Positions 1-64,000 of a stretch of DNA of 64,000 nucleotides are shown piece after piece (positions within the stretch are counted from its first letter, which is position 1; each line of letters opens with the position of its first letter). Position numbers and translations under genes: made by a program. The notes beneath the pieces are model-generated. The model was not told the origin of the DNA. It made no database searches and saw only the letters and a program-made list of their open reading frames with translations. Source of the stretch: Chelativorans salis (GTDB lineage: Bacteria; Pseudomonadota; Alphaproteobacteria; Rhizobiales; Rhizobiaceae); assembly GCF_025336525.1 (NCBI RefSeq), contig NZ_JAOCZP010000005.1:1-64000 (forward strand). Reading direction: 5' to 3'.

Positions 1-41
1 CAACACGTTCGCGAAGATCATTGGAAAGAGGTGCTGTCATC

Positions 42-71
42 AGATGCTGGCCTCCTCTCCAGCCAGCATCT
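42..71. terminator. Perfect 10-bp stem-loop, terminator-like
   Basis: Arms at 42-51 and 62-71 pair perfectly around a 10-nt loop. Neither strand has a run of T after the stem, so this is only terminator-like. It may close a gene lying left of the window. Confidence 0.35.
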
Positions 72-168
72 TGAATCACAAAACAACAGCCACGGGAATC
101 CCAAAACGATTCAGACAACCAGTGAACCGCTCTAGTGAGACTGGCGCCCGAGACGGGGAAGGGCCTAG

Positions 169-218
169 AAGGGTGGAGGGCCGCCCTTCAAGGGGGGCTC
201 CCGGAACGACTTGGTTGC
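169..218 (+). repeat. Short dispersed repeat, copy 1
   Basis: About 50 bp beginning AGGGTGGAGGGCCGCCCTTC and ending GGAACGACTTGGTTGC. The same sequence occurs in inverted orientation at 16435-16483, differing only in a 4-nt stretch (GGGG here, TGTG there). Both copies are outside intact genes. The size, GC-rich dyads and intergenic position resemble small mosaic elements known in Rhizobiales genomes, but the family is not identified here. Confidence 0.75.
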
Positions 219-270
219 GGACATTGCCGACATAGGGACGAGACCTACTCCAATCCAAGGCAGACGGACG

Positions 271-299
271 TTGACCAAATTATCTCCGCTCGACATAAG
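271..299 (+). promoter_or_regulatory. Candidate sigma-70-type promoter for the first GNAT gene
   Basis: TTGACC at 271-276 and CATAAG at 294-299 are separated by 17 nt. The predicted transcription start would fall almost on the ATG at 305. No Shine-Dalgarno sequence is visible before that ATG, which would fit a leaderless mRNA. Supported only by box similarity and spacing. Confidence 0.35.
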
Positions 300-304
300 A
301 CAGC

Positions 305-727
305 ATGGCAAGAACAATTCCAAGAGATGACGGTCCGCGCTTTGAATGGCGTGGCATGTTCACGAACAAGGAGCTCAATACACTCCACTCGGAGTGTTTC
401 GAGCATTCGTTGTCTGCTGACGACTGGTTGAGGCGGGTGAGCAATTTCAGCCTAGGCTGGGTCTGCACGCGTGCATCGGGAAGTCTTGTCGGCTTCGTCA
501 ACGTGGCATGGGACGGTGGCAGACATGCCTTCTTGCTCGATACGATGATCAAGCCGGCTTTGAGACACGAGGGTTATGCCACCTCACTCGTTGAAGAAGC
601 GGTGCGGCACGCGAAGGCTTCGAGCTGCGATTGGCTCCACGTGGATTTCGAACCCCATTTGCGCGATTTCTATTTTGGTGCGTGTCAGTTTCGGCCGACC
701 GATGCGGGCTTGATTTGCCTACGGTAA
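305..727 (+). CDS. GNAT-family N-acetyltransferase
   Basis: The 140-aa product is one GNAT domain. The core is a beta strand (LVGFVNVAWDGG, about residues 60-72) followed by an acetyl-CoA loop region around RHEGYATSLVEEAVRHAK (about 87-104), then the C-terminal strand pair DWLHVDFEPHLRDFYFGACQF. The usual Q/RxxGxG/A loop is present as RHEGYA. GNATs move acetyl from acetyl-CoA to an amine; the acceptor cannot be read from sequence. The gene stands alone, with about 570 bp of unassigned DNA after it. Confidence 0.75.
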   Translation: MARTIPRDDGPRFEWRGMFTNKELNTLHSECFEHSLSADDWLRRVSNFSLGWVCTRASGSLVGFVNVAWDGGRHAFLLDTMIKPALRHEGYATSLVEEAVRHAKASSCDWLHVDFEPHLRDFYFGACQFRPTDAGLICLR

Positions 728-1300
728 GCTCCTTTCTTCACGTGCTCTGATTCCGCTCACGATCCCATGCGGTCGCCCGATAGATGGGATGAATGGTCGC
801 TTCGACTTCGATCGGGAAGTTGGCAGGCGCCGGCCCTTTGAGGGAGTTATCTGACAGAGAAGTATCTGGTTCAGATGCCCGATTAGGCGTCATCCTTTAA
901 GGACCGCTTCGGGCTCTCAAGCGAGCCGTTCGACGTGCTTGACGTGGGCGACTGCAGAGGGCCGAACTTTGCCGTAACTGGGTGGAAAGCTCAAATCGCT
1001 ATCGGCGATCGGAACGAGCAGGCAGCGCCATCGAAAGCGGAACTTCGGCCCGCTGCCTAGAGCCGGCCTTCCTTTGGCCCCTGCGCTCGTCTGCCAAGCG
1101 CGATATTCGTTCCAGTGACTGGCAAAGAATGGAGACATTGCGCTAGCTTCCCTACGGCGCTCGTAACCACACTCCCGATCGCCGGCGTCCTCAAGAGGCA
1201 TGGAAGTGGCGTCACAACGAAGAACGACCTTCGAACTCGACACTGAAAGGGTCGAAGTGCGGAAATTGACCCGCGGGCTGCACCCGGCCATGCTGTGGGT
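728..1300. other. Intergenic stretch with no recognisable gene
   Basis: A 573-bp stretch between the GNAT and HAD genes. Reading all frames gave no domain I recognise, and the open frames are short or antisense. It may be decayed coding DNA, as elsewhere in this accessory region, but nothing identifies it. Confidence 0.5.
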
Positions 1301-2077
1301 ATGATCAAAGGTGTGCTTCTTGATCTTGCTGGAGTCGTCTACGATGGCGAAAAGCCGATTGCCGGTGCGGCGGAGGCGATCGGGCGTCTGCGTGGGGCAG
1401 GCGTGCCGCTGCGGTTCGTGAGCAACACTACGCGTTCGACGAAAAAGGCGATTCTTGTTCGGCTCGACAGGCTCGGAGTAGCGGTTACAGAAGACGAGCT
1501 CTTCACGCCGGCGATAGCCGCCCGGGAATGGCTGCTGAAGCACAGCTGCTCACCCCATCTCCTGGTCCATCCCAAGCTCGAGCCGGATCTCCTCGGCTTG
1601 CCCGAAGGACGCAGGCATGCGGTGGTGGTGGGCGATGTGGGGGAGGCGCTCGACTATTCCAAGCTGAATGCCGCTTTCCGAAAACTGAGTGAGGGTGCCG
1701 AGTTCCTGGCGCTCGCCAACAATCGAATGTTCAAGGATGCTGACGGCAAGCCCAGCCTTGATGCCGGGCCCTTCGTGGCCGCGCTGGAGTTTGCCAGTCA
1801 GCGTCACGCAATCGTGCTTGGGAAGCCTTCGGCGGAATTCTTTGGGATGGCGCTCACGAGTATGAACTGCAGGCCCGAAGAGGCCGTCATGGTCGGCGAC
1901 GACGCCGAGAACGATATCGCTGGATCCCTGCGCGCAGGGCTAAGCTGCGCACTGCTCGTCCGGACTGGAAAGTACCGCGTCGGCGACGAGGCGCGCTTTG
2001 TCCCAAAGCCAACTGCCTTGGTCGACGATCTCCCCGCGGCTGCGAAGTGGATTCTGAAGCGGAAAGATGGAGGCTGA
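1301..2077 (+). CDS. HAD-superfamily IIA hydrolase, LHPP/NagD-like
   Basis: The 258-aa product has the HAD signatures in order: motif I LLDLAGVVYDG near the N-terminus, motif II VSNTTRS (about 45), a C2-type cap region, Lys in the GKPSAEFF block (about 175), and motif III VMVGDDAENDIAGSLRAG (about 195). The first motif is DLAGV rather than DxDGT: the second Asp of the classical motif is replaced by Ala, as I recall for LHPP-like members (family knowledge, not checked). HAD-IIA enzymes are phosphatases acting on small phosphorylated compounds. ATG 1301 is preferred; a GTG at 1295 would add two residues. Confidence 0.78.
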   Translation: MIKGVLLDLAGVVYDGEKPIAGAAEAIGRLRGAGVPLRFVSNTTRSTKKAILVRLDRLGVAVTEDELFTPAIAAREWLLKHSCSPHLLVHPKLEPDLLGLPEGRRHAVVVGDVGEALDYSKLNAAFRKLSEGAEFLALANNRMFKDADGKPSLDAGPFVAALEFASQRHAIVLGKPSAEFFGMALTSMNCRPEEAVMVGDDAENDIAGSLRAGLSCALLVRTGKYRVGDEARFVPKPTALVDDLPAAAKWILKRKDGG

Positions 2078-2315
2078 GTAGCGATTGTGTCCTCCTCCGC
2101 CTGACCGCTCGTCATCGCCCGTGCTCACTTTATGTGAGACGCTACGGGTCACCAAATCTGACGGCTGGTACCGGAGCCGTAGGCCCACTCAGGTGGAAGG
2201 TCGAAGTTCGACGCGAAGGCATCGAACAGCTGCTTGACGGGACTAAGCCGCCTTTCGGACTGGCAGGTCCTACCTTATGTTGCGATCATCTTTGGTATTG
2301 GGCGGGCCACACCGA

Positions 2316-2864
2316 ATGGCGGCGCAAATCATCTTCCTTCATGGTGCTTCGAGCAGCGGCAAGTCGACTATTGCACGCACGCTGCAGGCGCGTATCGAGA
2401 AACCGTTTTGGCATATCTCGATCGACCATCTTCGCGATTCTGGGGTCTTGCCCCTCGATCGATTTCGTAATGGAGACTTCAAATGGGCCGATGCAAGAGC
2501 AGCCTTTTTTAACGGCCTCCATGCGTCGCTGGCCGCCTATGCGAATGCCGGCAACAACCTCATTCTGGAGCATATTCTTGACACCGAAGGATGGATCGAG
2601 TCGCTACGGAACCTGCTCGCGCCGCACGATGTCTTTTTCGTCGCCGTGCATTGCTCGCCTCCGCTTCTGATGAGCCGCGAGGCTGCACGCGGAGATCGAC
2701 CGCAAGGCAGCGCAAAGCAAGACCTCGAGAAAATTCACGTCGGCAGGCACTACGATCTTGAGCAAAATTCGGAGGATGGCCCGGAAGTCAATGTCGAGAT
2801 TCTGCTGAAGGCATGGAGGAGCTGTCGGCGCTCGTCTGATTTCAGTCCTTTGTCAGCTGATTGA
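2316..2864 (+). CDS. Chloramphenicol phosphotransferase-like P-loop kinase
   Basis: The 182-aa product starts MAAQIIFLHGASSSGKST, with a Walker A motif (GASSSGKST) at residues 9-17. It matches the CPT-like kinase family: an IDHLRDSG block after the first helix and a long helix ending in NNLILEHIL. Later come the VHCSPPLLMSREAARGDR segment and a DLEKIHVGRHYDLE tail, typical of the nucleotide-binding lid. The family includes antibiotic-inactivating and other small-molecule kinases, so resistance is not implied. ATG 2316 was chosen because the P-loop strand normally starts a few residues from the N-terminus; an upstream ATG at 2277 is in frame. Confidence 0.72.
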   Translation: MAAQIIFLHGASSSGKSTIARTLQARIEKPFWHISIDHLRDSGVLPLDRFRNGDFKWADARAAFFNGLHASLAAYANAGNNLILEHILDTEGWIESLRNLLAPHDVFFVAVHCSPPLLMSREAARGDRPQGSAKQDLEKIHVGRHYDLEQNSEDGPEVNVEILLKAWRSCRRSSDFSPLSAD

Positions 2865-2914
2865 ATTATTTCCGTGACTCCGATGTCCTTGTGGCTGTTC
2901 AAAAGAAAAATCAA

Positions 2915-3436
2915 ATGACTGATATACCTACGATTGAGACCGAGCGGCTGTTCCTCCGCCCCATGAAGATCGAAGACTGGCCCCAGTATGCCGAGATGAT
3001 GGGTTCCCAACGCTCTGTTTACATGGGAGGTCCATATTCAACGCGAGCCGCTTGGGGTGTGTTTTGTCACGATGTTGCCCAATGGGCGCTCATGAGACAC
3101 GGTGCGTTGATGATGGAAGACCGCAATAGTGGCGTGTGCCTCGGGCAGGTCGGTATCAATCACGGACCACTCTTTTTTGAGCATGAATTGGGTTGGTTCG
3201 TTTATCCCCATGCTGAGGGAAAAGGCTATGCCTTTGAAGCTGCCGCTGCTTTGCGGGACTGGGCCTTCAAGGTATGTGGTCTCAAGACCCTCGTCAGCTA
3301 CGTCGACGCTGACAACATCCGGTCCTGCAAGCTCGCAGAACGGCTGGGTGCTGAGCTGGATGCAGAAGCTCCGCGTGAAGATCCAGGCGATTTGGTATTT
3401 AGGCATCCTAATCCGTATGTCCTCAATGAGGGCTAG
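2915..3436 (+). CDS. GNAT N-acetyltransferase, RimJ/RimL-like
   Basis: The 173-aa product starts MTDIPTIETERLFLRPMKIEDW, the hallmark opening of RimJ/RimL-like acetyltransferases. The acetyl-CoA loop is PHAEGKGYAFEAAAALRDWAF (about 101-120). The C-terminal VSYVDADNIRSCKLAERLGA block is the conserved strand and helix that close the CoA site. Such proteins acetylate protein N-termini or small amines; the substrate is unknown. ATG 2915 begins the conserved domain, and a TTG at 2861 would only add unconserved residues. Confidence 0.82.
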   Translation: MTDIPTIETERLFLRPMKIEDWPQYAEMMGSQRSVYMGGPYSTRAAWGVFCHDVAQWALMRHGALMMEDRNSGVCLGQVGINHGPLFFEHELGWFVYPHAEGKGYAFEAAAALRDWAFKVCGLKTLVSYVDADNIRSCKLAERLGAELDAEAPREDPGDLVFRHPNPYVLNEG

Positions 3437-3577
3437 CTGCAGTCCTTCAACGGACATATCCTTCGCGGCAGAAAAGGGTCGATTCCACCCGTTCCTGTAG
3501 GTCTCACGCGCGGACAAGGCGGCCATTGCCCGCCACGGGAAAATCTGGTCATGAGCTGGTGGTGAAAAGGAAATCCT

Positions 3578-4189
3578 ATGTCCTCAACTGCCACCGACAC
3601 CGTCATTGACCTCTATCAAGAACACGCCGCCTCGTGGGTCGAGTCGCGTGGAAGTGACCTTGTCGAACGGTCCTGGCTGGATGCCTTTCTCTGCGCCATG
3701 CCGCAGGACGGACGAGAAGTTCTGGACATCGGCTGTGGCACGGGCAGGCCGATTGCAGGCTATCTGATTGCGAAGGGATGCCACATCTGCGGAGTTGATG
3801 GCGCCCCCGCATTGATCGACATGGCGAGAGAGAGCTTTCCCGATCATCTCTGGATCACGGCTGACATGCGCGATCTCCCCCTTCTGGGGCGTTTCCACGG
3901 CCTTGTCGCATGGCACAGTTTCTTTCACCTGACGCCCCAAGATCAGCGCCCGATGTTCGCGACCTTCAGCCGTCTCAGTCTTCCTGGTGCCACTTTGCTT
4001 TTCACCAGCGGCACAACGCATGGCGAAGCGATAGGCACCTTTGAAGGACAGCCCCTATACCATGGGAGCCTAGACAGCGCGGAGTATTGCGACCTGTTGC
4101 GGGCAAACGGCTTCGAAGTAGTCCGACATATTGAGAACGATCCGACCTGTGGCGGCAGCAAAGCCTGCCGCCGTCCGACCGGCATCTAG
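3578..4189 (+). CDS. Class I SAM-dependent methyltransferase
   Basis: The 203-aa product has motif I VLDIGCGTGRPIAGYL (about 49-64), motif II CGVDGAPALIDMA with the acidic ribose-binding residue, and a motif III-like ADMRDLPLLGRFHGLVAWHS. The fold is a plain methyltransferase. The last residues after DPTCGG (SKACRRPTGI) lack the usual aromatic end strand seen in relatives, so the C-terminus may be altered. Substrate unknown. No operon partner is evident. Confidence 0.75.
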   Translation: MSSTATDTVIDLYQEHAASWVESRGSDLVERSWLDAFLCAMPQDGREVLDIGCGTGRPIAGYLIAKGCHICGVDGAPALIDMARESFPDHLWITADMRDLPLLGRFHGLVAWHSFFHLTPQDQRPMFATFSRLSLPGATLLFTSGTTHGEAIGTFEGQPLYHGSLDSAEYCDLLRANGFEVVRHIENDPTCGGSKACRRPTGI

Positions 4190-4271
4190 CCCGCACCTTC
4201 AGCAGCATGGATCACGCTGCACGCGGCAGCTGGCGCACGATCATCAACTGGAAGCACTATGAAGGAGAGCA

Positions 4272-4391
4272 ATGATGATGGACACGATGGGCGGGGGCTG
4301 GATGATGGGCGGCATGGTCCTGATCTGGATCCTGGTGATTCTGGCCCTAGCTTTGGGAGTCGCCGCTCTCATCAAATACCTAAGGAGCTAG
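4272..4391 (+). CDS. 39-aa Met-rich single-span membrane peptide
   Basis: ATG 4272 lies five bases after a strong GAAGGAGAG ribosome-binding site and opens a 39-codon frame ending TAG at 4389. The product begins MMMDTMGGGWMMGGM and continues as one hydrophobic span (VLIWILVILALALGVAALI) ending KYLRS. Small proteins of this shape, a Met/Gly/Trp-rich head plus one transmembrane helix, are common in alphaproteobacteria and are often found near copper-handling genes (family recollection). No such gene is next door here. The ribosome-binding site and clean membrane pattern make expression credible. Confidence 0.6.
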   Translation: MMMDTMGGGWMMGGMVLIWILVILALALGVAALIKYLRS

Positions 4392-4640
4392 TGCGACATT
4401 GCCATGGCGCCGCCACACTGTACTCCTGAATTTGACAGTCGAAGTCAGGCATCAAGCTTCCATCTGTGGTACGAAAAGCCGTTTGGCGGCAGCTATCCGC
4501 GCCTGCCGTCCGCGATGGACGACATCGATCATTTCTTCATTTCCGGTATCTGCGTGGGAATCGATGTCCGTTCAGGCGGGCTCTACGCGCCGAACGGAGT
4601 GCAGGCGGCGTGGAACGGCATCTTGGCATTCAATCCTAAG

Positions 4641-4925
4641 AACCGCCCCTGCCCGAACTCACCGCGAAAAGCCTGGCGGGCTTTGCCTATCTCGGCTTGA
4701 TCGGCGCGGCACTCACCTATCTGCGTTGGTTCCGTGGCGTTGCAAGACTTGGCCCGTCGATCGTCTCCCCGCTCGGCTTTCTCAGTCCAGTTCAGCGATC
4801 ATGCTCGGATGGATTCTGCTCGGCCAGAACCTATCGTTCTCGCAATCTGCAGGAGTCGTAATCGTACTGTTCAGCGTCTAGCTGAGCCAGCACGCGCAGC
4901 GCCAGCAGACCGCTGCCGCGGCGAT
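4641..4925 (+). pseudogene. EamA/DMT-family transporter, C-terminal remnant
   Basis: One frame reads LPELTAKSLAGFAYLGLIGA, then TYLRWFRGVARLGPSIVSPL and GFLSPV. After a frame change near 4796 it continues SAIMLGWILLGQNLSFSQSA and GVVIVLFSV up to a TAG at 4879. This is the typical last third of an EamA drug/metabolite exporter. After the TAG the same frame continues LSQHAQRQQT, as in intact relatives, so the TAG probably replaced a Trp codon. The N-terminal two thirds are missing. The lesions make it a decayed gene. Confidence 0.65.
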
Positions 4926-4940
4926 GCCTGCACGCGGTCG

Positions 4941-5108
4941 ATGATCTCAAGGCCTCGCCGGTGGCGGCAACGTGTACAGGACCGGCGGCATCTTTCCGAA
5001 CTCTACGATCACGTTGTCTCCGACATCGGCCTCACACGCGCGGATGTCACCCGCCAGGCGGCAAGGCCGTTTTGGCAACCGCTGGGTCCGCGTTCGGGAC
5101 GCTCGTGA
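4941..5108 (+). pseudogene. DUF1127-domain fragment
   Basis: The frame reads RRWRQRVQDRRHLSELYDHV followed by VSDIGLTRADVTRQAARPFW. The LxxLxDxxLxDIGLTRxDV pattern ending in RPFW is the DUF1127 signature common in small alphaproteobacterial proteins. Intact family members are roughly 50-70 aa. Here the start is ill defined (ATG 4941 is in frame with no good ribosome-binding site) and the fragment follows a decayed EamA gene, so it is called a remnant, although a functional short protein is possible. Confidence 0.55.
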
Positions 5109-5335
5109 CTATTCACTGACGGTGTTGGCGATCGCTTTCCTGCCCGGCCGCTCGTCTTCGAAGGTATTTGCACTTGCCGGGGTCGAAGCGCGAACGACAG
5201 GTTTGGAGAAGCGCCATGAAGGGCAGCAAGTGGCGCTTCCTGCGCGTTCAGATCAAGGGCAGCAACGCGAACTTTCCACCCCTTCCGGCCGTCCACGCGT
5301 CGGAGCGCAAGGACGCGTAGCGGATTGCGATGATC

Positions 5336-5917
5336 TCAAGCCTCGCCGGGCCGAAATCTCATAAGGGTGACGCCGGACTTGAACGGCTTGACCGACTGAA
5401 GCTCCAGATTTACCGGTCTTGTCCTGTCGAACAGTGGCCGCCCGTTCCCCAGGACGATCGGGTGCACCAAGAGCTGGTATTCATCTATGAGGCCAAGTTT
5501 GCGCAACGCGTCGATGACACTCAAGCTGCCGTACATGACGATGTCGCCTCCGCGCGCATTTTTCAGTCGTCCGATCTCCTCTCCGTCGAGCTTCGAAAGA
5601 ACCTGCGAATTGCGCCACTCCGCAACGTTGCCGGAAGCCGAGACCACGATCTTCTTCATCACGTCGACCCTGCGCGCGTAGCCTCGCTGCATCTCATCTG
5701 TTCCGGTTTTGGGTTCGGTATCCTTCGCTACACCGGGAAAATGGCCTGCAAAATCTCCGAAGGTTTTGCGACCGAGCATCAGCGTATCGGCGGCTTCGAC
5801 GAATGATTGCTCGTACGCCATCATCTCATCGTCGCCGCGCACCCAGTTCATTTCGTCGTTTGGGCCCGCCACCAAACCGTCAAGTGTTGTCCACATGGAC
5901 ACGAGGATCTTGCGCAT
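5336..5917 (-). CDS. Dihydrofolate-reductase-fold protein (RibD C-terminal domain family)
   Basis: The 193-aa product opens MRKILVSMWTTLDGLVAGPN, the typical first strand of the YwjB/YyaP-like RibD C-terminal family. It continues with TLMLGRKTFGDFAGHFPG, GGDIVMYGSLSVIDALRKLG (nucleotide-binding) and LLVHPIVLGNGRPLFD. These are predicted NADPH-dependent reductases with no fixed substrate. ATG 5917 is preceded by GGAGGGAC. It is convergent with the decayed genes on its right and otherwise isolated. Confidence 0.8.
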   Translation of the reverse strand: MRKILVSMWTTLDGLVAGPNDEMNWVRGDDEMMAYEQSFVEAADTLMLGRKTFGDFAGHFPGVAKDTEPKTGTDEMQRGYARRVDVMKKIVVSASGNVAEWRNSQVLSKLDGEEIGRLKNARGGDIVMYGSLSVIDALRKLGLIDEYQLLVHPIVLGNGRPLFDRTRPVNLELQSVKPFKSGVTLMRFRPGEA

Positions 5918-6435
5918 CAGGTTGTCCCTCCGCCGGAATAGTCAGTCATCTCAGATCGCCAGCTATCCGTAGAACGATCCTAACGAAGGCGATCCGACAG
6001 GTAGACCTAGAAATCAGCGAATGCTTCATCGAGCTGATCGAGTGGATGCGGGCGCATTTCGCCGCGCTGCCGACCGTCGAGCGCCGTGCCGAGAGCGTCG
6101 CCATGAGCACGGAACTTCGCCCGCGCCTTTACAACAAAGGCTGTGGAACACCTGCGCCTGAAGACTGCTCGGACGGCGGCCGAGACCAGCCACCCCTTTC
6201 AAGCGTATCGCAGAGGATGCCGGCCCCGGCGATCCTAATAGGCCAAGCTGGTTGCGCTGCAAGTCTCGAATCCAAGGCCTGCAAAGTGCCCTCTCGCGAC
6301 CTCAGAGGAACGCGAGGGTTCGACCCTTTTCTCGCTCGCGCTCATCGGCCCCTTACGCAGGGGCTGTGGCACCCGCCGGCGGATGGGATCGGAAAGGGCT
6401 CTGAACACCTGGCTCCCACGTGGAAGGGGCGTTAT
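5918..6435. other. Intergenic stretch, probably decayed
   Basis: A 518-bp stretch with no recognisable domain in any frame. A small GCCCC/GGGGC dyad lies at 6348-6364 and could help end transcription of the minus-strand operon that stops at 6436, but it has no T tract. Nothing else is supported. Confidence 0.45.
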
Positions 6436-8454
6436 TCAGTTTGGCACCGTCACCCGCCCCTCAGTCACGCCGATGAGATCCGCAGCTTCGGGCGATGCAG
6501 CAATCTCCGGTAGGACGAGATCGGTGCCCGCCTCGCCAGCACCATCGGCTGCCACCGCCGGCCGGACCACTTGGCTGGGCGGCAAGGTCGCACCTTCCGT
6601 CAGATGTACGTGCATGAGTTCGAGAGCGGCGATGTGATACGGATCGATGGGGACGAAGTGCTCGGCGTAACCGGGGAGCCTTGCACCGAAATGCTCGACA
6701 TTGGTCAACTCGTACAAGCGCAGATTGCCTTTCCCATCGTTGAGCGAGTTCAGGCCGAGATAGGGACGCGACGTGAAACCGATCGGCACGCGCGCGTCAG
6801 CACGGCCATGGACGATGATGGTCGGCGTTCCGTGCAGGTTGGCGTCACCGGCGACCTCGTCGATACCCTTCTGCACGCGCCGCGCATTCTCGGAATCGCC
6901 CGTGACGAGTTCGCGCAGGCAAAGCGCTCCGTCGAGGTTGAAATCCTGCCGCCCGGTGGTGGGCGACCGCGAGACGAAGTCGCGCGTCGGCCCACGCGGG
7001 TCCTGATCGTTGATCACGTCGATCGAACCAGTTGGCGCCCCACCGGGCGCGACGGCAAAGATTTGCGCGAGCTCTTCGGACGGCACGGCCTGCGGATGGC
7101 CGTCCTCATCCACCGAGGCGATGCTGTATCCACAGAGCCGGTCTTCGACCCCGAAGCGCCCCTGAGAGCTTGCGTATTTAACGGCGGTGGCGGTGGGCGC
7201 AATCACGTAGTGCGACGCGTGGAGCATGTCCGATTCCGGCTCCCAGCCGTAAGCGCGGAGCTTCGCCAGTGATTCCTGCGCCGCGTCCTCAACGGTCCTG
7301 GCCTCGACCAGCCCGCGCTCGATCAGGCCCTCGCAGCGGTTCGCGGCGAAGGTCACGCGGTCCGCCCAAGGCGCGTCCGGCGTCGCCGCAGCGGCACAGG
7401 GCTGATAAAGGATCGCGTAGGTGAAGTAGTCCAGGAGCGGCCGGCCCGTCCTCTCGCGAACCGTCTTACCCCTCGCGACTGTCACGCGATCGTCGGGTTC
7501 GAGCTGCACCTGCGGCTGTGCTGCCACAATGCCGTCGATCAGCCCCGCCTCATCCTCCTCGCCCGCCTAGAGCGCAGCGCCACCGCCATTGGAGTTGCCT
7601 GAGACAATGACTAGCGCGTTGTCGGACGTAAGGTTGGCGTCAGGCAACGAGTTGTTCAGCTGGTACAGTGCAAATTCGATCGAGCGCACCACATCCCTAC
7701 CCCAGGTGGCGTCGGGGTTCTGCTTCGAATGCGCGTGCTTGAAGGCGATCCGGTGCGGGAAGTCCTCCAGGAACGCCTGCCGGGCCGCATCGTCGAGATC
7801 AGCAGTGAAATGCGAGTCCCGGCCCGCCTCCTCGGCACCGGTTCTGGTCCCGTCGATTGATATCACCGTGTTCGTGACAAGATCGTGGAAGCCATTGCCG
7901 AGCCCCTTGTCGGTGTAGACGACGGCGCAGTTCTTCTGCAGCCCCCAGTAACCGATGTTTCCGACGTTGCGAAACAGGCTGGCCGATCCGCCCACCGGCA
8001 CCGCGAGAATGCAGGGGCTCTCAAGGTCGAAGCTCTCTGGTACCTGCAGCAGGAAGGCCACGTTCTGCTGGCCGCTGCCGTCGTCGGCATAGGCGAGATA
8101 TTCTGTCCCGGCGACCTTGCCGTCGCCCGGGAGGATCTCGCCCGTCGTGGCGTCTACATTCGGGCCATAGATCTTGCCGAAGCCCGCCGAGCCGTCAGTG
8201 ACGATGGATGCCCGGCGCAGTTCTTCGGCAGTCGGCGAGAGCGGGTGTGCAAAGGAGACATCGGGTCCCTCGATCATGCCGCTGACGCCGAAGCCGCCGG
8301 TGACGAGATCATTGTTCTCGCCGTCATAGGTCTTCTCGCTCATGACGCGAAGCCACGACGGCCCACCCGACTCCTGCGCAAGTATTGGTGTGGACGTCGC
8401 CAGCCCGACCACACAGGCCCCTGCCAGCAGCACAGATTTCGTCTTACGGTTCAT
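6436..8454 (-). pseudogene. 3-hydroxybutyrate-oligomer hydrolase-like gene with in-frame amber codon
   Basis: The same frame reads from ATG 8454 to 6436, about 671 residues, broken only by a TAG at 7569-7567. The N-terminus is a Sec signal (KSVLLAGACVVGLATSTPIL, then AQ). The upstream part has the D-(-)-3-hydroxybutyrate oligomer hydrolase pattern and ends in the nucleophile motif VSGNSNGGGAAL. The TAG follows directly, then the homology resumes (AGLIDGIVAAQPQVQL) to the end, including IIVHGRADARVPI and NVEHFG with the likely catalytic His. A single substitution would restore it. As read it is truncated right after the serine motif. It is last in the TRAP/AtuA operon. Confidence 0.75.
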
Positions 8455-8500
8455 ACTTCCTTCCCTCCCATCTGTGGTTGCATGCGTCCGGTGGCAACCG

Positions 8501-8830
8501 TCAGCGTCGTTCCTCTCCGCGGGGCTGACCGGTGATCTCCATCTCCAAGACGACCGAGCCGATGCACTTGCCGTGCCCGTCGAGCGCGAGCGATCGCGTG
8601 ACGCCACCCCGAAGGTTGCCTCTCAGGACGAAGTTCAACGCCTGCAGTTGAGGCAGCGCGTAGCGTGTGACCTCGCACGCATCCACATGCCCGACATGTG
8701 CGGCAACGCGCTCCGCCGTCACCTCACGCTCGATCAGCGGCCAATCCTCGGGACGATAGGCGATAACCGAGATATTCGAGATGTCGCCCTTGTCGCCGGT
8801 ACGGGCATGGGCAATTTCGTACAGCTTCAT
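8501..8830 (-). CDS. AtuA C-terminal-domain-like protein
   Basis: The 109-aa product begins MKLYEIAHARTGDKGDISNI, the signature of the ferredoxin-like domain found either as the C-terminus of AtuA (acyclic terpene utilisation) or as a separate small protein next to a DUF1446/AtuA protein, as here. It also has LRGNLRGGVTRSLALDGHGK. It starts 57 bp after the AtuA-like gene stops and precedes the oligomer hydrolase by 46 bp, so it is co-transcribed. It probably forms a complex with the AtuA-like partner. The biochemical role is unknown. Confidence 0.8.
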   Translation of the reverse strand: MKLYEIAHARTGDKGDISNISVIAYRPEDWPLIEREVTAERVAAHVGHVDACEVTRYALPQLQALNFVLRGNLRGGVTRSLALDGHGKCIGSVVLEMEITGQPRGEERR

Positions 8831-8887
8831 GGGACAATCCTCGCCTTGACCGTGAATAGCGGGCCGTAGGAACCGGCCCGTGTAAAT

Positions 8888-10234
8888 TCAGCGCAGATAT
8901 GCAGTGGCCTCCTCCAGAACCTCAGCACGCACCGCCACCTCCGCGGCGGGCATCAGGGTCGAAGCGATAGCCAGGATTTCGCGCAAAGAGCGAGTCACCC
9001 CGCCGCCGCCGGCCGGACCGCAAAGGTAAAGGCTCTCGATTTCCTCGCCCACGCGTTGAGCCGTTGCCTCGTCCGCGCAGCGCGCGGCATAGCGCAGGCG
9101 GACCTCGGGCGGTTCCCAAGTTCCCGCGCGACGTTCCGGCAGGATCGAATCCAGACCGATCAAGTCGGCGCGATCCTCGCTGATCGCCGCAGCGCAATCG
9201 GCAAGACGCTCGCGCAGCAGTGCGAGCCCGAGCCGCCCCCGCGCCACGCAATTGGCGCCGGCGTAAGAAATCTGTCCCTCGCCGCGCCAGCCGTCGCGAT
9301 ACCCGACCGAAACCTTGAGCTGCCCTGTCGCGGCGATGCCCGAGGCGCCGGAGACGGCAACCCGGTCGGGGCCGACCTCCTCAAGCGAAACGCCCGAGAA
9401 ATCGGCGATGACATCGGGTTGCAGGTAGCGGGCGGGATCGTGGATTTCGTAGAGCAATTGCTCAGTGCAGGTGGCGCGGGAGACCATACCTCCCGTGCCT
9501 GGCAGCTTGGTGATTATGGCGTTGCCGTCCTCAGAGACCTCCGCAAGCGGAAAGCCGATATGGGCAAGGTCGGGCACATCCTTGACGCCGGGGTCGGCGA
9601 AATAGCCTCCCGTAACCTGCGCGGAGCATTCCAGGAGATGGCCGACCAGCGTGCCCCGCCCCAGCCGCACCCAGTCGTTCATGGCCCAGCCGAAGCAGTG
9701 CACAAGAGGGGCGAGGAACAGCGCGGGGTCCGAGGCACGCCCGCAGATCACCACGTCCGCGCCGGCGTCCAATGCCTCGACGATGCCTGGGACTCCGATA
9801 TAGGCGTTGGCCGACACCAGCAGCTCGCCGAGCGCGCTGGCGCGCGCGCCGGTCTCGTCCAGGACGTAGTCCTGGATACGGTCGAGCACATCGTCTCCAG
9901 TGACTGCCGCCACCCTCAGCGACAGCCCCAATTCACGCGCGATGGCGCAGGTGCGCTCGGCCGCGGCGCGGGGATTGGCGGCCCCCATATTGGTGATGAT
10001 GCGCGTGCCGTTTCTTGCGCAGGCCGGCAGTACTGCCCGCATCCGCCGGTCCAGCAAGGGGTCATAGCCGGCCGCTGGGTCGGCCAACCGCGCCTGTTGG
10101 GCCAGCGCGACGGTTCGCTCAGCGAGGCATTCGAAGACCAGGAAGTCGAGCGCGCCCCGCTCTGCAAGGTCGACGGCGGGGGCGATTCGATCACCCTGGA
10201 AGCCCGCGCCCGCACCGATCCGCACGCTGCTCAT
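8888..10234 (-). CDS. AtuA-like acyclic terpene utilisation family protein (DUF1446)
   Basis: The 448-aa product opens VRIGAGAGFQGDRIAPAVDL and has TNMGAANPRAAAERT, VVICGRASDPALFLAPLVH and GGYFADPGVKDVPDLAHIGF, all hallmark blocks of the AtuA/DUF1446 family. AtuA is named for a citronellol/geraniol catabolic locus in Pseudomonas, but family members occur beside many acyl-CoA and hydroxy-acid pathways and their reaction is unresolved. Its ATG overlaps the TRAP permease TGA (ATGA, 10234-10231), so translation is coupled. Here the partners point to a hydroxyalkanoate or related acid. Confidence 0.85.
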   Translation of the reverse strand: MSSVRIGAGAGFQGDRIAPAVDLAERGALDFLVFECLAERTVALAQQARLADPAAGYDPLLDRRMRAVLPACARNGTRIITNMGAANPRAAAERTCAIARELGLSLRVAAVTGDDVLDRIQDYVLDETGARASALGELLVSANAYIGVPGIVEALDAGADVVICGRASDPALFLAPLVHCFGWAMNDWVRLGRGTLVGHLLECSAQVTGGYFADPGVKDVPDLAHIGFPLAEVSEDGNAIITKLPGTGGMVSRATCTEQLLYEIHDPARYLQPDVIADFSGVSLEEVGPDRVAVSGASGIAATGQLKVSVGYRDGWRGEGQISYAGANCVARGRLGLALLRERLADCAAAISEDRADLIGLDSILPERRAGTWEPPEVRLRYAARCADEATAQRVGEEIESLYLCGPAGGGGVTRSLREILAIASTLMPAAEVAVRAEVLEEATAYLR

Positions 10235-12088
10235 GCCAGCGCCTTTCGCCGGGTGCGTCCCATAGCGCGCGCACCCAGAAAAATCGCCAATGCGATGAAC
10301 GGGGTGACGGGATGCGGCCAGATCGCCAGCGCGATGACCGCGAGCAGAAGGACTGTGTCAAGCGGCCGCCGCCCGATAAGCTGCGCGCCGGACAGAAGCG
10401 CCGGTACAGCGAGCACCAGGGCAAAGCCCGCGGCGGCGGCCTCAATGATGTCCAGGCCACCGCCGCGCAGGGTCATCCCCGGATAGAGCAGCAGCAGGAA
10501 GGGCACGAGATAGGTCACGGCGCCCAGCCGCACCGCCTCACCCGCGGCCGGGAGCCAGTTTGTATTAGCGATGCCCGAGCCGACGAAAACCGCGACACAG
10601 ACCGGCGGGGTAATGACCGAGATCGTGGCAAAGTAGAAGACGAACAGATGCGCCGCGAGTGGATCGACCCCGACGGCGGTCATCGCGGGCGCCAGAACCG
10701 CGGCCACCAGCACATAAGCGGCGGTCGTCGGCAGGCCCATCCCCATGATGAGACAGACGGCACCGACGATCAGCGCCACCAGCACGACCGAGTCGCCCGC
10801 AAGTGTCACGATCAGCGAGGACAGGGTGACCCCGATGCCGGTCAGGTTGATCATGGAGACAAGAACCTGTGCGCCCGCAAGCAGCACGCCGATGATGACC
10901 ATGCCCTTGCCCGCATCCGCGAGCCCGACAACGACGCGTTTCATCATGTCGCGCGGCCGCTGCTTCCCAGCTTGCGTGACGACGAAGGCGATGAGGAGCC
11001 CGACGATACCGTAGAAGGCCGAAGTGGCGATCGAGCGGCCCAGCCAGATGCCGATGCCCAGGCCGCCCAGCGCGGCGAGGATCGGCAGCACCCGTCGGGG
11101 CGCGGCGATGGTCCTCCAGGCGGGCAACTCGTCCTCTGGCACGATGGCAAGGTTCCTGCGCAGAGCGACGAAATGCACGGTGACGAAGACTGAGACGTAG
11201 AAGAGGATCGCAGGCAGCACGGCGCCGGTAATAATGGTCAGGTAGGGCACGCCGAGGATTTCGGCCATGACGAAGGCGGCGGCCCCCATGATCGGCGGCG
11301 CGATCTGTCCGCCGGTCGATGCCACGGCTTCGACCGCGGCCGCGAAAGGGCGCGGATAGCCGAGGCGAACCATCATCGGGATGGTGAAATTGCCGGTGGT
11401 GGCCACGTTGGCCACGGCCGAGCCCGAGATCATCCCGAACAGCCCACTGGCGATGGTCGCAATCTTTGCCGCGCCGCCGGGTTGGCGTCCGCCAAGCCGC
11501 ATGGCGAGGTCCATGAAAGCCTGGCCGCCGCCTGAATGCAAAAGCAGCGCACCGAACAGCACGAAGGCCGCAATCACAGTGGCGGCAACGCCTGTCAGCA
11601 TGCCCCAGATGCCGAGATCGCCCAGAAAGATCGTTTCAGTCACGAAGGCACTGTCAAAGCCGCGATGCCCCAACGCGCCGGGCAGGTGGTTGCCGAAGAG
11701 CGCATAGGCCAGCCCCAGCACGACCAGCGCCGGAAAGATTACGCCGACGGTGCGACGCCCGAGTTCGAGCACCGCCAGCACCAGCCCTGCGGTCAGGACC
11801 TTGTCGAGCGTCGTGGCCCAGGGCAGAGGTCATGATTTCGTCGTAGTTCCAAACCACGTAGCCGCAGGCCGCCAGCGTCACCGCGTAGAGCGCAAGGTCG
11901 ATGGCAAGTCCGATCGGACGCCAGGGCTTCCCGGCGCCCAGCGGATAGAGCGCGAACCCCAATGCGGTCACCAGTGCGAGAAAAATCGCACGCTGGATCA
12001 ACCCCTCGAAGGGGCCTGTTGCCGCGGTATAGAAAACAAAAGCCCCGACGAGGATCGCCAGCGCACTTTGAATGCGCTCCAGGGGCAT
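10231..12088 (-). pseudogene. Fused TRAP transporter permease (4TM+12TM) with frameshift
   Basis: The gene starts at ATG 12088, 1 nt after the TAXI receptor stop, and reads a four-helix N-terminal part as far as YVVWNYDEIMTS. Near 11820 the frame changes by one base. The continuation PWATTLDKVLTAGLVLAVLE is found in the second frame, which runs to 10231 through a complete DctM-like region (ISGSAVANVATTGNFTIPMM, STGGQIAPPIMGAAAFVMAE, GMGLPTTAAYVLVAAVLAP). The total of 1858 nt is 1 mod 3, as expected for one indel. It would be a TAXI-TRAP permease if intact. A sequencing error cannot be excluded. Confidence 0.8.
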
Positions 12089-12089
12089 G

Positions 12090-13052
12090 TCAGCCGCCGG
12101 GCTGCAGCTTGGCGGGAATTTCCAGCCCCTCTTCCTGGAACCAGCGCGCAGCGCCCGGGTGCAGCGGTATGGTCCCGTAGTCGAGCGTCATCTGCGCGAG
12201 ATCAGCTCCCTTGAGGCTGGCCATGGCGTTGGCCTGCGCGCTCTCATCGGCCATGATGGCGCTGACGATCTTGTAGGCGGTTTCCTCGTCCATCGAGGCA
12301 GGTGCGGCGACGCCGACACCGAAGCTCCATGTTGAATAAGTCGGAATGCCCTCGGCTGCGCCCTCGGGGATATCCACGACCGAGATGTCGGGCATCTCGT
12401 CGCGCAGGGTCCGGGCCTGCTCGTCCGTCAGCCCGAGCACAGTGATATCGACCGATGTTGCGATATCCATCGTGGACCCGTCGAGCTTCTGCCCCGCGCC
12501 GGATTTCACATAGCCTGCGACACGGTTGTCCTTGATCGCCCCCACGATGTCGGTGGTGGAGCCGCGCACGAAATCGGCCGTCAGGCCAAGTGTCTCGAAG
12601 ACCGCCTCCGTCGTAGCCTCTGTGCTGGAGCCCTTGATGCCCGGATTGAAGCGCACGCCTTTCAGCCCTTCAAGACTGTCGACACCTGCATCCTTCCGCA
12701 CCACCACGTTCTGCGGCGCGTTCGTGTAAACCCAGAGCAGGTGCAAATCCTGCGGATTGCCGTCGAAGGCGTTGGTGCCGGTGACCGCGTGCTGGACCGT
12801 GTTGGTGGTCACAAGGCCGAGATCAACCTGTCCGCGAGCCATGCGGCGGATGTTGTCCATCGTGGCCCCTGTTTCGACCACCGAGGCGCTGAGACCCTCG
12901 GCATTTTCGTTGATGAGCTGGCCGACGGCGACGAAATAGCCGTAGTGGCTGGACGAGGCGGAGGTCGAGCCGATCAGAAGATCTGTGTCCTGCGCCAGAG
13001 CGGGCGTGGCAAGCATGGTGCCCCCCAGAAGGGCGCAAAACGCGTGTTTCAT
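12090..13052 (-). CDS. TAXI-family TRAP transporter solute-binding protein
   Basis: The 320-aa product has a Sec signal (MKHAFCALLGGTMLATPALA, then QD). The mature part opens LLIGSTSASSSHYGYFVAVG, the TAXI-type first strand. GVRFNPGIKGSSTEATTEAV and TYSTWSFGVGVAAPASMDEE are conserved TAXI blocks. It captures a ligand in the periplasm for the fused permease directly downstream. ATG 13052 was chosen over 13139 because it starts the signal peptide. A LysR gene is divergent 96 bp away and is the likely regulator. Confidence 0.85.
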   Translation of the reverse strand: MKHAFCALLGGTMLATPALAQDTDLLIGSTSASSSHYGYFVAVGQLINENAEGLSASVVETGATMDNIRRMARGQVDLGLVTTNTVQHAVTGTNAFDGNPQDLHLLWVYTNAPQNVVVRKDAGVDSLEGLKGVRFNPGIKGSSTEATTEAVFETLGLTADFVRGSTTDIVGAIKDNRVAGYVKSGAGQKLDGSTMDIATSVDITVLGLTDEQARTLRDEMPDISVVDIPEGAAEGIPTYSTWSFGVGVAAPASMDEETAYKIVSAIMADESAQANAMASLKGADLAQMTLDYGTIPLHPGAARWFQEEGLEIPAKLQPGG

Positions 13053-13148
13053 TGATGTCCTCCCTTGAGGTCCCGAAGCCGGGATCACGGCAACAGCATG
13101 GCTCAAGACGTTTGTTGCTAGAAGTGCGAATTGATGCATTATTCATGA

Positions 13149-14063
13149 ATGGACCGCAATAATCCCACACTTAGCGATTTCCACACGGTTCTCGTGCTGT
13201 TGCGCAGAGGCTCATTCCGGATGGCTTCGGACGAACTCGGGCTTTCGCCCTCTGCCGTTTCACGGCAGATCTCGGCGCTTGAGGCACGACTCGGCACGCG
13301 GCTTTTCGACCGTGACACGCGCAACGTGGTGCCGACCGCTTCCGGCCGTGCGTTCGGCCGTGTGGCCGAGCGCATGGTGAATACGGCCGAGGATGTGATG
13401 GTTGAGTTCGACGCGCATCTTTCGGCGCGCAACGGACGGCTGACGATCGCGGGGCTGCCATCGGTCACTGCGGGCCTTTTGCCTGGGCTGTTGCGCAGCT
13501 TCACGGTCGAATATCCGGACATCGACCTGCGTATTGTCGATGCCCTTTCGGGCAGCGTGCTCGAGGCGGTCGAGACAGGGGCTGCCGACATAGGTTTCAC
13601 CGCGGGCACGGTGTCGGCGCGCAGCCGCCTCGCGTTTCAGCCGCTGATGGATGACGCTTTCGTCGCCATCGGCGCGCCAGGCGGACCGCTGTCAGAAGAT
13701 CGCCCCTATCGCTGGGTGGAACTGGTCGGGATGCCCTTCATCGCCATGGCTCAGGGTACCAGTGTGCGCGAACTGATTGACGGCGCCTGTCTGCGCATCG
13801 GCCATAGGCTTGCGCCGCGCTTCGAGGTGGCGCATCTCGCCACAGCGGGCGCGCTGGTGGCCGAAGGGCTGGGCATCACGGCACTGCCGACACTCACCCT
13901 GCCGGTGTTGCGGACCGAGGCGCTGGTCCAGCGGCCGATTCCGGATTTCGGCGCCCGCCGCCGCATCGGGCTGGTTCGGCGATCGGGGCGTTCGCTATCT
14001 CCACCGGCGCGTGCGTTCCTGGAGCATGTGCGCAAGTCCGGCATCGCCGAGCGCGCGGGTTGA
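13149..14063 (+). CDS. LysR-type transcriptional regulator
   Basis: The 304-aa product has the canonical N-terminal winged HTH (FHTVLVLLRRGSFRMASDEL, LSPSAVSRQISALEARLG, residues 10-55) and a two-lobed substrate-binding domain from about residue 90. It is divergent from the TAXI-TRAP/AtuA/hydrolase operon across a 96-bp gap. A perfect 10-bp palindrome ATTCATGAAT (13141-13150) overlaps its start codon. Standard LysR logic is co-inducer-dependent control of the divergent operon plus autoregulation; the co-inducer is probably a pathway acid (inference). Confidence 0.88.
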   Translation: MDRNNPTLSDFHTVLVLLRRGSFRMASDELGLSPSAVSRQISALEARLGTRLFDRDTRNVVPTASGRAFGRVAERMVNTAEDVMVEFDAHLSARNGRLTIAGLPSVTAGLLPGLLRSFTVEYPDIDLRIVDALSGSVLEAVETGAADIGFTAGTVSARSRLAFQPLMDDAFVAIGAPGGPLSEDRPYRWVELVGMPFIAMAQGTSVRELIDGACLRIGHRLAPRFEVAHLATAGALVAEGLGITALPTLTLPVLRTEALVQRPIPDFGARRRIGLVRRSGRSLSPPARAFLEHVRKSGIAERAG

Positions 14064-14412
14064 ACGGCAGCTTGGCGGTCACTTCGATATCAACCAGAAT
14101 CTCATGTAGATATCAGGCCAAATGTAGCGGCTTCTAAGAGAGAGGCCGGTTCGGGCTTTGTCGAAAGCTTCTTGCAAGGATTCCGGAGAAATCCGGGGTA
14201 TCTGTCAATGACGCTCATCATGGTTTCGCGCAAGACGAGCGTTGTTAAACACTCCGCCAGCGGCGGCGCGGGCGAACCGGCACGAGATGCCCACTCGGCC
14301 ACGCCTGCCTCTGCCGCGAAAGCCCGCGGTCTCTACACCAAGACCGAGGACGTAAAGCTGCTGGCGATCATGTAAGCTCCACTTTCCAGGCGTCTCGCTT
14401 CACCACGCCCGG
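14064..14412. other. Intergenic stretch, one weak ORF
   Basis: The 349-bp stretch between convergent LysR and methyltransferase genes holds an open + frame at 14172-14375 (67 codons). Its product is Ala/Ser/Lys-rich and unrecognised and its start lacks a clear ribosome-binding site. I see no convincing gene. Confidence 0.4.
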
Positions 14413-15081
14413 TCACATCTTGGTTCCGCGAAGAAAGTGAAGTTCGAGCCATTTAATGGGCCCGCCGGTGATCTCCTCAAAACCTACTTCGGAGAGCGGC
14501 CCGCGCAAGTCGTAAAGGTCGAAGCGCCCATGTGGGCCGTGCTTGGATACGAGGCCCTTGCGTTCGCCGGGATCGCCGGCGTAGTCGATCAGCAGCAGCC
14601 GGCCGCTGCGCCTGAGCACCCGCCATGCTTCACTGAGACACAGCCGGCGCCGGCTCGGCGGCACCATGTGTATTACCGTGGTGATCGTGACGGTATCGAA
14701 CTGCTCGTCGTCGAACGGCAAACAGGCTGCGTCCGCGTGGTGAAAGGCAATGTCAAGGGCGGCACGGCGAGCCTTGCGGCGGGCAACGGCAAGCATTTTC
14801 GCAGAGATGTCCACGCCCGTCACCGACCCGCCGGGTTGCACGTGAGGGTAGGTCGCAATCGCCTGGGTGCCTGTGCCGCAGCCGACGTCCAGCACATGCT
14901 GTCCCGGGACGACCTCCGCTAGGTCGAGGAGGTCCGCGCGATATGCCGGATCGCGCCCCCGCGTCATGAGCAGGATCAACAGATCGTAAAGGCGGGGAAA
15001 GTTTATGCCGCGGTTCGCTCCCGGACGGCCCGCCTCGGCATTCATGGCGGGCCGATCCCTCCCGAACGACTTATCCGTCAT
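14413..15081 (-). CDS. Class I SAM-dependent methyltransferase, UbiE-like
   Basis: The 222-aa product has motif I VLDVGCGTGTQAIATY (about 63-78), motif II VTGVDISAKMLAVARRKA, a motif III region with the acidic pair around FHHADAACLPFDDEQFDTVT, and the post-motif AWRVLRRSGRLLLIDYAGDP. This is the UbiE/COQ5-like arrangement. The N-terminal FPRLYDLLILLMTRGRDP helix occurs in stand-alone relatives. It overlaps the end of the upstream membrane-protein gene by 11 bp, so the two are co-transcribed. Substrate unknown. Confidence 0.8.
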   Translation of the reverse strand: MTDKSFGRDRPAMNAEAGRPGANRGINFPRLYDLLILLMTRGRDPAYRADLLDLAEVVPGQHVLDVGCGTGTQAIATYPHVQPGGSVTGVDISAKMLAVARRKARRAALDIAFHHADAACLPFDDEQFDTVTITTVIHMVPPSRRRLCLSEAWRVLRRSGRLLLIDYAGDPGERKGLVSKHGPHGRFDLYDLRGPLSEVGFEEITGGPIKWLELHFLRGTKM

Positions 15082-15601
15082 GACCTGCTCCGGACTGAGC
15101 CGCCGAATGGGGCCTTTTTTGGCCTTTAGATGAGCGCAACCGCCAGCCGGGCTTGAAGACCGCGAGGAGGATTGCCACCACCAACAACGCGCTCGCCGCC
15201 GCTGGGGCGATCAGGAGCGGCAGGCGCTCGGCCGGGCTGAGTTCAGTTGTTGTCGCGGTCACCGCCTCGGCCGTCGTGCCCAGCGCCGGCACAAGAACGA
15301 ACAGCACTGCGCCGGTCAGGACCACGACGATCGCAAGCTTGATGGTCACCCACCAGTATGTGAACAGACCCCATTGCGTCAAAAGCCCGAGCGCCAATCC
15401 GGTGACAAGGGCGGCGAGAGCGAGCGGCGCGACCAACCTCGCTGCGATCAGTCTTGCGGCTGGGTAGACAGTCATCGCGTCAGCGCCGCCGACACTGGCA
15501 ATGCCCAGCGTAAGCAGCGCCAGATCCGCGCCAAGCACGCCGACGCTTGCGGCAACATGCACGGTCAAAAGGAGCTTTCGCCAGGGTTGAGGGAGCGTCA
15601 T
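15071..15601 (-). CDS. Four-helix integral membrane protein (DUF2269-like)
   Basis: The 176-aa product has four hydrophobic segments: about 8-32, 48-75 (LVAPLALAALVTGLALGLLT), 82-105 and 130-152. The N-terminal WRKLLLTVHVAASVGVLGAD, with a His in helix 1, resembles DUF2269-like proteins. Function is unknown. It is followed by a methyltransferase that overlaps its 3' end and is divergent from a TetR gene 167 bp away, which suggests TetR-controlled expression of the pair. Confidence 0.65.
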   Translation of the reverse strand: MTLPQPWRKLLLTVHVAASVGVLGADLALLTLGIASVGGADAMTVYPAARLIAARLVAPLALAALVTGLALGLLTQWGLFTYWWVTIKLAIVVVLTGAVLFVLVPALGTTAEAVTATTTELSPAERLPLLIAPAAASALLVVAILLAVFKPGWRLRSSKGQKRPHSAAQSGAGHDG

Positions 15602-15768
15602 GGTTGCCTCCGGGGATCAATGGCCTCGCGCTGCAAACAGTCGCAGCGAAACATGGACATATTGTATGATGCTGAATATTCTGTTCGATAAACTCAACAG
15701 ACGAATGGGGTGGATTGTCCGCTATCGGATGCTCGGCCTTGTCTGTCCGGCAACGGTGGAGCCTATCA

Positions 15769-16365
15769 ATGGCAGGGAAGATGGATCGCCGTGCGGCGCG
15801 CACACAAAAGGCGTTGCACAATGCGTTGATGGCGCTGATCCTGAGCAAGGGCTACGAGGCCACGACGGTCCAGGACATCATTGACGAGGCCGATGTCGGC
15901 CGCTCCACCTTCTACTCCCACTATACCGGAAAGGAGGACCTGCTGCGCAGCGGCTTCCAGACGTTGCGTGCCGACCTGGCGGAGGCGCAGCACGCTGCCG
16001 CGGCAAAGGGCGAAGGCGCCCGCGATGAACTCCTGGGATTCAGCCTCGCCATGTTCGAACACGCCGACCAATACAAGCAGATTTATAGGGCCCTCGTCGG
16101 CGCGCGCGGCGGAGTAATCGCGGTCGCCGAGATACGCCGAGTTCTTTCAGAGATCGTAAAGAAGGAATTGTCGGACGTCGAGGATGACGAGGCTGTTCCC
16201 AAGGAGGTCCGCATCCAGTTCGTTGTCGGCGCATTTCTCACTACGCTGACATGGTGGCTCGAGCAGAGGCCCAGGCTGACACCGTCTCAGGTTAACCTGA
16301 TGTTCCGCCATCTCGTACTGAACGGCATCGACCGGTCGAACTGCACGGCATCTGGCCAAGGCTGA
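15769..16365 (+). CDS. TetR/AcrR-family transcriptional regulator
   Basis: The 198-aa product has the TetR HTH at about residues 8-54: KALHNALMALILSKGYEATT, VQDIIDEADVGRSTFYSHYT, GKEDLL. The helical C-terminus has two Trp in LTTLTWWLEQRP near the end. ATG 15769 starts just before the HTH arm; MDRRAART at 15781 is an alternative. It is divergent from the DUF2269-like/methyltransferase pair and probably represses it on ligand-free DNA. The intergenic DNA has an ATATT/AATAT dyad and GAATATTC near 15660-15685 as possible operator material. Confidence 0.85.
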   Translation: MAGKMDRRAARTQKALHNALMALILSKGYEATTVQDIIDEADVGRSTFYSHYTGKEDLLRSGFQTLRADLAEAQHAAAAKGEGARDELLGFSLAMFEHADQYKQIYRALVGARGGVIAVAEIRRVLSEIVKKELSDVEDDEAVPKEVRIQFVVGAFLTTLTWWLEQRPRLTPSQVNLMFRHLVLNGIDRSNCTASGQG

Positions 16366-16434
16366 ATGTGCGCCCGGTTGGCCACCCCACGGCCTGCGGG
16401 CCAAGAGTTGCGGCGTCTACGCCCGGAATGCTGC

Positions 16435-16483
16435 GCAACCAAGTCGTTCCGGGAGCCACACTTGAAGGGCGGCCCTCCACCCT
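16435..16483 (-). repeat. Short dispersed repeat, copy 2 (inverted)
   Basis: The reverse complement matches 169-218 over about 49 bp with only the GGGG/TGTG difference. On the minus strand the element begins exactly at the TGA that ends the LysR remnant (16483-16485), so the repeat marks a junction. Confidence 0.75.
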
Positions 16484-16845
16484 CAGCCGACGTCGTCCCA
16501 CGGCAATGTCATTAGCCAATCTTTCGTCACGGACACCGAGGCTCGCATCCTCTGATCCACATGCGAGAGAAGCCAGACTGATCGGGCTCGTGCTGATATC
16601 GGCAAGTCATCGATGATTTCGCGTAACCGCGCGTCGCCCGCGGCCGCCAGCCTCGGAAGGAAGCTCACGCCCAGCCCGCAGGCAACCGCCTCCAGGGCTG
16701 TCCCGGCATCGGCGACCCGCAAGAAGCCTTGGCGCGCTCCCTTGATCGACTGAACCCACTTGGCCTGTGGCAGATGGGCATGGGCATCGTCATATCCGAT
16801 CCAGACCTTATGGGCGGCCCCTGATGCTGGGCCGAACAAGACCGT
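16483..16845 (-). pseudogene. LysR regulator, C-terminal remnant
   Basis: The frame reads KVWIGYDDAHAHLPQAKWVQ, GTALEAVACGLGVSFLPRLA and SVWLLSHVDQRMRASVSVTK, the last part of a LysR effector domain of the kind that judges substrate-binding-lobe closure. There is no HTH and no first lobe. Upstream the frame runs into a ParB-like fragment, so the gene was cut and joined. It ends at the repeat element. Confidence 0.7.
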
Positions 16846-16985
16846 TGGGTCGAACGAGCAATGGCTGCTGGACACCGCGCGCCCGGACGGACGGCAGGAT
16901 GTCGGAGACGTCCGGGGCTTTGCGGGCATGGCGCATGTTGAATGCGGAGACCTTCAACTGGTCACGCGGAATGTGTGTGAGTTCT
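16840..16985 (-). pseudogene. ParB-like N-terminal fragment
   Basis: In one minus frame the DNA reads THIPRDQLKVSAFNMRHARK followed by APDVSDILPSVRARGVQQPL and LVRPNG. This is the opening of ParB/RepB-type proteins (nuclease-like ParB N-terminal domain) found on rhizobial plasmids and integrative elements. An in-frame TGA sits directly before it where a start should be, consistent with a small deletion. The rest, including the catalytic arginine-rich box, is missing and replaced by the LysR tail. Confidence 0.6.
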
Positions 16986-16990
16986 ATGGG

Positions 16991-17260
16991 TCAGTCCTCC
17001 TGTTTCTGTTCAGGGGTTGGTGCGCCACGTTCGGCGGCACGGAGAAGATCGATCAGGTCGGTTTGATCGCGCGCGGTCTGATCGAACAGGCCGATGTCGC
17101 AGGGCTCCTGCGCGGCATCGGGATTGCGTTTCGGGGTCATCGGCTCGGTCATCCGGGCGACAAGCCGGTCGCGCAAGGTGATCGGCGCGATGCCCGGAAC
17201 AAGAACCTGCTCGCCTTCGGGCGTGATCTCGGTGGAAATGGGGCTGGTATCCTCGGTCAT
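16991..17260 (-). CDS. 89-aa protein of plasmid/ICE type, function unknown
   Basis: ATG 17260 opens an 89-codon frame: MTEDTSPISTEITPEGEQVL, then VPGIAPITLRDRLVARM, PCDIGLFDQ and a charged tail ending EQKQED. No fold or function is recognised. It stops a few bases before the ParB-like fragment with a GGAGGAC between them, so it was probably the gene upstream of parB in a mobile-element backbone. The frame is intact, unlike its neighbours. Confidence 0.5.
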   Translation of the reverse strand: MTEDTSPISTEITPEGEQVLVPGIAPITLRDRLVARMTEPMTPKRNPDAAQEPCDIGLFDQTARDQTDLIDLLRAAERGAPTPEQKQED

Positions 17261-17261
17261 C

Positions 17262-17770
17262 GTCCTGTTGCAGCGCCTGCTCATATCTTGTGGCGACGCT
17301 GAGAAATGCCGGGGCGCGCTCATCGGCCGCAAATGTCAGCGCGGCGAAGCCTCCGCGCCGATCATGGATCGGGATCGTCAGCCCGCTGGCAATCCCGAAT
17401 TCAGCCGCCTCGTCGAACAGTCTTTGCTGAGCCCTCGTGGTGTTGCCTCTGCAGCATTCCCGCTTCCATCGAAATGGGCATTTTTCACACTACGTCCGCA
17501 GGATCACCGGATCAATTTCGTCATACCGGCGAAGGAGATAGTATGATGTCCAGTCCAAGGGATAGTTCGAGATCAGTCGCGGTCGCTTGCAGGCTTGGTC
17601 GGCAGCGACAGGTAGGCAAACATAGGAAGATCAAGCGCGCTGGCAGTAGCAGCCATGGCGTTCTCGAGATCCACATCGTCATGCTTTCCGACAAACGTTC
17701 CATGAAAATCTCGAAAACACGCTGCATTACTTGCCGCCATTTCCAATTCGTAGACAATCTGTTGATCTTA
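17262..17770 (-). pseudogene. LuxR-family AHL receptor (autoinducer-binding domain), multiply frameshifted
   Basis: Three minus frames in succession give a LuxR/TraR-type ligand domain. They read VGKHDDVDLENAMAATASAL and DLPMFAYLSLPTKPAS, then RPRLISNYPLDWTSYYLLRR and YDEIDPVILRT up to a TAG, then QRLFDEAAEFGIASGLTIPI and GGFAALTFAADERAP. The W-x-x-Y and Y-D-x-x-D-P-V residues that line the homoserine-lactone pocket are recognisable. There are at least two frame changes, and the C-terminal HTH is missing where the 89-aa gene begins. It cannot be functional. Confidence 0.7.
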
Positions 17771-18219
17771 CGAGCGTGACTTTCTGGCGATCCGCTTCTC
17801 CGCAAAGCTTGCTGGTCGAGTCACGAGAAGGGTGATCACACCAAGCTTCTCACGCGCCGTCCCGAGCCGACAAATGCGACACGCGGTCGTCCGGCCCCAG
17901 AACTGATGTCGCGCACATCGCGATAGCTAACTCCCAAGGCAATGCGGCTGCTGCCGAGATAACCTCGACTGCAGCCGCATTGCCTTGGGAGGCGACTGGA
18001 AATGAAGCTGTGCGCATCGTGATTACCTTCTTGGCATCGGTTGCCTGCAGAGCAGTTAGCTTAGTGGCCATGGCTCTTCGGCAGCAGCCAGGGCGCAAGC
18101 GGTACTTCGACCAGTTCGCCGACATCGGAAGCCCCCCTCTAGGACTTCCTGACGCAATCACTATGCCGCCATCCTCCTCACGACCTGCGCGAAACCGATG
18201 CGGTAAACCGGCCCGCCTC
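17771..18219. other. Non-coding stretch holding the 21-bp inverted repeat
   Basis: Between the LuxR remnant and the O-demethylase stop. A minus frame from about 18071 to 17850 (73 codons, MATKLTALQATDAKK at its start) passes through the inverted repeat, and its translation is itself nearly palindromic (GNAAA ... AAALP). No family is recognised and I do not call it a gene. Confidence 0.4.
17931..17991. repeat. Perfect 21-bp inverted repeat with 19-nt loop
   Basis: The left arm 17931-17951 and right arm 17971-17991 are exact reverse complements; the outer ends are CTCCCAAGGC and GCCTTGGGAG. The loop is 17952-17970. No T tract follows on either strand. It lies between the LuxR remnant and the end of the O-demethylase gene and is not inside a recognised gene. 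Confidence 0.8.
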
Positions 18220-19593
18220 TCAGCGCTGCGCCCGATATTCGACTCGCGCAGCCTCATGAATAGGCCACGGGTATACCTCGGCCCCCACCTCCATCTGACG
18301 GTGCCTCTCGACATGCGGCTTCTTCGTGCCGCCATCAGCCTCACCCCAGAGGATGGAAAGCCTCGTTCCCCGTTCGGCCAGAGCGCCGCGCACCATGGCG
18401 AGGGATATCCACGCCCGCTCGTTGGCCGAATACACCGGGTAGGTCGACAGACCCACCAGTTCATTGTTCAACAAGACCTGATCATAGGGATGCGCCGCAT
18501 AGTGGCCGGCAGGCAGTTCCATCAGCTTGGGACCGGGAAACTCCTCCATCATGCCGGCAAAAATCTTGAGGACATCTGCCTTGTCCCAAACAAGCGTCAC
18601 CTTGGTGCGATGCGCTTCGCCTTCCATCTTCTCGAGCGCCTCGCGCCCGATGAAGTCGTGGTCGAACTTCACCACCCGCCCGTAGTCGAGATCCCATGGC
18701 GTAAGGTAAAAGTCCTCGACACTGTCGGGCTGGAAGCTTCCTCCGACTGAGCAGGTGGCTTCAAAGCCATTTGCCGGCAACCATTCGCGGTACGGACGCA
18801 TCTTTTCGCCCGAATAGATGGCTGGCAATGGAGACGGAATCCATCCCGATTCCATGGCCGCACACGAATAGGCCCGCGCGCCCGCGCGAAGCATGCCGTA
18901 CTTTTCTCCGACTTCGAGCAGGCGGTCATAAACCTTTGTTCGGTCTTCGTAAGGCCCCCACAGTTCGAGACCTTTCGCGCCACCCATGCCGTGACTCAGC
19001 GTCCGCGCCTTGCAGCCCGCTAGGGTGATTTCTCCCATGTTGAAGAACTTGGTGGTCAGCGGACCGCCCTCGTTGACCTCGTTAAGGATATCGAGCGCAA
19101 GCGGCCCCTGCACTTCGTAGCGGTAGAGCCTGCGGGGCTTGTCCGGGTTTTCGACTGACCGGATGTCCAGTTCGGTCTCGACGTCAAAGTCGCCGATCTC
19201 GGCCTGAAACTTCATCCAGTTCGCGAGAGGCGGACGTCCTACATAGAGGATTTCATCATCCTCGAGACCGAATATGATGCCGTCGCCGATGACGTAACCG
19301 TCGTAGTTGACGCAGACCAATTGCTTGGCTTTATCGCGGCCGAGATTGGCGAAGCTGTTGACGCCGACATAGGACATGAACTTGATGGCATCCGGCCCCC
19401 GCACGTACAAATCGGTCATGTGGTAGGATTGATTAAGCAGTACCGCGCCATGACGCCATGCGCGCACTTCTTCCATCCAGTTTGTATATTGTGGCGCAAT
19501 GGGAAACACGTACGGCCCCACCGGCGAATTCTGCAACATATGTGATGGATTGCCAATCCGATCGATTTTTTCTTGCAGGTTCTTGTCGGCCAT
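18220..19593 (-). CDS. Tetrahydrofolate-dependent aryl O-demethylase-like (LigM/DesA, GcvT fold)
   Basis: The 457-aa protein has the aminomethyltransferase/GcvT fold and the features of LigM/DesA-type demethylases: VLLNQSYHMTDLYVRGPDAI early on, LVCVNYDGYVIGDGIIFGLE, RYEVQGPLALDILNEV, the catalytic region ARAYSCAAMESGWIP, and a C-terminal barrel (AHPYDQVLLNNELVGLSTYP). LigM (vanillate/3-O-methylgallate) and DesA (syringate) move an aromatic O-methyl group to tetrahydrofolate; their length, about 460-470 aa, fits. Divergent purU and metF-like genes would process the methyl-THF made. ATG 19593 follows GGGAGGAAGG. The exact substrate is not determinable; another methyl-THF-forming demethylase is the alternative. 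Confidence 0.75.
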   Translation of the reverse strand: MADKNLQEKIDRIGNPSHMLQNSPVGPYVFPIAPQYTNWMEEVRAWRHGAVLLNQSYHMTDLYVRGPDAIKFMSYVGVNSFANLGRDKAKQLVCVNYDGYVIGDGIIFGLEDDEILYVGRPPLANWMKFQAEIGDFDVETELDIRSVENPDKPRRLYRYEVQGPLALDILNEVNEGGPLTTKFFNMGEITLAGCKARTLSHGMGGAKGLELWGPYEDRTKVYDRLLEVGEKYGMLRAGARAYSCAAMESGWIPSPLPAIYSGEKMRPYREWLPANGFEATCSVGGSFQPDSVEDFYLTPWDLDYGRVVKFDHDFIGREALEKMEGEAHRTKVTLVWDKADVLKIFAGMMEEFPGPKLMELPAGHYAAHPYDQVLLNNELVGLSTYPVYSANERAWISLAMVRGALAERGTRLSILWGEADGGTKKPHVERHRQMEVGAEVYPWPIHEAARVEYRAQR

Positions 19594-19665
19594 CTCGCCC
19601 TTCCTCCCTGTTGGTCATGTTCCTCCTCCCTTAACATCAGGCTGGCGTCAGCGCTTATGTAGTTA

Positions 19666-19695
19666 TTGAATAATCTAAGCTATTTTGATTATATT
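19666..19695 (+). promoter_or_regulatory. Candidate promoter of the double-HTH LysR gene
   Basis: TTGAAT (19666-19671) and TATATT (19690-19695) are separated by 18 nt in an AT-rich gap. Transcription would start near 19702, at or next to the preferred ATG, suggesting a leaderless or very short-leader mRNA. There is no good ribosome-binding site before 19702. Confidence 0.35.
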
Positions 19696-19701
19696 AAGAA
19701 C

Positions 19702-20916
19702 ATGGACATGCAGAGCCGACTTAGCCTCAAGCAAGCCAGAGTGATCGAGGCGGTAGCAATAGCGCGAGGGTTCGATGAAGCCTCACGCATCCTCAACATG
19801 AGTCAGCCCGTGGTCTCGCGGACGGTTGCATCGGCCGAGAACCTGCTTGGCGCAACGCTCTTTCAAAGGGGCTGGAGCGGTACCGAGCCGACCGTTTGGG
19901 GCGACACGATCCTGCAGCGATGTTCTGCGGCTCTCAAGCATATTGCGAGGGCGGAAGCGGACATCGTAGCCATTGGCAATACGAGGCCAAATCTGACCCC
20001 CTTCCTGCGTTGGCATCATCTCGACGCGGTTTCGGCGGTGATACGTTTCGGGAGCGCATCGGCAGCCTCAGTCCACCTGGGAATGGCTCAACCGGCCATC
20101 AGCCGGTCGCTCTCGGCCATTTCGGAATATTGCCGGCAGTCTTTGTTCGAGCGACGGCGCAATGGGCTGGAAGCGAGCCCGCAGGCGCGGAGACTCGCCG
20201 CACTTCGGGACGAATTGTTGCAGGAGTTGTCCCTGGACAACATCGATTTGGAACCCAGGCGCGGCCTGGTTGGAAGGCTGGCGGTCGGCATGCTGCCATT
20301 CTCCGGGCAGGATCTGGTGGCGCGGGCCTTTGGCTACCTTACGAACCGCTACCCGCATCTGCGCCTGATCGCGGTGCCGGGAAGCTACAACATGCTGACT
20401 GAGGCCCTTCGCAGGGGCGAGATCGATTGCATGATCGGGATACTGCGTTCTCCCACCCCTTTCCCCGAACTGGAGGAAATCTTCCTTTACAACGAGCGTT
20501 TCACGCTCGTTGCGCGGCAAGCCCACCCCTGCCATGCACGCGGGGTGACAATTTCCGACCTGCAAAAGGAAAGGTGGATCGTGGCGCCCCACGGCACACC
20601 GGTGCGATCATACTTCGGGAGGCTGTTTGAGTCCGTGGGCGCAGTCCCTCCCGCCCAGACGTGTGAAATCCTGTCGTTCAGCAACGCGGAGCAAGTCATC
20701 ATCAACAGCAACTCGATCGGGCTCCTGAGCTACAGCGACCAGCATATCGCGAGCCTTCCGCCAAGTCTCAAGAAGGTCAATATCGATCTGCCCGACTCCG
20801 AAACCCCGATCGGACTCACGGTGAAACGAACGGAAGGTTCAAGCGAGATCCTGGAAATATTTACGGGCCTTCTGCGTAATCTCTGTTCTCAGGGCGGTTC
20901 AACTCCGTTGATATAA
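19702..20916 (+). CDS. LysR-type regulator with two tandem HTH domains
   Basis: The 404-aa product is about 100 aa longer than normal LysR proteins because it has two LysR HTH modules. The first (about 8-66) contains VIEAVAIARGFDEASRILNM and SQPVVSRTVASAENLLGATL. The second (about 102-165) contains VIRFGSASAASVHLGMAQPA and ISRSLSAISEYCRQSLFERR. A single effector domain follows (GRLAVGMLPFSGQDLVARAF onward). It is divergent from the O-demethylase gene and upstream of purU and the metF-like gene, so it probably controls the C1/demethylation genes. ATG 19702 is preferred over the TTG at 19666, which lies inside the promoter candidate. Confidence 0.82.
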   Translation: MDMQSRLSLKQARVIEAVAIARGFDEASRILNMSQPVVSRTVASAENLLGATLFQRGWSGTEPTVWGDTILQRCSAALKHIARAEADIVAIGNTRPNLTPFLRWHHLDAVSAVIRFGSASAASVHLGMAQPAISRSLSAISEYCRQSLFERRRNGLEASPQARRLAALRDELLQELSLDNIDLEPRRGLVGRLAVGMLPFSGQDLVARAFGYLTNRYPHLRLIAVPGSYNMLTEALRRGEIDCMIGILRSPTPFPELEEIFLYNERFTLVARQAHPCHARGVTISDLQKERWIVAPHGTPVRSYFGRLFESVGAVPPAQTCEILSFSNAEQVIINSNSIGLLSYSDQHIASLPPSLKKVNIDLPDSETPIGLTVKRTEGSSEILEIFTGLLRNLCSQGGSTPLI

Positions 20917-21087
20917 TCATTTTAATGCGGGATTTTCACATTAAGCATAAGCGACGCCCCTATCCACCATGATACGGGATGCTCAACCGATCCAGAAATA
21001 CCCGCGCCGGCGTCAACCTCTTGCGCCTCGTACCGATCCGGGCGGGAGGACGGGCGTTTCACGGTTTTCCGCGGAAGGAAGGGAGCC

Positions 21088-21933
21088 ATGTCTCAGTACA
21101 TCCTGACCTTGAGGTGCCGGAACCGGGCGGGCATCGTCGCCGCCGTGGCTGGCCGCCTTGCCGAGAATGGCGGGGATATCTACGAGGCACAGCAATTCGA
21201 CGACCGGGAAACCGGCAACTTCTTCATGCGCGTCGCCTTTACGATGGACCAGGACATTGACGCCTTCCAGGCCGGTTTCTCGCACGAGGTGTTCAAGTTC
21301 GGCCTGGACTGGGCAATGCGGCCAGCTAGCCGCAAGCGCAAGGTCCTGATCCTCGTATCCAAATTCGACCACTGTATGGGTGATCTGCTTTACCGGATGC
21401 GCATTGGCGAGTTGAACATGGAATGCGTTGGTATCGTCTCGAACCATCCCAGTTCCGCGCTCCATGTCACCATGCATATGGGGGTTCCATATCATCACCT
21501 CGCAATCACCAGAGAAACAAAGTTGGAGCAGGAGAGTCAGATCAAGGCCCTGATCGAGGAAACCGGGGCCGAACTGATCGTTCTGGCCCGGTACATGCAA
21601 ATTCTCTCCGATGAGTTTTCGGCCTATCTTTCCGGCCGCTGCATCAACATCCACCATTCGTTCCTGCCCGGTTTCAAGGGTGCGAAGCCCTATCACCAGG
21701 CGCACGAACGCGGCGTGAAGACCATCGGCGCAACGGCACATTACGTCACGGCAGACCTCGACGAGGGGCCGATCATCGCGCAGGACGTCGAACACGTCAC
21801 CCACGCCGATACGCCCGAAGATCTCGTCCGAAAAGGAAGGGACATCGAACGTCGCGTTCTCGCCCGCGCCGTGGCGCTGCACCTAGAAGATCGCGTCCTG
21901 ATCAACGGGCGCAAGACGGTGGTGTTCTCATGA
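21088..21933 (+). CDS. purU: Formyltetrahydrofolate deformylase PurU
   Basis: The 281-aa product has an N-terminal ACT domain (YILTLRCRNRAGIVAAVAGR, about 3-80) and a formyl-transferase-fold catalytic domain with the Asn-His-Asp set in NIHHSFLPGFKGAKPYHQAH and IGATAHYVTADLDEGPIIAQ. PurU hydrolyses 10-formyl-THF to THF and formate. The ribosome-binding site is GGAAGGGAG. It is translationally coupled (ATGA) to the metF-like gene. Beside an O-demethylase its job is probably recycling THF and ending the C1 chain as formate, not purine synthesis. Confidence 0.92.
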   Translation: MSQYILTLRCRNRAGIVAAVAGRLAENGGDIYEAQQFDDRETGNFFMRVAFTMDQDIDAFQAGFSHEVFKFGLDWAMRPASRKRKVLILVSKFDHCMGDLLYRMRIGELNMECVGIVSNHPSSALHVTMHMGVPYHHLAITRETKLEQESQIKALIEETGAELIVLARYMQILSDEFSAYLSGRCINIHHSFLPGFKGAKPYHQAHERGVKTIGATAHYVTADLDEGPIIAQDVEHVTHADTPEDLVRKGRDIERRVLARAVALHLEDRVLINGRKTVVFS

Positions 21934-22838
21934 CATTATTCTCTCTGTCCAAGGCTGCCGCACCGACTGTCGACCGGGGCGCGGGATCTGCCAGGCTTCC
22001 CGCTTCAATCGAGGTTTCGCCACGGCAGGCCATTGAGTCCGCCGACTTGCCGAGCCTGTTCCCCAAAGGCACTCGCGTCTCTATCACCGACATGGGGCTG
22101 GATATACGTTTCACGCAGGTCATGGCAGCGAAACGGTTGCGCGACTTAGGCTATGTGCCTATCCCGCATATCGCCGTCCGCCGTGTCCGTGATCTCAGGG
22201 CCATGGACGATCGCATCCGGGCCATATCTCAAGAGGGTGGTGTGCGGGATGTTCTGGTCATAGCGGGCGGGCTCGAAAAGCCCGTAGGGACGTTTTCAGG
22301 GGCGATGGACGTGCTCGAAACGGGAGTGTTCGACAAATACGGCATTCGCGATATCGCCGTTGCGGGCCACCCGGAGGGCAGCCCGGATTTTTCTGAATCG
22401 GTGGCGATTGAAGTACTCAAACTGAAGCAGGATTTTGGCGAGCGCACCGGCGCGCGGATGCGTATCGTGACCCAGTTTGGCTTCGATGGCCGTAAGTTCG
22501 CCGAATGGGCGGGTGGCCTGTCGGCGCATGGCATCGATTTGCCCGTCCACATCGGGGTCGCCGGTCCGGCCAAACTGACGACAATGGTCAAGTATGCTGC
22601 GATGTGCGGCGTGGGCAGCTCCGTGTCCTTCCTCAAAAAGCGCGGCGGCTCGATTGCCACGCTCATGGGGGGATTCTCGCCCGACGAGGTAGTGGATCCC
22701 ATAGAGGCGTATGCGCACGCCAATCCCGCCTCGAGGATCGCCCAGATTCATGTCTTTCCGTTCGGCGGGATAAAGGCCGCGGCCGCATGGCTGTTCGAGC
22801 GGGGTACGTGGGCTGACAAGCGTGAGGGCGGTGCGTGA
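21930..22838 (+). CDS. Methylenetetrahydrofolate reductase-like protein (MetF family)
   Basis: The 302-aa TIM-barrel protein matches the MetF family: VSITDMGLDIRFTQVMAAKR, VPHIAVRR-like IPHIAVRRVRDLRAM, DVLVIAGGLEKPVGTFSGAM and IAVAGHPEGSPDFSESVAIE. The classic MetF E/D catalytic and flavin residues are only partly discernible by eye, so it may be one of the diverged MetF relatives that sit with LigM/DesA-type demethylases (in Sphingobium SYK-6 metF is in the ligM operon). The predicted role is oxidation of 5-methyl-THF to methylene-THF. Its ATG overlaps the purU stop. Confidence 0.8.
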   Translation: MTLFSLSKAAAPTVDRGAGSARLPASIEVSPRQAIESADLPSLFPKGTRVSITDMGLDIRFTQVMAAKRLRDLGYVPIPHIAVRRVRDLRAMDDRIRAISQEGGVRDVLVIAGGLEKPVGTFSGAMDVLETGVFDKYGIRDIAVAGHPEGSPDFSESVAIEVLKLKQDFGERTGARMRIVTQFGFDGRKFAEWAGGLSAHGIDLPVHIGVAGPAKLTTMVKYAAMCGVGSSVSFLKKRGGSIATLMGGFSPDEVVDPIEAYAHANPASRIAQIHVFPFGGIKAAAAWLFERGTWADKREGGA

Positions 22839-22851
22839 CGCCACCGCCCTC
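22824..22851. terminator. Bidirectional stem-loop between convergent genes
   Basis: GAGGGCGGTG (22824-22833) and CACCGCCCTC (22842-22851) form a 10-bp GC-rich stem. The metF-like stop codon lies in the loop. It sits between the + strand metF-like gene and the minus-strand esterase stop (22863). T tracts are weak on both sides, so a bidirectional terminator is likely but not certain. Confidence 0.55.
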
Positions 22852-22862
22852 CTTGATCACGT

Positions 22863-23744
22863 TCAGGCGGCAGCCTGCTCGATCAGATCAGAAAGCAACT
22901 CAGGCGCATCAACCATGATGTCGTGTCCAGACTGATCCTCCGGGACCCCGTAGGTTTCCCAGGTCGGATCGGCCTTGGTCTCTTCGTAATTCCTGGCGAA
23001 TGCAGGCTGCGGGAAACCAAGGGCTCGTACAAACAACTTCTTGGCTATCCGCTCGCGTGCGCCGGTAAGATGGGCCTTTGTGAAAACGGCATTCATCGGC
23101 TGAGGGGTCATCTTTGCGTTGACCCAATCGATATTCGCTTGCGTTTTTACCCCGAAGGCTTCCGCGGGGATCGGCGGCCTCGCTATAGTGCCCGCTGCAC
23201 GCAATTCATCAAGTTTCGCCCGTTGCTCGGGTGTGTTGGTGTCGTAGGCGCTTGTCCCATCCACCGGAAGAAATGCGTCTACCATGACCAGCGAGGATAC
23301 CTGCTTTTCGACTTTTTCAAGGGCGCCCGAACAGACCCAACCGGCATAGGAATGGGCAACGAGGGCGACGTCGTTGAGGTCCTCCCACCAGAACAGGTTG
23401 GTGATGTCCTGGATGTGCGTATTCATGTCGACGTCCGCACTGAGCATATGCGAATACTCCGCGAGGCCCGTCATTGTCGGCGTATACACGCGGTGTCCCT
23501 TTGCCTCGAGGATGTCGCGGACATGTTTCCAACACCAGCCCCCATGCCAGGCACCATGCACCAGAACGAACGTCTTCCGGCTTGTCTGGGCGACGGCAGG
23601 CGTCGCCAAGCCGGACGTCAGGGCGACCGCCGCAATCGTCGAGGCCCCCGTCAACACCGAGCGCCGCGACGGTTTTGGGACCGCGTTCAATGAAGCTCCG
23701 TTACCTGTGCGGCCTTTGGCGTAGGACTTGTGATTGATAGACAT
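22863..23744 (-). CDS. Tat-exported alpha/beta-hydrolase, SABP2/methylesterase-like
   Basis: The 293-aa product has a twin-arginine signal (SRRSVLTGASTIAAVAL, about 27-50, then a TPAVA cleavage site). The mature enzyme opens TFVLVHGAWHGGWCW with the oxyanion HGAWHG, has the nucleophile in VALVAHSYAGW and a catalytic His in SGHDIMVDAPE near the end. This is the small esterase group that includes EstC and plant salicylate-binding protein 2 methylesterases, which cleave methyl esters. It is last in the minus-strand TAXI-TRAP/sulfatase operon, 72 bp after the sulfatase, and probably hydrolyses an ester substrate in the periplasm. Confidence 0.8.
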   Translation of the reverse strand: MSINHKSYAKGRTGNGASLNAVPKPSRRSVLTGASTIAAVALTSGLATPAVAQTSRKTFVLVHGAWHGGWCWKHVRDILEAKGHRVYTPTMTGLAEYSHMLSADVDMNTHIQDITNLFWWEDLNDVALVAHSYAGWVCSGALEKVEKQVSSLVMVDAFLPVDGTSAYDTNTPEQRAKLDELRAAGTIARPPIPAEAFGVKTQANIDWVNAKMTPQPMNAVFTKAHLTGARERIAKKLFVRALGFPQPAFARNYEETKADPTWETYGVPEDQSGHDIMVDAPELLSDLIEQAAA

Positions 23745-23816
23745 GTGGCTCTCCTCCCTCGAACTGTGATGCGCCTTTCTCCACAGGAGACCTGCTTTCG
23801 ATATCTGGTCGATTTG

Positions 23817-25397
23817 CTAGGCCTGTCCGGTCGGAACCGGCGCCCGGTCAACTGCTGCGATCTCCGCTCGCGCCAGCATTTCCATCAGCCGGACCTTCTC
23901 AGACACAGCAGCGGGAACATCGAACAGATTGTGCAACTCCTCCGGGTCCGTCTCGAGGTCGTAGAGCTCCCCAAAATCGGTTCCCTGATAGATTGACAGG
24001 CGCCAGCGGCCATCGTGCAGCGTGTGCACTCTGGGCTGCGGTCCAAAAGCCGGATCGGTTTTCTGGTGATCATATTGGATAAGGGCGGCGCTGCGTCCCT
24101 CTCCGCCAGCAACGGGCAGCCTGATGCCTTGCATGCCAACCGGGGCTTCGATCATGGCGCGCTCAAGTATCGTCGTGCCGATGTCGAGTGTCTGGCCAAT
24201 GGCATCGCTTCGCTCGCCCGTCTTCCCCTCGGGATCCGACCAGATAAACGGGACCCTGGTTATCTGCTCATACTGCTCTGCACCTTTGAAAAGCAGCCCG
24301 TGATCGCCAAGATGGTCGCCATGGTCGGAGGTGAATATTTTCACCGTATCGTCCGCCCTGCCCGTCCGGTCGAGACTGGAGACAACCGTGCCCACAGCGT
24401 CGTCGATCATTGCGATCAGGCCGCAGGTCAGTGCACGGGCCTCCAGCGCCTCGCGTGCCGAGCACGCAACCGTACCCATGCCCGCAAGGTTCGCCCGCCC
24501 TTCCTCGCGCTCCCTGATCGCCGCCGCCACGTGAAAGGGCGGCGTCCAATCATTGGCGGCAAAGGCCGCCGGCAGCGCCATTTCCTGAGGCTTGTACATA
24601 TCCCAGTATTTACCCGGCGGATTGAACGGATGATGCGGATCTGGCCAGGACACCATCAGAAAGAACGGCTTGTCGCTATCCGCGCGATCTTCGATCCATT
24701 TTGTCGCCCGCTCGGCGATGAAAGTGGTCGAGTAGTGCTCCGGCGCCACCGCCGTGCGCACGGCCTGCGGGCAGGAATAGTCGTGCGGGAGCTGGTTCTT
24801 GATGCCGATCTTCGATGCCGCGTCCGCATCGCGGTCGGCCACCCACTGCACATAGTCGCCGCCCGCCGCATCCCCGTGTCCGGTCACCAGCTCCACATGG
24901 TCGAAGCCATAGAATGGCGTTGGAACCTTTGGCTGCGGCCCGTCCCAAAAGTCCGGCTCTTCCACACGAAAGAACGGATCCCGATATTCCGTGCGTACCG
25001 ACTGATCGAGCGGCCAGTCGGCCCGGAAATGGTCTGGCCGGGTCACCGGCGGCTCGATCATCGACGGTCTGCCGCTGAAGTTCTGCAAATGGCTCTTGCC
25101 GATCAGCGCGGTTTCGTATCCGGCCGCTTTGAGCACCTCGACGAAGGTGACATTGCGCCGTTCCAGCGGAATGCCGTTGGCCCTTACGCCATGGCTTGAA
25201 GGCATGCGGCAGGTCATAAGGCTCGCCCTGTTGGGCATGCAGACCGGGCTCGCCACGTAGAACTTATCGAACCTGATACCGGACCCGGCCAACCTGTCGA
25301 TATTGGGGGTTTTGAGCACCGGGTGGCCATAGCATCCCAGAAAATCAGCCCGGTGCTGATCGGTGATGAAAAGGATGAAATTGGGACGCTTAGGCAT
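23817..25397 (-). CDS. Cys-type sulfatase family protein
   Basis: The 526-aa product opens PNFILFITDQHRADFLGCYG (metal-binding Asp residues) and has the formylglycine motif SPVCMPNRASLMTCR (about 49-63), i.e. C-x-P-x-R, then the downstream YETALIGKSHL and the metal site IFTSDHGDHLGDHG. There is no signal peptide, so it is cytosolic. Cys-type sulfatases need an FGE-type maturase, which is not in this window. Relatives cleave sulfate esters, and some act as phosphonate- or choline-sulfate hydrolases. It overlaps the TRAP permease stop by 8 nt, so it should act on the imported ligand. ATG 25397 was chosen over 25445 because the fold starts there. Confidence 0.85.
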   Translation of the reverse strand: MPKRPNFILFITDQHRADFLGCYGHPVLKTPNIDRLAGSGIRFDKFYVASPVCMPNRASLMTCRMPSSHGVRANGIPLERRNVTFVEVLKAAGYETALIGKSHLQNFSGRPSMIEPPVTRPDHFRADWPLDQSVRTEYRDPFFRVEEPDFWDGPQPKVPTPFYGFDHVELVTGHGDAAGGDYVQWVADRDADAASKIGIKNQLPHDYSCPQAVRTAVAPEHYSTTFIAERATKWIEDRADSDKPFFLMVSWPDPHHPFNPPGKYWDMYKPQEMALPAAFAANDWTPPFHVAAAIREREEGRANLAGMGTVACSAREALEARALTCGLIAMIDDAVGTVVSSLDRTGRADDTVKIFTSDHGDHLGDHGLLFKGAEQYEQITRVPFIWSDPEGKTGERSDAIGQTLDIGTTILERAMIEAPVGMQGIRLPVAGGEGRSAALIQYDHQKTDPAFGPQPRVHTLHDGRWRLSIYQGTDFGELYDLETDPEELHNLFDVPAAVSEKVRLMEMLARAEIAAVDRAPVPTGQA

Positions 25398-27336
25398 TGA
25401 CCACCTTTGTACGGCTGAGAAAAAGGCGCGCGGCAACGATCGCAATACCGGCTGCTATGCCAGCCGAGTCGACGAGATGACCGCCGGGAATGGCAGATCC
25501 GGGTACAAAGCAAGCAGCACCCGCCAGGATGAATGCCAAGCGCCACACGGCGCTCAGCCTTCCGCCAAAGAAGCCGATCCAGCCTGCCGAAACGAGCCAC
25601 ACGCCGACCACCGAGAGAACGAAGATCCTTGCGATCTCAAATGGTGTTCCCTGCCAGAGCATTTCGGGCGACAAGGCGAAGATGAAAGGCACCACATAGG
25701 CCGGCCACCCGAAGACCACCGCGGCAAATCCGGTCTTGACGAAATCCGCCTTCGCTATCGTCGCACCGGCAAACGCCGCGGCGGCCACGGGCGGAGTAAT
25801 CATCGAGAGGATGCCGAAATAGAACGCGAACATATGCGCTGCGATGGGGGGCACGCCTGCTTCCACCATCGAAGGCGCAACAAGCGTCGCGAGCAGCAGA
25901 TACACACCCACCGTGGGCATACCCATACCCAATACGATCGAGATGGCACCGGAAAGCAGGAGAATGACCGCGAGGTTACCCCCAGAGAGCTCAATGATCG
26001 CCTGGGTCAACGCAAAGCCGAGGCCAGTGATATTGAGCACGCCGATCACCACACCCGCCATGGCTGAGACCATGAGCAGTTGGGTCACGGCGACGCCGGT
26101 ATCGCCAACCGCCTCGAGCAGCCGTGTCCAATGCATGCGCACGCCGCGATAACCAAACACCAGCGCGATCGGAATGATCAGACCTGTCGCATACATGGCA
26201 GCGGTCTGCGGCTGCAGGTTTAAGGTGAACAGTCCGACAATGATCACCACGAAGGGCGAGATATAGAGCCAGCCCTTCGAGAGCACCTCGAGCACATTGT
26301 ATCTCATCTCGTCGGCCGAACGGATATTTTCCTTGGCCGCGTACAGGTCGGCCTGGATAAACAGCGACACGTAATAAAGGATCGCCGGGATCAGAGCCGC
26401 GAGAATGATATCCGTGTACGGCACCTGCAGAAATTCGGCCATCAGAAACGCAGCCGCGCCCATCATCGGTGGCATGAGCTGGCCACCCGTCGAGGCCACA
26501 GCCTCGATAGCCGCAGCCCGCTCCGGCGGATAGCCACTCCTTTTCATCATCGGTATGGTAATTACGCCGGTCGAAACAACATTGGCCACGGCGCTGCCCG
26601 AAATCGAACCGAACAGCGATGATGCGACAACGGCGATCTTGGCGGACCCGCCGCGATATTTGCCCATCAGCGCCGCTGAAATCTCGGTGAAGAAGCTGGC
26701 TCCGCCCGATGCGTTGAGCAAATTGCCGAAGAAGATGAAGGGCACGACGATCGACACCACCACCCCGATCGGCAACCCGATAATCCCGCTTGCGTCCATG
26801 CCGAGATAGATCAGCAGCCGGTCGATGGCGACCTCGCGCCCCTGGAAATGACCGGGAACAAGGTGCCCTACAAGCCCGAAGGCCAGGAAGAACAGAACGA
26901 AGCCGAAAAGCATCGTCCCCGCGGTGCGCCGCAAGCATTCGGCGACCGAAACCACGATGATGGTGGCCGCGGCCACGGAGCTGAACGGCTTGTCGAACAG
27001 GGTCGCGACAATGCCGACATAATTGATCGCTACATAGGTGCAGGCGCCGAACGCCAGTATCGCCGCCACGGCGTCATACCAAGGCAAACGCGTCTTCGCC
27101 GTGTGACGCGTGAAGGGTTGCACGATGAAGACCGTCGCCAGCGCCAGACCGAGGATGACGGCCAGCAACTGCTCGTTGATCAACACCAGTCCGAAGGCCC
27201 GATAGAGATCGAGTGCATTCGCCAGCGAGAGCAGCACCAGAACCGAGCCGATAATCTTGCCGGCTAAAACAATCTTCGGATTATCTTGCTCGATATGTTC
27301 AGCGGTGTCCGCCTTCGAAGCTTCAGGCCTGGACAT
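25390..27336 (-). CDS. TAXI-TRAP fused permease (DctQ-like + DctM-like)
   Basis: The 648-aa protein is an intact fused TRAP permease. About 30-180 are the four N-terminal helices, and from about 190 on is the 12-TM large subunit with the DctM blocks SISGSAVANVVSTGVITIPM, STGGQLMPPMMGAAAFLMAE, GMGMPTVGVYLLLATLVAPS and SMITPPVAAAAFAGATIAKA. It is the membrane part of the second TAXI-TRAP system and accepts ligand from the receptor gene just upstream. Unlike the permease at 10.2-12.1 kb it has no frame disruption. Confidence 0.9.
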   Translation of the reverse strand: MSRPEASKADTAEHIEQDNPKIVLAGKIIGSVLVLLSLANALDLYRAFGLVLINEQLLAVILGLALATVFIVQPFTRHTAKTRLPWYDAVAAILAFGACTYVAINYVGIVATLFDKPFSSVAAATIIVVSVAECLRRTAGTMLFGFVLFFLAFGLVGHLVPGHFQGREVAIDRLLIYLGMDASGIIGLPIGVVVSIVVPFIFFGNLLNASGGASFFTEISAALMGKYRGGSAKIAVVASSLFGSISGSAVANVVSTGVITIPMMKRSGYPPERAAAIEAVASTGGQLMPPMMGAAAFLMAEFLQVPYTDIILAALIPAILYYVSLFIQADLYAAKENIRSADEMRYNVLEVLSKGWLYISPFVVIIVGLFTLNLQPQTAAMYATGLIIPIALVFGYRGVRMHWTRLLEAVGDTGVAVTQLLMVSAMAGVVIGVLNITGLGFALTQAIIELSGGNLAVILLLSGAISIVLGMGMPTVGVYLLLATLVAPSMVEAGVPPIAAHMFAFYFGILSMITPPVAAAAFAGATIAKADFVKTGFAAVVFGWPAYVVPFIFALSPEMLWQGTPFEIARIFVLSVVGVWLVSAGWIGFFGGRLSAVWRLAFILAGAACFVPGSAIPGGHLVDSAGIAAGIAIVAARLFLSRTKVVNA

Positions 27337-27365
27337 GTCATTCCTCCCTGGAATGCATTCTCAAG

Positions 27366-27396
27366 TCTCCTGGCGGCGCACATGGCCGCCGGGAGA
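27366..27396. promoter_or_regulatory. Intercistronic stem-loop between receptor and permease genes
   Basis: TCTCCTGGCGGC (27366-27377) pairs with GCCGCCGGGAGA (27385-27396) over 12 bp with one G-T pair; the loop is 7 nt. It sits between the TAXI receptor stop (27422) and the permease start (27336). Such structures commonly protect upstream receptor mRNA so that the binding protein outnumbers the permease. Role inferred. Confidence 0.55.
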
Positions 27397-27421
27397 TGAT
27401 GCTCCGGCAGAGCCGAACGTC

Positions 27422-28363
27422 TTACAGGCCGGCTTCGGTGTAGAATTGTTCGGCGCCGGGGTGGAAGGGAACGCCGATATCGGTGTGCATCGCGGCCGGA
27501 TCGAAGCCGTTGAACGCCCCGTTCGCGGCCACCAGAGCCTTTTTGTTGGCGTGAAGCGCCTTGACCAGATTGTAGACCACCTCGTCCGGCACATCCGCGC
27601 CGGCGAGAATGACGAAAGGCGTGGTATAGGCACCCTGCGGCTCGGTTATGCCGGGAAAGTTCGGACCGGGCTTGACCTCGGCCACCCATGCTCCCGGCGA
27701 AATGGCCTCGATCTTGGCGTTTGCGTCCTCCGACTTCTCTATCGGCAGGATACGAATGCCGCCCAAAGCCGCGTCCGCCTGCTTGGTGCGCCCCGAGGAC
27801 AGGGAGAAGAACGTTGCATCGACATTGCCCGTCTCCAAATCCTCGACACCACGCACACCGTCCGGCACCGGCACTCTTTGCACGTCGTCATAGGTCATGC
27901 CGACCGTGTTCAGCGTGGCCTCGGCATTGGTCTGGACGGCCTGCTGCGTGAGGAAATCGGACGCGACGCGCTTGCCCTGGAGATCCTGCAGGGTGTGAAT
28001 GTCGCTGTCGTTGCGCACGATGAAGCCGCTGTAGAGATCGAACAACACCGCGACCATGCGGATGTTTTCGTTCGGGCTGCTGAATTCGCCCTGGCCGGTA
28101 TATGCAAAGGCAGCGGCGACCCCGTTGGCGATGGAGAATTCCAGCTCTCCGTTGTTCACCAGCGGAACGACCACATTCGGCCCGCCCTGCGGCACGACGC
28201 GCATCCGAATATCGCCCTCCTCGATGGCAACCTTGGACACGGCCGCCCCTGTCGCATAGGCCAGCGAGCCTTGCGGGTTTGTCCCGATCGAGATCGTCTG
28301 GGCCGAAGCGGCGCCGGACAGCCCCGCTACGATGGCAGCCGCAAGCAAAATACGAGAAATCAT
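27422..28363 (-). CDS. TAXI-family TRAP solute-binding protein
   Basis: The 313-aa product has a Sec signal (MISRILLAAAIVAGLSGAAS, AQ cleavage). The mature part opens TISIGTNPQGSLAYATGAAV, with TAXI-family blocks RMRVVPQGGPNVVVPLVNNG and LRDLQGKR-like TLQDLQGKRVASDFLTQQAV. It captures the ligand for the permease downstream. ATG 28363 is chosen because the signal peptide starts there after a strong GGGAGGAGAAG site; the ORF extends further upstream only through non-signal sequence. Its promoter region carries the conserved regulatory site at 28420-28464. Confidence 0.9.
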   Translation of the reverse strand: MISRILLAAAIVAGLSGAASAQTISIGTNPQGSLAYATGAAVSKVAIEEGDIRMRVVPQGGPNVVVPLVNNGELEFSIANGVAAAFAYTGQGEFSSPNENIRMVAVLFDLYSGFIVRNDSDIHTLQDLQGKRVASDFLTQQAVQTNAEATLNTVGMTYDDVQRVPVPDGVRGVEDLETGNVDATFFSLSSGRTKQADAALGGIRILPIEKSEDANAKIEAISPGAWVAEVKPGPNFPGITEPQGAYTTPFVILAGADVPDEVVYNLVKALHANKKALVAANGAFNGFDPAAMHTDIGVPFHPGAEQFYTEAGL

Positions 28364-28398
28364 CTTCTCCTCCCTTTTTGACGATTTTAAATAACAAC

Positions 28399-28464
28399 TG
28401 ACAGGAGAATTCTTGATATGTAAATTGCTAAACTTGCGGCAAAACATAGCGAAATTGCTATGTT
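28399..28464 (-). promoter_or_regulatory. Shared operator/promoter site, copy A
   Basis: The region contains TGACAGGAGAA (28399-28409), GTAAATTGCTAAAC (28420 onward) and the dyad ATAGCGAAATTGCTAT, which extends to AACATAGC...GCTATGTT at 28443-28464. A second copy at 32006-32070 has the same three elements with the same internal spacing. LysR proteins typically bind such a dyad plus a downstream half site (the TTGCTAA box). It lies upstream of the TAXI-TRAP receptor gene and downstream of the LysR gene at 28624-29535, which is the best candidate to bind it. Confidence 0.65.
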
Positions 28465-28623
28465 GGCGCTGACATCGCTCCGCTCGAAAAGGAGCCGGAC
28501 AATCGATCGGCCCTGAACCCGGGAGCGAAGCTGTCAATGCCTCCGGAGACGGGATCAGAATATTGGGCGATCGAAAGCGTGCGGCGCAGATTTCGCACAC
28601 CCCTTGGCTGACCGGACGCCAGG

Positions 28624-29535
28624 CTATGCTTTTGCCGCCACTCGGATGTCGTTGATCAACGTCTCGCAAGCTGCGCTTTGCGGAATAGCGGGATCGGTAC
28701 TGATTCCTATAGGCCCCTGAAGCTCCGGGGCGAAAATGTTCAGGCGCCGCAGGTCTCCGCGTTCGAGATCCTGCCGTATGACTCCCACCGGTACGATCCA
28801 GACAAAACCGTTTGCGATCACAAGAGCACGCGCGAGTTCAATGAGATTCGTTTCGACGACATCACCAAACCCGGTAATCCCATGTTCAAGTAGAAAACGG
28901 TCAATTTCATTCCGAATGATCGTATCCGCCTGATGCAAGACGACGCTGTGGTCGCCCAAGTCGGCCAGTTCGACATGTTCCAGTTCAAAAAGCGCGTGAT
29001 CAGGGGCGGCAACAAAGGCGATTTCCTCGGAGTATAGATGTTCGAACGCCAGCCCCCTCATGGCTTCTGCCGCAGCGAGGCGGCCATACACGAAATGCAC
29101 ATCTCCACGCCGCAATTTTGAGAGCAGTTCCGCGTTGGTCCCGCTTGCAACATGCACTGTGGTCTGGGGGAAACGCCGTTTAAAGTCGCGTACGACACGC
29201 GCAAAAGTTGCTCCCGCAACGGTCGGCAGAGCACCTGCTTTCACAACGTCCGTTGAGTTGGAGCGGTTGCCGGCCATGGCAACGCCCATATCGATCTGCG
29301 CCAACCCCGAAGTAGCATGCCGCTGCAGAAGCTGCCCGGCCTCCGTAAGCTTGGAACCGCGTTGGCTGCGGTCGAACAGCGGCAACCCGACAACGCGCTC
29401 CAACTCACCGATTGTTCTGGAGACTGCCGACTGCGTCAAATGCAACGCTTCGGCCGCACGCACAACGCCCCCCTGCCGCGCAACTTCAAGGAAAACGCGC
29501 AGCTGTCTGATCCTGACACGGTTCTTCACAATCAC
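28624..29535 (-). CDS. LysR-type regulator
   Basis: The 303-aa product has a canonical N-terminal HTH (IRQLRVFLEVARQGGVVRAA, LTQSAVSRTIGELERVVG, about 9-58) and a substrate-binding domain resembling the PcaQ/GbpR group (VVKAGALPTVAGATFARVVR). The start is GTG 29535. It lies between the ring-cleavage genes and the TAXI-TRAP genes on the same strand. The conserved dyads in front of both transcription units make it the likely regulator of the whole block. Confidence 0.87.
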   Translation of the reverse strand: MIVKNRVRIRQLRVFLEVARQGGVVRAAEALHLTQSAVSRTIGELERVVGLPLFDRSQRGSKLTEAGQLLQRHATSGLAQIDMGVAMAGNRSNSTDVVKAGALPTVAGATFARVVRDFKRRFPQTTVHVASGTNAELLSKLRRGDVHFVYGRLAAAEAMRGLAFEHLYSEEIAFVAAPDHALFELEHVELADLGDHSVVLHQADTIIRNEIDRFLLEHGITGFGDVVETNLIELARALVIANGFVWIVPVGVIRQDLERGDLRRLNIFAPELQGPIGISTDPAIPQSAACETLINDIRVAAKA

Positions 29536-29633
29536 CCTGCTTGCCCCACTTCCGGAGCGTGCATTCTATGGGTACGTCTCGTGTCGGGCAAACTGCAATA
29601 AGCACCGACTGGGCAGCAGCTTATCTCGCTCTG

Positions 29634-29948
29634 TCAGCTTGACAGCGGCTGGATACGGTGGGCCTTGAAACGGTCGGGCAGGCGGACGATTTCGACGCTG
29701 TCGACGATGCCGGCAATAGTAAACGGGTCAGCTTCGACGAAGGCCCGCACCTCGGCTTCGCCCGCCGCTTCGAAAATGCCGAAATTACCGACGTCGGTCT
29801 CCCCGTCCGCCTCGGTCAGGGCGCTGCCGGTCAGCACCCTGACGACACCATTGCCGCCCGATGCCACATGGACGCGGTGCTGGTCGTGTTGCGCTTTCTT
29901 GACCGCCTGCGAGCCCGGCTTATGCCAGCAGATCATCAAGAAGTACAT
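29634..29948 (-). CDS. YciI-like / muconolactone-isomerase-fold protein
   Basis: The 104-aa product opens MYFLMICWHKPGSQAVKKAQ, continues HDQHRVHVASGGNGVVRVLT and DVGNFGIFEAAGEAEVRAFV, and ends EIVRLPDRF. It has the dimeric alpha/beta-barrel pattern of YciI-like proteins. The start is 8 nt after the LigB stop with a GGAGCGGAG site, so it is translationally linked. YciI-like proteins beside ring-cleavage enzymes are usually thought to help isomerise or tautomerise products, but this is family lore, not proven. Confidence 0.75.
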   Translation of the reverse strand: MYFLMICWHKPGSQAVKKAQHDQHRVHVASGGNGVVRVLTGSALTEADGETDVGNFGIFEAAGEAEVRAFVEADPFTIAGIVDSVEIVRLPDRFKAHRIQPLSS

Positions 29949-29956
29949 CTCCGCTC

Positions 29957-30799
29957 CTAGGTCTGGTTCTCCAGCACCACCATGCCGGCGCCAGTCAGCG
30001 AGGCCGGCGCATAGTAATGCTTGTGTTTCAAATCGACCTTCGGGTCCATAGCGGCACGCATGACGAGCCACATGATTAGCTCCGCACCTTCCGAACCGAA
30101 CTGCTCGACATAGTCCTCCCGCGACATGTTGCGGTATTTCTCGTAGTCGTTTGCGATCCCGTCGAGCCAGGCCTCGTCCGCCTCGCGGTTGATGAAGCCC
30201 GCGCGGCTGCCCTGCAATTGGTGCGACAGGCCGCCAGTGCCCATGATCACCACACGCCCGTCGCCCGGGAAGCTCTCGATCGCGTCGCGCAGTACCTTGC
30301 CCATTTCCCAGCAGCGCAGCGGCGTCGGGATCGGGTACTGGATGGTGTTTACCCAGATCGGAACGACCTTGACCGGCCACTTGTCCGGGCGGCCGAAGAA
30401 TAACTCCATCGGAACCTGCAGGCCGTGGTCCACCTCGATCTCGCGGCAAACGAGTGGGTCGAAATGCTGCTCGACCAGCTTGTCGACGAAATGCCATGAG
30501 AGGTCCGAAGCGCCTGCAAACTCGGGAATGGAACGCGGGCCCCAACCCTCGTCGACGGGCTTGTAGCTTTCGGCCACACCGACGGCGAAGGTCGGGACCC
30601 GGTCGAGGAAGAAAGAATTGCCGTGGTCGTTGAAGATCACCACTGCAATGTCCGGCTTGGCTTGCTTCATCCACTCCTTGCCGGGGATGTAGCCGTCGAA
30701 AAACGGCTTCCAGTCCGGCGTGTCCGCCATACCCTTGTCAAGCGCGACACCGATGGAGGGAACATGGCTCGTGCCGACGCCGCCAATGATCTTGGCCAT
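29957..30799 (-). CDS. Class III extradiol ring-cleavage dioxygenase, LigB-like beta subunit
   Basis: The 280-aa product opens IIGGVGTSHVPSIGVALDKG. The His in GTSHVP is a predicted iron ligand in LigB proteins. It has VVIFNDHGNSFFLDRVPTFA with a second likely ligand His in NDHGN, an EVDHGLQVPMELFFG block, and IMGTGGLSHQLQG, close to the conserved active-site GGLSH. LigB is the catalytic subunit of protocatechuate 4,5-dioxygenase, and relatives act on gallate and 3-O-methylgallate. Its start is 3 nt after the fused LigA gene ends, as expected for a heterodimer operon. The exact catechol is not determined. Confidence 0.88.
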   Translation of the reverse strand: MAKIIGGVGTSHVPSIGVALDKGMADTPDWKPFFDGYIPGKEWMKQAKPDIAVVIFNDHGNSFFLDRVPTFAVGVAESYKPVDEGWGPRSIPEFAGASDLSWHFVDKLVEQHFDPLVCREIEVDHGLQVPMELFFGRPDKWPVKVVPIWVNTIQYPIPTPLRCWEMGKVLRDAIESFPGDGRVVIMGTGGLSHQLQGSRAGFINREADEAWLDGIANDYEKYRNMSREDYVEQFGSEGAELIMWLVMRAAMDPKVDLKHKHYYAPASLTGAGMVVLENQT

Positions 30800-30802
30800 T
30801 TG

Positions 30803-31885
30803 TCAGACCTTTCCCAAACGCTGCGCCAGGAAGGCGTCGTGGTCCATGCCGGCCTGCGCGGCCGCGATTCGCGTCATCGGCGTCGGGTCGATGGCCGAGA
30901 TTTTCAGGATGAAGAACAGGTTGCCGCCAAGGCGCACCATCTCGTGCCAGTCGCGCGCCTTCACGGCGGCCCTTTCCTCGTCGGAAAGGCCGTAGCGGTC
31001 GAGATAGGCGTCCTCGTCGGCCTTGAAAGCTTCGCGGTTCTCGGCACGACCGAGATCCATCGCCATCTTGTTCATGCGATAGCCTCTGAAGTTCGCCTCG
31101 CGATCGAACAGAGGCGTCTCGGGCAGAGCCTGCTTGCCGTCTTCCGACGTGTCGGTCATCTTGTCCTCCTTCTGCCAGCCTGCCATCCACATGCGCATGG
31201 CCGCGGTCACCGCCTCGGGCTGCTCCAGCGGCGCGAAGTGGCCAGCGTCTTCGATGATCACCAGACGAGCATCGGGCAGCAGCGCCAGCATGTCCTCATG
31301 CTGCGCGACCGGGCTCCACTTGTCGTAACGCCCCACCACCAGCAGCACCGGACAGGTGACTGTACCGAGATAGGCTGCGGCGTCCGGCCGGCTGAGCAGC
31401 GCCTCGATCTGGCGCTCGTGCTGTTCGGGACTGGCACGCAGCACCATCTCGGTCAGCCCATCCATCAGCACTTCGTCGCCATGGTGGGCCTCGTGCACCA
31501 TGGGCGGCAGCCAGCGTGCCGCCAGTGCGGACATGCCGTCGCTGTAGGCGAGATCGACCAGTTCCTGCCGCTTGATTTCCTCGCCCTCGCGACGGGGATG
31601 AATGCCGGTGTCGATCAAGGCGAGCTTCGCAACACGTTCAGGCGCCAATCTCACCATTTCGAGCGCGATGCGTGCGCCCATGGAATGCCCTGCCACCCAC
31701 AGCACGCCCGGATGCCTGGTTAGAATGTCTTCGGCCATGCCCGTGATGGAAACGCCGGCGCTGACGTCGGCGATGCCGATTGGCATGTCCTTGCCGAAGA
31801 CTCCGGCTTGCTTGTGCCAGGCGAAGCTGTCGCACAAGAGGCCAGGGATCAGGACGAGCGTTGGCTGGCTCATTTGCTCTGCCAA
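30803..31885 (-). CDS. Alpha/beta-hydrolase fused to LigA-like dioxygenase alpha subunit
   Basis: One 360-aa frame. Residues 1-238 are an alpha/beta-hydrolase: TLVLIPGLLCDSFAWHKQ, nucleophile in LWVAGHSMGARIAL (about 62-75), acid in VVGRYDKWSPVA, His in EDAGHFAPLEQPE. Residues 243-360 are a LigA domain: ETPLFDREANFRGYRMNKMA, DRYGLSDEERAAVKARDWHE and RLGGNLFFILKISAIDPTPM, about 118 aa like free LigA. Just before Met-243 (ATG 31159) the DNA has AGAAGGAGGACAAG, an excellent ribosome-binding site, so free LigA may also be made internally. LigB follows 3 nt after the stop. The hydrolase may act on a ring-cleavage or methyl-ester intermediate, as DesC/DesD do. Confidence 0.85.
   Translation of the reverse strand: MAEQMSQPTLVLIPGLLCDSFAWHKQAGVFGKDMPIGIADVSAGVSITGMAEDILTRHPGVLWVAGHSMGARIALEMVRLAPERVAKLALIDTGIHPRREGEEIKRQELVDLAYSDGMSALAARWLPPMVHEAHHGDEVLMDGLTEMVLRASPEQHERQIEALLSRPDAAAYLGTVTCPVLLVVGRYDKWSPVAQHEDMLALLPDARLVIIEDAGHFAPLEQPEAVTAAMRMWMAGWQKEDKMTDTSEDGKQALPETPLFDREANFRGYRMNKMAMDLGRAENREAFKADEDAYLDRYGLSDEERAAVKARDWHEMVRLGGNLFFILKISAIDPTPMTRIAAAQAGMDHDAFLAQRLGKV
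31157..31175 (-). promoter_or_regulatory. Internal ribosome-binding site and start inside the LigA fusion
   Basis: On the minus strand AGAAGGAGGACAAG precedes ATG 31159, in frame with the fusion. It sits exactly at the boundary between the hydrolase and LigA parts, where a stop codon would normally separate two genes. Confidence 0.65.
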
Positions 31886-32005
31886 GTTGGATTTTCAAGA
31901 TTCAGATGTGACCCTGGAATTCCAACCAGAAATCCAATCTCAGAGACCGGATTATCACTTACGGAGCCCACAAAGCCACGTCGCGGATCGACTGTGGCGC
32001 GACCA

Positions 32006-32070
32006 ATGACAGGAGAAAACAAACATGTAAAATGCTAATTCTGCCCTTGTTAATAGCAATAATGCTATAT
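32006..32070 (-). promoter_or_regulatory. Shared operator/promoter site, copy B
   Basis: The region contains TGACAGGAGAA (32006-32016), GTAAAATGCTAATT (from 32026) and the dyad ATAGCAATAATGCTAT (within 32050-32070). The three elements match copy A at 28399-28464 with the same internal order and spacing to within 1 nt. It is upstream of the hydrolase::LigA fusion, so the ring-cleavage operon and the transport/sulfatase operon share regulation. Confidence 0.65.
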
Positions 32071-32197
32071 TATGGCCAGTTCAGCCGATTGGCCACGGAA
32101 ATGAAACCGGGCGTTCTGGCCGACATCGCCAAAGTCCGCATGTCGTCAAATCCGGCGCGACTGTACGGCTTTACCGTGTTCATTCCGCGGAGATTGA

Positions 32198-32401
32198 AAT
32201 GAGTTTGGCCGTGACTACGAGAAGATGTTCTGTCCCGACATCAAAGGCCGCAACGATATCTTCGACATGCGCGGTATCGACCGCGAGCGGGGCTGTATGG
32301 TCGTGGTGCGTCCGGACCAGTACATCGCTCATGTTCTCCCGCTCCATGCCCACGCTGAGCTCTCAGCGTTCTTCAACGGCTTCATGGTGCGAAGAAACTG
32401 A
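32198..32401 (+). pseudogene. Phenol-2-monooxygenase-like C-terminal remnant
   Basis: The frame reads FGRDYEKMFCPDIKGRNDIF, DMRGIDRERGCMVVVRPDQY and AHVLPLHAHAELSAFFNGFM, ending TGA at 32399. This is the thioredoxin-like C-terminal domain of FAD-dependent phenol hydroxylase / 3-hydroxybenzoate 4-hydroxylase proteins, where MVVVRPDQY is a conserved signature. The FAD-binding part is absent and stops lie just upstream. It is divergent from the LigA/LigB operon, so a hydroxylase gene feeding ring cleavage may once have been there. Confidence 0.65.
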
Positions 32402-32723
32402 GGGTTCGATCCATGAAGAGAGCTGCACGGCCGCCGTCGCCAGCGCCTCCGCCGCGGTCGGAAGCTCGTCGACCGGATAGTCAGCGGCCTCAAAGGCGGG
32501 AGGTCGGCTCATTGGTCGCCATGGAAAGCCTAGTTGTCCATGACCCTATGTGAAGCGGGCCAGACAGGGTTGCCAGGCACGAAAGCCTGAACGCGAGACA
32601 TTCATCTGCCGTTGAGCAACGTGCTGGCGAAAGCGATGAACAATCCATCTGCGCCGCCGCATACAACTCTTCATCAATGGAATTTGGGCAAGAAGGGAGC
32701 AAGGGTGCCGGCTGGCACCCCGG
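32402..32723. other. Intergenic stretch with terminator, otherwise unassigned
   Basis: A 322-bp stretch holding no recognised gene between the monooxygenase remnant and the GntR gene. It contains the stem-loop at 32703-32720. Unassigned open frames on the minus strand give no known domain. Confidence 0.45.
32703..32720 (-). terminator. Stem-loop after the FCD-GntR gene
   Basis: GGGTGCC (32703-32709) and GGCACCC (32714-32720) form a 7-bp GC stem with a 4-nt loop. On the minus strand it begins 4 bp after the GntR stop at 32724 and is followed by a moderately T-rich stretch, which suits an intrinsic terminator. Confidence 0.55.
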
Positions 32724-33473
32724 TTAGACCTCCTGTTGGTTAGCCGATTTCAAAAGCCGATCCGGATCGAGATGTTCCCAGTACGATCCTTCCTTGCGGG
32801 CAATGTGGCCTCGTAGGATCTTTCTTGCCTTGCTCAGATCTCGTGCCCTGATGGCCTCGGTGATGTCGACATGTTCGCGCATTGACTTTCCCATGTGATG
32901 CGGATCGTTACCGAGCCGGTTCCGCAAAGCCGCCATCTTCGCGCTGATCAGTGCATAGGCGCTTGAGAGATAGGGATTGCCGGAAGCAGTGATGATCGTG
33001 TCGTGGAAGGCGGTGTCAAGCGAAAGATACTCGCGAATCTGTCCCTCGGCTTGTGCCTGTTTCATTTTCTCCGCGATTGCCGCCAGATCGTCGGCCAGTG
33101 TTGATGACGGGTTGTTGAGTGCAAGTTCAACCGCAGCCGGCTCAAGGGCGAGCCGCAGTTCACACAACTGATTAAGCTCGCCGGGCTGAAGCTTGAACAC
33201 ATAGGTTCCTGATTGCGGCTGCACTGTCACTAGTCCCTCGCTGCGCAAAAGCGATATCGCTTCGCGAACCGGGGTTGTTGAAACTCCCAGTTCTGCGGCC
33301 AGGGCGTTCTCCGACAGCTTTTCACCGGATGCGACCTTCCCTTGAACGATCATTTCCCTGATCGCCCGCGCAACTTCATCGACGAGGAGCGCCGGACGCG
33401 AAAGCTTCCTGACGCGCGCGCCTTCCTTGCTGCCTGGCGCGGTGTCAGGCGTGGATGGCGAATCCAGAGACAT
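32724..33473 (-). CDS. FCD-domain GntR-family regulator
   Basis: The 249-aa product has the N-terminal winged HTH (DEVARAIREMIVQGKVASGE, LAAELGVSTTPVREAISLLR, about 30-90) and an all-helical FCD effector domain from about 100, with the metal-type His/Asp residues around LSLDTAFHDTIITASGNPYL and MREHVDITEAI. These usually bind small carboxylates. ATG 33473 follows an AGAGGAA site. It is divergent from the sugar-acid TRAP operon and the intergenic DNA carries a perfect 12-bp dyad, so it probably represses that operon and itself. Confidence 0.88.
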   Translation of the reverse strand: MSLDSPSTPDTAPGSKEGARVRKLSRPALLVDEVARAIREMIVQGKVASGEKLSENALAAELGVSTTPVREAISLLRSEGLVTVQPQSGTYVFKLQPGELNQLCELRLALEPAAVELALNNPSSTLADDLAAIAEKMKQAQAEGQIREYLSLDTAFHDTIITASGNPYLSSAYALISAKMAALRNRLGNDPHHMGKSMREHVDITEAIRARDLSKARKILRGHIARKEGSYWEHLDPDRLLKSANQQEV

Positions 33474-33504
33474 CAGCAAATTCCTCTTTACAGCCAATCG
33501 AAAA

Positions 33505-33541
33505 CTGCTACCTTAGTTTCATCTACCGTCTAAGGTAGCAG
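33505..33541. promoter_or_regulatory. Operator dyad between GntR and the TRAP operon
   Basis: CTGCTACCTTAG (33505-33516) and CTAAGGTAGCAG (33530-33541) are perfect inverted repeats with a 13-nt spacer, centred between the divergent GntR gene (minus) and the + strand operon start at 33588. This symmetry and position suit an autoregulatory operator for the FCD-GntR regulator. Confidence 0.65.
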
Positions 33542-33587
33542 ATAGGCAGCCGCAAATGAAGCTGCCACAGGTAGGAAGGGCACTCCT

Positions 33588-34787
33588 ATGGGGATTCTCG
33601 ATATCAGGCTCATCATTGCGGCGGCTGCAACCATATTGGCCGGCAGTGTGGCGGCGCAAGAAAGCGAGCCTGCACCGGTCATTCGCTGGAACAGCCTCAC
33701 TTATCAGCTTCAGAGCGGAGACGCGGCAGCCCTTTGGAGCAAAAGTCCGCTCCACGGAAAGGTCCTTGTGCAGGGCCTCAAGTTCGACGCGGCCGGCAAT
33801 ATGTATGTCTCGACCGCTCGCTGGGGTGGAGCGGACATACCTGCGACCTTGTCCAGGCTAGTGAAGAATGGTGATGACTACGAGCTCCAGCCCTACCCTT
33901 CGCTCGAACTCAATGCTGTCGCGAATCCGCAGGGGCTCAAGGCGGTTCTGGGATTCGAGATTGACCAAAACGATGTCATGTGGATCCTCGACCAGGGCCA
34001 CATCGCCGGCGCCGAGTCCGGGGTCCGGGACGAGAAGCTGATCCTATGGGATATCAAGGCCAACGAGGAGATCCAGCGCTACGAGTTCCCTCCAGCAGTG
34101 TCGGACAAGAGATGCTCGTTTCTGAACGACATCGTCGTCGATAACGAGTCGGGCTTTGCCTATATTACCGACAGTGGGATTTTCAGCGACCCTCTCTGCG
34201 GTGGTCTCATCGTCTATGACCGCAACGCCAACACGGCACGGCGCGTGCTGAACGCGACCAAGTTTACCAACGACGAACCACAATTCATGTTCAACATCGG
34301 CGACCGTAAGGTTCTCAAGAACGGCCCGATGCGAACCGGCGCCGACGGCATTGCGTTGTCGGGTGATAAGCAGACGCTCTACTGGACCAACCTGACCGGC
34401 AACACGCTCTTTTCGCTGCCGACTGCGCTCCTCCGTGATCCTAAGGTCTCGGAATCTGAACTTCAGGCAGCCGTGCGCACGGAGGTGGTGCTGCCTTCCA
34501 ACACTGATGGTCTCACGGCGGACAAAGACGGCAATATCTATCTCACCGCGCTCCAGCTCAACTCGGTCCTTAAATGGGAGCCCGCCAACCGTCGCCTCTC
34601 GCGGGTCGCCTATCACCCGGAAATGGCATGGCCGGATACGCTCGCTTGGGCGCCGGATGGCAGGCTGCATGTGATATCCAACCACCTGCACGTCTGGGTC
34701 GATGGGGACATGGATTTCGAGAATCCGCCTGTCCCGAACTTCACGATCTGGCGGCTGGCGACTAAGGCCGCACCCTACCTAAACTAG
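33588..34787 (+). CDS. Exported yellow/MRJP-family beta-propeller, lactonase-like
   Basis: The 399-aa product has a Sec signal (about 1-23, ending SVAAQE). The mature part matches the major-royal-jelly/yellow family, bacterial six-bladed propellers distantly related to gluconolactonases: VQGLKFDAAGNMYVSTARWG, VMWILDQGH, FLNDIVVDNESGFAYITDSG and GADGIALSGDKQTLYWTNLT, with the calcium-type Asp/Asn residues of propeller lactonases. Placed first in a sugar-acid TRAP operon it may open a sugar lactone in the periplasm to give the imported acid. Catalysis is inferred from fold and context. Confidence 0.75.
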   Translation: MGILDIRLIIAAAATILAGSVAAQESEPAPVIRWNSLTYQLQSGDAAALWSKSPLHGKVLVQGLKFDAAGNMYVSTARWGGADIPATLSRLVKNGDDYELQPYPSLELNAVANPQGLKAVLGFEIDQNDVMWILDQGHIAGAESGVRDEKLILWDIKANEEIQRYEFPPAVSDKRCSFLNDIVVDNESGFAYITDSGIFSDPLCGGLIVYDRNANTARRVLNATKFTNDEPQFMFNIGDRKVLKNGPMRTGADGIALSGDKQTLYWTNLTGNTLFSLPTALLRDPKVSESELQAAVRTEVVLPSNTDGLTADKDGNIYLTALQLNSVLKWEPANRRLSRVAYHPEMAWPDTLAWAPDGRLHVISNHLHVWVDGDMDFENPPVPNFTIWRLATKAAPYLN

Positions 34788-34837
34788 AACTTTGCAGGGC
34801 GGACGCAGCCTATCGGCGCTCGGCGAGGAGGACCGCA

Positions 34838-35317
34838 ATGCTCTTACGATTTGACCGTTGGCTGTGTGTCGTCAACGGCCTGCTCGTTGCTGCTATGCTT
34901 GCGATGATGCTGTCGCTCGTCTTCGCCAACATCGTTTCCCGCTACTTCTTCAGCGTCTCCTTCGGCTGGATCGAGGAGGTGTCACGCTACCTGATGATCT
35001 GGATCGTCTTTATCGGCGCTGGGCTCGCAATGCGTGAGGGGATGCACGTGGCGGTGACGCTCCTCGTTGATCTGACCACACGCATAAAGCCGGCCCTTAC
35101 CTGGGCGGCCTTCGCGCTGGTCTTCATCTTCTTTGCCGCTCTTACCTGGTACGGGATCGAATATGCGCAGTTCGCGTCGCGCCAACGCAGCGCCATGCTG
35201 CATCTGCCCATGGGCATGATCTATCTGGCGGTTCCGATCGGTTCTTGCCTGGCCATCCTGCACCTCCTCCTGTCGCTGAGAGATGATCGGACGGCTTCCA
35301 GTGAGGCGCAGCCATGA
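34838..35317 (+). CDS. dctQ: TRAP transporter small permease (DctQ-like)
   Basis: The 159-aa product has four hydrophobic segments and the DctQ opening FDRWLCVVNGLLVAAMLAMM. It also has FANIVSRYFFSVSFGWIEEV and IWIVFIGAGLAMREGMHVAV, the conserved small-subunit E-x-x-R/W-I-V-F-x-G pattern. It forms the DctQ-DctM membrane complex. Its stop overlaps the dctM start by 4 nt (ATGA). Confidence 0.85.
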   Translation: MLLRFDRWLCVVNGLLVAAMLAMMLSLVFANIVSRYFFSVSFGWIEEVSRYLMIWIVFIGAGLAMREGMHVAVTLLVDLTTRIKPALTWAAFALVFIFFAALTWYGIEYAQFASRQRSAMLHLPMGMIYLAVPIGSCLAILHLLLSLRDDRTASSEAQP

Positions 35318-36603
35318 GCGCCGCTCTTTTCACAGTTTTCGCGGTAGCGATGGTGCTGGGCGTTCCAGTCGCCATCGTCATGGGAGGGGCCTCGCTCGCC
35401 GCCATATTATGGGATGGTCGCTATCCCGGCCTCATCCTGGCGCAGCGGATGTTTTCGGGCATCGACAGCTTTCCGCTGATGGCGGTTCCCTTCTTCGTGC
35501 TGGCGGCGGAACTGATGACGGGGGGCCGCATCACAGATTCCTTGCTGGCCCTGGCCCGGCAGATCATCGGCCGGCTACGCGGTGGACTCGGCCACGCTAA
35601 CATTCTCATGTCCGTGTTCTTTTCCGGCATTTCCGGCTCCGCGCTTGCCGATGCAGCCGGTCCCGGCGCCGTGACGATCCAGATGATGCGTTCTGGTGGC
35701 TATAAGCCGGAGTATGCGGCCGCCCTTACCGCCTCGTCCGCTATCATCTCCTCGATCATTCCCCCATCCATCGTCATGGTCATCTATGCGCTCACCGACA
35801 ATGCAGTCAGCGTTTCGGCGCTCTTCATCGCCGGCATCGTGCCGGGCGCTCTCATTGGCCTGTCGCTGGTCGCGACCAACGCCTATCTCAGCTGGCGGCG
35901 CGGTTTCGCGCTCGATGAGCCGCGCAAGCCATGGCTGCAGTTCTTCCGTGAATCGGGCGTCGTTTTATCCGCCATTCCCCTGCCCGTCATCATTATCGGC
36001 GGCATACACAGCGGTGCTTTTACGCCGACTGAAGCCTCGGCGGTGGCGGCGGTCTATGCCTTCGTCGTCGCCAAATTCGTGCTGCGCAGCCTGGCTTGGC
36101 GCCAACTCCCCTACCTTTTCGCCCGCGCCTCCCTGATGACGTCGGCGGTGCTGATGATCGTGGCGACCGCATCGGCTTTCGCGTGGCTGCTCACGGTGCT
36201 GCAGCTTCCGCAGACGATCGCCGGCTTCATCGCCGGCTTCGGCCTACCGAACATGCTGCTGCTCCTCGTCATGGCTATCTTTCTGTTGTTGTGCGGGCTC
36301 TTCATCGACACGTTGCCCGGCGTCCTTCTGTTCACACCGATCGTGGCGCCGATCGCCGACATGGCGGGCATCCATCCGATCCAAACCGCGCTGGTGGTCA
36401 TCCTCTCCTTGACCATCGGCATGATCACGCCGCCCGTCGGCGGCGTGCTGTTCGTGGTGTCCGTGGTCAGCCGCATCCCGCTGATGCGGATCGTCGCCAC
36501 GATCGGTCCCTTTCTGCTCGCCGAACTGCTCGTACTGCTACTGCTGGTTTTCGTGCCGGCGGCGTCGCTCTGGCTACCCGGCTTGTTCGGATACGTTCGC
36601 TAA
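35314..36603 (+). CDS. dctM: TRAP transporter large permease (DctM-like)
   Basis: The 429-aa product has about 12 transmembrane helices and the DctM hallmark blocks GISGSALADAAGPGAVTIQM, SSAIISSIIPPSIVMVIYAL, FTPTEASAVAAVYAFVVAKF, LLCGLFIDTLPGVLLFTPIV and IGMITPPVGGVLFVVSVVSR. It is the Na+-coupled channel part of the DctPQM importer and starts inside the dctQ stop codon. Confidence 0.9.
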   Translation: MSAALFTVFAVAMVLGVPVAIVMGGASLAAILWDGRYPGLILAQRMFSGIDSFPLMAVPFFVLAAELMTGGRITDSLLALARQIIGRLRGGLGHANILMSVFFSGISGSALADAAGPGAVTIQMMRSGGYKPEYAAALTASSAIISSIIPPSIVMVIYALTDNAVSVSALFIAGIVPGALIGLSLVATNAYLSWRRGFALDEPRKPWLQFFRESGVVLSAIPLPVIIIGGIHSGAFTPTEASAVAAVYAFVVAKFVLRSLAWRQLPYLFARASLMTSAVLMIVATASAFAWLLTVLQLPQTIAGFIAGFGLPNMLLLLVMAIFLLLCGLFIDTLPGVLLFTPIVAPIADMAGIHPIQTALVVILSLTIGMITPPVGGVLFVVSVVSRIPLMRIVATIGPFLLAELLVLLLLVFVPAASLWLPGLFGYVR

Positions 36604-36632
36604 AAAAACTTAATCAGAAAGAGGAGGAATTC

Positions 36633-37652
36633 ATGCGCATTCTCAACAGACTGGCCGGCCTTGCGGGCATCTTGGCTGCGGCAACGCTCATGACCGCAGG
36701 CCCCGCTCTGGCACAACTCACCATCAAGTACGGTCACTATCAGCCAGGACGAATGGATCAGCCCAAACATGCCGCCGCTATGGCTTTCAAATCCTATGTC
36801 GAAGGTGCGACGGGTGGCGAGATTAACGTGGAGATTTATCCGGCGGGACAGCTCGGCAACGAGCAGACGACGATGGAGGGGCTGCAGCTCGGTACCATTG
36901 AGATGGCGGTTGTCCATGATGGCGGCATTGCCGGCACCTACACACCCATCGAAGTCTTTTCGCTACCCTTCGCGTTCGACAACCAAGCGGTGGCATGGAA
37001 TGTCTTTGACGGTCCTTTCGGCCAGAAATTTGCCGAGGACATGCTTGCCGAGACGCAGATCCGCTTGTTCGGATTTGCCGACAACGGCGTGCGTCACTTC
37101 ACCAATTCAAAGCATCCGGTAAAGACGCCGGAAGACCTGCAGGGCCTGAAGATCCGCGTCCAGCCGAGCCAAGTCTATGTTTCCCTCGTCGAATCGCTGG
37201 GCGGGGACGCGACCGCGATCGCCTGGGGCGAACTGCCGACCGCACTTGCCCAGGGCACGGTTGACGGGCAGGAGAACGGCGTCACCAACATTCTGGCCGC
37301 AAGCCTTTACGAGAACCAGAAGCACGTGACGCTGGACGGCCATGTCTTCAGCCTTCACGCCTATATGATGAGTGACGCCTTCTGGCAGCAATTGACGCCG
37401 GAACAGCAGAAGATCATCGAGGACGGCACCCGCATCGCCATCGGGATCCACCGCGGCATGACGGCGGCGCAGGACTCCAATGCCAGCACCATCCTTGCCG
37501 ATAATGGTATGACGGTGACGACCCTGACACCGCAGGAGCGCGATGCCTTCCGCAAGCTGGCCCAGCCTGCCGTGCGCGCCTATCTGGACGAGCAGGTCGG
37601 TGCCGATCTGGTGGACGGGCTTCTTGGTGCCATCGACGAGGCCGGTTCGTGA
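36633..37652 (+). CDS. dctP: TRAP transporter solute-binding protein (DctP-like)
   Basis: The 339-aa product has a signal peptide (MRILNRLAGLAGILAAATLM, then an ALAQ cleavage site). The mature part opens LTIKYGHYQPGRMDQPKHAA and contains the DctP motifs EIYPAGQLGNEQTTMEGLQL, LKIRVQPSQVYVSLVESLGG and ELPTALAQGTVDGQENGVTN. R in KIRV and the N in GQENG are the usual carboxylate-binding positions, so the ligand is likely an acid. ATG 36633 follows AAGAGGAGG. It is co-translated with the dehydrogenase downstream (GTGA overlap). Confidence 0.9.
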   Translation: MRILNRLAGLAGILAAATLMTAGPALAQLTIKYGHYQPGRMDQPKHAAAMAFKSYVEGATGGEINVEIYPAGQLGNEQTTMEGLQLGTIEMAVVHDGGIAGTYTPIEVFSLPFAFDNQAVAWNVFDGPFGQKFAEDMLAETQIRLFGFADNGVRHFTNSKHPVKTPEDLQGLKIRVQPSQVYVSLVESLGGDATAIAWGELPTALAQGTVDGQENGVTNILAASLYENQKHVTLDGHVFSLHAYMMSDAFWQQLTPEQQKIIEDGTRIAIGIHRGMTAAQDSNASTILADNGMTVTTLTPQERDAFRKLAQPAVRAYLDEQVGADLVDGLLGAIDEAGS

Positions 37653-38653
37653 CACATCCGGTATCCAGCCACCACCACACACGTGACGGCGACCGTGCAC
37701 CGGTCGCCGTCGTCATCGACGCCGGGTACGACCAGCATACGATCGAGGAAGACATCCTGAAGCCCTATGGCTTCCGTGTCATCGAGCGTGCGTGCCACGG
37801 GGACGCGGCGGCGGTCGTGGAAGCGGTCCGCGAAGCGGACGCGGTCCTGGTGAGGGAGAGCCCGGTCACGGCCAATGCAATCGACGAGATGAAGCATTGC
37901 CGCGTCATCGTGCGCTATGGGGTCGGCGTGGACAATATCCACCGCCGGCGGGCGGCGGAACGCGGCATCTATGTCGCCAATGTGCCCGATTACGGTGTCG
38001 AGGAAGTGAGCGACCACACGCTGGCCCTTCTGCTCTCGGTTCTCCGACGCACTGCCGCGCGCGACCGTGCGGTACGCGAAGGCATGTGGAACGTGGCGCG
38101 CCGCGAGCCTATGCACCGCATCGCCGGTCGCACGCTCGGCATTATCGGATATGGCCGTATCGGCGCCGCCTTCCACCGCAAGGTGTCCACGCTCGGCTTC
38201 AGCGAGACGCGGGTGCACGATGCCAATGGGGGCGTCCTGCCCTACGGCGCAGTCGCAGCCGATCTCGATGAGCTAATCGCGCGCAGCGACGTCATCTCGC
38301 TGCACCTCCCCCTCCGCCCTTCCACGGAGAAGATGATATCGCGCGAGCGGATTGCGGCAATGCAGCCGGGAACGGTGATCGTGAACACCTCGCGCGGCGG
38401 CCTGATCGACGAGGAATCGCTGGTCGAAGCCTTGCAGTCCGGCCATCTGGGCGGCGCCGGGCTGGACGTGTTCGCCGACGAACCGCCGGCTCCTGATCAC
38501 CCGCTTTTGTCCACACCCAACACGGTGCTGAGCGACCACACGGCCTGGTATTCCGAAGAGAGCGTCGCCGAACTGCAGACGAAGGCTGCCCAGGAGGTCG
38601 CGCGCGTCTTTGCCGGTGAGGCGCCAAAGCACTGGGTCAATCGCTGGGACTGA
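37649..38653 (+). CDS. D-isomer-specific 2-hydroxyacid dehydrogenase (CtBP/SerA-like)
   Basis: The 334-aa product starts with GTG overlapping the dctP stop. It has the catalytic domain, then the Rossmann motif TLGIIGYGRIGAAFHRKV (about 161-178), the NTSRGGLIDEESLVEAL stretch with the Asp/Glu pair, and the catalytic His in LSDHTAWYSEESVAELQ. The group includes phosphoglycerate dehydrogenase and glyoxylate/hydroxypyruvate reductases. In the sugar-acid operon it probably interconverts a 2-hydroxy acid and a 2-keto acid with NAD(P). Confidence 0.87.
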   Translation: MTHPVSSHHHTRDGDRAPVAVVIDAGYDQHTIEEDILKPYGFRVIERACHGDAAAVVEAVREADAVLVRESPVTANAIDEMKHCRVIVRYGVGVDNIHRRRAAERGIYVANVPDYGVEEVSDHTLALLLSVLRRTAARDRAVREGMWNVARREPMHRIAGRTLGIIGYGRIGAAFHRKVSTLGFSETRVHDANGGVLPYGAVAADLDELIARSDVISLHLPLRPSTEKMISRERIAAMQPGTVIVNTSRGGLIDEESLVEALQSGHLGGAGLDVFADEPPAPDHPLLSTPNTVLSDHTAWYSEESVAELQTKAAQEVARVFAGEAPKHWVNRWD

Positions 38654-38693
38654 ACTGAGCACACATTCGTCAACGCAAGAGAAGGCACAGAGT

Positions 38694-39341
38694 ATGGACA
38701 AGAACCTGATCGAAGGTTTCCGCCGGGTTGCAACCGCCTCCGTCGCAGATGCAGTCGACAAGATCTGCGGCAGCAAAGGCTATCTCGATTCCGCCATTAC
38801 GCCACGCACAAGCGATCGTAAAATCGCCGGACCGGCCGCGACCGTTCTGGAAGAAGCGACAAGCGAGGAAGTGCCACCGACGCACGCGTTGGAACTGGTG
38901 GACAATGCCGCGCCCGGCAGCGTGATGGTCATCTCCGTCGCCGGCGATTGCAACGTGGCAGTTTGGGGCGGCTTGATGACGGCCGGCGCCGTCGCCAATC
39001 GGCTTGAGGCCGCGGTTCTGGACGGCGCCGTGCGCGACATAACGGAAATCAAGCGCGATTTCGGGTTCCCGGTTTTCGCGCGCTCGGCATCCCCCGGAAC
39101 GACCGTCGGCCGCTACAAGACGATCGCCTCGATGGTCCCGGTCACGATAGGCGATGTTACCATCAATCCCGGGGACATCGTGGTCGGCGACGTCGATGGC
39201 GTGGTCATCGTGCCGCGGGAGAAAGCCGCCGAGGTGCTTGCTGCAGCCCAGGGGATCGACTTGAAGGAAGCCGAGCAGGCCAAGCTCATCATCGCGTCCG
39301 GGTCGCTAAAGGAAGGTATGGCCAAGTACGGTCGCATCTAG
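38694..39341 (+). CDS. RraA-family HMG/CHA aldolase-like protein
   Basis: The 215-aa product is a full RraA/LigK-family domain. The metal and substrate pattern G-x20-R-D-x2-E is present: starting from the second G of WGGLMT, 20 residues follow, then RDITE. To my recollection this is the form seen in HMG/CHA aldolases (LigK) and absent from RNase-inhibitor RraA proteins. MVISVAGDCNVAVWGGLMTA and RLEAAVLDGAVRDITEIKRD are the core. ATG 38694 is preferred. In this operon it probably cleaves or decarboxylates a keto acid to pyruvate or an analogue. Confidence 0.82.
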   Translation: MDKNLIEGFRRVATASVADAVDKICGSKGYLDSAITPRTSDRKIAGPAATVLEEATSEEVPPTHALELVDNAAPGSVMVISVAGDCNVAVWGGLMTAGAVANRLEAAVLDGAVRDITEIKRDFGFPVFARSASPGTTVGRYKTIASMVPVTIGDVTINPGDIVVGDVDGVVIVPREKAAEVLAAAQGIDLKEAEQAKLIIASGSLKEGMAKYGRI

Positions 39342-39361
39342 ATCAAGGAGAAAACGCCGAC

Positions 39362-40291
39362 ATGTCCAATCCGCAAATCGTTTGCATGGGCGAACCGCTC
39401 GTCGAATTCAACCAGGTGGACGAGAAGGGACATTATCTGCGCGGCCATGGCGGCGATACGTCCAACTGTGCCATCGCCGCGGCGCGCGCCGGCGCCGCGG
39501 TGGGTTACGTCACCGCCCTGGGCGAGGACGAGTTCGGCGACAGCTTCATGCGCCTATGGGCGGAGAACGGCGTCGACGCATCGCAGGTTACTCGCGATTC
39601 CCAGGCCCATACGGGCATCTATTTCGTCACTCATGGTGGAAATGGACACGTCTTCTCCTATCTTCGCGCGGGCTCGGCGGCGAGCCGAATGGGTCCGCAC
39701 GACTTGCCGCGTTCCTATATCGAGAATGCTGAAATCCTCCATGTCTCCGGCATATCCATGGCCATCAGCGCGAGTGCATCGGATGCCGTCCTTGAAGCTG
39801 TCCAGATCGCCCGGCGCGCGAACACGAAAGTCTCCTTCGATACCAATCTGCGGCTGAAGCTATGGCCGCTCGAGCGGGCGCGCGCATTGATCGGGGCGGC
39901 CATGCGCATGACGGACATCGCCCTGCCCGGCCTGGAGGACGCGGAGCAATTGACGGGGCTAAGCGAGCCGGACGCGATTGCCGACCACTATCTCGAACAA
40001 GGCGCCGGAATCGTGGCGCTAACGCTGGGCAAGGATGGGTGTCTGGTGGCGACCCCGGACGAGCGCCGGCGCGTGCCAGGGACTCGCGTGGAGGCGGTGG
40101 ACGCCACGGCGGCCGGCGACACGTTCGACGGCAACTTCCTGGCCGAGTTCCTCGCTCACGACGATCCCTTCCGGGCAGCACGCTTCGCCAATGCGGCCGC
40201 AGCTCTATCCACGCGCGGCTATGGCGCCGTTGCACCCATGCCGATGCGGCAGGCGGTCCTCGACGCGCTGGCGACGGAGGGCGCACGATAA
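39362..40291 (+). CDS. PfkB-family kinase, 2-keto-3-deoxygluconate kinase-like
   Basis: The 309-aa product has the PfkB fold with ends QIVCMGEPLVEFNQVDEKG and GGDTSNCAIAAARAGAAVGY at the N-terminus. The ATP/anion-hole motif VDATAAGDTFDGNFLAEFLA sits at about 243-262, with the AAGDTF form common in KDG kinases. A glycine-rich loop region (IVALTLGKDGCLVAT) is present. KDG kinase phosphorylates the keto-deoxy acid of Entner-Doudoroff-like routes. It overlaps the SDR start by 1 nt (TAATG). Confidence 0.83.
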   Translation: MSNPQIVCMGEPLVEFNQVDEKGHYLRGHGGDTSNCAIAAARAGAAVGYVTALGEDEFGDSFMRLWAENGVDASQVTRDSQAHTGIYFVTHGGNGHVFSYLRAGSAASRMGPHDLPRSYIENAEILHVSGISMAISASASDAVLEAVQIARRANTKVSFDTNLRLKLWPLERARALIGAAMRMTDIALPGLEDAEQLTGLSEPDAIADHYLEQGAGIVALTLGKDGCLVATPDERRRVPGTRVEAVDATAAGDTFDGNFLAEFLAHDDPFRAARFANAAAALSTRGYGAVAPMPMRQAVLDALATEGAR

Positions 40292-40995
40292 TGCCGCATG
40301 CGTTGATAACAGGCGGTACGAGCGGCATCGGCGCGGGCGTCGCCCGCACCTTGCTCGCCGCCGGCTACCGTGTCACGGCCGCGGGCCTGACGGAGGCTGA
40401 ACTCTCGGCAGTTCCGCCTGCTGACAATCTGACCCTATGTCAGCTCGATGTCACCAATGACCGCTCTATAGCCGCTTGCCTGGAGGCAATCGAAGAGCTC
40501 GATGCGCTCATCAACTGCGCTGGGATGATCATGCGTGGCGGTGCCGAATATCAGATCGAGAATTTCAGTCGCGTCATTGACGTCAATCTGACCGGCACGA
40601 TGCGCATGTGCGTCGCGGCCAAGCCGCTTCTGGCACGCAGCGGGGGCTCTATTGTCAACACCGCGTCGATGTTGTCCTTCTTTGGCGGTCCGATGGTGCC
40701 GGCCTACACCGCCTCCAAGGGCGGCGTCGCGCAGTTGACGAAGGCACTAGCCACTGCATGGGCTGAGGAAGGCGTGCGTGTGAATGCGATCGCGCCCGGC
40801 TGGGTGGAAACTGAACTCACGCGCAATCTGGTCGAGGATGAAAGCCGCTCGGCGGGCATTCTGGCGCGCACGCCAATGAAGCGCTGGGGCAAGCCGGACG
40901 ATATCGGCGGAGCCGTCCTCTTCCTGCTTTCGCAGCAGGCCGGCTTCGTCACCGGGGCCGTCCTGCCGGTCGATGGAGGCTACGCCGCCTGCTAA
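40291..40995 (+). CDS. Short-chain dehydrogenase/reductase (SDR)
   Basis: The 234-aa product opens HALITGGTSGIGAGVARTLL (TGxxxGxG cofactor motif), has LCQLDVTNDRS and DALINCAGMIMRGGAEY (NAG-like, here NCAG), and the catalytic Tyr and Lys in YTASKGGVAQLTKALA. RVNAIAPGWVETELTRNLVE and the VTGAVLPVDGGY ending complete a classical SDR. It likely oxidises a sugar-acid hydroxyl with NAD(P)+. It shares its start with the kinase stop. Confidence 0.87.
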   Translation: MPHALITGGTSGIGAGVARTLLAAGYRVTAAGLTEAELSAVPPADNLTLCQLDVTNDRSIAACLEAIEELDALINCAGMIMRGGAEYQIENFSRVIDVNLTGTMRMCVAAKPLLARSGGSIVNTASMLSFFGGPMVPAYTASKGGVAQLTKALATAWAEEGVRVNAIAPGWVETELTRNLVEDESRSAGILARTPMKRWGKPDDIGGAVLFLLSQQAGFVTGAVLPVDGGYAAC

Positions 40996-41024
40996 CGAGA
41001 AAATAGATCCTGGAAGGATTTGCC

Positions 41025-41570
41025 ATGACGACGAACACACAACGCAAGGCGCTCGAGAACGCAAACGAGGCCCGCATCCCCTATCGTCATCCCCAGCCGA
41101 AGGAATCACCACCGGAGATCGTGATTCCGAGCGTTCTGCCTGATGATGACCGCGTCTGGGTTCCGCAGGCGGAGAACGTCTGGTTCCGCCCGCTCTGCCT
41201 TTCGGCCTCACGAGGCTACTGGGTCAACCTTCTCAAGGTGCGGAAGTCCGGCGTCCTGTCGCGTCACCGCCATCCGCAGCCTGTCCATGGCTATGTCATC
41301 AAGGGCGCATGGCGTTATCTGGAGCACGACTGGGAAGCGGTCGAAGGCGGCTATGTCTATGAAGCGCCGGGCGAGACCCATACGCTGGTGGTCGATCCGC
41401 ATATAGAGGAGATGATCACGCTGTTCCAGGTCAACGGCTGCATGATCTATGTCGACCCTGACGGAAAGCAACTCGGCTACGAGGACGTGTTCACGAAGAT
41501 CGATCTGTGCCGTGCGCATTACGAGAAGGTCGGGCTCGGAATCGGGTTCGTCGACCAGTTCATCCGGTAG
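41025..41570 (+). CDS. Cupin protein of the 2,4'-dihydroxyacetophenone dioxygenase family
   Basis: The 181-aa product is a single cupin fold with the metal-binding pattern GVLSRHRHPQPVHGYVIKGA (about 75-94), giving H-x-H and a further His, and an EAPGETHTLVVDPHIEE block supplying the last ligand. This matches the 2,4'-dihydroxyacetophenone dioxygenase family, which cleaves an aromatic ketone side chain. As the last gene of a sugar-acid operon its role is unclear, and a sugar-isomerising cupin role is also possible. Confidence 0.75.
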   Translation: MTTNTQRKALENANEARIPYRHPQPKESPPEIVIPSVLPDDDRVWVPQAENVWFRPLCLSASRGYWVNLLKVRKSGVLSRHRHPQPVHGYVIKGAWRYLEHDWEAVEGGYVYEAPGETHTLVVDPHIEEMITLFQVNGCMIYVDPDGKQLGYEDVFTKIDLCRAHYEKVGLGIGFVDQFIR

Positions 41571-41803
41571 GCCGGTCAACGCGGCAGAGCAGGTCCCGCT
41601 CAACGGCTCTCGCCGCCGATCATTTTCGTTTCCCGAAAGCTGCTCCGGAGCAGTCTGTGAAGCCGCCGTGTCGTGCCGCTCCACAATATCGGACCGCCCG
41701 GCGCGTGGTTCCCGCGAGTCTGTCTACCGGTCGTCCAGCCTGCATCACGAGACTTGGCTGGTTCAGCAGGCCACTTGATGGGGTAAGCGGGGTGTGCACG
41801 TCC
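41571..41803. other. Short intergenic stretch next to a transposase remnant
   Basis: The cupin stop is followed by 230 bp without a recognisable gene, leading into the IS5-type remnant at 41804-41951. Confidence 0.4.
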
Positions 41804-41951
41804 GATTTGAGCGACGCTCAGTGGGGGCGGATGTCGGTCTACATCATTGGTGATGCGCACACGCGCGGTTCGTGCGGCCGCGACAACCGCATGTTCATGG
41901 AAGCGGTGCCTAATATGGTGCGGACCGGTTCGCAGTGGCGCGATCTGCCTA
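41804..41951 (+). mobile_element. IS5-family transposase N-terminal remnant
   Basis: The frame reads DLSDAQWGRMSVYIIGDAHT, then GSCGRDNRMFMEAVPNMVRT and GSQWRDLP. The L-x-D-x-x-W-x-R-M start and DNR-F---V----RTG--WRDLP pattern are the N-terminal domain of IS5-group transposases. The catalytic DDE part is missing because the VOC gene starts there. No terminal inverted repeats were seen. Confidence 0.6.
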
Positions 41952-42341
41952 AGGCTCTGTCAGTTCGATGAGCAACCCATCGGGATCGCGGCAGAAAGCA
42001 ACCTTCCCCACGATGTCGGGATTATAGGCGGGCCGCGGGGGCTCAACCATCTCCACCCCTGCCTCCTCGAGCTGGCGATAGGTCTCCTCGACGTCATCAA
42101 AGCTGAAGGTCAAGTGCCGTATGCCGGCGCGGCCCTCCGCCACATCCTCGGCGAGCAACGCGCCCGTCGCTGGGCTGACAAGCTCAAGCATGCTGTTGCC
42201 AGCGTGAAGAAATGCGATCTCGTTGCCGTAGAGTCCCAGCCGGCGGACAACGAGCTTCAACCCCAAGAGATCAACATAAAACGCCAGGCTCCGGTCGATG
42301 TTGCGCACCGTGATGCCGGCATGTTCAAAGCCTCTCAGCAC
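41949..42341 (-). CDS. VOC/glyoxalase-family protein
   Basis: The 130-aa product has the two betaalphabetabetabeta modules of the vicinal oxygen chelate fold: FEHAGITVRNIDRSLAFYVD and LLGLKLVVRRL in module 1, IRHLTFSFDDVEETYRQLEE and FCRDPDGLLIELTEP in module 2. The metal-type His and Glu positions are the H in HAGIT and the E in LIELTEP. It could be a lyase, isomerase or dioxygenase-like protein. Its 3' end abuts the transposase remnant, and it is cotranscribed downstream of the FCD-GntR gene. Confidence 0.82.
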   Translation of the reverse strand: MLRGFEHAGITVRNIDRSLAFYVDLLGLKLVVRRLGLYGNEIAFLHAGNSMLELVSPATGALLAEDVAEGRAGIRHLTFSFDDVEETYRQLEEAGVEMVEPPRPAYNPDIVGKVAFCRDPDGLLIELTEP

Positions 42342-42352
42342 GGAATGCCTCC

Positions 42353-43105
42353 CTACGTCGTATCTTCGTTATCCATGAAGCGGCCGCGTTCGTCTGCCTG
42401 CAGCAGCTCATTTATAATGTTTGTGATGTGGCGCGCCATTGCCTTGTGCGCGGCCTCAGGATTGCGCATCTTCAAAGCGGCGACGATGGCATGATGGTCG
42501 CCGATCCACATCGGCCGCACGCTTTCATCATGGATGTGCTCGTGAAGCCTCTTCCACATGCGCGAAGCGTCACGCTGCGCCCACAACGCTTCCACCATGG
42601 AGACGATGATGGCATTGCCAGTGATGTTGGCGATGGTCATGTGGAACTCGCGGTCGCCCTTCTCGCTCGACGGCACCGCGCCGGTGTCAGGCTGCATGCG
42701 CGAGATGCACTCCTCGAGTTCCATGATGTCGTAGTTTGTCGCCCGCTGTGCGGCGAGATAGGCGGCACCCGATTCGACAGCGAGCCGCGCCTCCAGAAGC
42801 TCGAAGGGGCCGGGTCCGATGTCGGTGTTGATGGCGTCGAAGCCGAGCTGGTTGGGCCGCGTCGGAAGCACGACAATGCCGGCCCGACCGCGCACCTCTA
42901 CAAGCCCGCGCATCTCCAGTGCGATGACGGCCTCGCGCACGACGGTGCGGCTCACCTGTAACTCTTCGGCAAGCTCGCGCTCGGAAGGCAGGTGCCACTC
43001 AGGTCTGCCAGCATTCTCTTCGATCATGCGTGCAATGCGGCGCGCGACAATTTGATAAAGCCGCTTGGACGTCAGTATGCGGGCCCTGCCTTCAGCCTTC
43101 TCCAA
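42353..43105 (-). CDS. FCD-domain GntR-family regulator
   Basis: The 250-aa product has the GntR HTH (YQIVARRIARMIEENAGRPE, ELAEELQVSRTVVREAVIAL, about 16-70) and an FCD domain with the His residues of the metal site (DREFHMTIANITGN and GDHHAIVAALKMR). The predicted start is TTG 43105 behind a GGAGA site; no ATG is available. It sits with two Gfo/Idh/MocA genes opposite a sugar ABC importer and probably regulates them through the GGTCAGACC-type sites at 45375-45531. Confidence 0.85.
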   Translation of the reverse strand: MEKAEGRARILTSKRLYQIVARRIARMIEENAGRPEWHLPSERELAEELQVSRTVVREAVIALEMRGLVEVRGRAGIVVLPTRPNQLGFDAINTDIGPGPFELLEARLAVESGAAYLAAQRATNYDIMELEECISRMQPDTGAVPSSEKGDREFHMTIANITGNAIIVSMVEALWAQRDASRMWKRLHEHIHDESVRPMWIGDHHAIVAALKMRNPEAAHKAMARHITNIINELLQADERGRFMDNEDTT

Positions 43106-43150
43106 CCCAGTCTCCGTTCTCCCCGAGGGTCGCGCCCTCGTCCGAGGATA

Positions 43151-44245
43151 CTACGCGCTCTTTGCGGCCGCCACCTCCGGTGCGGGTAACCAGGAGCTGT
43201 AGAGCGGATGCTCACGGTTGATCGGCAGCGGCGTGGGCCGGCCGGTACGCTCGGAGTGATAAGCCGCAGTCACCAATTCCAGCGAGTTGCGCGCGTCCTG
43301 CAACGTCACCGGCAGCTCCGTATCGTTGACGATCGCCTGGTGGAAAAGCTCGAACTGACGCGTGTAGCTGTCCTCCGTCGGGACGAAATCTGCCAGCGCC
43401 CGCTCGATTTGCTCCTGGTGCTCCGACGTCCCCGCCGTGAAGGTCCAAGGATCGCGCGCCATGGTATAGGGCTCGGTAATGCTTTCGGCCACCAGGTTTT
43501 CGAAGCAAAAGCGCAGGCGCGAGATCTCCTTGCGAGAGCCCAGCGTCATCGACAGGGCAGCGAGTGAACCATTCTTCATGCGCACAGCGAGTGCCATTGT
43601 GTCCTCGACCTCGATCTTGTTGAGAAGCGTCGCCCCATAGGCAAATACCTCGGCACATTCCCCATGCACGTAATTCAGCATGTCGTGTGCGTGAATGGCA
43701 TGGCCGAGCAGGCCGCCGCCAAGTTCCGTTGCCCATTTGCCGCGCCATGGCACCTCGTAATAGTCGGCGCCACGCCACCAGTGCGTCTCTATGGTGGTCA
43801 TGAACGGTTTACCCGTCAGCCCCTCCGCCATCAGGCGCTTGAGCTTCTGCAGCCCGGCGCCGTAGCGGTACTGGAAGATCGGCATGAGCTTGTGGTCGCT
43901 CTTCGCCAGAATCTCGGCCATCAAGTCCACCTCGGCGAGCGAGCCGAAAAGCGGCTTCTCACAGATCACGTGCTTGCCGGCCTCGATGCTGCGTCGTGTC
44001 AACTCGAAATGGTTGTAAGGCGGCGTGCAGATATCGATGACGTCTATGTCGTCGCGCGCAAAGAGCAAGTCGACGTCTTGGGTATATTCGGGGATGCCGA
44101 ACTGCTCGCAGACAGGCTTTGCGCGCTCGGCATCCAGCGAGCATAGCACAGGCACTTCAAAGAGATCCTTGTTCCAGCTATAGCCGGTCAGGTGGCGTTG
44201 GGCGATGCCGGCGCCGATCACCGCCACGCGCAGTTTATGGGTCAT
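43151..44245 (-). CDS. Gfo/Idh/MocA-family oxidoreductase A
   Basis: The 364-aa product opens LRVAVIGAGIAQRHLTGYSW (NAD motif GxGxxQ) and has the EKPLFG signature in GKHVICEKPLFGSLAE. A C-terminal substrate domain follows, with WWRGADYYEVPWRGKW and GGLLGHAIHAHDML; the HAIHAHD residues are typical of the active site. It oxidises or reduces a cyclic polyol or sugar. ATG 44245 starts the Rossmann strand. It overlaps the operon layout of a second, related oxidoreductase. Confidence 0.88.
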   Translation of the reverse strand: MTHKLRVAVIGAGIAQRHLTGYSWNKDLFEVPVLCSLDAERAKPVCEQFGIPEYTQDVDLLFARDDIDVIDICTPPYNHFELTRRSIEAGKHVICEKPLFGSLAEVDLMAEILAKSDHKLMPIFQYRYGAGLQKLKRLMAEGLTGKPFMTTIETHWWRGADYYEVPWRGKWATELGGGLLGHAIHAHDMLNYVHGECAEVFAYGATLLNKIEVEDTMALAVRMKNGSLAALSMTLGSRKEISRLRFCFENLVAESITEPYTMARDPWTFTAGTSEHQEQIERALADFVPTEDSYTRQFELFHQAIVNDTELPVTLQDARNSLELVTAAYHSERTGRPTPLPINREHPLYSSWLPAPEVAAAKSA

Positions 44246-44250
44246 GATCG

Positions 44251-45270
44251 TCAATCCTGTTGCTTGGGAGTGATGATGGCAGCTCTGGCCTGCGCATCGA
44301 GCGCCAGACGGCAGACCTCGAAGACGTGGCGCTGGCTCATCGCCGTCTCGGTACGGTCGCGCACGTCCCTGGCGAAGGCGTCGAAGTAGTCGAGCGGCTC
44401 GCGCGAACAGTCGATGTGGCGTATGCCCGAACCGTTCACCAGGAACAGGTGGTCCTTGCCCGGCCGCCCGGCGATGTCGATGTATTTCCTGAGCTCGATA
44501 TAGCCTTCGGTACCCAGGATGGTGAGCCGCCCGTCGCCCCAGGTGGGCAAGCCGTCGGGCGTGAACCAGTCGACGCGGATGTAGCCCGAGGCCTGCGCAC
44601 TGCGCAAAAGCACCTCGCCGAAATCCTGGAACTCGGCTGATTGCGGCGTGCCGAGATTACCGACCGAGCTTGCCACGACCTCGGCGCTGTCCGAGCCGGT
44701 GTAGAACAGGAACTGGTCGATCTGGTGCGAGGCGATGTCGTTGATGACGCCGCCAATGGCTTCCATCTCGAAGAACCAGCCCGGTCGTGTGGAGAGCGAT
44801 TTTCTGTGCGGCCCCACGCCGAGGGTCTGCACCACTTTCCCGACCGCCCCGTCGGCCACCATCTTGCCGGCTACCACGGCGGACGGCACGCAAAGCCGCT
44901 CGGAAAAGCAGACGGAGAAGATGCGACCCGTCCGCGCGACGGTTCTTTCTACCGCCTCGAGTTGCTCGAACGTGGTGACGCCCGGCTTGTCGACGATCAC
45001 GTCCTTACCAGCCTCCATGGCGCGGATCGCCAGCCCCGCCCGATCGCGCGGGATGGCGGCGGTGCAGATGACGTTGATCGAGGGGTCGGCAAGGATCGCC
45101 TCCCGGTCAAGCGCCTCCGCCTCCGGATAGGTCTTGCGGAAATTCTCCAATAGCGCCGGGACCGAGGTCTGCGTGCAGTAGCCCACGAACTCTGCGCCCG
45201 CTGCGGTGAGGCCGTTTACATGGTCGAATATATGCCCGTGGTCGATGCCCACGGCCGCAAACTTCAGCAT
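44251..45270 (-). CDS. Gfo/Idh/MocA-family oxidoreductase B
   Basis: The 339-aa product has a Rossmann start at MLKFAAVGIDHGHIFDHVNG, the VDKPGVTTFEQL signature (EKP becomes DKP) and substrate-domain motif GGVINDIASHQIDQFLFYTG. The first glycine motif is GIDHGH instead of GxGxxG, which may alter the cofactor use. ATG 45270 was chosen because it is the last Met before the strand. It works with oxidoreductase A on the imported sugar, probably as an inositol- or glucoside-type pair (inference). Confidence 0.85.
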   Translation of the reverse strand: MLKFAAVGIDHGHIFDHVNGLTAAGAEFVGYCTQTSVPALLENFRKTYPEAEALDREAILADPSINVICTAAIPRDRAGLAIRAMEAGKDVIVDKPGVTTFEQLEAVERTVARTGRIFSVCFSERLCVPSAVVAGKMVADGAVGKVVQTLGVGPHRKSLSTRPGWFFEMEAIGGVINDIASHQIDQFLFYTGSDSAEVVASSVGNLGTPQSAEFQDFGEVLLRSAQASGYIRVDWFTPDGLPTWGDGRLTILGTEGYIELRKYIDIAGRPGKDHLFLVNGSGIRHIDCSREPLDYFDAFARDVRDRTETAMSQRHVFEVCRLALDAQARAAIITPKQQD

Positions 45271-45374
45271 TCTTGCCGTTCCTTCTGCCAATCCTCGCCC
45301 ATTGGGAAGCCGAATTCGATACCGGTGCCCAGCCCCTCTTGCCCCTACCGCAGGAGCGCGGGACCACATTTCGG

Positions 45375-45531
45375 TCAGACCAGAACGGAAACTGGAAGAT
45401 ATGTCAAGTCCGGCACACGACATCCCTTATGTGAAAAGATACAGTTAAATCATAAGCTTCTAGAAAATAGGCGCCCATTCTCTTTGACTATTGACATTCT
45501 GACCAGACGAAACGAAGCTTCTCTGGTTAGA
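45375..45531. promoter_or_regulatory. Three copies of a TCTGACCAGA-type operator
   Basis: TCAGACCAGA (45375-45384), TCTGACCAGA (45498-45507) and TCTGGTTAGA (45522-45531) are near copies or reverse complements of one 10-bp half site with consensus TCTGRYCAGA. The last two form an inverted pair with a 14-nt spacer. They lie in the 334-bp divergent region between oxidoreductase B (start 45270) and the ABC receptor (45605). A TTGACA box (45491-45496) abuts the middle copy, so a bound repressor would block transcription. The GntR protein at 42353-43105 is the natural candidate. Confidence 0.6.
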
Positions 45532-45604
45532 CCAACGTCATTTTTCGGCTGGGACAGCCAGGCTGGTCGACAGGGCGGGCGACCGCCCTTAGAGGAGGAG
45601 AATC

Positions 45605-46873
45605 ATGAAGCTTACTGCTATTTTGTCGAACACCGCTTTCGGCCTGGTGATGACGGCGACGGCACACGCCCAGGAGGTCACGATATACTGCGACGATATC
45701 GGATTCGGCTGCAAGACGATGGCGCCCGTCGCCGAGCGGTTCAACGAGGAGCACCCGGGTAAGACGGTGAAGCTGGAGACGGTATCCTATCAGACCGTCG
45801 TCGAGGCGCTGCCCGTGCAGCTCGAGTCCGGTGAGGGACCGGACGCCGCCATCATCACCGACCTGGGCGGCCTCAGCCGCTATTATGTCGACCTCACGCC
45901 GTATGTGGACGCGGCGAACTTCGAGAAGGAATTCGGCCAGACGCTGCAATGGCTGCGCGGTACAGACGGAAAGAGCAAGGCCATCAACGGCATGCCGACT
46001 TCGCTCACCGTGAACGGCGCCTATGTGAACCTCACCCTATTCGAGCAGGCGGGAGTTTCCGTGCCTGAGGAGGGGGCAACCTGGGACGAGTGGGCCGAAG
46101 CCGCGCGCAAGGTGGCCGAGGCGACCAACACCGAGTTCCCGATGGAGATGGACCGCTCCGGTCACCGTTTCGCGAGCTTCGCCATTAGCCATGGCGCCGA
46201 ACTGGTCGATGAGGAAGGAAATCCCGTCGTCGATGACGGCCTGCACGCGGCTATCGACACGTTCGTCGAGTGGCACAAGAACGGCACCATGCCACTCGAT
46301 CTCTGGGGCGCGGTCGGCGGCTCGACGCACCGGGAGCTTTTCGAGGACTTCCTGAACGCGAATGTGGTGTTCTATTTCGGCGGCTCGTGGACGCTCAGCC
46401 GGATGGATACCGAGGTCGGCGACCTGTTCGAGTGGGCCGTGGTCGATACGCCCTGCGGCCCGTCCTCCTGCACGGCGATGCCCGGCGGCGGAGCGCTGGT
46501 GGGCTTCAAGCACACGCCGCACCCCGAACTCGTGGGCGAATATATCGACTATGTCGCGCAGCAGGAGAACTACAAGGAGATCATCGCCGCAGCGGTCGAG
46601 ATTCCCGCCGCCACATCGCTCATCGAGGAAGGCGTCGACTATCCCACCGCCTCCGAGCGGACCCAGGTAGCGCTCCGGACCTTCATGGACCAGATCCCGA
46701 AGATGGCGCCGGCCGCCTACCGTTTCCAGGGCTGGCGCTATCAGCGGGCCATGATGAACGCGCTGACGACGCGCATCAGCCAGGTCATTAATGACGAGCT
46801 GACCGTCGAGGCCGCGCTAGAGCGCATCAGGCAGGACGTGGAGCTTGCGATTCAGGCTGCGGAAGCCAAGTAG
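45605..46873 (+). CDS. ABC sugar transporter solute-binding protein (family 1)
   Basis: The 422-aa product has a signal peptide (MKLTAILSNTAFGLVMTATA, then HAQ) and a mature MalE/UgpB-like two-lobe domain: FNEEHPGKTVKLETVSYQTV, GEGPDAAIITDLGGLSRYYV and FGGSWTLSRMDTEVGDLFEW. It captures a sugar or sugar glycoside for the permeases downstream. Strong GGAGGAG ribosome-binding site. Expressed from the divergent promoter region. Confidence 0.9.
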   Translation: MKLTAILSNTAFGLVMTATAHAQEVTIYCDDIGFGCKTMAPVAERFNEEHPGKTVKLETVSYQTVVEALPVQLESGEGPDAAIITDLGGLSRYYVDLTPYVDAANFEKEFGQTLQWLRGTDGKSKAINGMPTSLTVNGAYVNLTLFEQAGVSVPEEGATWDEWAEAARKVAEATNTEFPMEMDRSGHRFASFAISHGAELVDEEGNPVVDDGLHAAIDTFVEWHKNGTMPLDLWGAVGGSTHRELFEDFLNANVVFYFGGSWTLSRMDTEVGDLFEWAVVDTPCGPSSCTAMPGGGALVGFKHTPHPELVGEYIDYVAQQENYKEIIAAAVEIPAATSLIEEGVDYPTASERTQVALRTFMDQIPKMAPAAYRFQGWRYQRAMMNALTTRISQVINDELTVEAALERIRQDVELAIQAAEAK

Positions 46874-46892
46874 CCGGCGCGCGGAGGGAGCC

Positions 46893-47891
46893 ATGCGCGC
46901 CGCAGCCACATTCTCGGGAGCCTTCACAGCCCTGGTCGCCCTGCCGGCCAGGGCGATCGAGCCGGTCATGCGCGGTGCGCAGAAGATCCTTGGCATCAAG
47001 CGGATGCCCTGGGTGTTCCTCTTCCCCAATTTGGCGGCCGTGCTGTTCTTCTCGCTTCTGCCGGTCTTCATCAACATCTTCTATTCGGCCACCGGCAGCG
47101 ACCGGCTTTACCCCGCGGACCGGCCCTATGTCGGCGCAGCGAATTACGAGACACTGTTCGAGTGCGGGAGCTATCTCGACCCCTCTACATGCTCCCGCGA
47201 CCTCTTCTGGCGCGCGCTGGGCAATACGCTGATCTTCGTGCCCGTACAGGTCGCGGCGATGATCGGGATCGCGCTCTTCACCGCCATCTGCCTCAACCGC
47301 GACATCCGCGGCCGGGGTTTCTTCCGCGGCATCTTCTTCTTCCCGGTCATGCTCTCACCGGTGGTAGTGGCGCTGACGTGGCAATGGATCCTGCAGCGAA
47401 ACGGTGCCCTCAACGGCCTGTTGACGGCGCTCGGTCTCACACCGGTGAACTGGTTGGTGTTCCCGAACTCCGCCTTCTTCTGGTCGGTCTTCGTGACCGT
47501 ATGGGCGCATATGGGCTTCTTCACAATCATCCTGCTGGCCGGCCTGCAGTCGATCCCGCGCGACGTCTATGAGGCGGCGAAGATGGATGCCGCAAATCCC
47601 TGGCGCGTCTTCACGCGCATCACGCTGCCCATGCTCAAGCCCACCTTGCTGGTGGTCTTCATCCTGTGCGTCATCCGCTCGGTGCAGACCTTCGATGAGC
47701 TTTACGTTCTGACAGGCGGCGGCCCAGGCTCGGCGACGATTTTGATCGTGCAGTATATCTACGAGATCGGCTTCGCCATCCAGCCGCGCAATTTCGGTCT
47801 GGCGGCTGCAGCCTCCCTGCTGCTCGGTGCCGTGCTGCTGGTCTTTACCCTGATCCAACTGCGGCTGGCGCGGGGGAAGAGCTATGACTGA
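46893..47891 (+). CDS. ABC sugar permease, MalF/UgpA-like
   Basis: The 332-aa product has six or so membrane spans and the EAA loop region YEAAKMDAANPWRVFTRITL near about 240, conserved in ABC permeases. The N-terminal part is cytosolic. FLFPNLAAVLFFSLLPVFIN starts the core. It overlaps the next permease by 8 nt, so both are made in stoichiometric amounts. Confidence 0.9.
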   Translation: MRAAATFSGAFTALVALPARAIEPVMRGAQKILGIKRMPWVFLFPNLAAVLFFSLLPVFINIFYSATGSDRLYPADRPYVGAANYETLFECGSYLDPSTCSRDLFWRALGNTLIFVPVQVAAMIGIALFTAICLNRDIRGRGFFRGIFFFPVMLSPVVVALTWQWILQRNGALNGLLTALGLTPVNWLVFPNSAFFWSVFVTVWAHMGFFTIILLAGLQSIPRDVYEAAKMDAANPWRVFTRITLPMLKPTLLVVFILCVIRSVQTFDELYVLTGGGPGSATILIVQYIYEIGFAIQPRNFGLAAAASLLLGAVLLVFTLIQLRLARGKSYD

Positions 47892-48972
47892 GCTTACCGC
47901 CCGCACCGCGCAAAGCTCCATCCTCCAGTTCCTCACCCGTCGCCGCGGCAGGGTGCGTGCGGATTGGACCGACTGGCTCACCTACGCCTACCTGTTTCTC
48001 GGCCTGGCAGTGATGTTCGCGCCGGTGCTCTGGGTCGTGCTTTCCTCCTTCAAGGCACCCGTCAACCTGGCCGAGTTTCCGCCCACCTTCCTGCCCTACG
48101 CGGCGGAGACGGTGACAGTGGAGGGTTTCGACGAGCCCCTGTCCCTTTACGAGGTCACCACCGAGGACGGCGAGACGCGGCAGCTGGCGCAAATCCGCCG
48201 TGTCGGGCTCAACGCCCAGATGATCGATCCGGCAAATCCCGGGGCCGGGCGGCTCGTCGTACCCGTGGCGGATGCCAAGCCCGTGCGAAGTATCTTCTTC
48301 ACCTGGCAGCATTACACGCGGCTCCTGTCTGCCTCGGGCTCGGATCTGTGGCTGTTCGTCTATAATTCGCTCTTCATCACCATCGTCGCCACGGCAATTA
48401 CGGTGATCATGAATTCCATGGCCGCCTTTGCGCTTTCGAAATACCGCTTCAAGGGCAACACACTCGCCCTCATCGCCATCCTAATGACGCTGATGATACC
48501 GCCGACCGTGGTGCTCGTGCCGATCTATCTGATCGTCGCCCAGTTGGGCCTCGTGGGCAATCTATGGGGCGTCATTCTGCCCACAGTCGCCACCCCCACC
48601 GGCGTCTTCCTCCTCAGGCAGTACATGCTCACCATCCCCGACGAACTGATCGAGGCGGCGCGCATGGACCATGCCAGCGAATGGCGCATCTACTGGCGCA
48701 TCATTCTGCCTCTCTCCGCGCCGGCGCTCGCGGTGGTGGCGATCTTCTCGATCCTGTCGCGCTGGAACGATTTCCTGCTGCCCCTGGTCGTGCTCAACCG
48801 GCGCGAGGTCTTCACGCTGCAACTGGCGCTCGCCTCGTTCCAGGACGAGAACCAGATTCATTACGACCAGCTCCTGGCGATGACGACGCTGACCGCCCTG
48901 CCGCTCGCCTTCGCCTTCATCTTCCTGCAGCGCTACATCGCCAGCGGCATCGCCTCGACCGGTATCAAGTGA
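47884..48972 (+). CDS. ABC sugar permease, MalG/UgpE-like
   Basis: The 362-aa product has the EAA motif IEAARMDHASEWRIYWRIIL (about 257-276) and spans around LTYAYLFLGLAVMFAPVLWV and LFVYNSLFITIVATAITVIM. It also has a large non-conserved segment of about 90 residues between spans 1 and 2 (about 60-145, PVNLAEFPPTFLPYAAETVT onward). That periplasmic loop is longer than in MalG and may touch the receptor. Confidence 0.88.
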   Translation: MTELTARTAQSSILQFLTRRRGRVRADWTDWLTYAYLFLGLAVMFAPVLWVVLSSFKAPVNLAEFPPTFLPYAAETVTVEGFDEPLSLYEVTTEDGETRQLAQIRRVGLNAQMIDPANPGAGRLVVPVADAKPVRSIFFTWQHYTRLLSASGSDLWLFVYNSLFITIVATAITVIMNSMAAFALSKYRFKGNTLALIAILMTLMIPPTVVLVPIYLIVAQLGLVGNLWGVILPTVATPTGVFLLRQYMLTIPDELIEAARMDHASEWRIYWRIILPLSAPALAVVAIFSILSRWNDFLLPLVVLNRREVFTLQLALASFQDENQIHYDQLLAMTTLTALPLAFAFIFLQRYIASGIASTGIK

Positions 48973-48992
48973 AATCGGACACGTAAATCGGA

Positions 48993-50081
<1,089 letters not shown>

Positions 50082-50153
50082 AAGAGTACAGCCTACGAGG
50101 AGCACGACCGCCTAGTGCTGCAGGGTGATGCGCGCTTCCATACGCTGCTGGAA

Positions 50154-50237
50154 CTAATCGATGACCACGGCGGCGATGACGACAAGGCCTTTGATCACGA
50201 TCTGCCAGAAGGATCCGACGCCCATCATCAGTCTGTC
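50154..50237 (-). pseudogene. Remnant of an RbsC-like sugar permease C-terminus
   Basis: A short minus frame reads LMMGVGSFWQIVIKGLVVIA followed by AVVID and TAG (stop at 50156-50154). This is the usual end of ribose-type ABC permeases. Only about 26 codons are left and nothing before or after matches, so a broken gene end was left here. Confidence 0.45.
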
Positions 50238-50378
50238 CGAAGAAGGGAGATTGAATGTCCTCTCGCGGGAGAACGAATTCCAGAGCCCCGGGGAGAGAAT
50301 CGATAACCGTGAGACGCTCAACCACCATATCGTTGCGGGGTGCACAGAAAAAAATCGAGCACGAAGGGAGGATTCAAC

Positions 50379-51392
50379 ATGCTAGCCGAAACTGCTTTCA
50401 TGAATCGCAGAGGCTTCTTGAAGATCGCTGGGAGCTTCGTTGCCGCATCGGCGGTAGGTGGCGCGACAGGCAAAGGTTTCGCAGCCAATTATCCCAGCAG
50501 GACCTTCGACGTCATCGTTCCCACCCGAGAGGGCGGAGGGGCGGATGGTCTCTCCCGCGCCTTCATCAATAGCTGGAAGGACAAGATCGGACAAAATTTC
50601 GAGCGTCAGTTCAGCCCTGGCGCGGCCGGGCAAGTGGGCTATGAACTGTACTTCAAGCAACGCGAAATGGACGGCAGCAATTTGCTTTTCGGCAATGTGA
50701 GCGCGGAGATGATCATGTACGCGCTGCAGAAGCCTGATTTCAAATTCCCCGAGGACATTTACTACTTCTGCGGGATCGATACCGACCCTTGCGGCATATG
50801 GGTTTCGGGCGAAAGCCCATTCACGTCGGTTGAAGAGGTTGTCGAGACGGCCATGAAACGGCCGGTGAGCATCGCCGTGAGCCGGTTGCCGCACCCGGGC
50901 ACGATCGGGCTTCTGGCCTTGGCCGAAGCGACAGGGGCGCAGTTCAACATCATTCCCTATGGCGGGGGCAATCCTCAGGTGGTGGCGGTGTTGAATGGGG
51001 AGGCCGAATGCGGCGGCGGTGGCACTGCAGGATATATCGAGGGGGCGCGTATCCTCGGGGTTTTCGACCGCGAAGAGTTCGTGCTGGCCGAGACCCGCGG
51101 TGACGTGCCGCTGATCAACGAAGTCTTTGGGACCGACATTCCCAGCCTTTACTCGACCCGCTCCTGGGCTGTCCACCGTAGCTGGGCCGATGCCAACCCG
51201 GACGACTACAAGGTGCTCCAGGATACCTCGGCGGCCGTATTCGACGATCCCAGGTTCAAGGAAGAGATCGTTCAGAGCGGGGTGACGCCTTGGGACGGCG
51301 TTCGTTTCCGCGATCAGTCCACTTGCATGGAACTTGCGCAGAGCATGGTCGAGCTGGCCACGAAATATGGAGATCAGCTGACTGCCGGTTAG
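50379..51392 (+). CDS. tctC: TTT tricarboxylate-type transporter solute-binding protein (TctC) with Tat signal
   Basis: The 337-aa product has a twin-arginine signal: NRRGFLKIAGSFVAASAVGG at residues 9-28, then an AANYPSR cleavage region. The mature part is a TctC/Bug-type receptor (PTREGGGADGLSRAFINSWK, QFSPGAAGQVGYELYFK, VSRLPHPGTIGLLALAEATG). TctC receptors usually carry Sec signals, so the Tat form suggests folding before export. It feeds TctB/TctA just downstream. ATG 50379 opens the signal region. Confidence 0.85.
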   Translation: MLAETAFMNRRGFLKIAGSFVAASAVGGATGKGFAANYPSRTFDVIVPTREGGGADGLSRAFINSWKDKIGQNFERQFSPGAAGQVGYELYFKQREMDGSNLLFGNVSAEMIMYALQKPDFKFPEDIYYFCGIDTDPCGIWVSGESPFTSVEEVVETAMKRPVSIAVSRLPHPGTIGLLALAEATGAQFNIIPYGGGNPQVVAVLNGEAECGGGGTAGYIEGARILGVFDREEFVLAETRGDVPLINEVFGTDIPSLYSTRSWAVHRSWADANPDDYKVLQDTSAAVFDDPRFKEEIVQSGVTPWDGVRFRDQSTCMELAQSMVELATKYGDQLTAG

Positions 51393-51420
51393 GTGGCCAG
51401 CTGATGGCCGAGAGCCAAAT

Positions 51421-51954
51421 ATGGACGACCACCTATCGCGCGAGACGAGCCCCGGCGCCCCTAAACGGGCGCTGGGTGCCGATCTGTTGATCCCTGCCGT
51501 CGCGGGGCTCTTCGCGCTTTACTTCTTTTGGGACACCTGGAACCTGAAGTGGGAAGCGCGCATCAACGGGATTCTCATCGGCGTTCCCCTTCTGGGCCTC
51601 ATCGTGCTCAAGATCGCCTCCATGGCGATCGCCATAACCGAAGGAAGGGCCTCGATGCGCCTCGGGTCCATCGCCGCCTGGACACCGGATCAGCGGCGAC
51701 GCCTCGTTCTCTTGGCTGTATTTGCCGGTTTCGCGATGCTGATCGGGTGGCTCGGCGTCACGCTGTCGCTGTTCCTGGCTCTGCTTGCCAGCCTCTGGAT
51801 TCTTGATGTTCGCAGCCCCGCCCTCCTGGTGCTACTTCCGGCCGGTACGGCTGCGCTGGTCTATGTTCTGTTCATTGCAGTCCTCGACAAGAGAATGCCC
51901 TACGGCCCGGTTGAAAACCTGCTTGCGCCTCTACTGGTCGGCGGAGGCATATGA
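51421..51954 (+). CDS. tctB: TTT transporter small membrane subunit (TctB)
   Basis: The 177-aa product has four hydrophobic segments (LLIPAVAGLFALYFFWDTWN; INGILIGVPLLGLIVLKIAS; LVLLAVFAGFAMLIGWLGVT; LLVLLPAGTAALVYVLFIAV) typical of TctB. It stabilises the TctA channel. Its stop overlaps the tctA start by 4 nt. Confidence 0.85.
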   Translation: MDDHLSRETSPGAPKRALGADLLIPAVAGLFALYFFWDTWNLKWEARINGILIGVPLLGLIVLKIASMAIAITEGRASMRLGSIAAWTPDQRRRLVLLAVFAGFAMLIGWLGVTLSLFLALLASLWILDVRSPALLVLLPAGTAALVYVLFIAVLDKRMPYGPVENLLAPLLVGGGI

Positions 51955-53495
51955 TGTTGTCTGGCTGGGAGAACTACGGGACGCTGCTTATTGCATCCTT
52001 CACCCACCTTTGGATCATCATTCCTGCGGTCGTCCTGGGCATCCTCGTCGGCGCCATTCCGGGGTTCAGCGCCCAAAACACGCTGCTCATCCTGCTGCCT
52101 CTCACCCTGGTCATGGATATTGATACGTCCATGGCATTCATGGTCTCGGTCTATTGCGCATCGCATATGGGTGCCGGCATCCCAGCAATTCTGATCAATA
52201 TGCCCGGCACGGGAGGACACGCGGCAACCTGCCTAGACGGCTTCGCCATGACGAAGCAGGGACGCTCGCAAGAGGCTCTCGCGATCTCGGCATTCGCCTC
52301 GGTTGTCGGCGGCCTCTTCACTACCATCCTCGCCATCGCGTTTCTGCCCTTTCTTTCCAGGATGGGCCTCTACCTGCACAGCGTAGACATGGTTGTGATC
52401 ATGGTCTTTGGCCTTTGCCTGATCGCAATGATCGCCACCGATGACCTCGTTAAGGGGCTGATCGCCGGCTTCTTCGGCCTCCTCATGGGAGTGGTCGGGA
52501 CGGACTTTATCTACGGCACCCCCCGCGCCACGTTCGGTTTTATCGAGCTGTACGAAGGGGTGCCGCTGGTCCCCGCACTTATCGGCCTTCTCGCGATCTC
52601 GGAGGCCCTGGTGATGTTCGAGCGGGAGTCGGTCGCCTTGAGCTCGGAGGAGGCTCGTCAGAAGGTTTCGGGGTGGACCGGGACATTCGAGGGAATTCAT
52701 CAATGTATCCGGCAATGGTGGATTCTGGCCTGGACTTCGTTCATCGGCCTCTTGATCGGCATCGTTCCGGGCGCAGGGGCCTCGATCGCCTCGTTCGTTG
52801 CCTACGCGCAGGCGCGTCTATTCTCCAGCGATCCGCAAAGTTTTGGCCGCGGCAGCCCGGCAGGCCTGATCGCGGCCGAAAGTTCAAACAATGGCGTGAC
52901 CTCGGGGACGCTGGTCCCGCTGCTGGCGATTGGTGTGCCCGGCGGCACGACCGCCGCGGTCATGGCTGTGGTGCTTCAGTACAACGGCGTCCTTCTGGGC
53001 CCGCGCCTCTTCACAGACCGTCCCGAAACAGCCTACGGCATCTTCTTTTCGATGCTCGCGGCCTACATCGTGATGGTCTTCCTTGTGCTGCCGCTCGCGC
53101 GCTATGTGGGCACCATCGTTCTCGTACCGACGCGCGTGCTCGTTCCGCTGATCCTATCGCTAACCGTCGTCGCCTCGCTCGCCAACCGGGGCTACGTCTT
53201 CGACATCTATGTCGCGCTCGTCTTCGGCGTCATCGGCTACATCTGCCGGCGCACCGGGTACAATGTCATTGCCGTACTGATCGGCGTGCTCCTGGGGCCG
53301 CTTTTCGAGCAATACCTCCTGCGCTCGCTCCGGTTGGGTCAGGGCGATCTTCAAATTCTCTTCTCATCGTCCATAGGCAACACGCTGTGGGGGCTGCTCG
53401 TGCTGTCCCTCGCACTGCAGTGGTGGAAGGGGCGGAGGATGCGGCGGGCACTTCGCAACGGGCCTGCCGCCAAGGAAACCATCAATCCCTATTGA
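51951..53495 (+). CDS. tctA: TTT transporter large membrane subunit (TctA)
   Basis: The 514-aa product has about 12 membrane spans and the TctA hallmarks VVLGILVGAIPGFSAQNTLL, AGIPAILINMPGTGGHAATC, LGLFKG-like IGLLIGIVPGAGASIASFVA, and VTSGTLVPLLAIGVPGGTTA (the conserved GIPG-type regions that shape the substrate path). It imports tricarboxylates or other carboxylates with cations. It is followed after 6 nt by an LVIVD-repeat gene. Confidence 0.92.
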   Translation: MMLSGWENYGTLLIASFTHLWIIIPAVVLGILVGAIPGFSAQNTLLILLPLTLVMDIDTSMAFMVSVYCASHMGAGIPAILINMPGTGGHAATCLDGFAMTKQGRSQEALAISAFASVVGGLFTTILAIAFLPFLSRMGLYLHSVDMVVIMVFGLCLIAMIATDDLVKGLIAGFFGLLMGVVGTDFIYGTPRATFGFIELYEGVPLVPALIGLLAISEALVMFERESVALSSEEARQKVSGWTGTFEGIHQCIRQWWILAWTSFIGLLIGIVPGAGASIASFVAYAQARLFSSDPQSFGRGSPAGLIAAESSNNGVTSGTLVPLLAIGVPGGTTAAVMAVVLQYNGVLLGPRLFTDRPETAYGIFFSMLAAYIVMVFLVLPLARYVGTIVLVPTRVLVPLILSLTVVASLANRGYVFDIYVALVFGVIGYICRRTGYNVIAVLIGVLLGPLFEQYLLRSLRLGQGDLQILFSSSIGNTLWGLLVLSLALQWWKGRRMRRALRNGPAAKETINPY

Positions 53496-53501
53496 GCTAT
53501 T

Positions 53502-54752
53502 ATGCCAAACCAAACAGAATCTAAGAACTTCAAGCATTTGGCCAGGCTGGATATCCCGGGCGGCGGGCAGGTGACGGTTGAGAACGGCTACGCTTTTGTC
53601 GGCCACATGCACGCTCCGCACGGAACCAGCATCATCGATGTCGGCGATCCCAGACGGCCGAAACTCGTCCACACGATCATGCTGCCCGACCATCTGTCAC
53701 ACACCCACAAGGTGCGGGTGATCGGCGATCTGATGCTCGTCAACGTCGAACAGGCTGCCCGCCACCAGACGCGGCAGGCGGGCGCGGCGATCGAAGCTGA
53801 TCCGAATGCGACGGACGCCCAGATCGCGGTGCGCACGGGGCTGCCCGCTAAGATTGTCGCCAGCGCACGTTGCTACACATCCCGGCCCTACGATCTCGGC
53901 GGCTGTAAGATCTACGACATCTCGGACAAGGCTCGTCCACGTGAGATCGCGTATATACGCACGCATGGGTTCGGTGCCCACCGCTTCGATGTGGACGAGA
54001 GATATCTTTACCTATCGACCGAAATGGAAGGATATATCGGCAACATCCTTGTCATCTACGACCTTGCCGACCCTTCCCGGCCGAAGGAGGTCAGCCGATG
54101 GTGGATGCCGGGCCAGCACGTCGCGGGCGGCGAGACGCCTTCCTGGCGAGGATACGGCCACCGCTTGCACCACGCGTTGCGATCCGGGAATCGGCTCTGG
54201 GCCGCCTGCATGAAGGCCGGCGTCTATGTGATCGACTGCTCCGACATCACGCGGCCGCGGACGCTCGGAAGCTACAATTACCATCCGCCCTTTCCGTCTC
54301 CCACGCACACCGTTATGCCGATCCGAGCGCGGCACAATGGGCGCCAGGTCGCGGTAGCGGTTGACGAAGAACATGATTTTGCGCCCGGGGAACCTCATGC
54401 GGGGCTGTGGTTCCTCGATGTGGAGGACCCGGCGGACATACGGCCGATCTCGCTTTTTCATCTCCAGGAGCGCGCAAGCCCCCATGCACTTTCCGGCCTT
54501 ACGTTCGGCGCGCACCAGTATAACGAGACCATGCGCAGCGACACGCTGTTCGTGACCTGGTTCAGCGGGGGTCTGCGCGCGATCGACACGTCAAACCCGG
54601 CCCGCCCGCGTGAAATCGGTCATTTTCTTCCGCAACCGCCCGATGGCTATCCGGCACCGATGAGCAATGACGTCTACGCTGACGCTTCGGGCATTGTCTT
54701 TCTGTGCGACCGCAATCGCGGCCTCGACATTCTTCAATTCGAGGGCAGGTGA
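53502..54752 (+). CDS. LVIVD-repeat beta-propeller protein
   Basis: The 416-aa protein is made of LVIVD-type repeats: GYAFVGHMHAPHGTSIIDVG, LGGCKIYDISDKARPREIAY, GNILVIYDLADPSRPKEVSR, AGVYVIDCSDITRPRTLGSY and GGLRAIDTSNPARPREIGHF, each ending D-x-x-x-P-R/K-x-x. There is no signal peptide, so it is cytosolic. LVIVD proteins are often scaffolds, and their catalysis is unknown. It is in the tct operon and joined to the esterase gene by a 4-nt overlap of possible starts (GTG at 54749). Confidence 0.8.
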   Translation: MPNQTESKNFKHLARLDIPGGGQVTVENGYAFVGHMHAPHGTSIIDVGDPRRPKLVHTIMLPDHLSHTHKVRVIGDLMLVNVEQAARHQTRQAGAAIEADPNATDAQIAVRTGLPAKIVASARCYTSRPYDLGGCKIYDISDKARPREIAYIRTHGFGAHRFDVDERYLYLSTEMEGYIGNILVIYDLADPSRPKEVSRWWMPGQHVAGGETPSWRGYGHRLHHALRSGNRLWAACMKAGVYVIDCSDITRPRTLGSYNYHPPFPSPTHTVMPIRARHNGRQVAVAVDEEHDFAPGEPHAGLWFLDVEDPADIRPISLFHLQERASPHALSGLTFGAHQYNETMRSDTLFVTWFSGGLRAIDTSNPARPREIGHFLPQPPDGYPAPMSNDVYADASGIVFLCDRNRGLDILQFEGR

Positions 54753-54760
54753 GAACGGTG

Positions 54761-56335
54761 ATGGCCCAGAGGCGCATTTTTTCCGGCCCCAGCGTAGCCG
54801 AGGCCGAGACACGGTCGGGCCGCGTTTCGGGATTCCTTGCCGAGGATGTCTATACCTTCCTCGGAATACCCTATGGCGCCGATACTGGAGGGGTGAACCG
54901 GTTTCTCCCTCCACGGCTGCCGGCGTCCTGGGATAGTGCGCGGCCTTGTCTGACGTTCGGACCTATATGTCCGCAGCCGCCCCGCGCCGAGGCAGAGGAG
55001 ATGAGCCGCGCGTATCAGGAGGAGGATTTCCTCTTGCAGTGGCGGGAGGGTGTGCAAAGTGAGAACTGCCTCAACCTTAACATCTGGACGCCGACACTCG
55101 ACCGCGAAGCGCGACTTCCAGTTATGGTCTGGCTTCACGGTGGCCATTTCGCGTTTGGCTCGAGCAGCGAACTCCCGGCGACCAATGGAGAGGAACTCAG
55201 TCGACGCGGCGAGGTGATCGTCGTTAGCGTCAATCACCGGCTCAACATCTTTGGCTATATGCCCGCCCTGTCATTGGGAGAGAGATACGCCGGCTCGGGC
55301 AATGCCGGTATGCTCGACATCATCCTCGCGCTAGAATGGGTTCGCGACAATATAGAGGCATTCGGCGGCGATCCGGGCTGCGTGACGATCTTCGGCCAGT
55401 CCGGCGGCGGGGCGAAGGTGACGACGCTGATGGGGATGCCCGCAACACGTGGCCTGTTCCACCGCGCAATCGTCCAGAGCAACATCGCGCTGCGTCAGTG
55501 CGGGGCCGAGCAGGCGGACCGTGTCCGCACAGCCATTCGTGCCGAAATCGGTGGGATAGATGCCGAACGACGGTTGCTGGAGATGCCGTCGGAGCGCTTG
55601 ATGCGCTTCGGAATGACGGTGGTGCAGCGTGTCGCGGTTCCCGAAAACCCGGCCCGCCGAAACCTCCGCGTCCGGTGGGAGCCTGTGGTCGACGGCATCA
55701 ACCTTCCTAGCCATGCCTTCGATCCCGAGGCACCCGAGTTCAGCGCAGAGGTGCCGCTGCTTGTCGGCACGACGCTTCACGAGTTCTCAAACGGGATCGG
55801 CGTTCCCGATCCCGAAGGACTTACTGATCGTGCCGTGGCAGAAGAGTTTTCCCGCACTTTCGGCGAGCAAGGCCCTGCCGTGCTAGCTCTGTTCCGCTCC
55901 AAGTATCCCGACATCACGCCGTTCGAGCTTCGATCTCGCGCCTATGGCGCTACCGTGCGGGAATGTGCTGTGATCCAGGCCCGGCGCAAGGTGCGCCAAG
56001 GCCGGGCGCCTGCGTATCTCTACTGGTTCCGCTGGCGCACGCCGGCACTCGGTGGACGGCCGGGTGTATTCCACAATGCAGAATTGCCTTTCGTCTTCGC
56101 CAACGCCCACCGCTGTGTCGAGTGGACCACCGGCAGCCCGGAGGCGATCAGGCTGGCAGACCGCGTCGCGGGCACATGGGCTGAATTCGCCCGCACCGGC
56201 GATCCGAACCACCCGGGCCTGCCCGAATGGCTGCCCGTTTCCGCAGCCGGATGCGAGACGATGATCCTCGACACCGATTGCACCCTGGATATCGGTTCGG
56301 ACCAGGACGAGCGGAAGTTGGCCGGTTCTGCCTGA
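54761..56335 (+). CDS. Cytosolic type-B carboxylesterase
   Basis: The 524-aa product has no signal. It shows type-B carboxylesterase motifs: ENCLNLNIWTP, oxyanion hole VMVWLHGGHFAFGSSSE (HGG becomes HGGHF), nucleophile TIFGQSGGGAKVTTL, acid in LVGTTLHEFSNG and His in FHNAELPFVFANA. It is the last gene of the tct operon, so it should hydrolyse an ester after import. ATG 54761 is preferred; GTG 54749 overlaps the upstream stop (GTGA). It is closely related to the exported esterase at 61.2-62.8 kb. Confidence 0.87.
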   Translation: MAQRRIFSGPSVAEAETRSGRVSGFLAEDVYTFLGIPYGADTGGVNRFLPPRLPASWDSARPCLTFGPICPQPPRAEAEEMSRAYQEEDFLLQWREGVQSENCLNLNIWTPTLDREARLPVMVWLHGGHFAFGSSSELPATNGEELSRRGEVIVVSVNHRLNIFGYMPALSLGERYAGSGNAGMLDIILALEWVRDNIEAFGGDPGCVTIFGQSGGGAKVTTLMGMPATRGLFHRAIVQSNIALRQCGAEQADRVRTAIRAEIGGIDAERRLLEMPSERLMRFGMTVVQRVAVPENPARRNLRVRWEPVVDGINLPSHAFDPEAPEFSAEVPLLVGTTLHEFSNGIGVPDPEGLTDRAVAEEFSRTFGEQGPAVLALFRSKYPDITPFELRSRAYGATVRECAVIQARRKVRQGRAPAYLYWFRWRTPALGGRPGVFHNAELPFVFANAHRCVEWTTGSPEAIRLADRVAGTWAEFARTGDPNHPGLPEWLPVSAAGCETMILDTDCTLDIGSDQDERKLAGSA

Positions 56336-56392
56336 GACCGATTAGAATTCCTTCCGATATGCTATGATGCGTATCCAGGAAGAAATTCGGGG

Positions 56393-57673
56393 TTGGTTCC
56401 GCCGGTGACGCTATCGGTTCTCGAGCGCACGAAACACATCAGCATCCGGCATTTCCGCGCCTTCGAAGCGGCCGGCCGGTTGGGCAGCCTGAATCAAGCG
56501 GGCGACGAAGTCCACATGTCTCAATCGACCATGACCTATGCGTTGCGTCAGGTCGAGGAGATGTTCCGCGTCCGATTGATGGAGCGCGATGCGCGCGGCA
56601 GCCGCCTGACGCCGGAAGGGGAAGTCGTCCATGCCCGCCTAGTGACTTTTTTCGAGCTTCTCAACGATACCGTGGTTGCGGCGCTTCGCCCGCTCGGGAA
56701 ACGCGCCGAGGCGGATCTGGGTCGTATAGTCGCGTCTATCTCTTGGCTCCACATCGTTGCTGTTGCAGCATTTGCCCGCCTGGGCGACGTCGATGCGGCA
56801 GCGCAAAAGCTTGGAATTTCTCAGGCCTCTCTGTTGCGGCGGTTGCGTGAAGTCGGGCGGTGCCTGGGATGCGATCTGTTCGTACGGAACGCGGAGCGCC
56901 TTGTCCTCAACCGAACCGGACAGGCATTTGCCAGGGGCCTCAGCCTCGCGGCCAAGGAGCTCGACTATGCCGTCGACGAATTGGCCTCATTGGACGAGAG
57001 CCATGTCAGCACCATCGCCCTAGGCTGCCTTGGCCTGGCACGCACGGCACTGATCCCTATGACACTCTCCTGCTATCTGTCGCATCGCCCCTCGGTTCGT
57101 GTCCGACTCGTAGACGACTCCTTCGATGTCGCTTTCGCAAAGCTTTGCAACGGCGAGCTCGATTACCTGATTTGTGCAAAGCGCGACGACATGGCGGCGC
57201 ATGGGATTGTGGGGGACGAGCTGTTCAGCGCAAATTATGCAATCGCATGCCGGGCCGGCCATCCGTTGACCCGCGTCGGCAAGGTTACTATTGCCGACCT
57301 ACTGAGGCACGATTGGCTGCTGCCGATCGAAGGTACTCCACTGCGCCGAGCCTGCGAGCGGATCTTCGAAGGTGTCGCCTTCCCCAGCCACTCAGTGATC
57401 GAGACCCAGTCGGCGATGACATCCTTCGCCATCCTCCGCTCCAGCGACCGGCTGATGATTTCCTCCTGGCACGACATCGTCTCGAATGGCCAGGAGTTAT
57501 ATCTTTCCGTCCTGCCCTATCCGCTGCCGATCGCTGCGCGGTCGATCTATCTCTATCGACGGCAGAGTTTTCGTCCGCCCCCGCTTCATTCCGAACTCGC
57601 CGCGCGCTTGAGACGCCGCGCGGCTAAGTTCCACGAAATCAGCTCTCCGTTGCCGGAGCTGCGGCCGTCGTGA
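56393..57673 (+). CDS. LysR-type regulator with two tandem HTH domains
   Basis: The 426-aa product is about 120 aa longer than ordinary LysR proteins. HTH 1 (about 16-80): FRAFEAAGRLGSLNQAGDEV, MSQSTMTYALRQVEEMFRVR. HTH 2 (about 118-182): AVAAFARLGDVDAAAQKLGI, SQASLLRRLREVGRCLGCDL. One effector domain follows (VSTIALGCLGLARTALIPMT). Start TTG 56393, or GTG 56405. It lies between the tct/esterase operon and the three minus-strand esterases and could control both. It shares its unusual architecture with the regulator at 19702-20916. Confidence 0.82.
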   Translation: MVPPVTLSVLERTKHISIRHFRAFEAAGRLGSLNQAGDEVHMSQSTMTYALRQVEEMFRVRLMERDARGSRLTPEGEVVHARLVTFFELLNDTVVAALRPLGKRAEADLGRIVASISWLHIVAVAAFARLGDVDAAAQKLGISQASLLRRLREVGRCLGCDLFVRNAERLVLNRTGQAFARGLSLAAKELDYAVDELASLDESHVSTIALGCLGLARTALIPMTLSCYLSHRPSVRVRLVDDSFDVAFAKLCNGELDYLICAKRDDMAAHGIVGDELFSANYAIACRAGHPLTRVGKVTIADLLRHDWLLPIEGTPLRRACERIFEGVAFPSHSVIETQSAMTSFAILRSSDRLMISSWHDIVSNGQELYLSVLPYPLPIAARSIYLYRRQSFRPPPLHSELAARLRRRAAKFHEISSPLPELRPS

Positions 57674-57692
57674 AAAGGCCCCAGCTCGTTTT

Positions 57693-59267
57693 TTACCTGG
57701 CGAAGAGATCGCAGTTATGGTCCGCGAGGTACTGGTCCTCGGGGACAATGCTGGTCTCGCCACCTGCGGAAAAGACGATACGCTGCCTGCCATCCGGCGT
57801 ATAGGCCGGCCACTCGGCCTTGACGGTTGCGGCCATGCCCTGAGGATCCGTGAGACTGATCCAATGAGCGCGCATCAGTTCGGCCAGCTTCTGCTGCTCG
57901 GCCGTAAGCCCATTCGGGACCGTGTCCTCGCCCCACAGATAAGGCAGTTCGGCGCTATGGGGGACACCGAGATCAAACGACGGCGGCACGCTGGCATAAG
58001 AGCGGATCGGCGCGGTTTCGTCGGCGAACTCATAGGCAAAGGTCGGCGTCCATTCGCCCAGGGCATCGACGGCCTTGTGGGTGCCGCAGATATAGCGCTG
58101 GTCGGTATCGAAATCGCCCTGCGCCATGCCGGGGGCGGTCGCCGCGGACTCCTTATAGGCCGCCAGGACGGCATCGGCCTTGTCGCCCATCCGTTCGCGC
58201 ACCGTCGATTCGTACTTCTCAAGCGTGACCGGCTGCTTCTGCAGGTCGTTACCCTCGTAGATGAAGACGCGCGTTTCGTTGCGCGTGTTGCCGATGATGA
58301 CCGGGACGCGGTTGAACTCACCCGACCGGAACGCTTCCAGCGGCGGCTTCGGCAGCGCGTAACCGCCGTAGGTCGTTGGGAAACCAAGCTCTGAATCCGC
58401 CTGCGCGGTCAAAACCTCGGCCGGCGATTTCTCGCGCAGGCAGGCTAGTGTATCCTCGGCATCCGCACAGCCGATCGACCCGACAAATTTGTTGCCCGCC
58501 TCAACCTGGTCGGCGTTCGAGGTGCTTGGGCATTCGCGCCCGCTTTGCATCACCGCCCCATGGAACAGGCCCGCGGCCTCGGGCGAGGCAAGAAGGAAAC
58601 ACACCCCGCGCGCGCCGGCCGACTGTCCGGCGATGGTGACGCGATTCGGATCGCCCCCGAAGGCCGAGATGTTCTCCTTGACCCAGCGAAGCACCTGGAC
58701 CTTGTCCAGATCGCCGTAATTGCCGCTGCTCTGGCCGTCCTTCGATTCGGCATTCAGCAAATCGAGCGCGAGGTACCCCATCGCCCCCAGGCGATAGTTC
58801 GCCGTCACGACCACGGATCCCGCCAGCGCCAGTTCCCGCGGATGCCAGTCGGTCTTGGCGCCGTTGACGGAGCCGCCTCCGTGATAGCCGACGAAGACTG
58901 GCAGGTTGTTTTCCCGATCAGGCGGCACGTAGACAGTGAGCGACAGGCAGTCCTCGGTCCAACTCGCCGGGCGGTCCGGACGCCAGAAGGTGGCGAACTG
59001 CACGCACTCGTTGCCCGGATCCGTCGCCTCGAACGGCTCGGTGAACGGAGCCTTCGGCTGCGGCGGTGCCCAGCGGAGATCGCCGACCGGCGCCTCCGCG
59101 TAGGGGATGCCCTGGTAGATATCGAGCCCACCAGTGCTTGTTCCACGAAATTCGCCCGCGGGCGCAGTTACCGTCTGAGCACCTGCCGTATTGGCGGCCA
59201 ACAGGCCTGCTGCAAGGGCGAAGCCAAGTTGCCGGCTGAACCGGCTTATGGTCGGTAGAAAACTCAT
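57693..59267 (-). CDS. Exported type-B carboxylesterase B
   Basis: The 524-aa product has a Sec signal (about 1-30, LGFALAAGLLAANTAGAQT). Motifs: oxyanion YHGGGSVNGAKTD, nucleophile TIAGQSAGARGVCFLLAS, acid IIGNTRNETRVFI and catalytic His PHSAELPYLWGED. It is of type-B esterase/para-nitrobenzyl-esterase length. It is the most distal of three consecutive minus-strand esterases and is convergent with the LysR gene. Substrate unknown. Confidence 0.87.
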   Translation of the reverse strand: MSFLPTISRFSRQLGFALAAGLLAANTAGAQTVTAPAGEFRGTSTGGLDIYQGIPYAEAPVGDLRWAPPQPKAPFTEPFEATDPGNECVQFATFWRPDRPASWTEDCLSLTVYVPPDRENNLPVFVGYHGGGSVNGAKTDWHPRELALAGSVVVTANYRLGAMGYLALDLLNAESKDGQSSGNYGDLDKVQVLRWVKENISAFGGDPNRVTIAGQSAGARGVCFLLASPEAAGLFHGAVMQSGRECPSTSNADQVEAGNKFVGSIGCADAEDTLACLREKSPAEVLTAQADSELGFPTTYGGYALPKPPLEAFRSGEFNRVPVIIGNTRNETRVFIYEGNDLQKQPVTLEKYESTVRERMGDKADAVLAAYKESAATAPGMAQGDFDTDQRYICGTHKAVDALGEWTPTFAYEFADETAPIRSYASVPPSFDLGVPHSAELPYLWGEDTVPNGLTAEQQKLAELMRAHWISLTDPQGMAATVKAEWPAYTPDGRQRIVFSAGGETSIVPEDQYLADHNCDLFAR

Positions 59268-59335
59268 CTGTCCTCTCCTTCAGGCTGGGGATGAGGGTGC
59301 TGAACCCCTCATTCTCGGGCAGAGCACCGTTCCCC

Positions 59336-61015
59336 TCACCTGGAAAGTTCGCCCTCGCGCATTTCGAAGCGGTCAAATACTGCTTTGCGGTTTAGGGCGT
59401 CACGGCTCGGATACGGCGTCGACTCGACGGCAAAGGCATAGCCGTCGGCGAACCGCATGAAGGCCGCCCCATCCGTCGGTTGCGGCCAAGCCGGCAGACC
59501 CTCTCCGTTCGGGTCGCCTGTCTTGATGAAGTTCGCCAGGTAGGACGAGATCGTGTCGGCCATGCGATAGTCCGCATCCGTCCAGTGCCGCTGACCGGGC
59601 CACTCCCGCAGTGAGTTGAAGAAGTACCACAGGTCCGCCGAGTGGTACGCACCGTAGAACTCGGAGTCCCGGCCAGGCGGCACGTGGTTGAAATAATACG
59701 CGAAGACATTGCTGTCGTTGTGCGCCTTTGCGTACTGCGCCGAGATGAGTGCCTTTTGGAACTCGAAGTCGGTGTCAGCCCTAAGCGACATCCGGTATGC
59801 GTCCCGCGGGTCCGACGGCTCGTATACATCCGTGTAGTCGTCGTTGCCGTAGATCTTGGTCATGGCGGCATCGAATTCCTCATCCGCGAAGGTGCGGTCC
59901 GGGCCGCCTCGTTGCGAGGTGCGTTCGTCGGAAGTTCCGCCGATCATGATATCGATGCCGTTGAGCGCGCCCGGACGCAGCAGGTCGATCGACTCCTGCG
60001 TCAGCGAGTAGCCGTCGATGATGTATTCGCCGATGGCTCGGTCGAGTGCTTTGTAGAGAATATCATCTCCCACCATCTTTTGGGTGAACTCGGTCGTCGG
60101 TAGCGCTCGGAGATCAGCAAGGTTCATCGGCTTCCCAAATATCTCCTCCAGCGCCGCGGCGTTGTCGGTCTCCGCCTGTTCCAGCGTCTTGAAGTCCAAA
60201 GGCAGGATGCCACCAAAGCCGCTTTGGATGACGGCACGGTGGAATAGTCCCTTCGCCAAGGGGCTCTTGAGCAAGGTGACGCTGTTTCGCCCGCCCGCCG
60301 ACTGACCTCCTATCGTCACCCGACTCGGGTCGCCGCCAAAGCTTTGGATGTTGTCATGCACCCATTGAAGTGTCGCGACGAGGTCGAGCAGGGCATAGTT
60401 GCCGGACGCGCCGTTCGGGCTTTCCTTGCTCAGTTCGTCGAGCGCAAGGAAACCAAGAGGTCCAACACGGTATTGCGTCTGAACGACGATGACCCCCTTT
60501 TCGGCCAGTTTCGATGCCCAGAATTCTATTTCCGAGGCATAGCCGTGATCGTTGCCGCCGCCGTGAATCCAGACATAGACGGGCAGGTTGTCGTCGGTGC
60601 TTGCAGCGGGGGTATAGAGATTGAGCTTCAGACTGTCTTCGCTGGCCGGGGGCAGGAACTCACGATCGTAATAGAACTCATCGCCCCAGAACTTTCCAAC
60701 CGGATTGAGGTTGATATCCTGCACCACCTGATCGGGCCATCTGTCTGCAACCATGATCCCTTCCCAGGGCTCGACGGGTTGCGGCGGCATCCACCGGTTT
60801 GCCCCGGATGTTTGGGCGGCGAAGGGAATGCCCTTGAAGAGTTGGACGCCCGGCACATCCGTTTCGACGCCCTTCACTTTGCCGCCAGCGATCTCGACCA
60901 CATCAACCGGGTCGGCAAGAGCGGCTGGTACGGCAGTGCTCAGTAGAAGACTGCCGGCCAACACACACCACGCCAATCTCCTGCAAGGGGATGCCTTGCT
61001 AGGTACCATGTGCAT
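59336..61015 (-). CDS. Exported type-B carboxylesterase C
   Basis: The 559-aa product has a signal peptide (RRLAWCVLAGSLLLSTAVPA then ALADP). Motifs: oxyanion IHGGGNDHGYASE, nucleophile TIGGQSAGGRNSVTLLKS, acid MIGGTSDERTS and catalytic His in YHSADLWYFF, with Asp at the position where relatives have Glu (HSAEL). The start ATG 61015 is fixed by a (GGA)5-like ribosome-binding tract. It lies between esterases B and D, with gaps of 68 and 165 bp. Confidence 0.85.
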   Translation of the reverse strand: MHMVPSKASPCRRLAWCVLAGSLLLSTAVPAALADPVDVVEIAGGKVKGVETDVPGVQLFKGIPFAAQTSGANRWMPPQPVEPWEGIMVADRWPDQVVQDINLNPVGKFWGDEFYYDREFLPPASEDSLKLNLYTPAASTDDNLPVYVWIHGGGNDHGYASEIEFWASKLAEKGVIVVQTQYRVGPLGFLALDELSKESPNGASGNYALLDLVATLQWVHDNIQSFGGDPSRVTIGGQSAGGRNSVTLLKSPLAKGLFHRAVIQSGFGGILPLDFKTLEQAETDNAAALEEIFGKPMNLADLRALPTTEFTQKMVGDDILYKALDRAIGEYIIDGYSLTQESIDLLRPGALNGIDIMIGGTSDERTSQRGGPDRTFADEEFDAAMTKIYGNDDYTDVYEPSDPRDAYRMSLRADTDFEFQKALISAQYAKAHNDSNVFAYYFNHVPPGRDSEFYGAYHSADLWYFFNSLREWPGQRHWTDADYRMADTISSYLANFIKTGDPNGEGLPAWPQPTDGAAFMRFADGYAFAVESTPYPSRDALNRKAVFDRFEMREGELSR

Positions 61016-61037
61016 TTTCTCCTCCTCCTCCTCCTTT
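61016..61037 (-). repeat. Trinucleotide tract used as ribosome-binding site
   Basis: On the minus strand about five GGA units run into GAAAATG at the start of esterase C. A shorter (GGA)3-type tract (62851-62860) precedes esterase D. Such tracts can gain or lose units by slippage, changing ribosome-binding-site spacing. Confidence 0.5.
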
Positions 61038-61180
61038 GGGATCCGTCCCATCGGGACGGACAGGCTAGGCCGCTTCTCCACCGGCCAAGACAATGTCCGG
61101 TCAGCAAGTTTCGGCTGTTCCTCCTTCAGTGCGCCGGCGGAATGCCGCCGGCACACTCGTTGCTTGGTTGGAAGACAGGA

Positions 61181-62845
61181 TCAGATCACGCCCGCGGCTT
61201 CCAGCAGCGGAGTATCGTGATGGAAGCGGACTTCACTCGCATTGTCGAAGATCATCGTCGCCCCGTCCTCGACCGTGTAGGCCGGCCACTCGGGCAGGCC
61301 CTCATGGTTCGGGTTACCCGTACGGGCAAAGGCGATCCAGGCGTTGCTTACCCGCTCGGATATTGCGATCGCGTCCGGTCCGCCCCCGGTGGCCGTATTG
61401 ACGAGTTCGGCATTTGCGAAGACATGCGGGATTTCCGCGCAATGCCAGGCCATGCCTATCCCCTCCAGCACCGGAGATTCCCAGCTAAACATATAGGTGT
61501 AGACCGGTGCGCCGCCTTGTTCCGCCTTCATCTTGGCATTGCGCAGCGTGCCCGGGCGCGATCGCAGATCGACGAAGTAGGCATCGGCCAGCGTCTTGTC
61601 GGGATATGCGGCCAGGAAGGCCTCTGCCACCGCATCGGCCTTGTCGCCGAACCGCTCCGTCAGCTTCTCCCGGGCGTATTCCTCGGCCCATTGGTTCTTG
61701 TTGTCAGCGAGAAGGTCGGCAGGCTTGTTGCGGATGACCGTTTCGCTTTCGTTCAGCACGTTGCCGATCAGAAGTGGGATGTCGCGCCCCTGGTCGACCC
61801 AGCCGTCGCCGCCATTCTCGTCTTTCTGGACTTGCACGCCGTCGATGACGGCCCGCCAACCGGTGACGCCTGGAAAGGCATTCTCCTGCGAGAGCGTCTC
61901 GAAGGCCTGGGTTCCGGCCGCCAGCAAGTCCTCGTAGGAAACCTCGCGAATCCTGTCAGCCGTCTCCGCGGTTAAGCCCAAATTCCCAAGCGTGAGTTCG
62001 GCCACACGGCTCGCGGCTTCCTTCGGCATGCCCACCACATTGGTGGCGCCGCTCTGGACTATAGCTTTATGGAACAGGCCGTCCGCTGCCGGCATGCGCA
62101 TCAGGGCACGCACCTTGCCGCCGCCGCCGGACTGCCCGAAGATCGTGACATTGTCCGGATCGCCGCCGAACGCCTCGATATTGTCGCGCACCCATTCAAG
62201 GGCAGCCACGATGTCCATCAGGCCGAGATTGGGCGTATCCGCATAGTTCGGCCCGTATGCCGATAGATCGAGGAAGCCCAGAATGTTCAGCCGGTGGTTC
62301 AGCGTTACGACGACGACATCTCCCTTTTTTGCAAGATTTTCGCCGTCATAGGCCACCTGCTCGATCGCGGATCCATTGGTGAAGCCACCGCCATGCAGCC
62401 AGACCATCACAGGCCGATTGCCTCCGTCGTTCACCCCGGGTGTCCAGATGTTGAGAAACTGGCAGTTCTCGCTCATGGGAAGATAGCGATGCGGATTGAA
62501 AAGTTCGTCGTTGGCGACCTCGCTCATCGGCGGGATGGGACAGTTGTTGCCATAGGTCACCGCCGGGCGGACACCCTCCCAGGACTTCACCTTTTGCGGC
62601 GTCATGAACCGCTCGGCAGTGGCGTACTGCACGCCAAGATACTGCAAGACGTCGTTGCGCTCGGCACCCAGCAGCTTGCCCGCATCCGTGGCGACCAGCG
62701 CACGGTCCGCGGCTGTGACATATTCCGATGCCTGAGTTCCGACCGTCGGCATGAATGTCGCGCCGATCATCGCCATCATGGGTATTGCAGCCAGGCCTGC
62801 TGACCGCCCAAGGCCAGCCAGTGTGAGCTGTCTCGAGTCGAACAT
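61181..62845 (-). CDS. Exported type-B carboxylesterase D
   Basis: The 554-aa product has a Sec-like signal (LAGLGRSAGLAAIPMMAMIG, about 8-27, processed near TQASEY). Motifs: oxyanion VMVWLHGGGFTNGSAIEQ, nucleophile TIFGQSGGGGKVRALMRM, acid LLIGNVLNESETVIR and His WHCAEIPHVFANA. It is clearly related to the cytosolic esterase at 54761-56335 (shared ALEWVRDNIEAFGGDP and TIFGQSGGG). ATG 62845 was chosen as the start of the signal. First in the minus-strand esterase series. Confidence 0.87.
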   Translation of the reverse strand: MFDSRQLTLAGLGRSAGLAAIPMMAMIGATFMPTVGTQASEYVTAADRALVATDAGKLLGAERNDVLQYLGVQYATAERFMTPQKVKSWEGVRPAVTYGNNCPIPPMSEVANDELFNPHRYLPMSENCQFLNIWTPGVNDGGNRPVMVWLHGGGFTNGSAIEQVAYDGENLAKKGDVVVVTLNHRLNILGFLDLSAYGPNYADTPNLGLMDIVAALEWVRDNIEAFGGDPDNVTIFGQSGGGGKVRALMRMPAADGLFHKAIVQSGATNVVGMPKEAASRVAELTLGNLGLTAETADRIREVSYEDLLAAGTQAFETLSQENAFPGVTGWRAVIDGVQVQKDENGGDGWVDQGRDIPLLIGNVLNESETVIRNKPADLLADNKNQWAEEYAREKLTERFGDKADAVAEAFLAAYPDKTLADAYFVDLRSRPGTLRNAKMKAEQGGAPVYTYMFSWESPVLEGIGMAWHCAEIPHVFANAELVNTATGGGPDAIAISERVSNAWIAFARTGNPNHEGLPEWPAYTVEDGATMIFDNASEVRFHHDTPLLEAAGVI

Positions 62846-63545
62846 TCGTTCCTCCTCCTCCAACTGTCACTTCGAAATGGCCGGGCCTGAGGAAAGTCGA
62901 AAACCCGGCTTCCGCTGACACGAGAGTACCTGCGGATTACAGGAGGATAGTTGGCCGTAAACTTTGAGGGGTTATCGAGTTTTCAGTAAGCGCTATCAAA
63001 AAGCCGCCTTGCTTTCCGCTGGAACCCAGAGCAACGCAACATCGACACCGTCATGTCTGCTTCCGAGACGTTCCAGTAAGATAGCTGCCCGTATAGCGCC
63101 ATAGCCACGCGTCGCGCGGTGCCAAACGCTCACGCGGGGGCGCCGGTGCCCAGCCCGGGCCCGTATGACCTCCGGGCGGGTCGTGGTCAAAACGCTCTTG
63201 GAAAAAGACTGACCCCGGGAATCCTCGACAAGAGCGTGAACATAGACCTGGAGCGGGATGGGGCACCTGTCCAAGACGATCTACATGCTTCACACCGGCC
63301 AGCGTGCGGCAGTTCTGGGCCTCGTGCCGGGCGGGCGGAGACGATCCTGCTCGTCGGAAGCGAGAGCGGGAGCACCTGGGGGCTTCGCGGCGGCATTGCA
63401 TAGAACGCTCACCGAGGCAGGGCAAGCGTTCATACGGCCCCGATGTCGCCATTCGATTTGCACCGCAACACAAACTCCGGTTTCGTCAAAACACCTTATC
63501 TCGGTGTCCGCGAAACCGGCAGCAGGTCAAAAGATGCGTAATTCA
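62846..63545. other. Non-coding stretch upstream of the esterases
   Basis: A 700-bp stretch between esterase D and the tctA end. No frame gives a recognised domain. It probably holds the promoter of the esterase series and a remnant of decayed DNA, but no box could be assigned safely. Confidence 0.5.
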
Positions 63546-64000
63546 TCAAAGCTTCTCAGGTTGCGGGTGTACCTCCGATCGTTTGCGCGGCCCTAGCCAA
63601 ACATAGAGCAGGCAAGCGGTCGCGATCAAAGCAGCCGCACTGACAGGCCGGGTGATGAAGACGGAGAAATCCATGTCGCTGACCGTCAGGGCGTTGCGCA
63701 GGTTCTTCTCAAGAATCGGCCCCAGCACGACTCCCAGCACGGCGGGCGCGGTGGGAAACTCCAGACGCACCATCAGGTAGCCAATCAAACCGAAGATCAG
63801 CACCAGCCGCACGTCAAAGGCATTGTTGCTGATCGAAAAGACGCCAATCGCCGCCATCATGCAGATTGTTGGAACAAGAATACCCGGAGGAATCTGCAGA
63901 ACCTTCGCCGCCACCTTCCGAGCACTCAGCCCGACCGCGACCATGAGTATATTCGATAGACAAAGGAGCAGCAGGATAGAGACAAAAAGAGAGCCATTCT
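63546..64000 (-). CDS. tctA: TctA-like large subunit, C-terminal part (runs past window edge)
   Basis: The frame is open to the window end and ends TAG at 63546. It reads GILVPTICMMAAIGVFSISN, NAFDVRLVLIFGLIGYLMVR and EFPTAPAVLGVVLGPILEKN, the TctA C-terminal third. The rest lies beyond 64000. It is a second TTT system next to exported esterases, on the same strand as them. Confidence 0.85.
   Translation of the reverse strand, partial: NGSLFVSILLLLCLSNILMVAVGLSARKVAAKVLQIPPGILVPTICMMAAIGVFSISNNAFDVRLVLIFGLIGYLMVRLEFPTAPAVLGVVLGPILEKNLRNALTVSDMDFSVFITRPVSAAALIATACLLYVWLGPRKRSEVHPQPEKL

Follow-up and report, generated by a model that had tools for sequence, protein, structure and literature searches.

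An alpha/beta-hydrolase gene joined in frame, at least twice, to the gene for the LigA-type alpha subunit of an extradiol dioxygenase in Chelativorans and a second genus of its order

Within a 64,000-nucleotide stretch of DNA from Chelativorans salis (the window), a single open reading frame encodes an alpha/beta-hydrolase joined to the LigA-type alpha subunit of a class III extradiol dioxygenase, and the gene for the catalytic LigB-type subunit lies directly downstream. Two neighbouring genes, which probably serve consecutive steps in the breakdown of methoxylated plant aromatics, have become one gene, and this hydrolase-ligA join has at least two origins, one in Chelativorans and one in another genus of the same order that we call g170. 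In our judgement, the fusion is fairly probably an MgaC::MgaA-type enzyme that ties the opening of the 3-O-methylgallate (3MGA) ring to the hydrolysis of CHMOD. Syringyl lignin breakdown can run via 3MGA, and the unstable ring-opening product spills into PDC. A repeated fusion that appears all but obligatory in g170 and apparently optional in Chelativorans offers a natural comparison for tethering, flux, and leakage, and the fusion is a possible part for lignin conversion strains. The Chelativorans case also illustrates that adjacent genes can merge while the inner start signal stays. The features of the fusion gene and its immediate surroundings are as follows.

30803..31873, minus strand: alpha/beta-hydrolase::LigA fusion gene, 356 aa from its ATG, no internal stop
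31172..31873, minus strand: alpha/beta-hydrolase domain, residues 1-234, GHSMG nucleophile motif, Pfam and PDB-sequence matches
31165..31171, minus strand: internal Shine-Dalgarno (SD) AAGGAGG, 5 nt ahead of the LigA ATG
30806..31159, minus strand: LigA-type dioxygenase alpha subunit from the internal ATG (Met-239 of 356), PF07746, match to 1b4u chain A
29957..30799, minus strand: LigB-type catalytic beta subunit, PF02900 at 189.5 bits, aligned with 1b4u chain B
29634..29960, minus strand: YCII-domain ORF after ligB, PF03795 at 34.1 bits, exact start not fixed

Both Pfam domains lie in one stop-free protein, as the first-pass annotation of this DNA had proposed. The hydrolase part scores 50 bits against Abhydrolase_1 (PF00561, cut-off 25.8) and 43.6 bits against Abhydrolase_6, and the PF00561 score together with the GHSMG nucleophile elbow places it in the alpha/beta-hydrolase superfamily. 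Its Asp and His regions align with 4uhh, and we take these regions to have catalytic roles. The LigA domain is a member of PF07746, with 100.2 bits against a cut-off of 25.3, covering profile positions 1-86 of 87 at residues 271-356. Gene coordinates agree with the earlier observation that ligB starts 3 nt past the fusion stop codon. LigB exceeds the cut-offs of three class III subfamily models in addition to its PF02900 match, and its SH, NDH, DHG, GGLSHQ, and SEGAE motifs (metal and acid-base motifs) align with 1b4u chain B; the roles of these motif residues are taken from PMC3962378 and PMC8431788.

The ORF list also allows a TTG start at 31885 (30803..31885, minus strand), from which the protein would have 360 aa and the LigA Met would be residue 243 rather than 239. 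This longer form was the one annotated originally, and we have corrected it to the 356-aa form since the ATG at 31873 is the likelier start and the TTG an unlikely one, judging from three features of the sequences compared: the residues MSQPTL are common to all three Chelativorans fusions while the DNA upstream of the ATG varies, a GGAGG-type SD precedes the ATG in C. alearense, and split homologues begin near the same point in the alignment.

The same in-frame join occurs in Chelativorans xinjiangense (L034, 92% identity) and C. alearense (L035, 91%). Relatives are thus not always split, and the presence of the join in three Chelativorans species establishes that a whole hydrolase and a whole LigA are truly fused. 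Pairwise dN/dS values among the three fused genes are 0.14-0.18 for the hydrolase, 0.04-0.10 for LigA, and 0.055-0.082 for the adjoining LigB; both domains of the fusion are under purifying selection. Sixteen Chelativorans genomes were searched, with each of the two fused relatives counted once despite repeat records. Three carry the fusion (the window's included), one carries separate genes, and 12 have no match at 1e-30. The exception, G002, has a hydrolase gene and a ligA gene whose products are 62% and 70% identical to the corresponding parts, so homologues with separate genes, for which the first-pass annotation had suggested a search, do exist within the genus.

A second set of fusions was found in g170, where hydrolase and LigA are encoded in frame and with no intervening stop in all three genomes of the genus covered by our survey of the order (397 genomes): G623, G504, and G469, at 59-60% identity. 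A contig-end fragment in G488 (L090/L154) looks fused too, as far as the partial sequence extends. We built a tree of 40 loci from concatenated hydrolase, LigA, and LigB sequences, comprising seven fused rows, 31 split rows, and two outgroup rows with other gene orders. A starred branch lies between the Chelativorans trio (support 100/100) and the g170 trio (97/95), and each trio groups among split relatives. A single clade of all seven fused rows is rejected in this tree (p-AU 1.03e-21), as is a single clade of the six fused rows without L154 (p-AU 1.1e-43). Grouping L154 with g170 is not rejected (p 0.21), and the fragment may share the g170 origin. A quick tree of the hydrolase only, with 49 chosen rows, also separates the two fused groups. 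Given the AU rejection of one fused clade and the agreement of the hydrolase-only tree, the join has at least two origins; one ancestral fusion that later split elsewhere is rejected by the same tests on the concatenated rows. Surveys of the family (394 genomes, E cut-off 1e-30), class (385 genomes, 1e-35), and phylum (398 genomes, 1e-45) produced no further stop-free row spanning both domains beyond the Chelativorans ones. These surveys overlap, sample part of each larger group, and scored at most five candidates per genome, a design that distant fusions would escape.

The junctions of split relatives suggest how the join came about. Our junction table holds 46 rows drawn from 130 loci (nine fused, 36 split, and one with its parts far apart), which reduce to seven fused and 31 split rows once repeated junctions are removed. 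The hydrolase and ligA genes lie in different frames at 28 of the 31 distinct split junctions; only three share a frame and are separated by a stop. One recurrent arrangement is a short overlap: the ligA ATG comes before the hydrolase TGA, and the ligA SD falls within the hydrolase end. A net one-base change in such an overlapping junction would give the Chelativorans frame. Because most split relatives have the two genes in different frames, a frame change is the likelier event on the present alignments, and the original wording, that an upstream stop had been lost, is not confirmed. Three candidate fusions were discarded during this comparison: L105, whose 406-aa open frame seemed to cover both parts, has a stop at the junction, and L036 and L082 keep one frame with stops between the genes.

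The first-pass annotation further held that the LigA start signal had survived the merger, and this is borne out: the letters directly before the LigA Met read AGAAGGAGGACAAG. PF07746 occurs once per genome in all six fused genomes tested (the window's own G000, G001, G003, G504, G623, and G469) and is also single in the split genome G002. Since LigA is single-copy, free LigA in Chelativorans could come only from the fusion gene. Among the 36, 35, and 39 in-frame ATG, GTG, and TTG codons of the three Chelativorans fusion genes, the LigA ATG has the strongest SD pairing, with anti-SD energies of -12.2 (window), -12.2, and -11.8 kcal/mol. Pairing at the fusion start is weaker than at the LigA start in all three (-2.6 in the window, -6.0, and -9.3 kcal/mol), and that at the ligB start is -6.0 kcal/mol in each. 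For comparison, the ligA starts of 23 listed split loci range from -1.1 to -14.8 kcal/mol. The stronger SD of the LigA start makes it plausible that Chelativorans produces LigA in two forms, tethered and free, a finely balanced proposition towards which we lean. Conservation of the internal SD across the three species is not significant by itself, as 12.5% of 5-codon windows are equally conserved, and we therefore rejected it as proof that the internal start is used. In the predicted RNAs, the LigA AUG is unpaired with values of 0.37, 0.13, and 0.10 versus local means of 0.38, 0.35, and 0.36, making it more paired than its surroundings in two of them; the internal SD is more open (0.58, 0.73, and 0.76).

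The LigA boundary in g170 has no ATG, only an in-frame GTG (the Val of VPLFD) with SD energies of 0.4 (G504), -4.9 (G623), and 0.4 (G469) kcal/mol, and no boundary codon is among the five best in-frame start candidates of the g170 fusions. Given the single LigA copy and the lack of a boundary ATG, LigA in g170 is probably always tethered, unless the boundary GTG is used; it is this GTG that keeps us from saying that only the tethered form exists.

These observations bear on whether the join matters at all. It could be a neutral by-product: the frames would have been merged by a chance indel, the hydrolase would function while carrying LigA as a tail, and the Chelativorans dioxygenase would be built mainly from free LigA initiated at the internal start. 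We consider this account possible but doubtful. One small indel would suffice, since split relatives keep hydrolase and ligA close and often overlapping, and in every Chelativorans species compared the internal SD pairs more strongly than the SD of the fusion start. The account fits g170 poorly, though: LigA is single-copy, the boundary has no ATG, and its GTG has little SD, so a working pathway there must depend mostly on tethered LigA. Nor would a neutral by-product lead one to expect the purifying selection under which the hydrolase remains in the fused genes.

The inference of substrate draws on the genes around the fusion, and the window contains the following additional features.

18220..19593, minus strand: DesA/LigM-type tetrahydrofolate-dependent O-demethylase, NF047633 at 574.6 of 800 bits and NF047885 at 537.5 of 580 bits
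21088-21933, plus strand: PurU formyl-THF deformylase, above its cut-off
21930-22838, plus strand: MTHFR-like protein, forming a C1 recycling pair with PurU
22863-23744, minus strand: second alpha/beta-hydrolase
25390-27336, minus strand: TAXI-TRAP fused permease, TIGR02123 above cut-off
27422-28669, minus strand: TAXI-TRAP binding protein, TIGR02122 above cut-off
28624..29535, minus strand: PcaQ-like LysR regulator, TIGR02424 at 266.6 bits, below the 303.8 cut-off

The demethylase falls below both equivalog cut-offs (NF047633 and NF047885), hence our naming it by type. Homologues of the PurU and MTHFR-like proteins are also paired in L142 and L143. About 27-30 kb past the window, the same contig carries a 4-oxalomesaconate tautomerase and LigK, both above their cut-offs, and beside this distal set are a PIG-L protein and a LigI-like amidohydrolase (G000 contig 15, 90695-94134, L166). 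The PIG-L protein is presumably the hydratase, by analogy with GalB. The window's genome thus holds the gene content of an MgaABC-type route: a hydrolase with a LigAB pair, the tautomerase, an aldolase, the putative PIG-L hydratase, and an O-demethylase. We saw no SnoaL gene in the window's cluster. The YCII ORF has a YCII match at the corresponding position in L049, and inspection by eye shows similar ORFs in L079 and L167; it may stand in for MgaD as the tautomerase.

Some further features of these stretches were recorded. The LysR-type protein encoded at 19666-20916 (plus strand) has a PcaQ-like match only from residue 115 and a match to another LysR model at residues 20-101, and may carry two helix-turn-helix domains. 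The window's second hydrolase has 35-38% identical homologues just after ligB in the actinobacterial loci L052-L055, whose ligA products are 63-72% identical to the window's LigA. A second TAXI-TRAP-like system was seen by eye near the lower-pathway genes of L166. Catechol 2,3-dioxygenase-like genes are present in several clusters (L151 3901-4851, L167 5681-6646, and L141 8720-9712).

Related neighbourhoods have a broadly similar composition. A demethylase homologue is present in 12 of the 20 neighbourhoods listed; among the eight without one, L034 and L035 stop short of the place it occupies in the window. Agrobacterium larrymoorei has LigM (653.1 bits, cut-off 580), PurU, tautomerase, and LigK around its hydrolase-ligA-ligB genes, and sphingomonad plasmids carry homologous hydrolases in one stretch together with metF, purU, a demethylase, and an NTF2/SnoaL gene. 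SnoaL_4 occurs close to homologous hydrolases at three loci: immediately adjacent in L189, at a distance of one gene in L191, and of about 2.4 kb in L142. The split set of G002 (ligB-ligA-hydrolase) adjoins ORFs resembling tautomerase (PF04303), aldolase, and PIG-L, with catechol-dioxygenase-like and YCII-like ORFs between it and these lower-pathway ORFs (both partly by eye). Close to the g170 fusion are genes for a 4-oxalomesaconate tautomerase, a PIG-L protein, and a VanA_C Rieske oxygenase, the last accompanied by a reductase-like ORF; this stretch also encodes a protocatechuate 3,4-dioxygenase alpha subunit, which indicates that other aromatics are handled there too.

This context places the likely substrate in 3-O-methylgallate/syringate-type catabolism and marks the hydrolase domain as MgaC/DesC-type. 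This assignment is carried by gene context rather than homology, given that MgaC and DesC themselves are reported to share only 13% identity (PMC12314914). If the MgaC::MgaA-type reading is right, the LigA domain would pair with LigB to form a ring-opening dioxygenase for 3MGA or a similar 5-methoxy catechol, and the tethered hydrolase would cleave the methyl ester of CHMOD, an unstable product, ahead of its cyclisation to PDC. A small indel would have put two adjacent or overlapping genes into one frame, at least twice; Chelativorans, retaining the old ligA start, would probably make free LigA as well, and g170, with no ATG at the boundary, would probably keep LigA tethered at all times. The active site lies at the LigA-LigB interface, and LigA carrying an N-terminal tag can still associate with LigB (PMC10094722), so nothing obvious forbids a hydrolase at the N-terminus. 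Phe103 of SYK-6 LigA governs C5 substituents (PMC10094722), and the corresponding residue of the window's LigA is Met in our alignment, which may be compatible with a bulkier C5 group but is only a hint.

We consider it improbable that the substrate of the dioxygenase is instead protocatechuate, gallate, or another catechol and that the hydrolase works on some other ring-opening product. The best solved-structure matches of LigA and LigB are indeed protocatechuate 4,5-dioxygenase chains, yet all four protocatechuate 4,5-dioxygenase alpha NCBIfam models listed score below cut-off (90.1 of 173, 87.8 of 161, 84.2 of 108.6, and 45.3 of 141 bits). L190 (G1354, from another class) keeps a ligAB set with GFO/IDH (LigC-like) and amidohydrolase (LigI-like) neighbours apart from a separate hydrolase-ligA-ligB set, which supports different jobs for the two sets. 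Inspection by eye of the ORF lists of L036, L044, L049, L151, L166, and L167 revealed no LigC-like gene, and methoxy-aromatic demethylases recur nearby. A different substrate would sit well with the catechol 2,3-dioxygenase-like gene in some clusters and with L192, where a homologous hydrolase is beside an FAA hydrolase, a case that counts against a uniform context. Finally, although a single base could join or separate frames of this kind, a sequencing or assembly error is hardly credible and a sequencing slip is rejected, given that the fused frame occurs in three Chelativorans species at 91-92% identity with different codons and again in g170.

Returning to the MgaC::MgaA-type reading, we have asked what tethering might be for. 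Our fullest proposal is that two lineages independently linked the specificity subunit of the 3MGA dioxygenase to the CHMOD hydrolase for hand-over within the complex and less loss to PDC, with a tether that is all but obligatory in g170 and a set ratio of tethered to free LigA in Chelativorans. Taken as a whole this proposal is tentative and rather unlikely to hold in every part. PDC need not be a dead end in Chelativorans, where a LigI-like gene is found beside the tautomerase. Its product is 56-58% identical to our LigI query, which is itself a candidate only because it adjoins tautomerase and LigK genes; the best NCBIfam match of the query, to 4-sulfomuconolactone hydrolase, falls below cut-off. 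Neither g170 nor G002 has a match to this LigI candidate at 1e-3, and leakage may on that account be costlier in g170 than in Chelativorans. G002 counts against the leakage-cost argument, as it has separate hydrolase and ligA genes. A simple rule that the fusion goes with LigI absence likewise fails, since Chelativorans has a LigI-like gene and the split G002 has none.

The closest functional parallel is Pseudomonas sp. NGC7, where MgaAB is assigned to the opening of 3MGA to CHMOD on the syringate route, deletion of mgaC leads to PDC from syringate, and CHMOD has a half-life of about 70 min (PMC12314914). The window and its genome resemble the NGC7 MgaAB and MgaC system in their LigA/LigB-type subunits, alpha/beta-hydrolase, 4-oxalomesaconate tautomerase, LigK/GalC-type aldolase, and candidate-hydratase PIG-L protein, a likeness of gene context. 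Unlike the fusion described here, the mga genes of NGC7 are separate. NGC7 also has a VanAB-type demethylase and the SnoaL protein MgaD, whereas the window has a DesA/LigM-type demethylase and the YCII ORF; MgaD is a SnoaL_4 domain protein and is not essential (PMC12314914). DesC, the CHMOD methylesterase of Sphingobium SYK-6 and Novosphingobium, belongs by locus numbers to a ligM/metF neighbourhood (PMC12997858), and the window likewise has an alpha/beta-hydrolase in a demethylase/metF-type neighbourhood. N. pentaromativorans has a 47% identical hydrolase in a stretch with metF, purU, ligA, ligB, a demethylase, and a SnoaL protein; this hydrolase, whose identity as DesC would follow from its context, is unfused, unlike that of the window.

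Among class III extradiol dioxygenases, the window's subunits share LigA and LigB homology with LigAB, PcaA, and DesB/GalA. LigA-LigB fusions are already known in both alpha-beta and beta-alpha order (PMC8431788, PMC3962378), but these join two parts of one dioxygenase, while the window joins the alpha part to the likely next enzyme. A hydrolase joined to a class III dioxygenase alpha subunit is not named in the literature titles or abstract openings that we searched. The PcaDC/PcaCD lactonase-decarboxylases are similar in that an alpha/beta-hydrolase is fused to a neighbouring-step enzyme of aromatic catabolism. Their partner is a decarboxylase, in contrast to the dioxygenase subunit here, and the window fusion scores 94.4 of the 390 bits set for the PcaDC model NF051488. 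A laboratory-selected CatA-GcoA fusion is mentioned in PMC12997858. As for the internal start, Haloferax Cas8b/Cas11b offers a parallel, in which translation beginning in frame within a larger gene yields a second subunit (PMC11899642); the proteins are unrelated, and the internal product is shown there but only predicted for the window fusion. Fusions of neighbouring-step enzymes in aromatic catabolism are thus already known, and the main point of the present case is its repeated origin together with the contrast between an internal ATG kept in one lineage and lost in the other.
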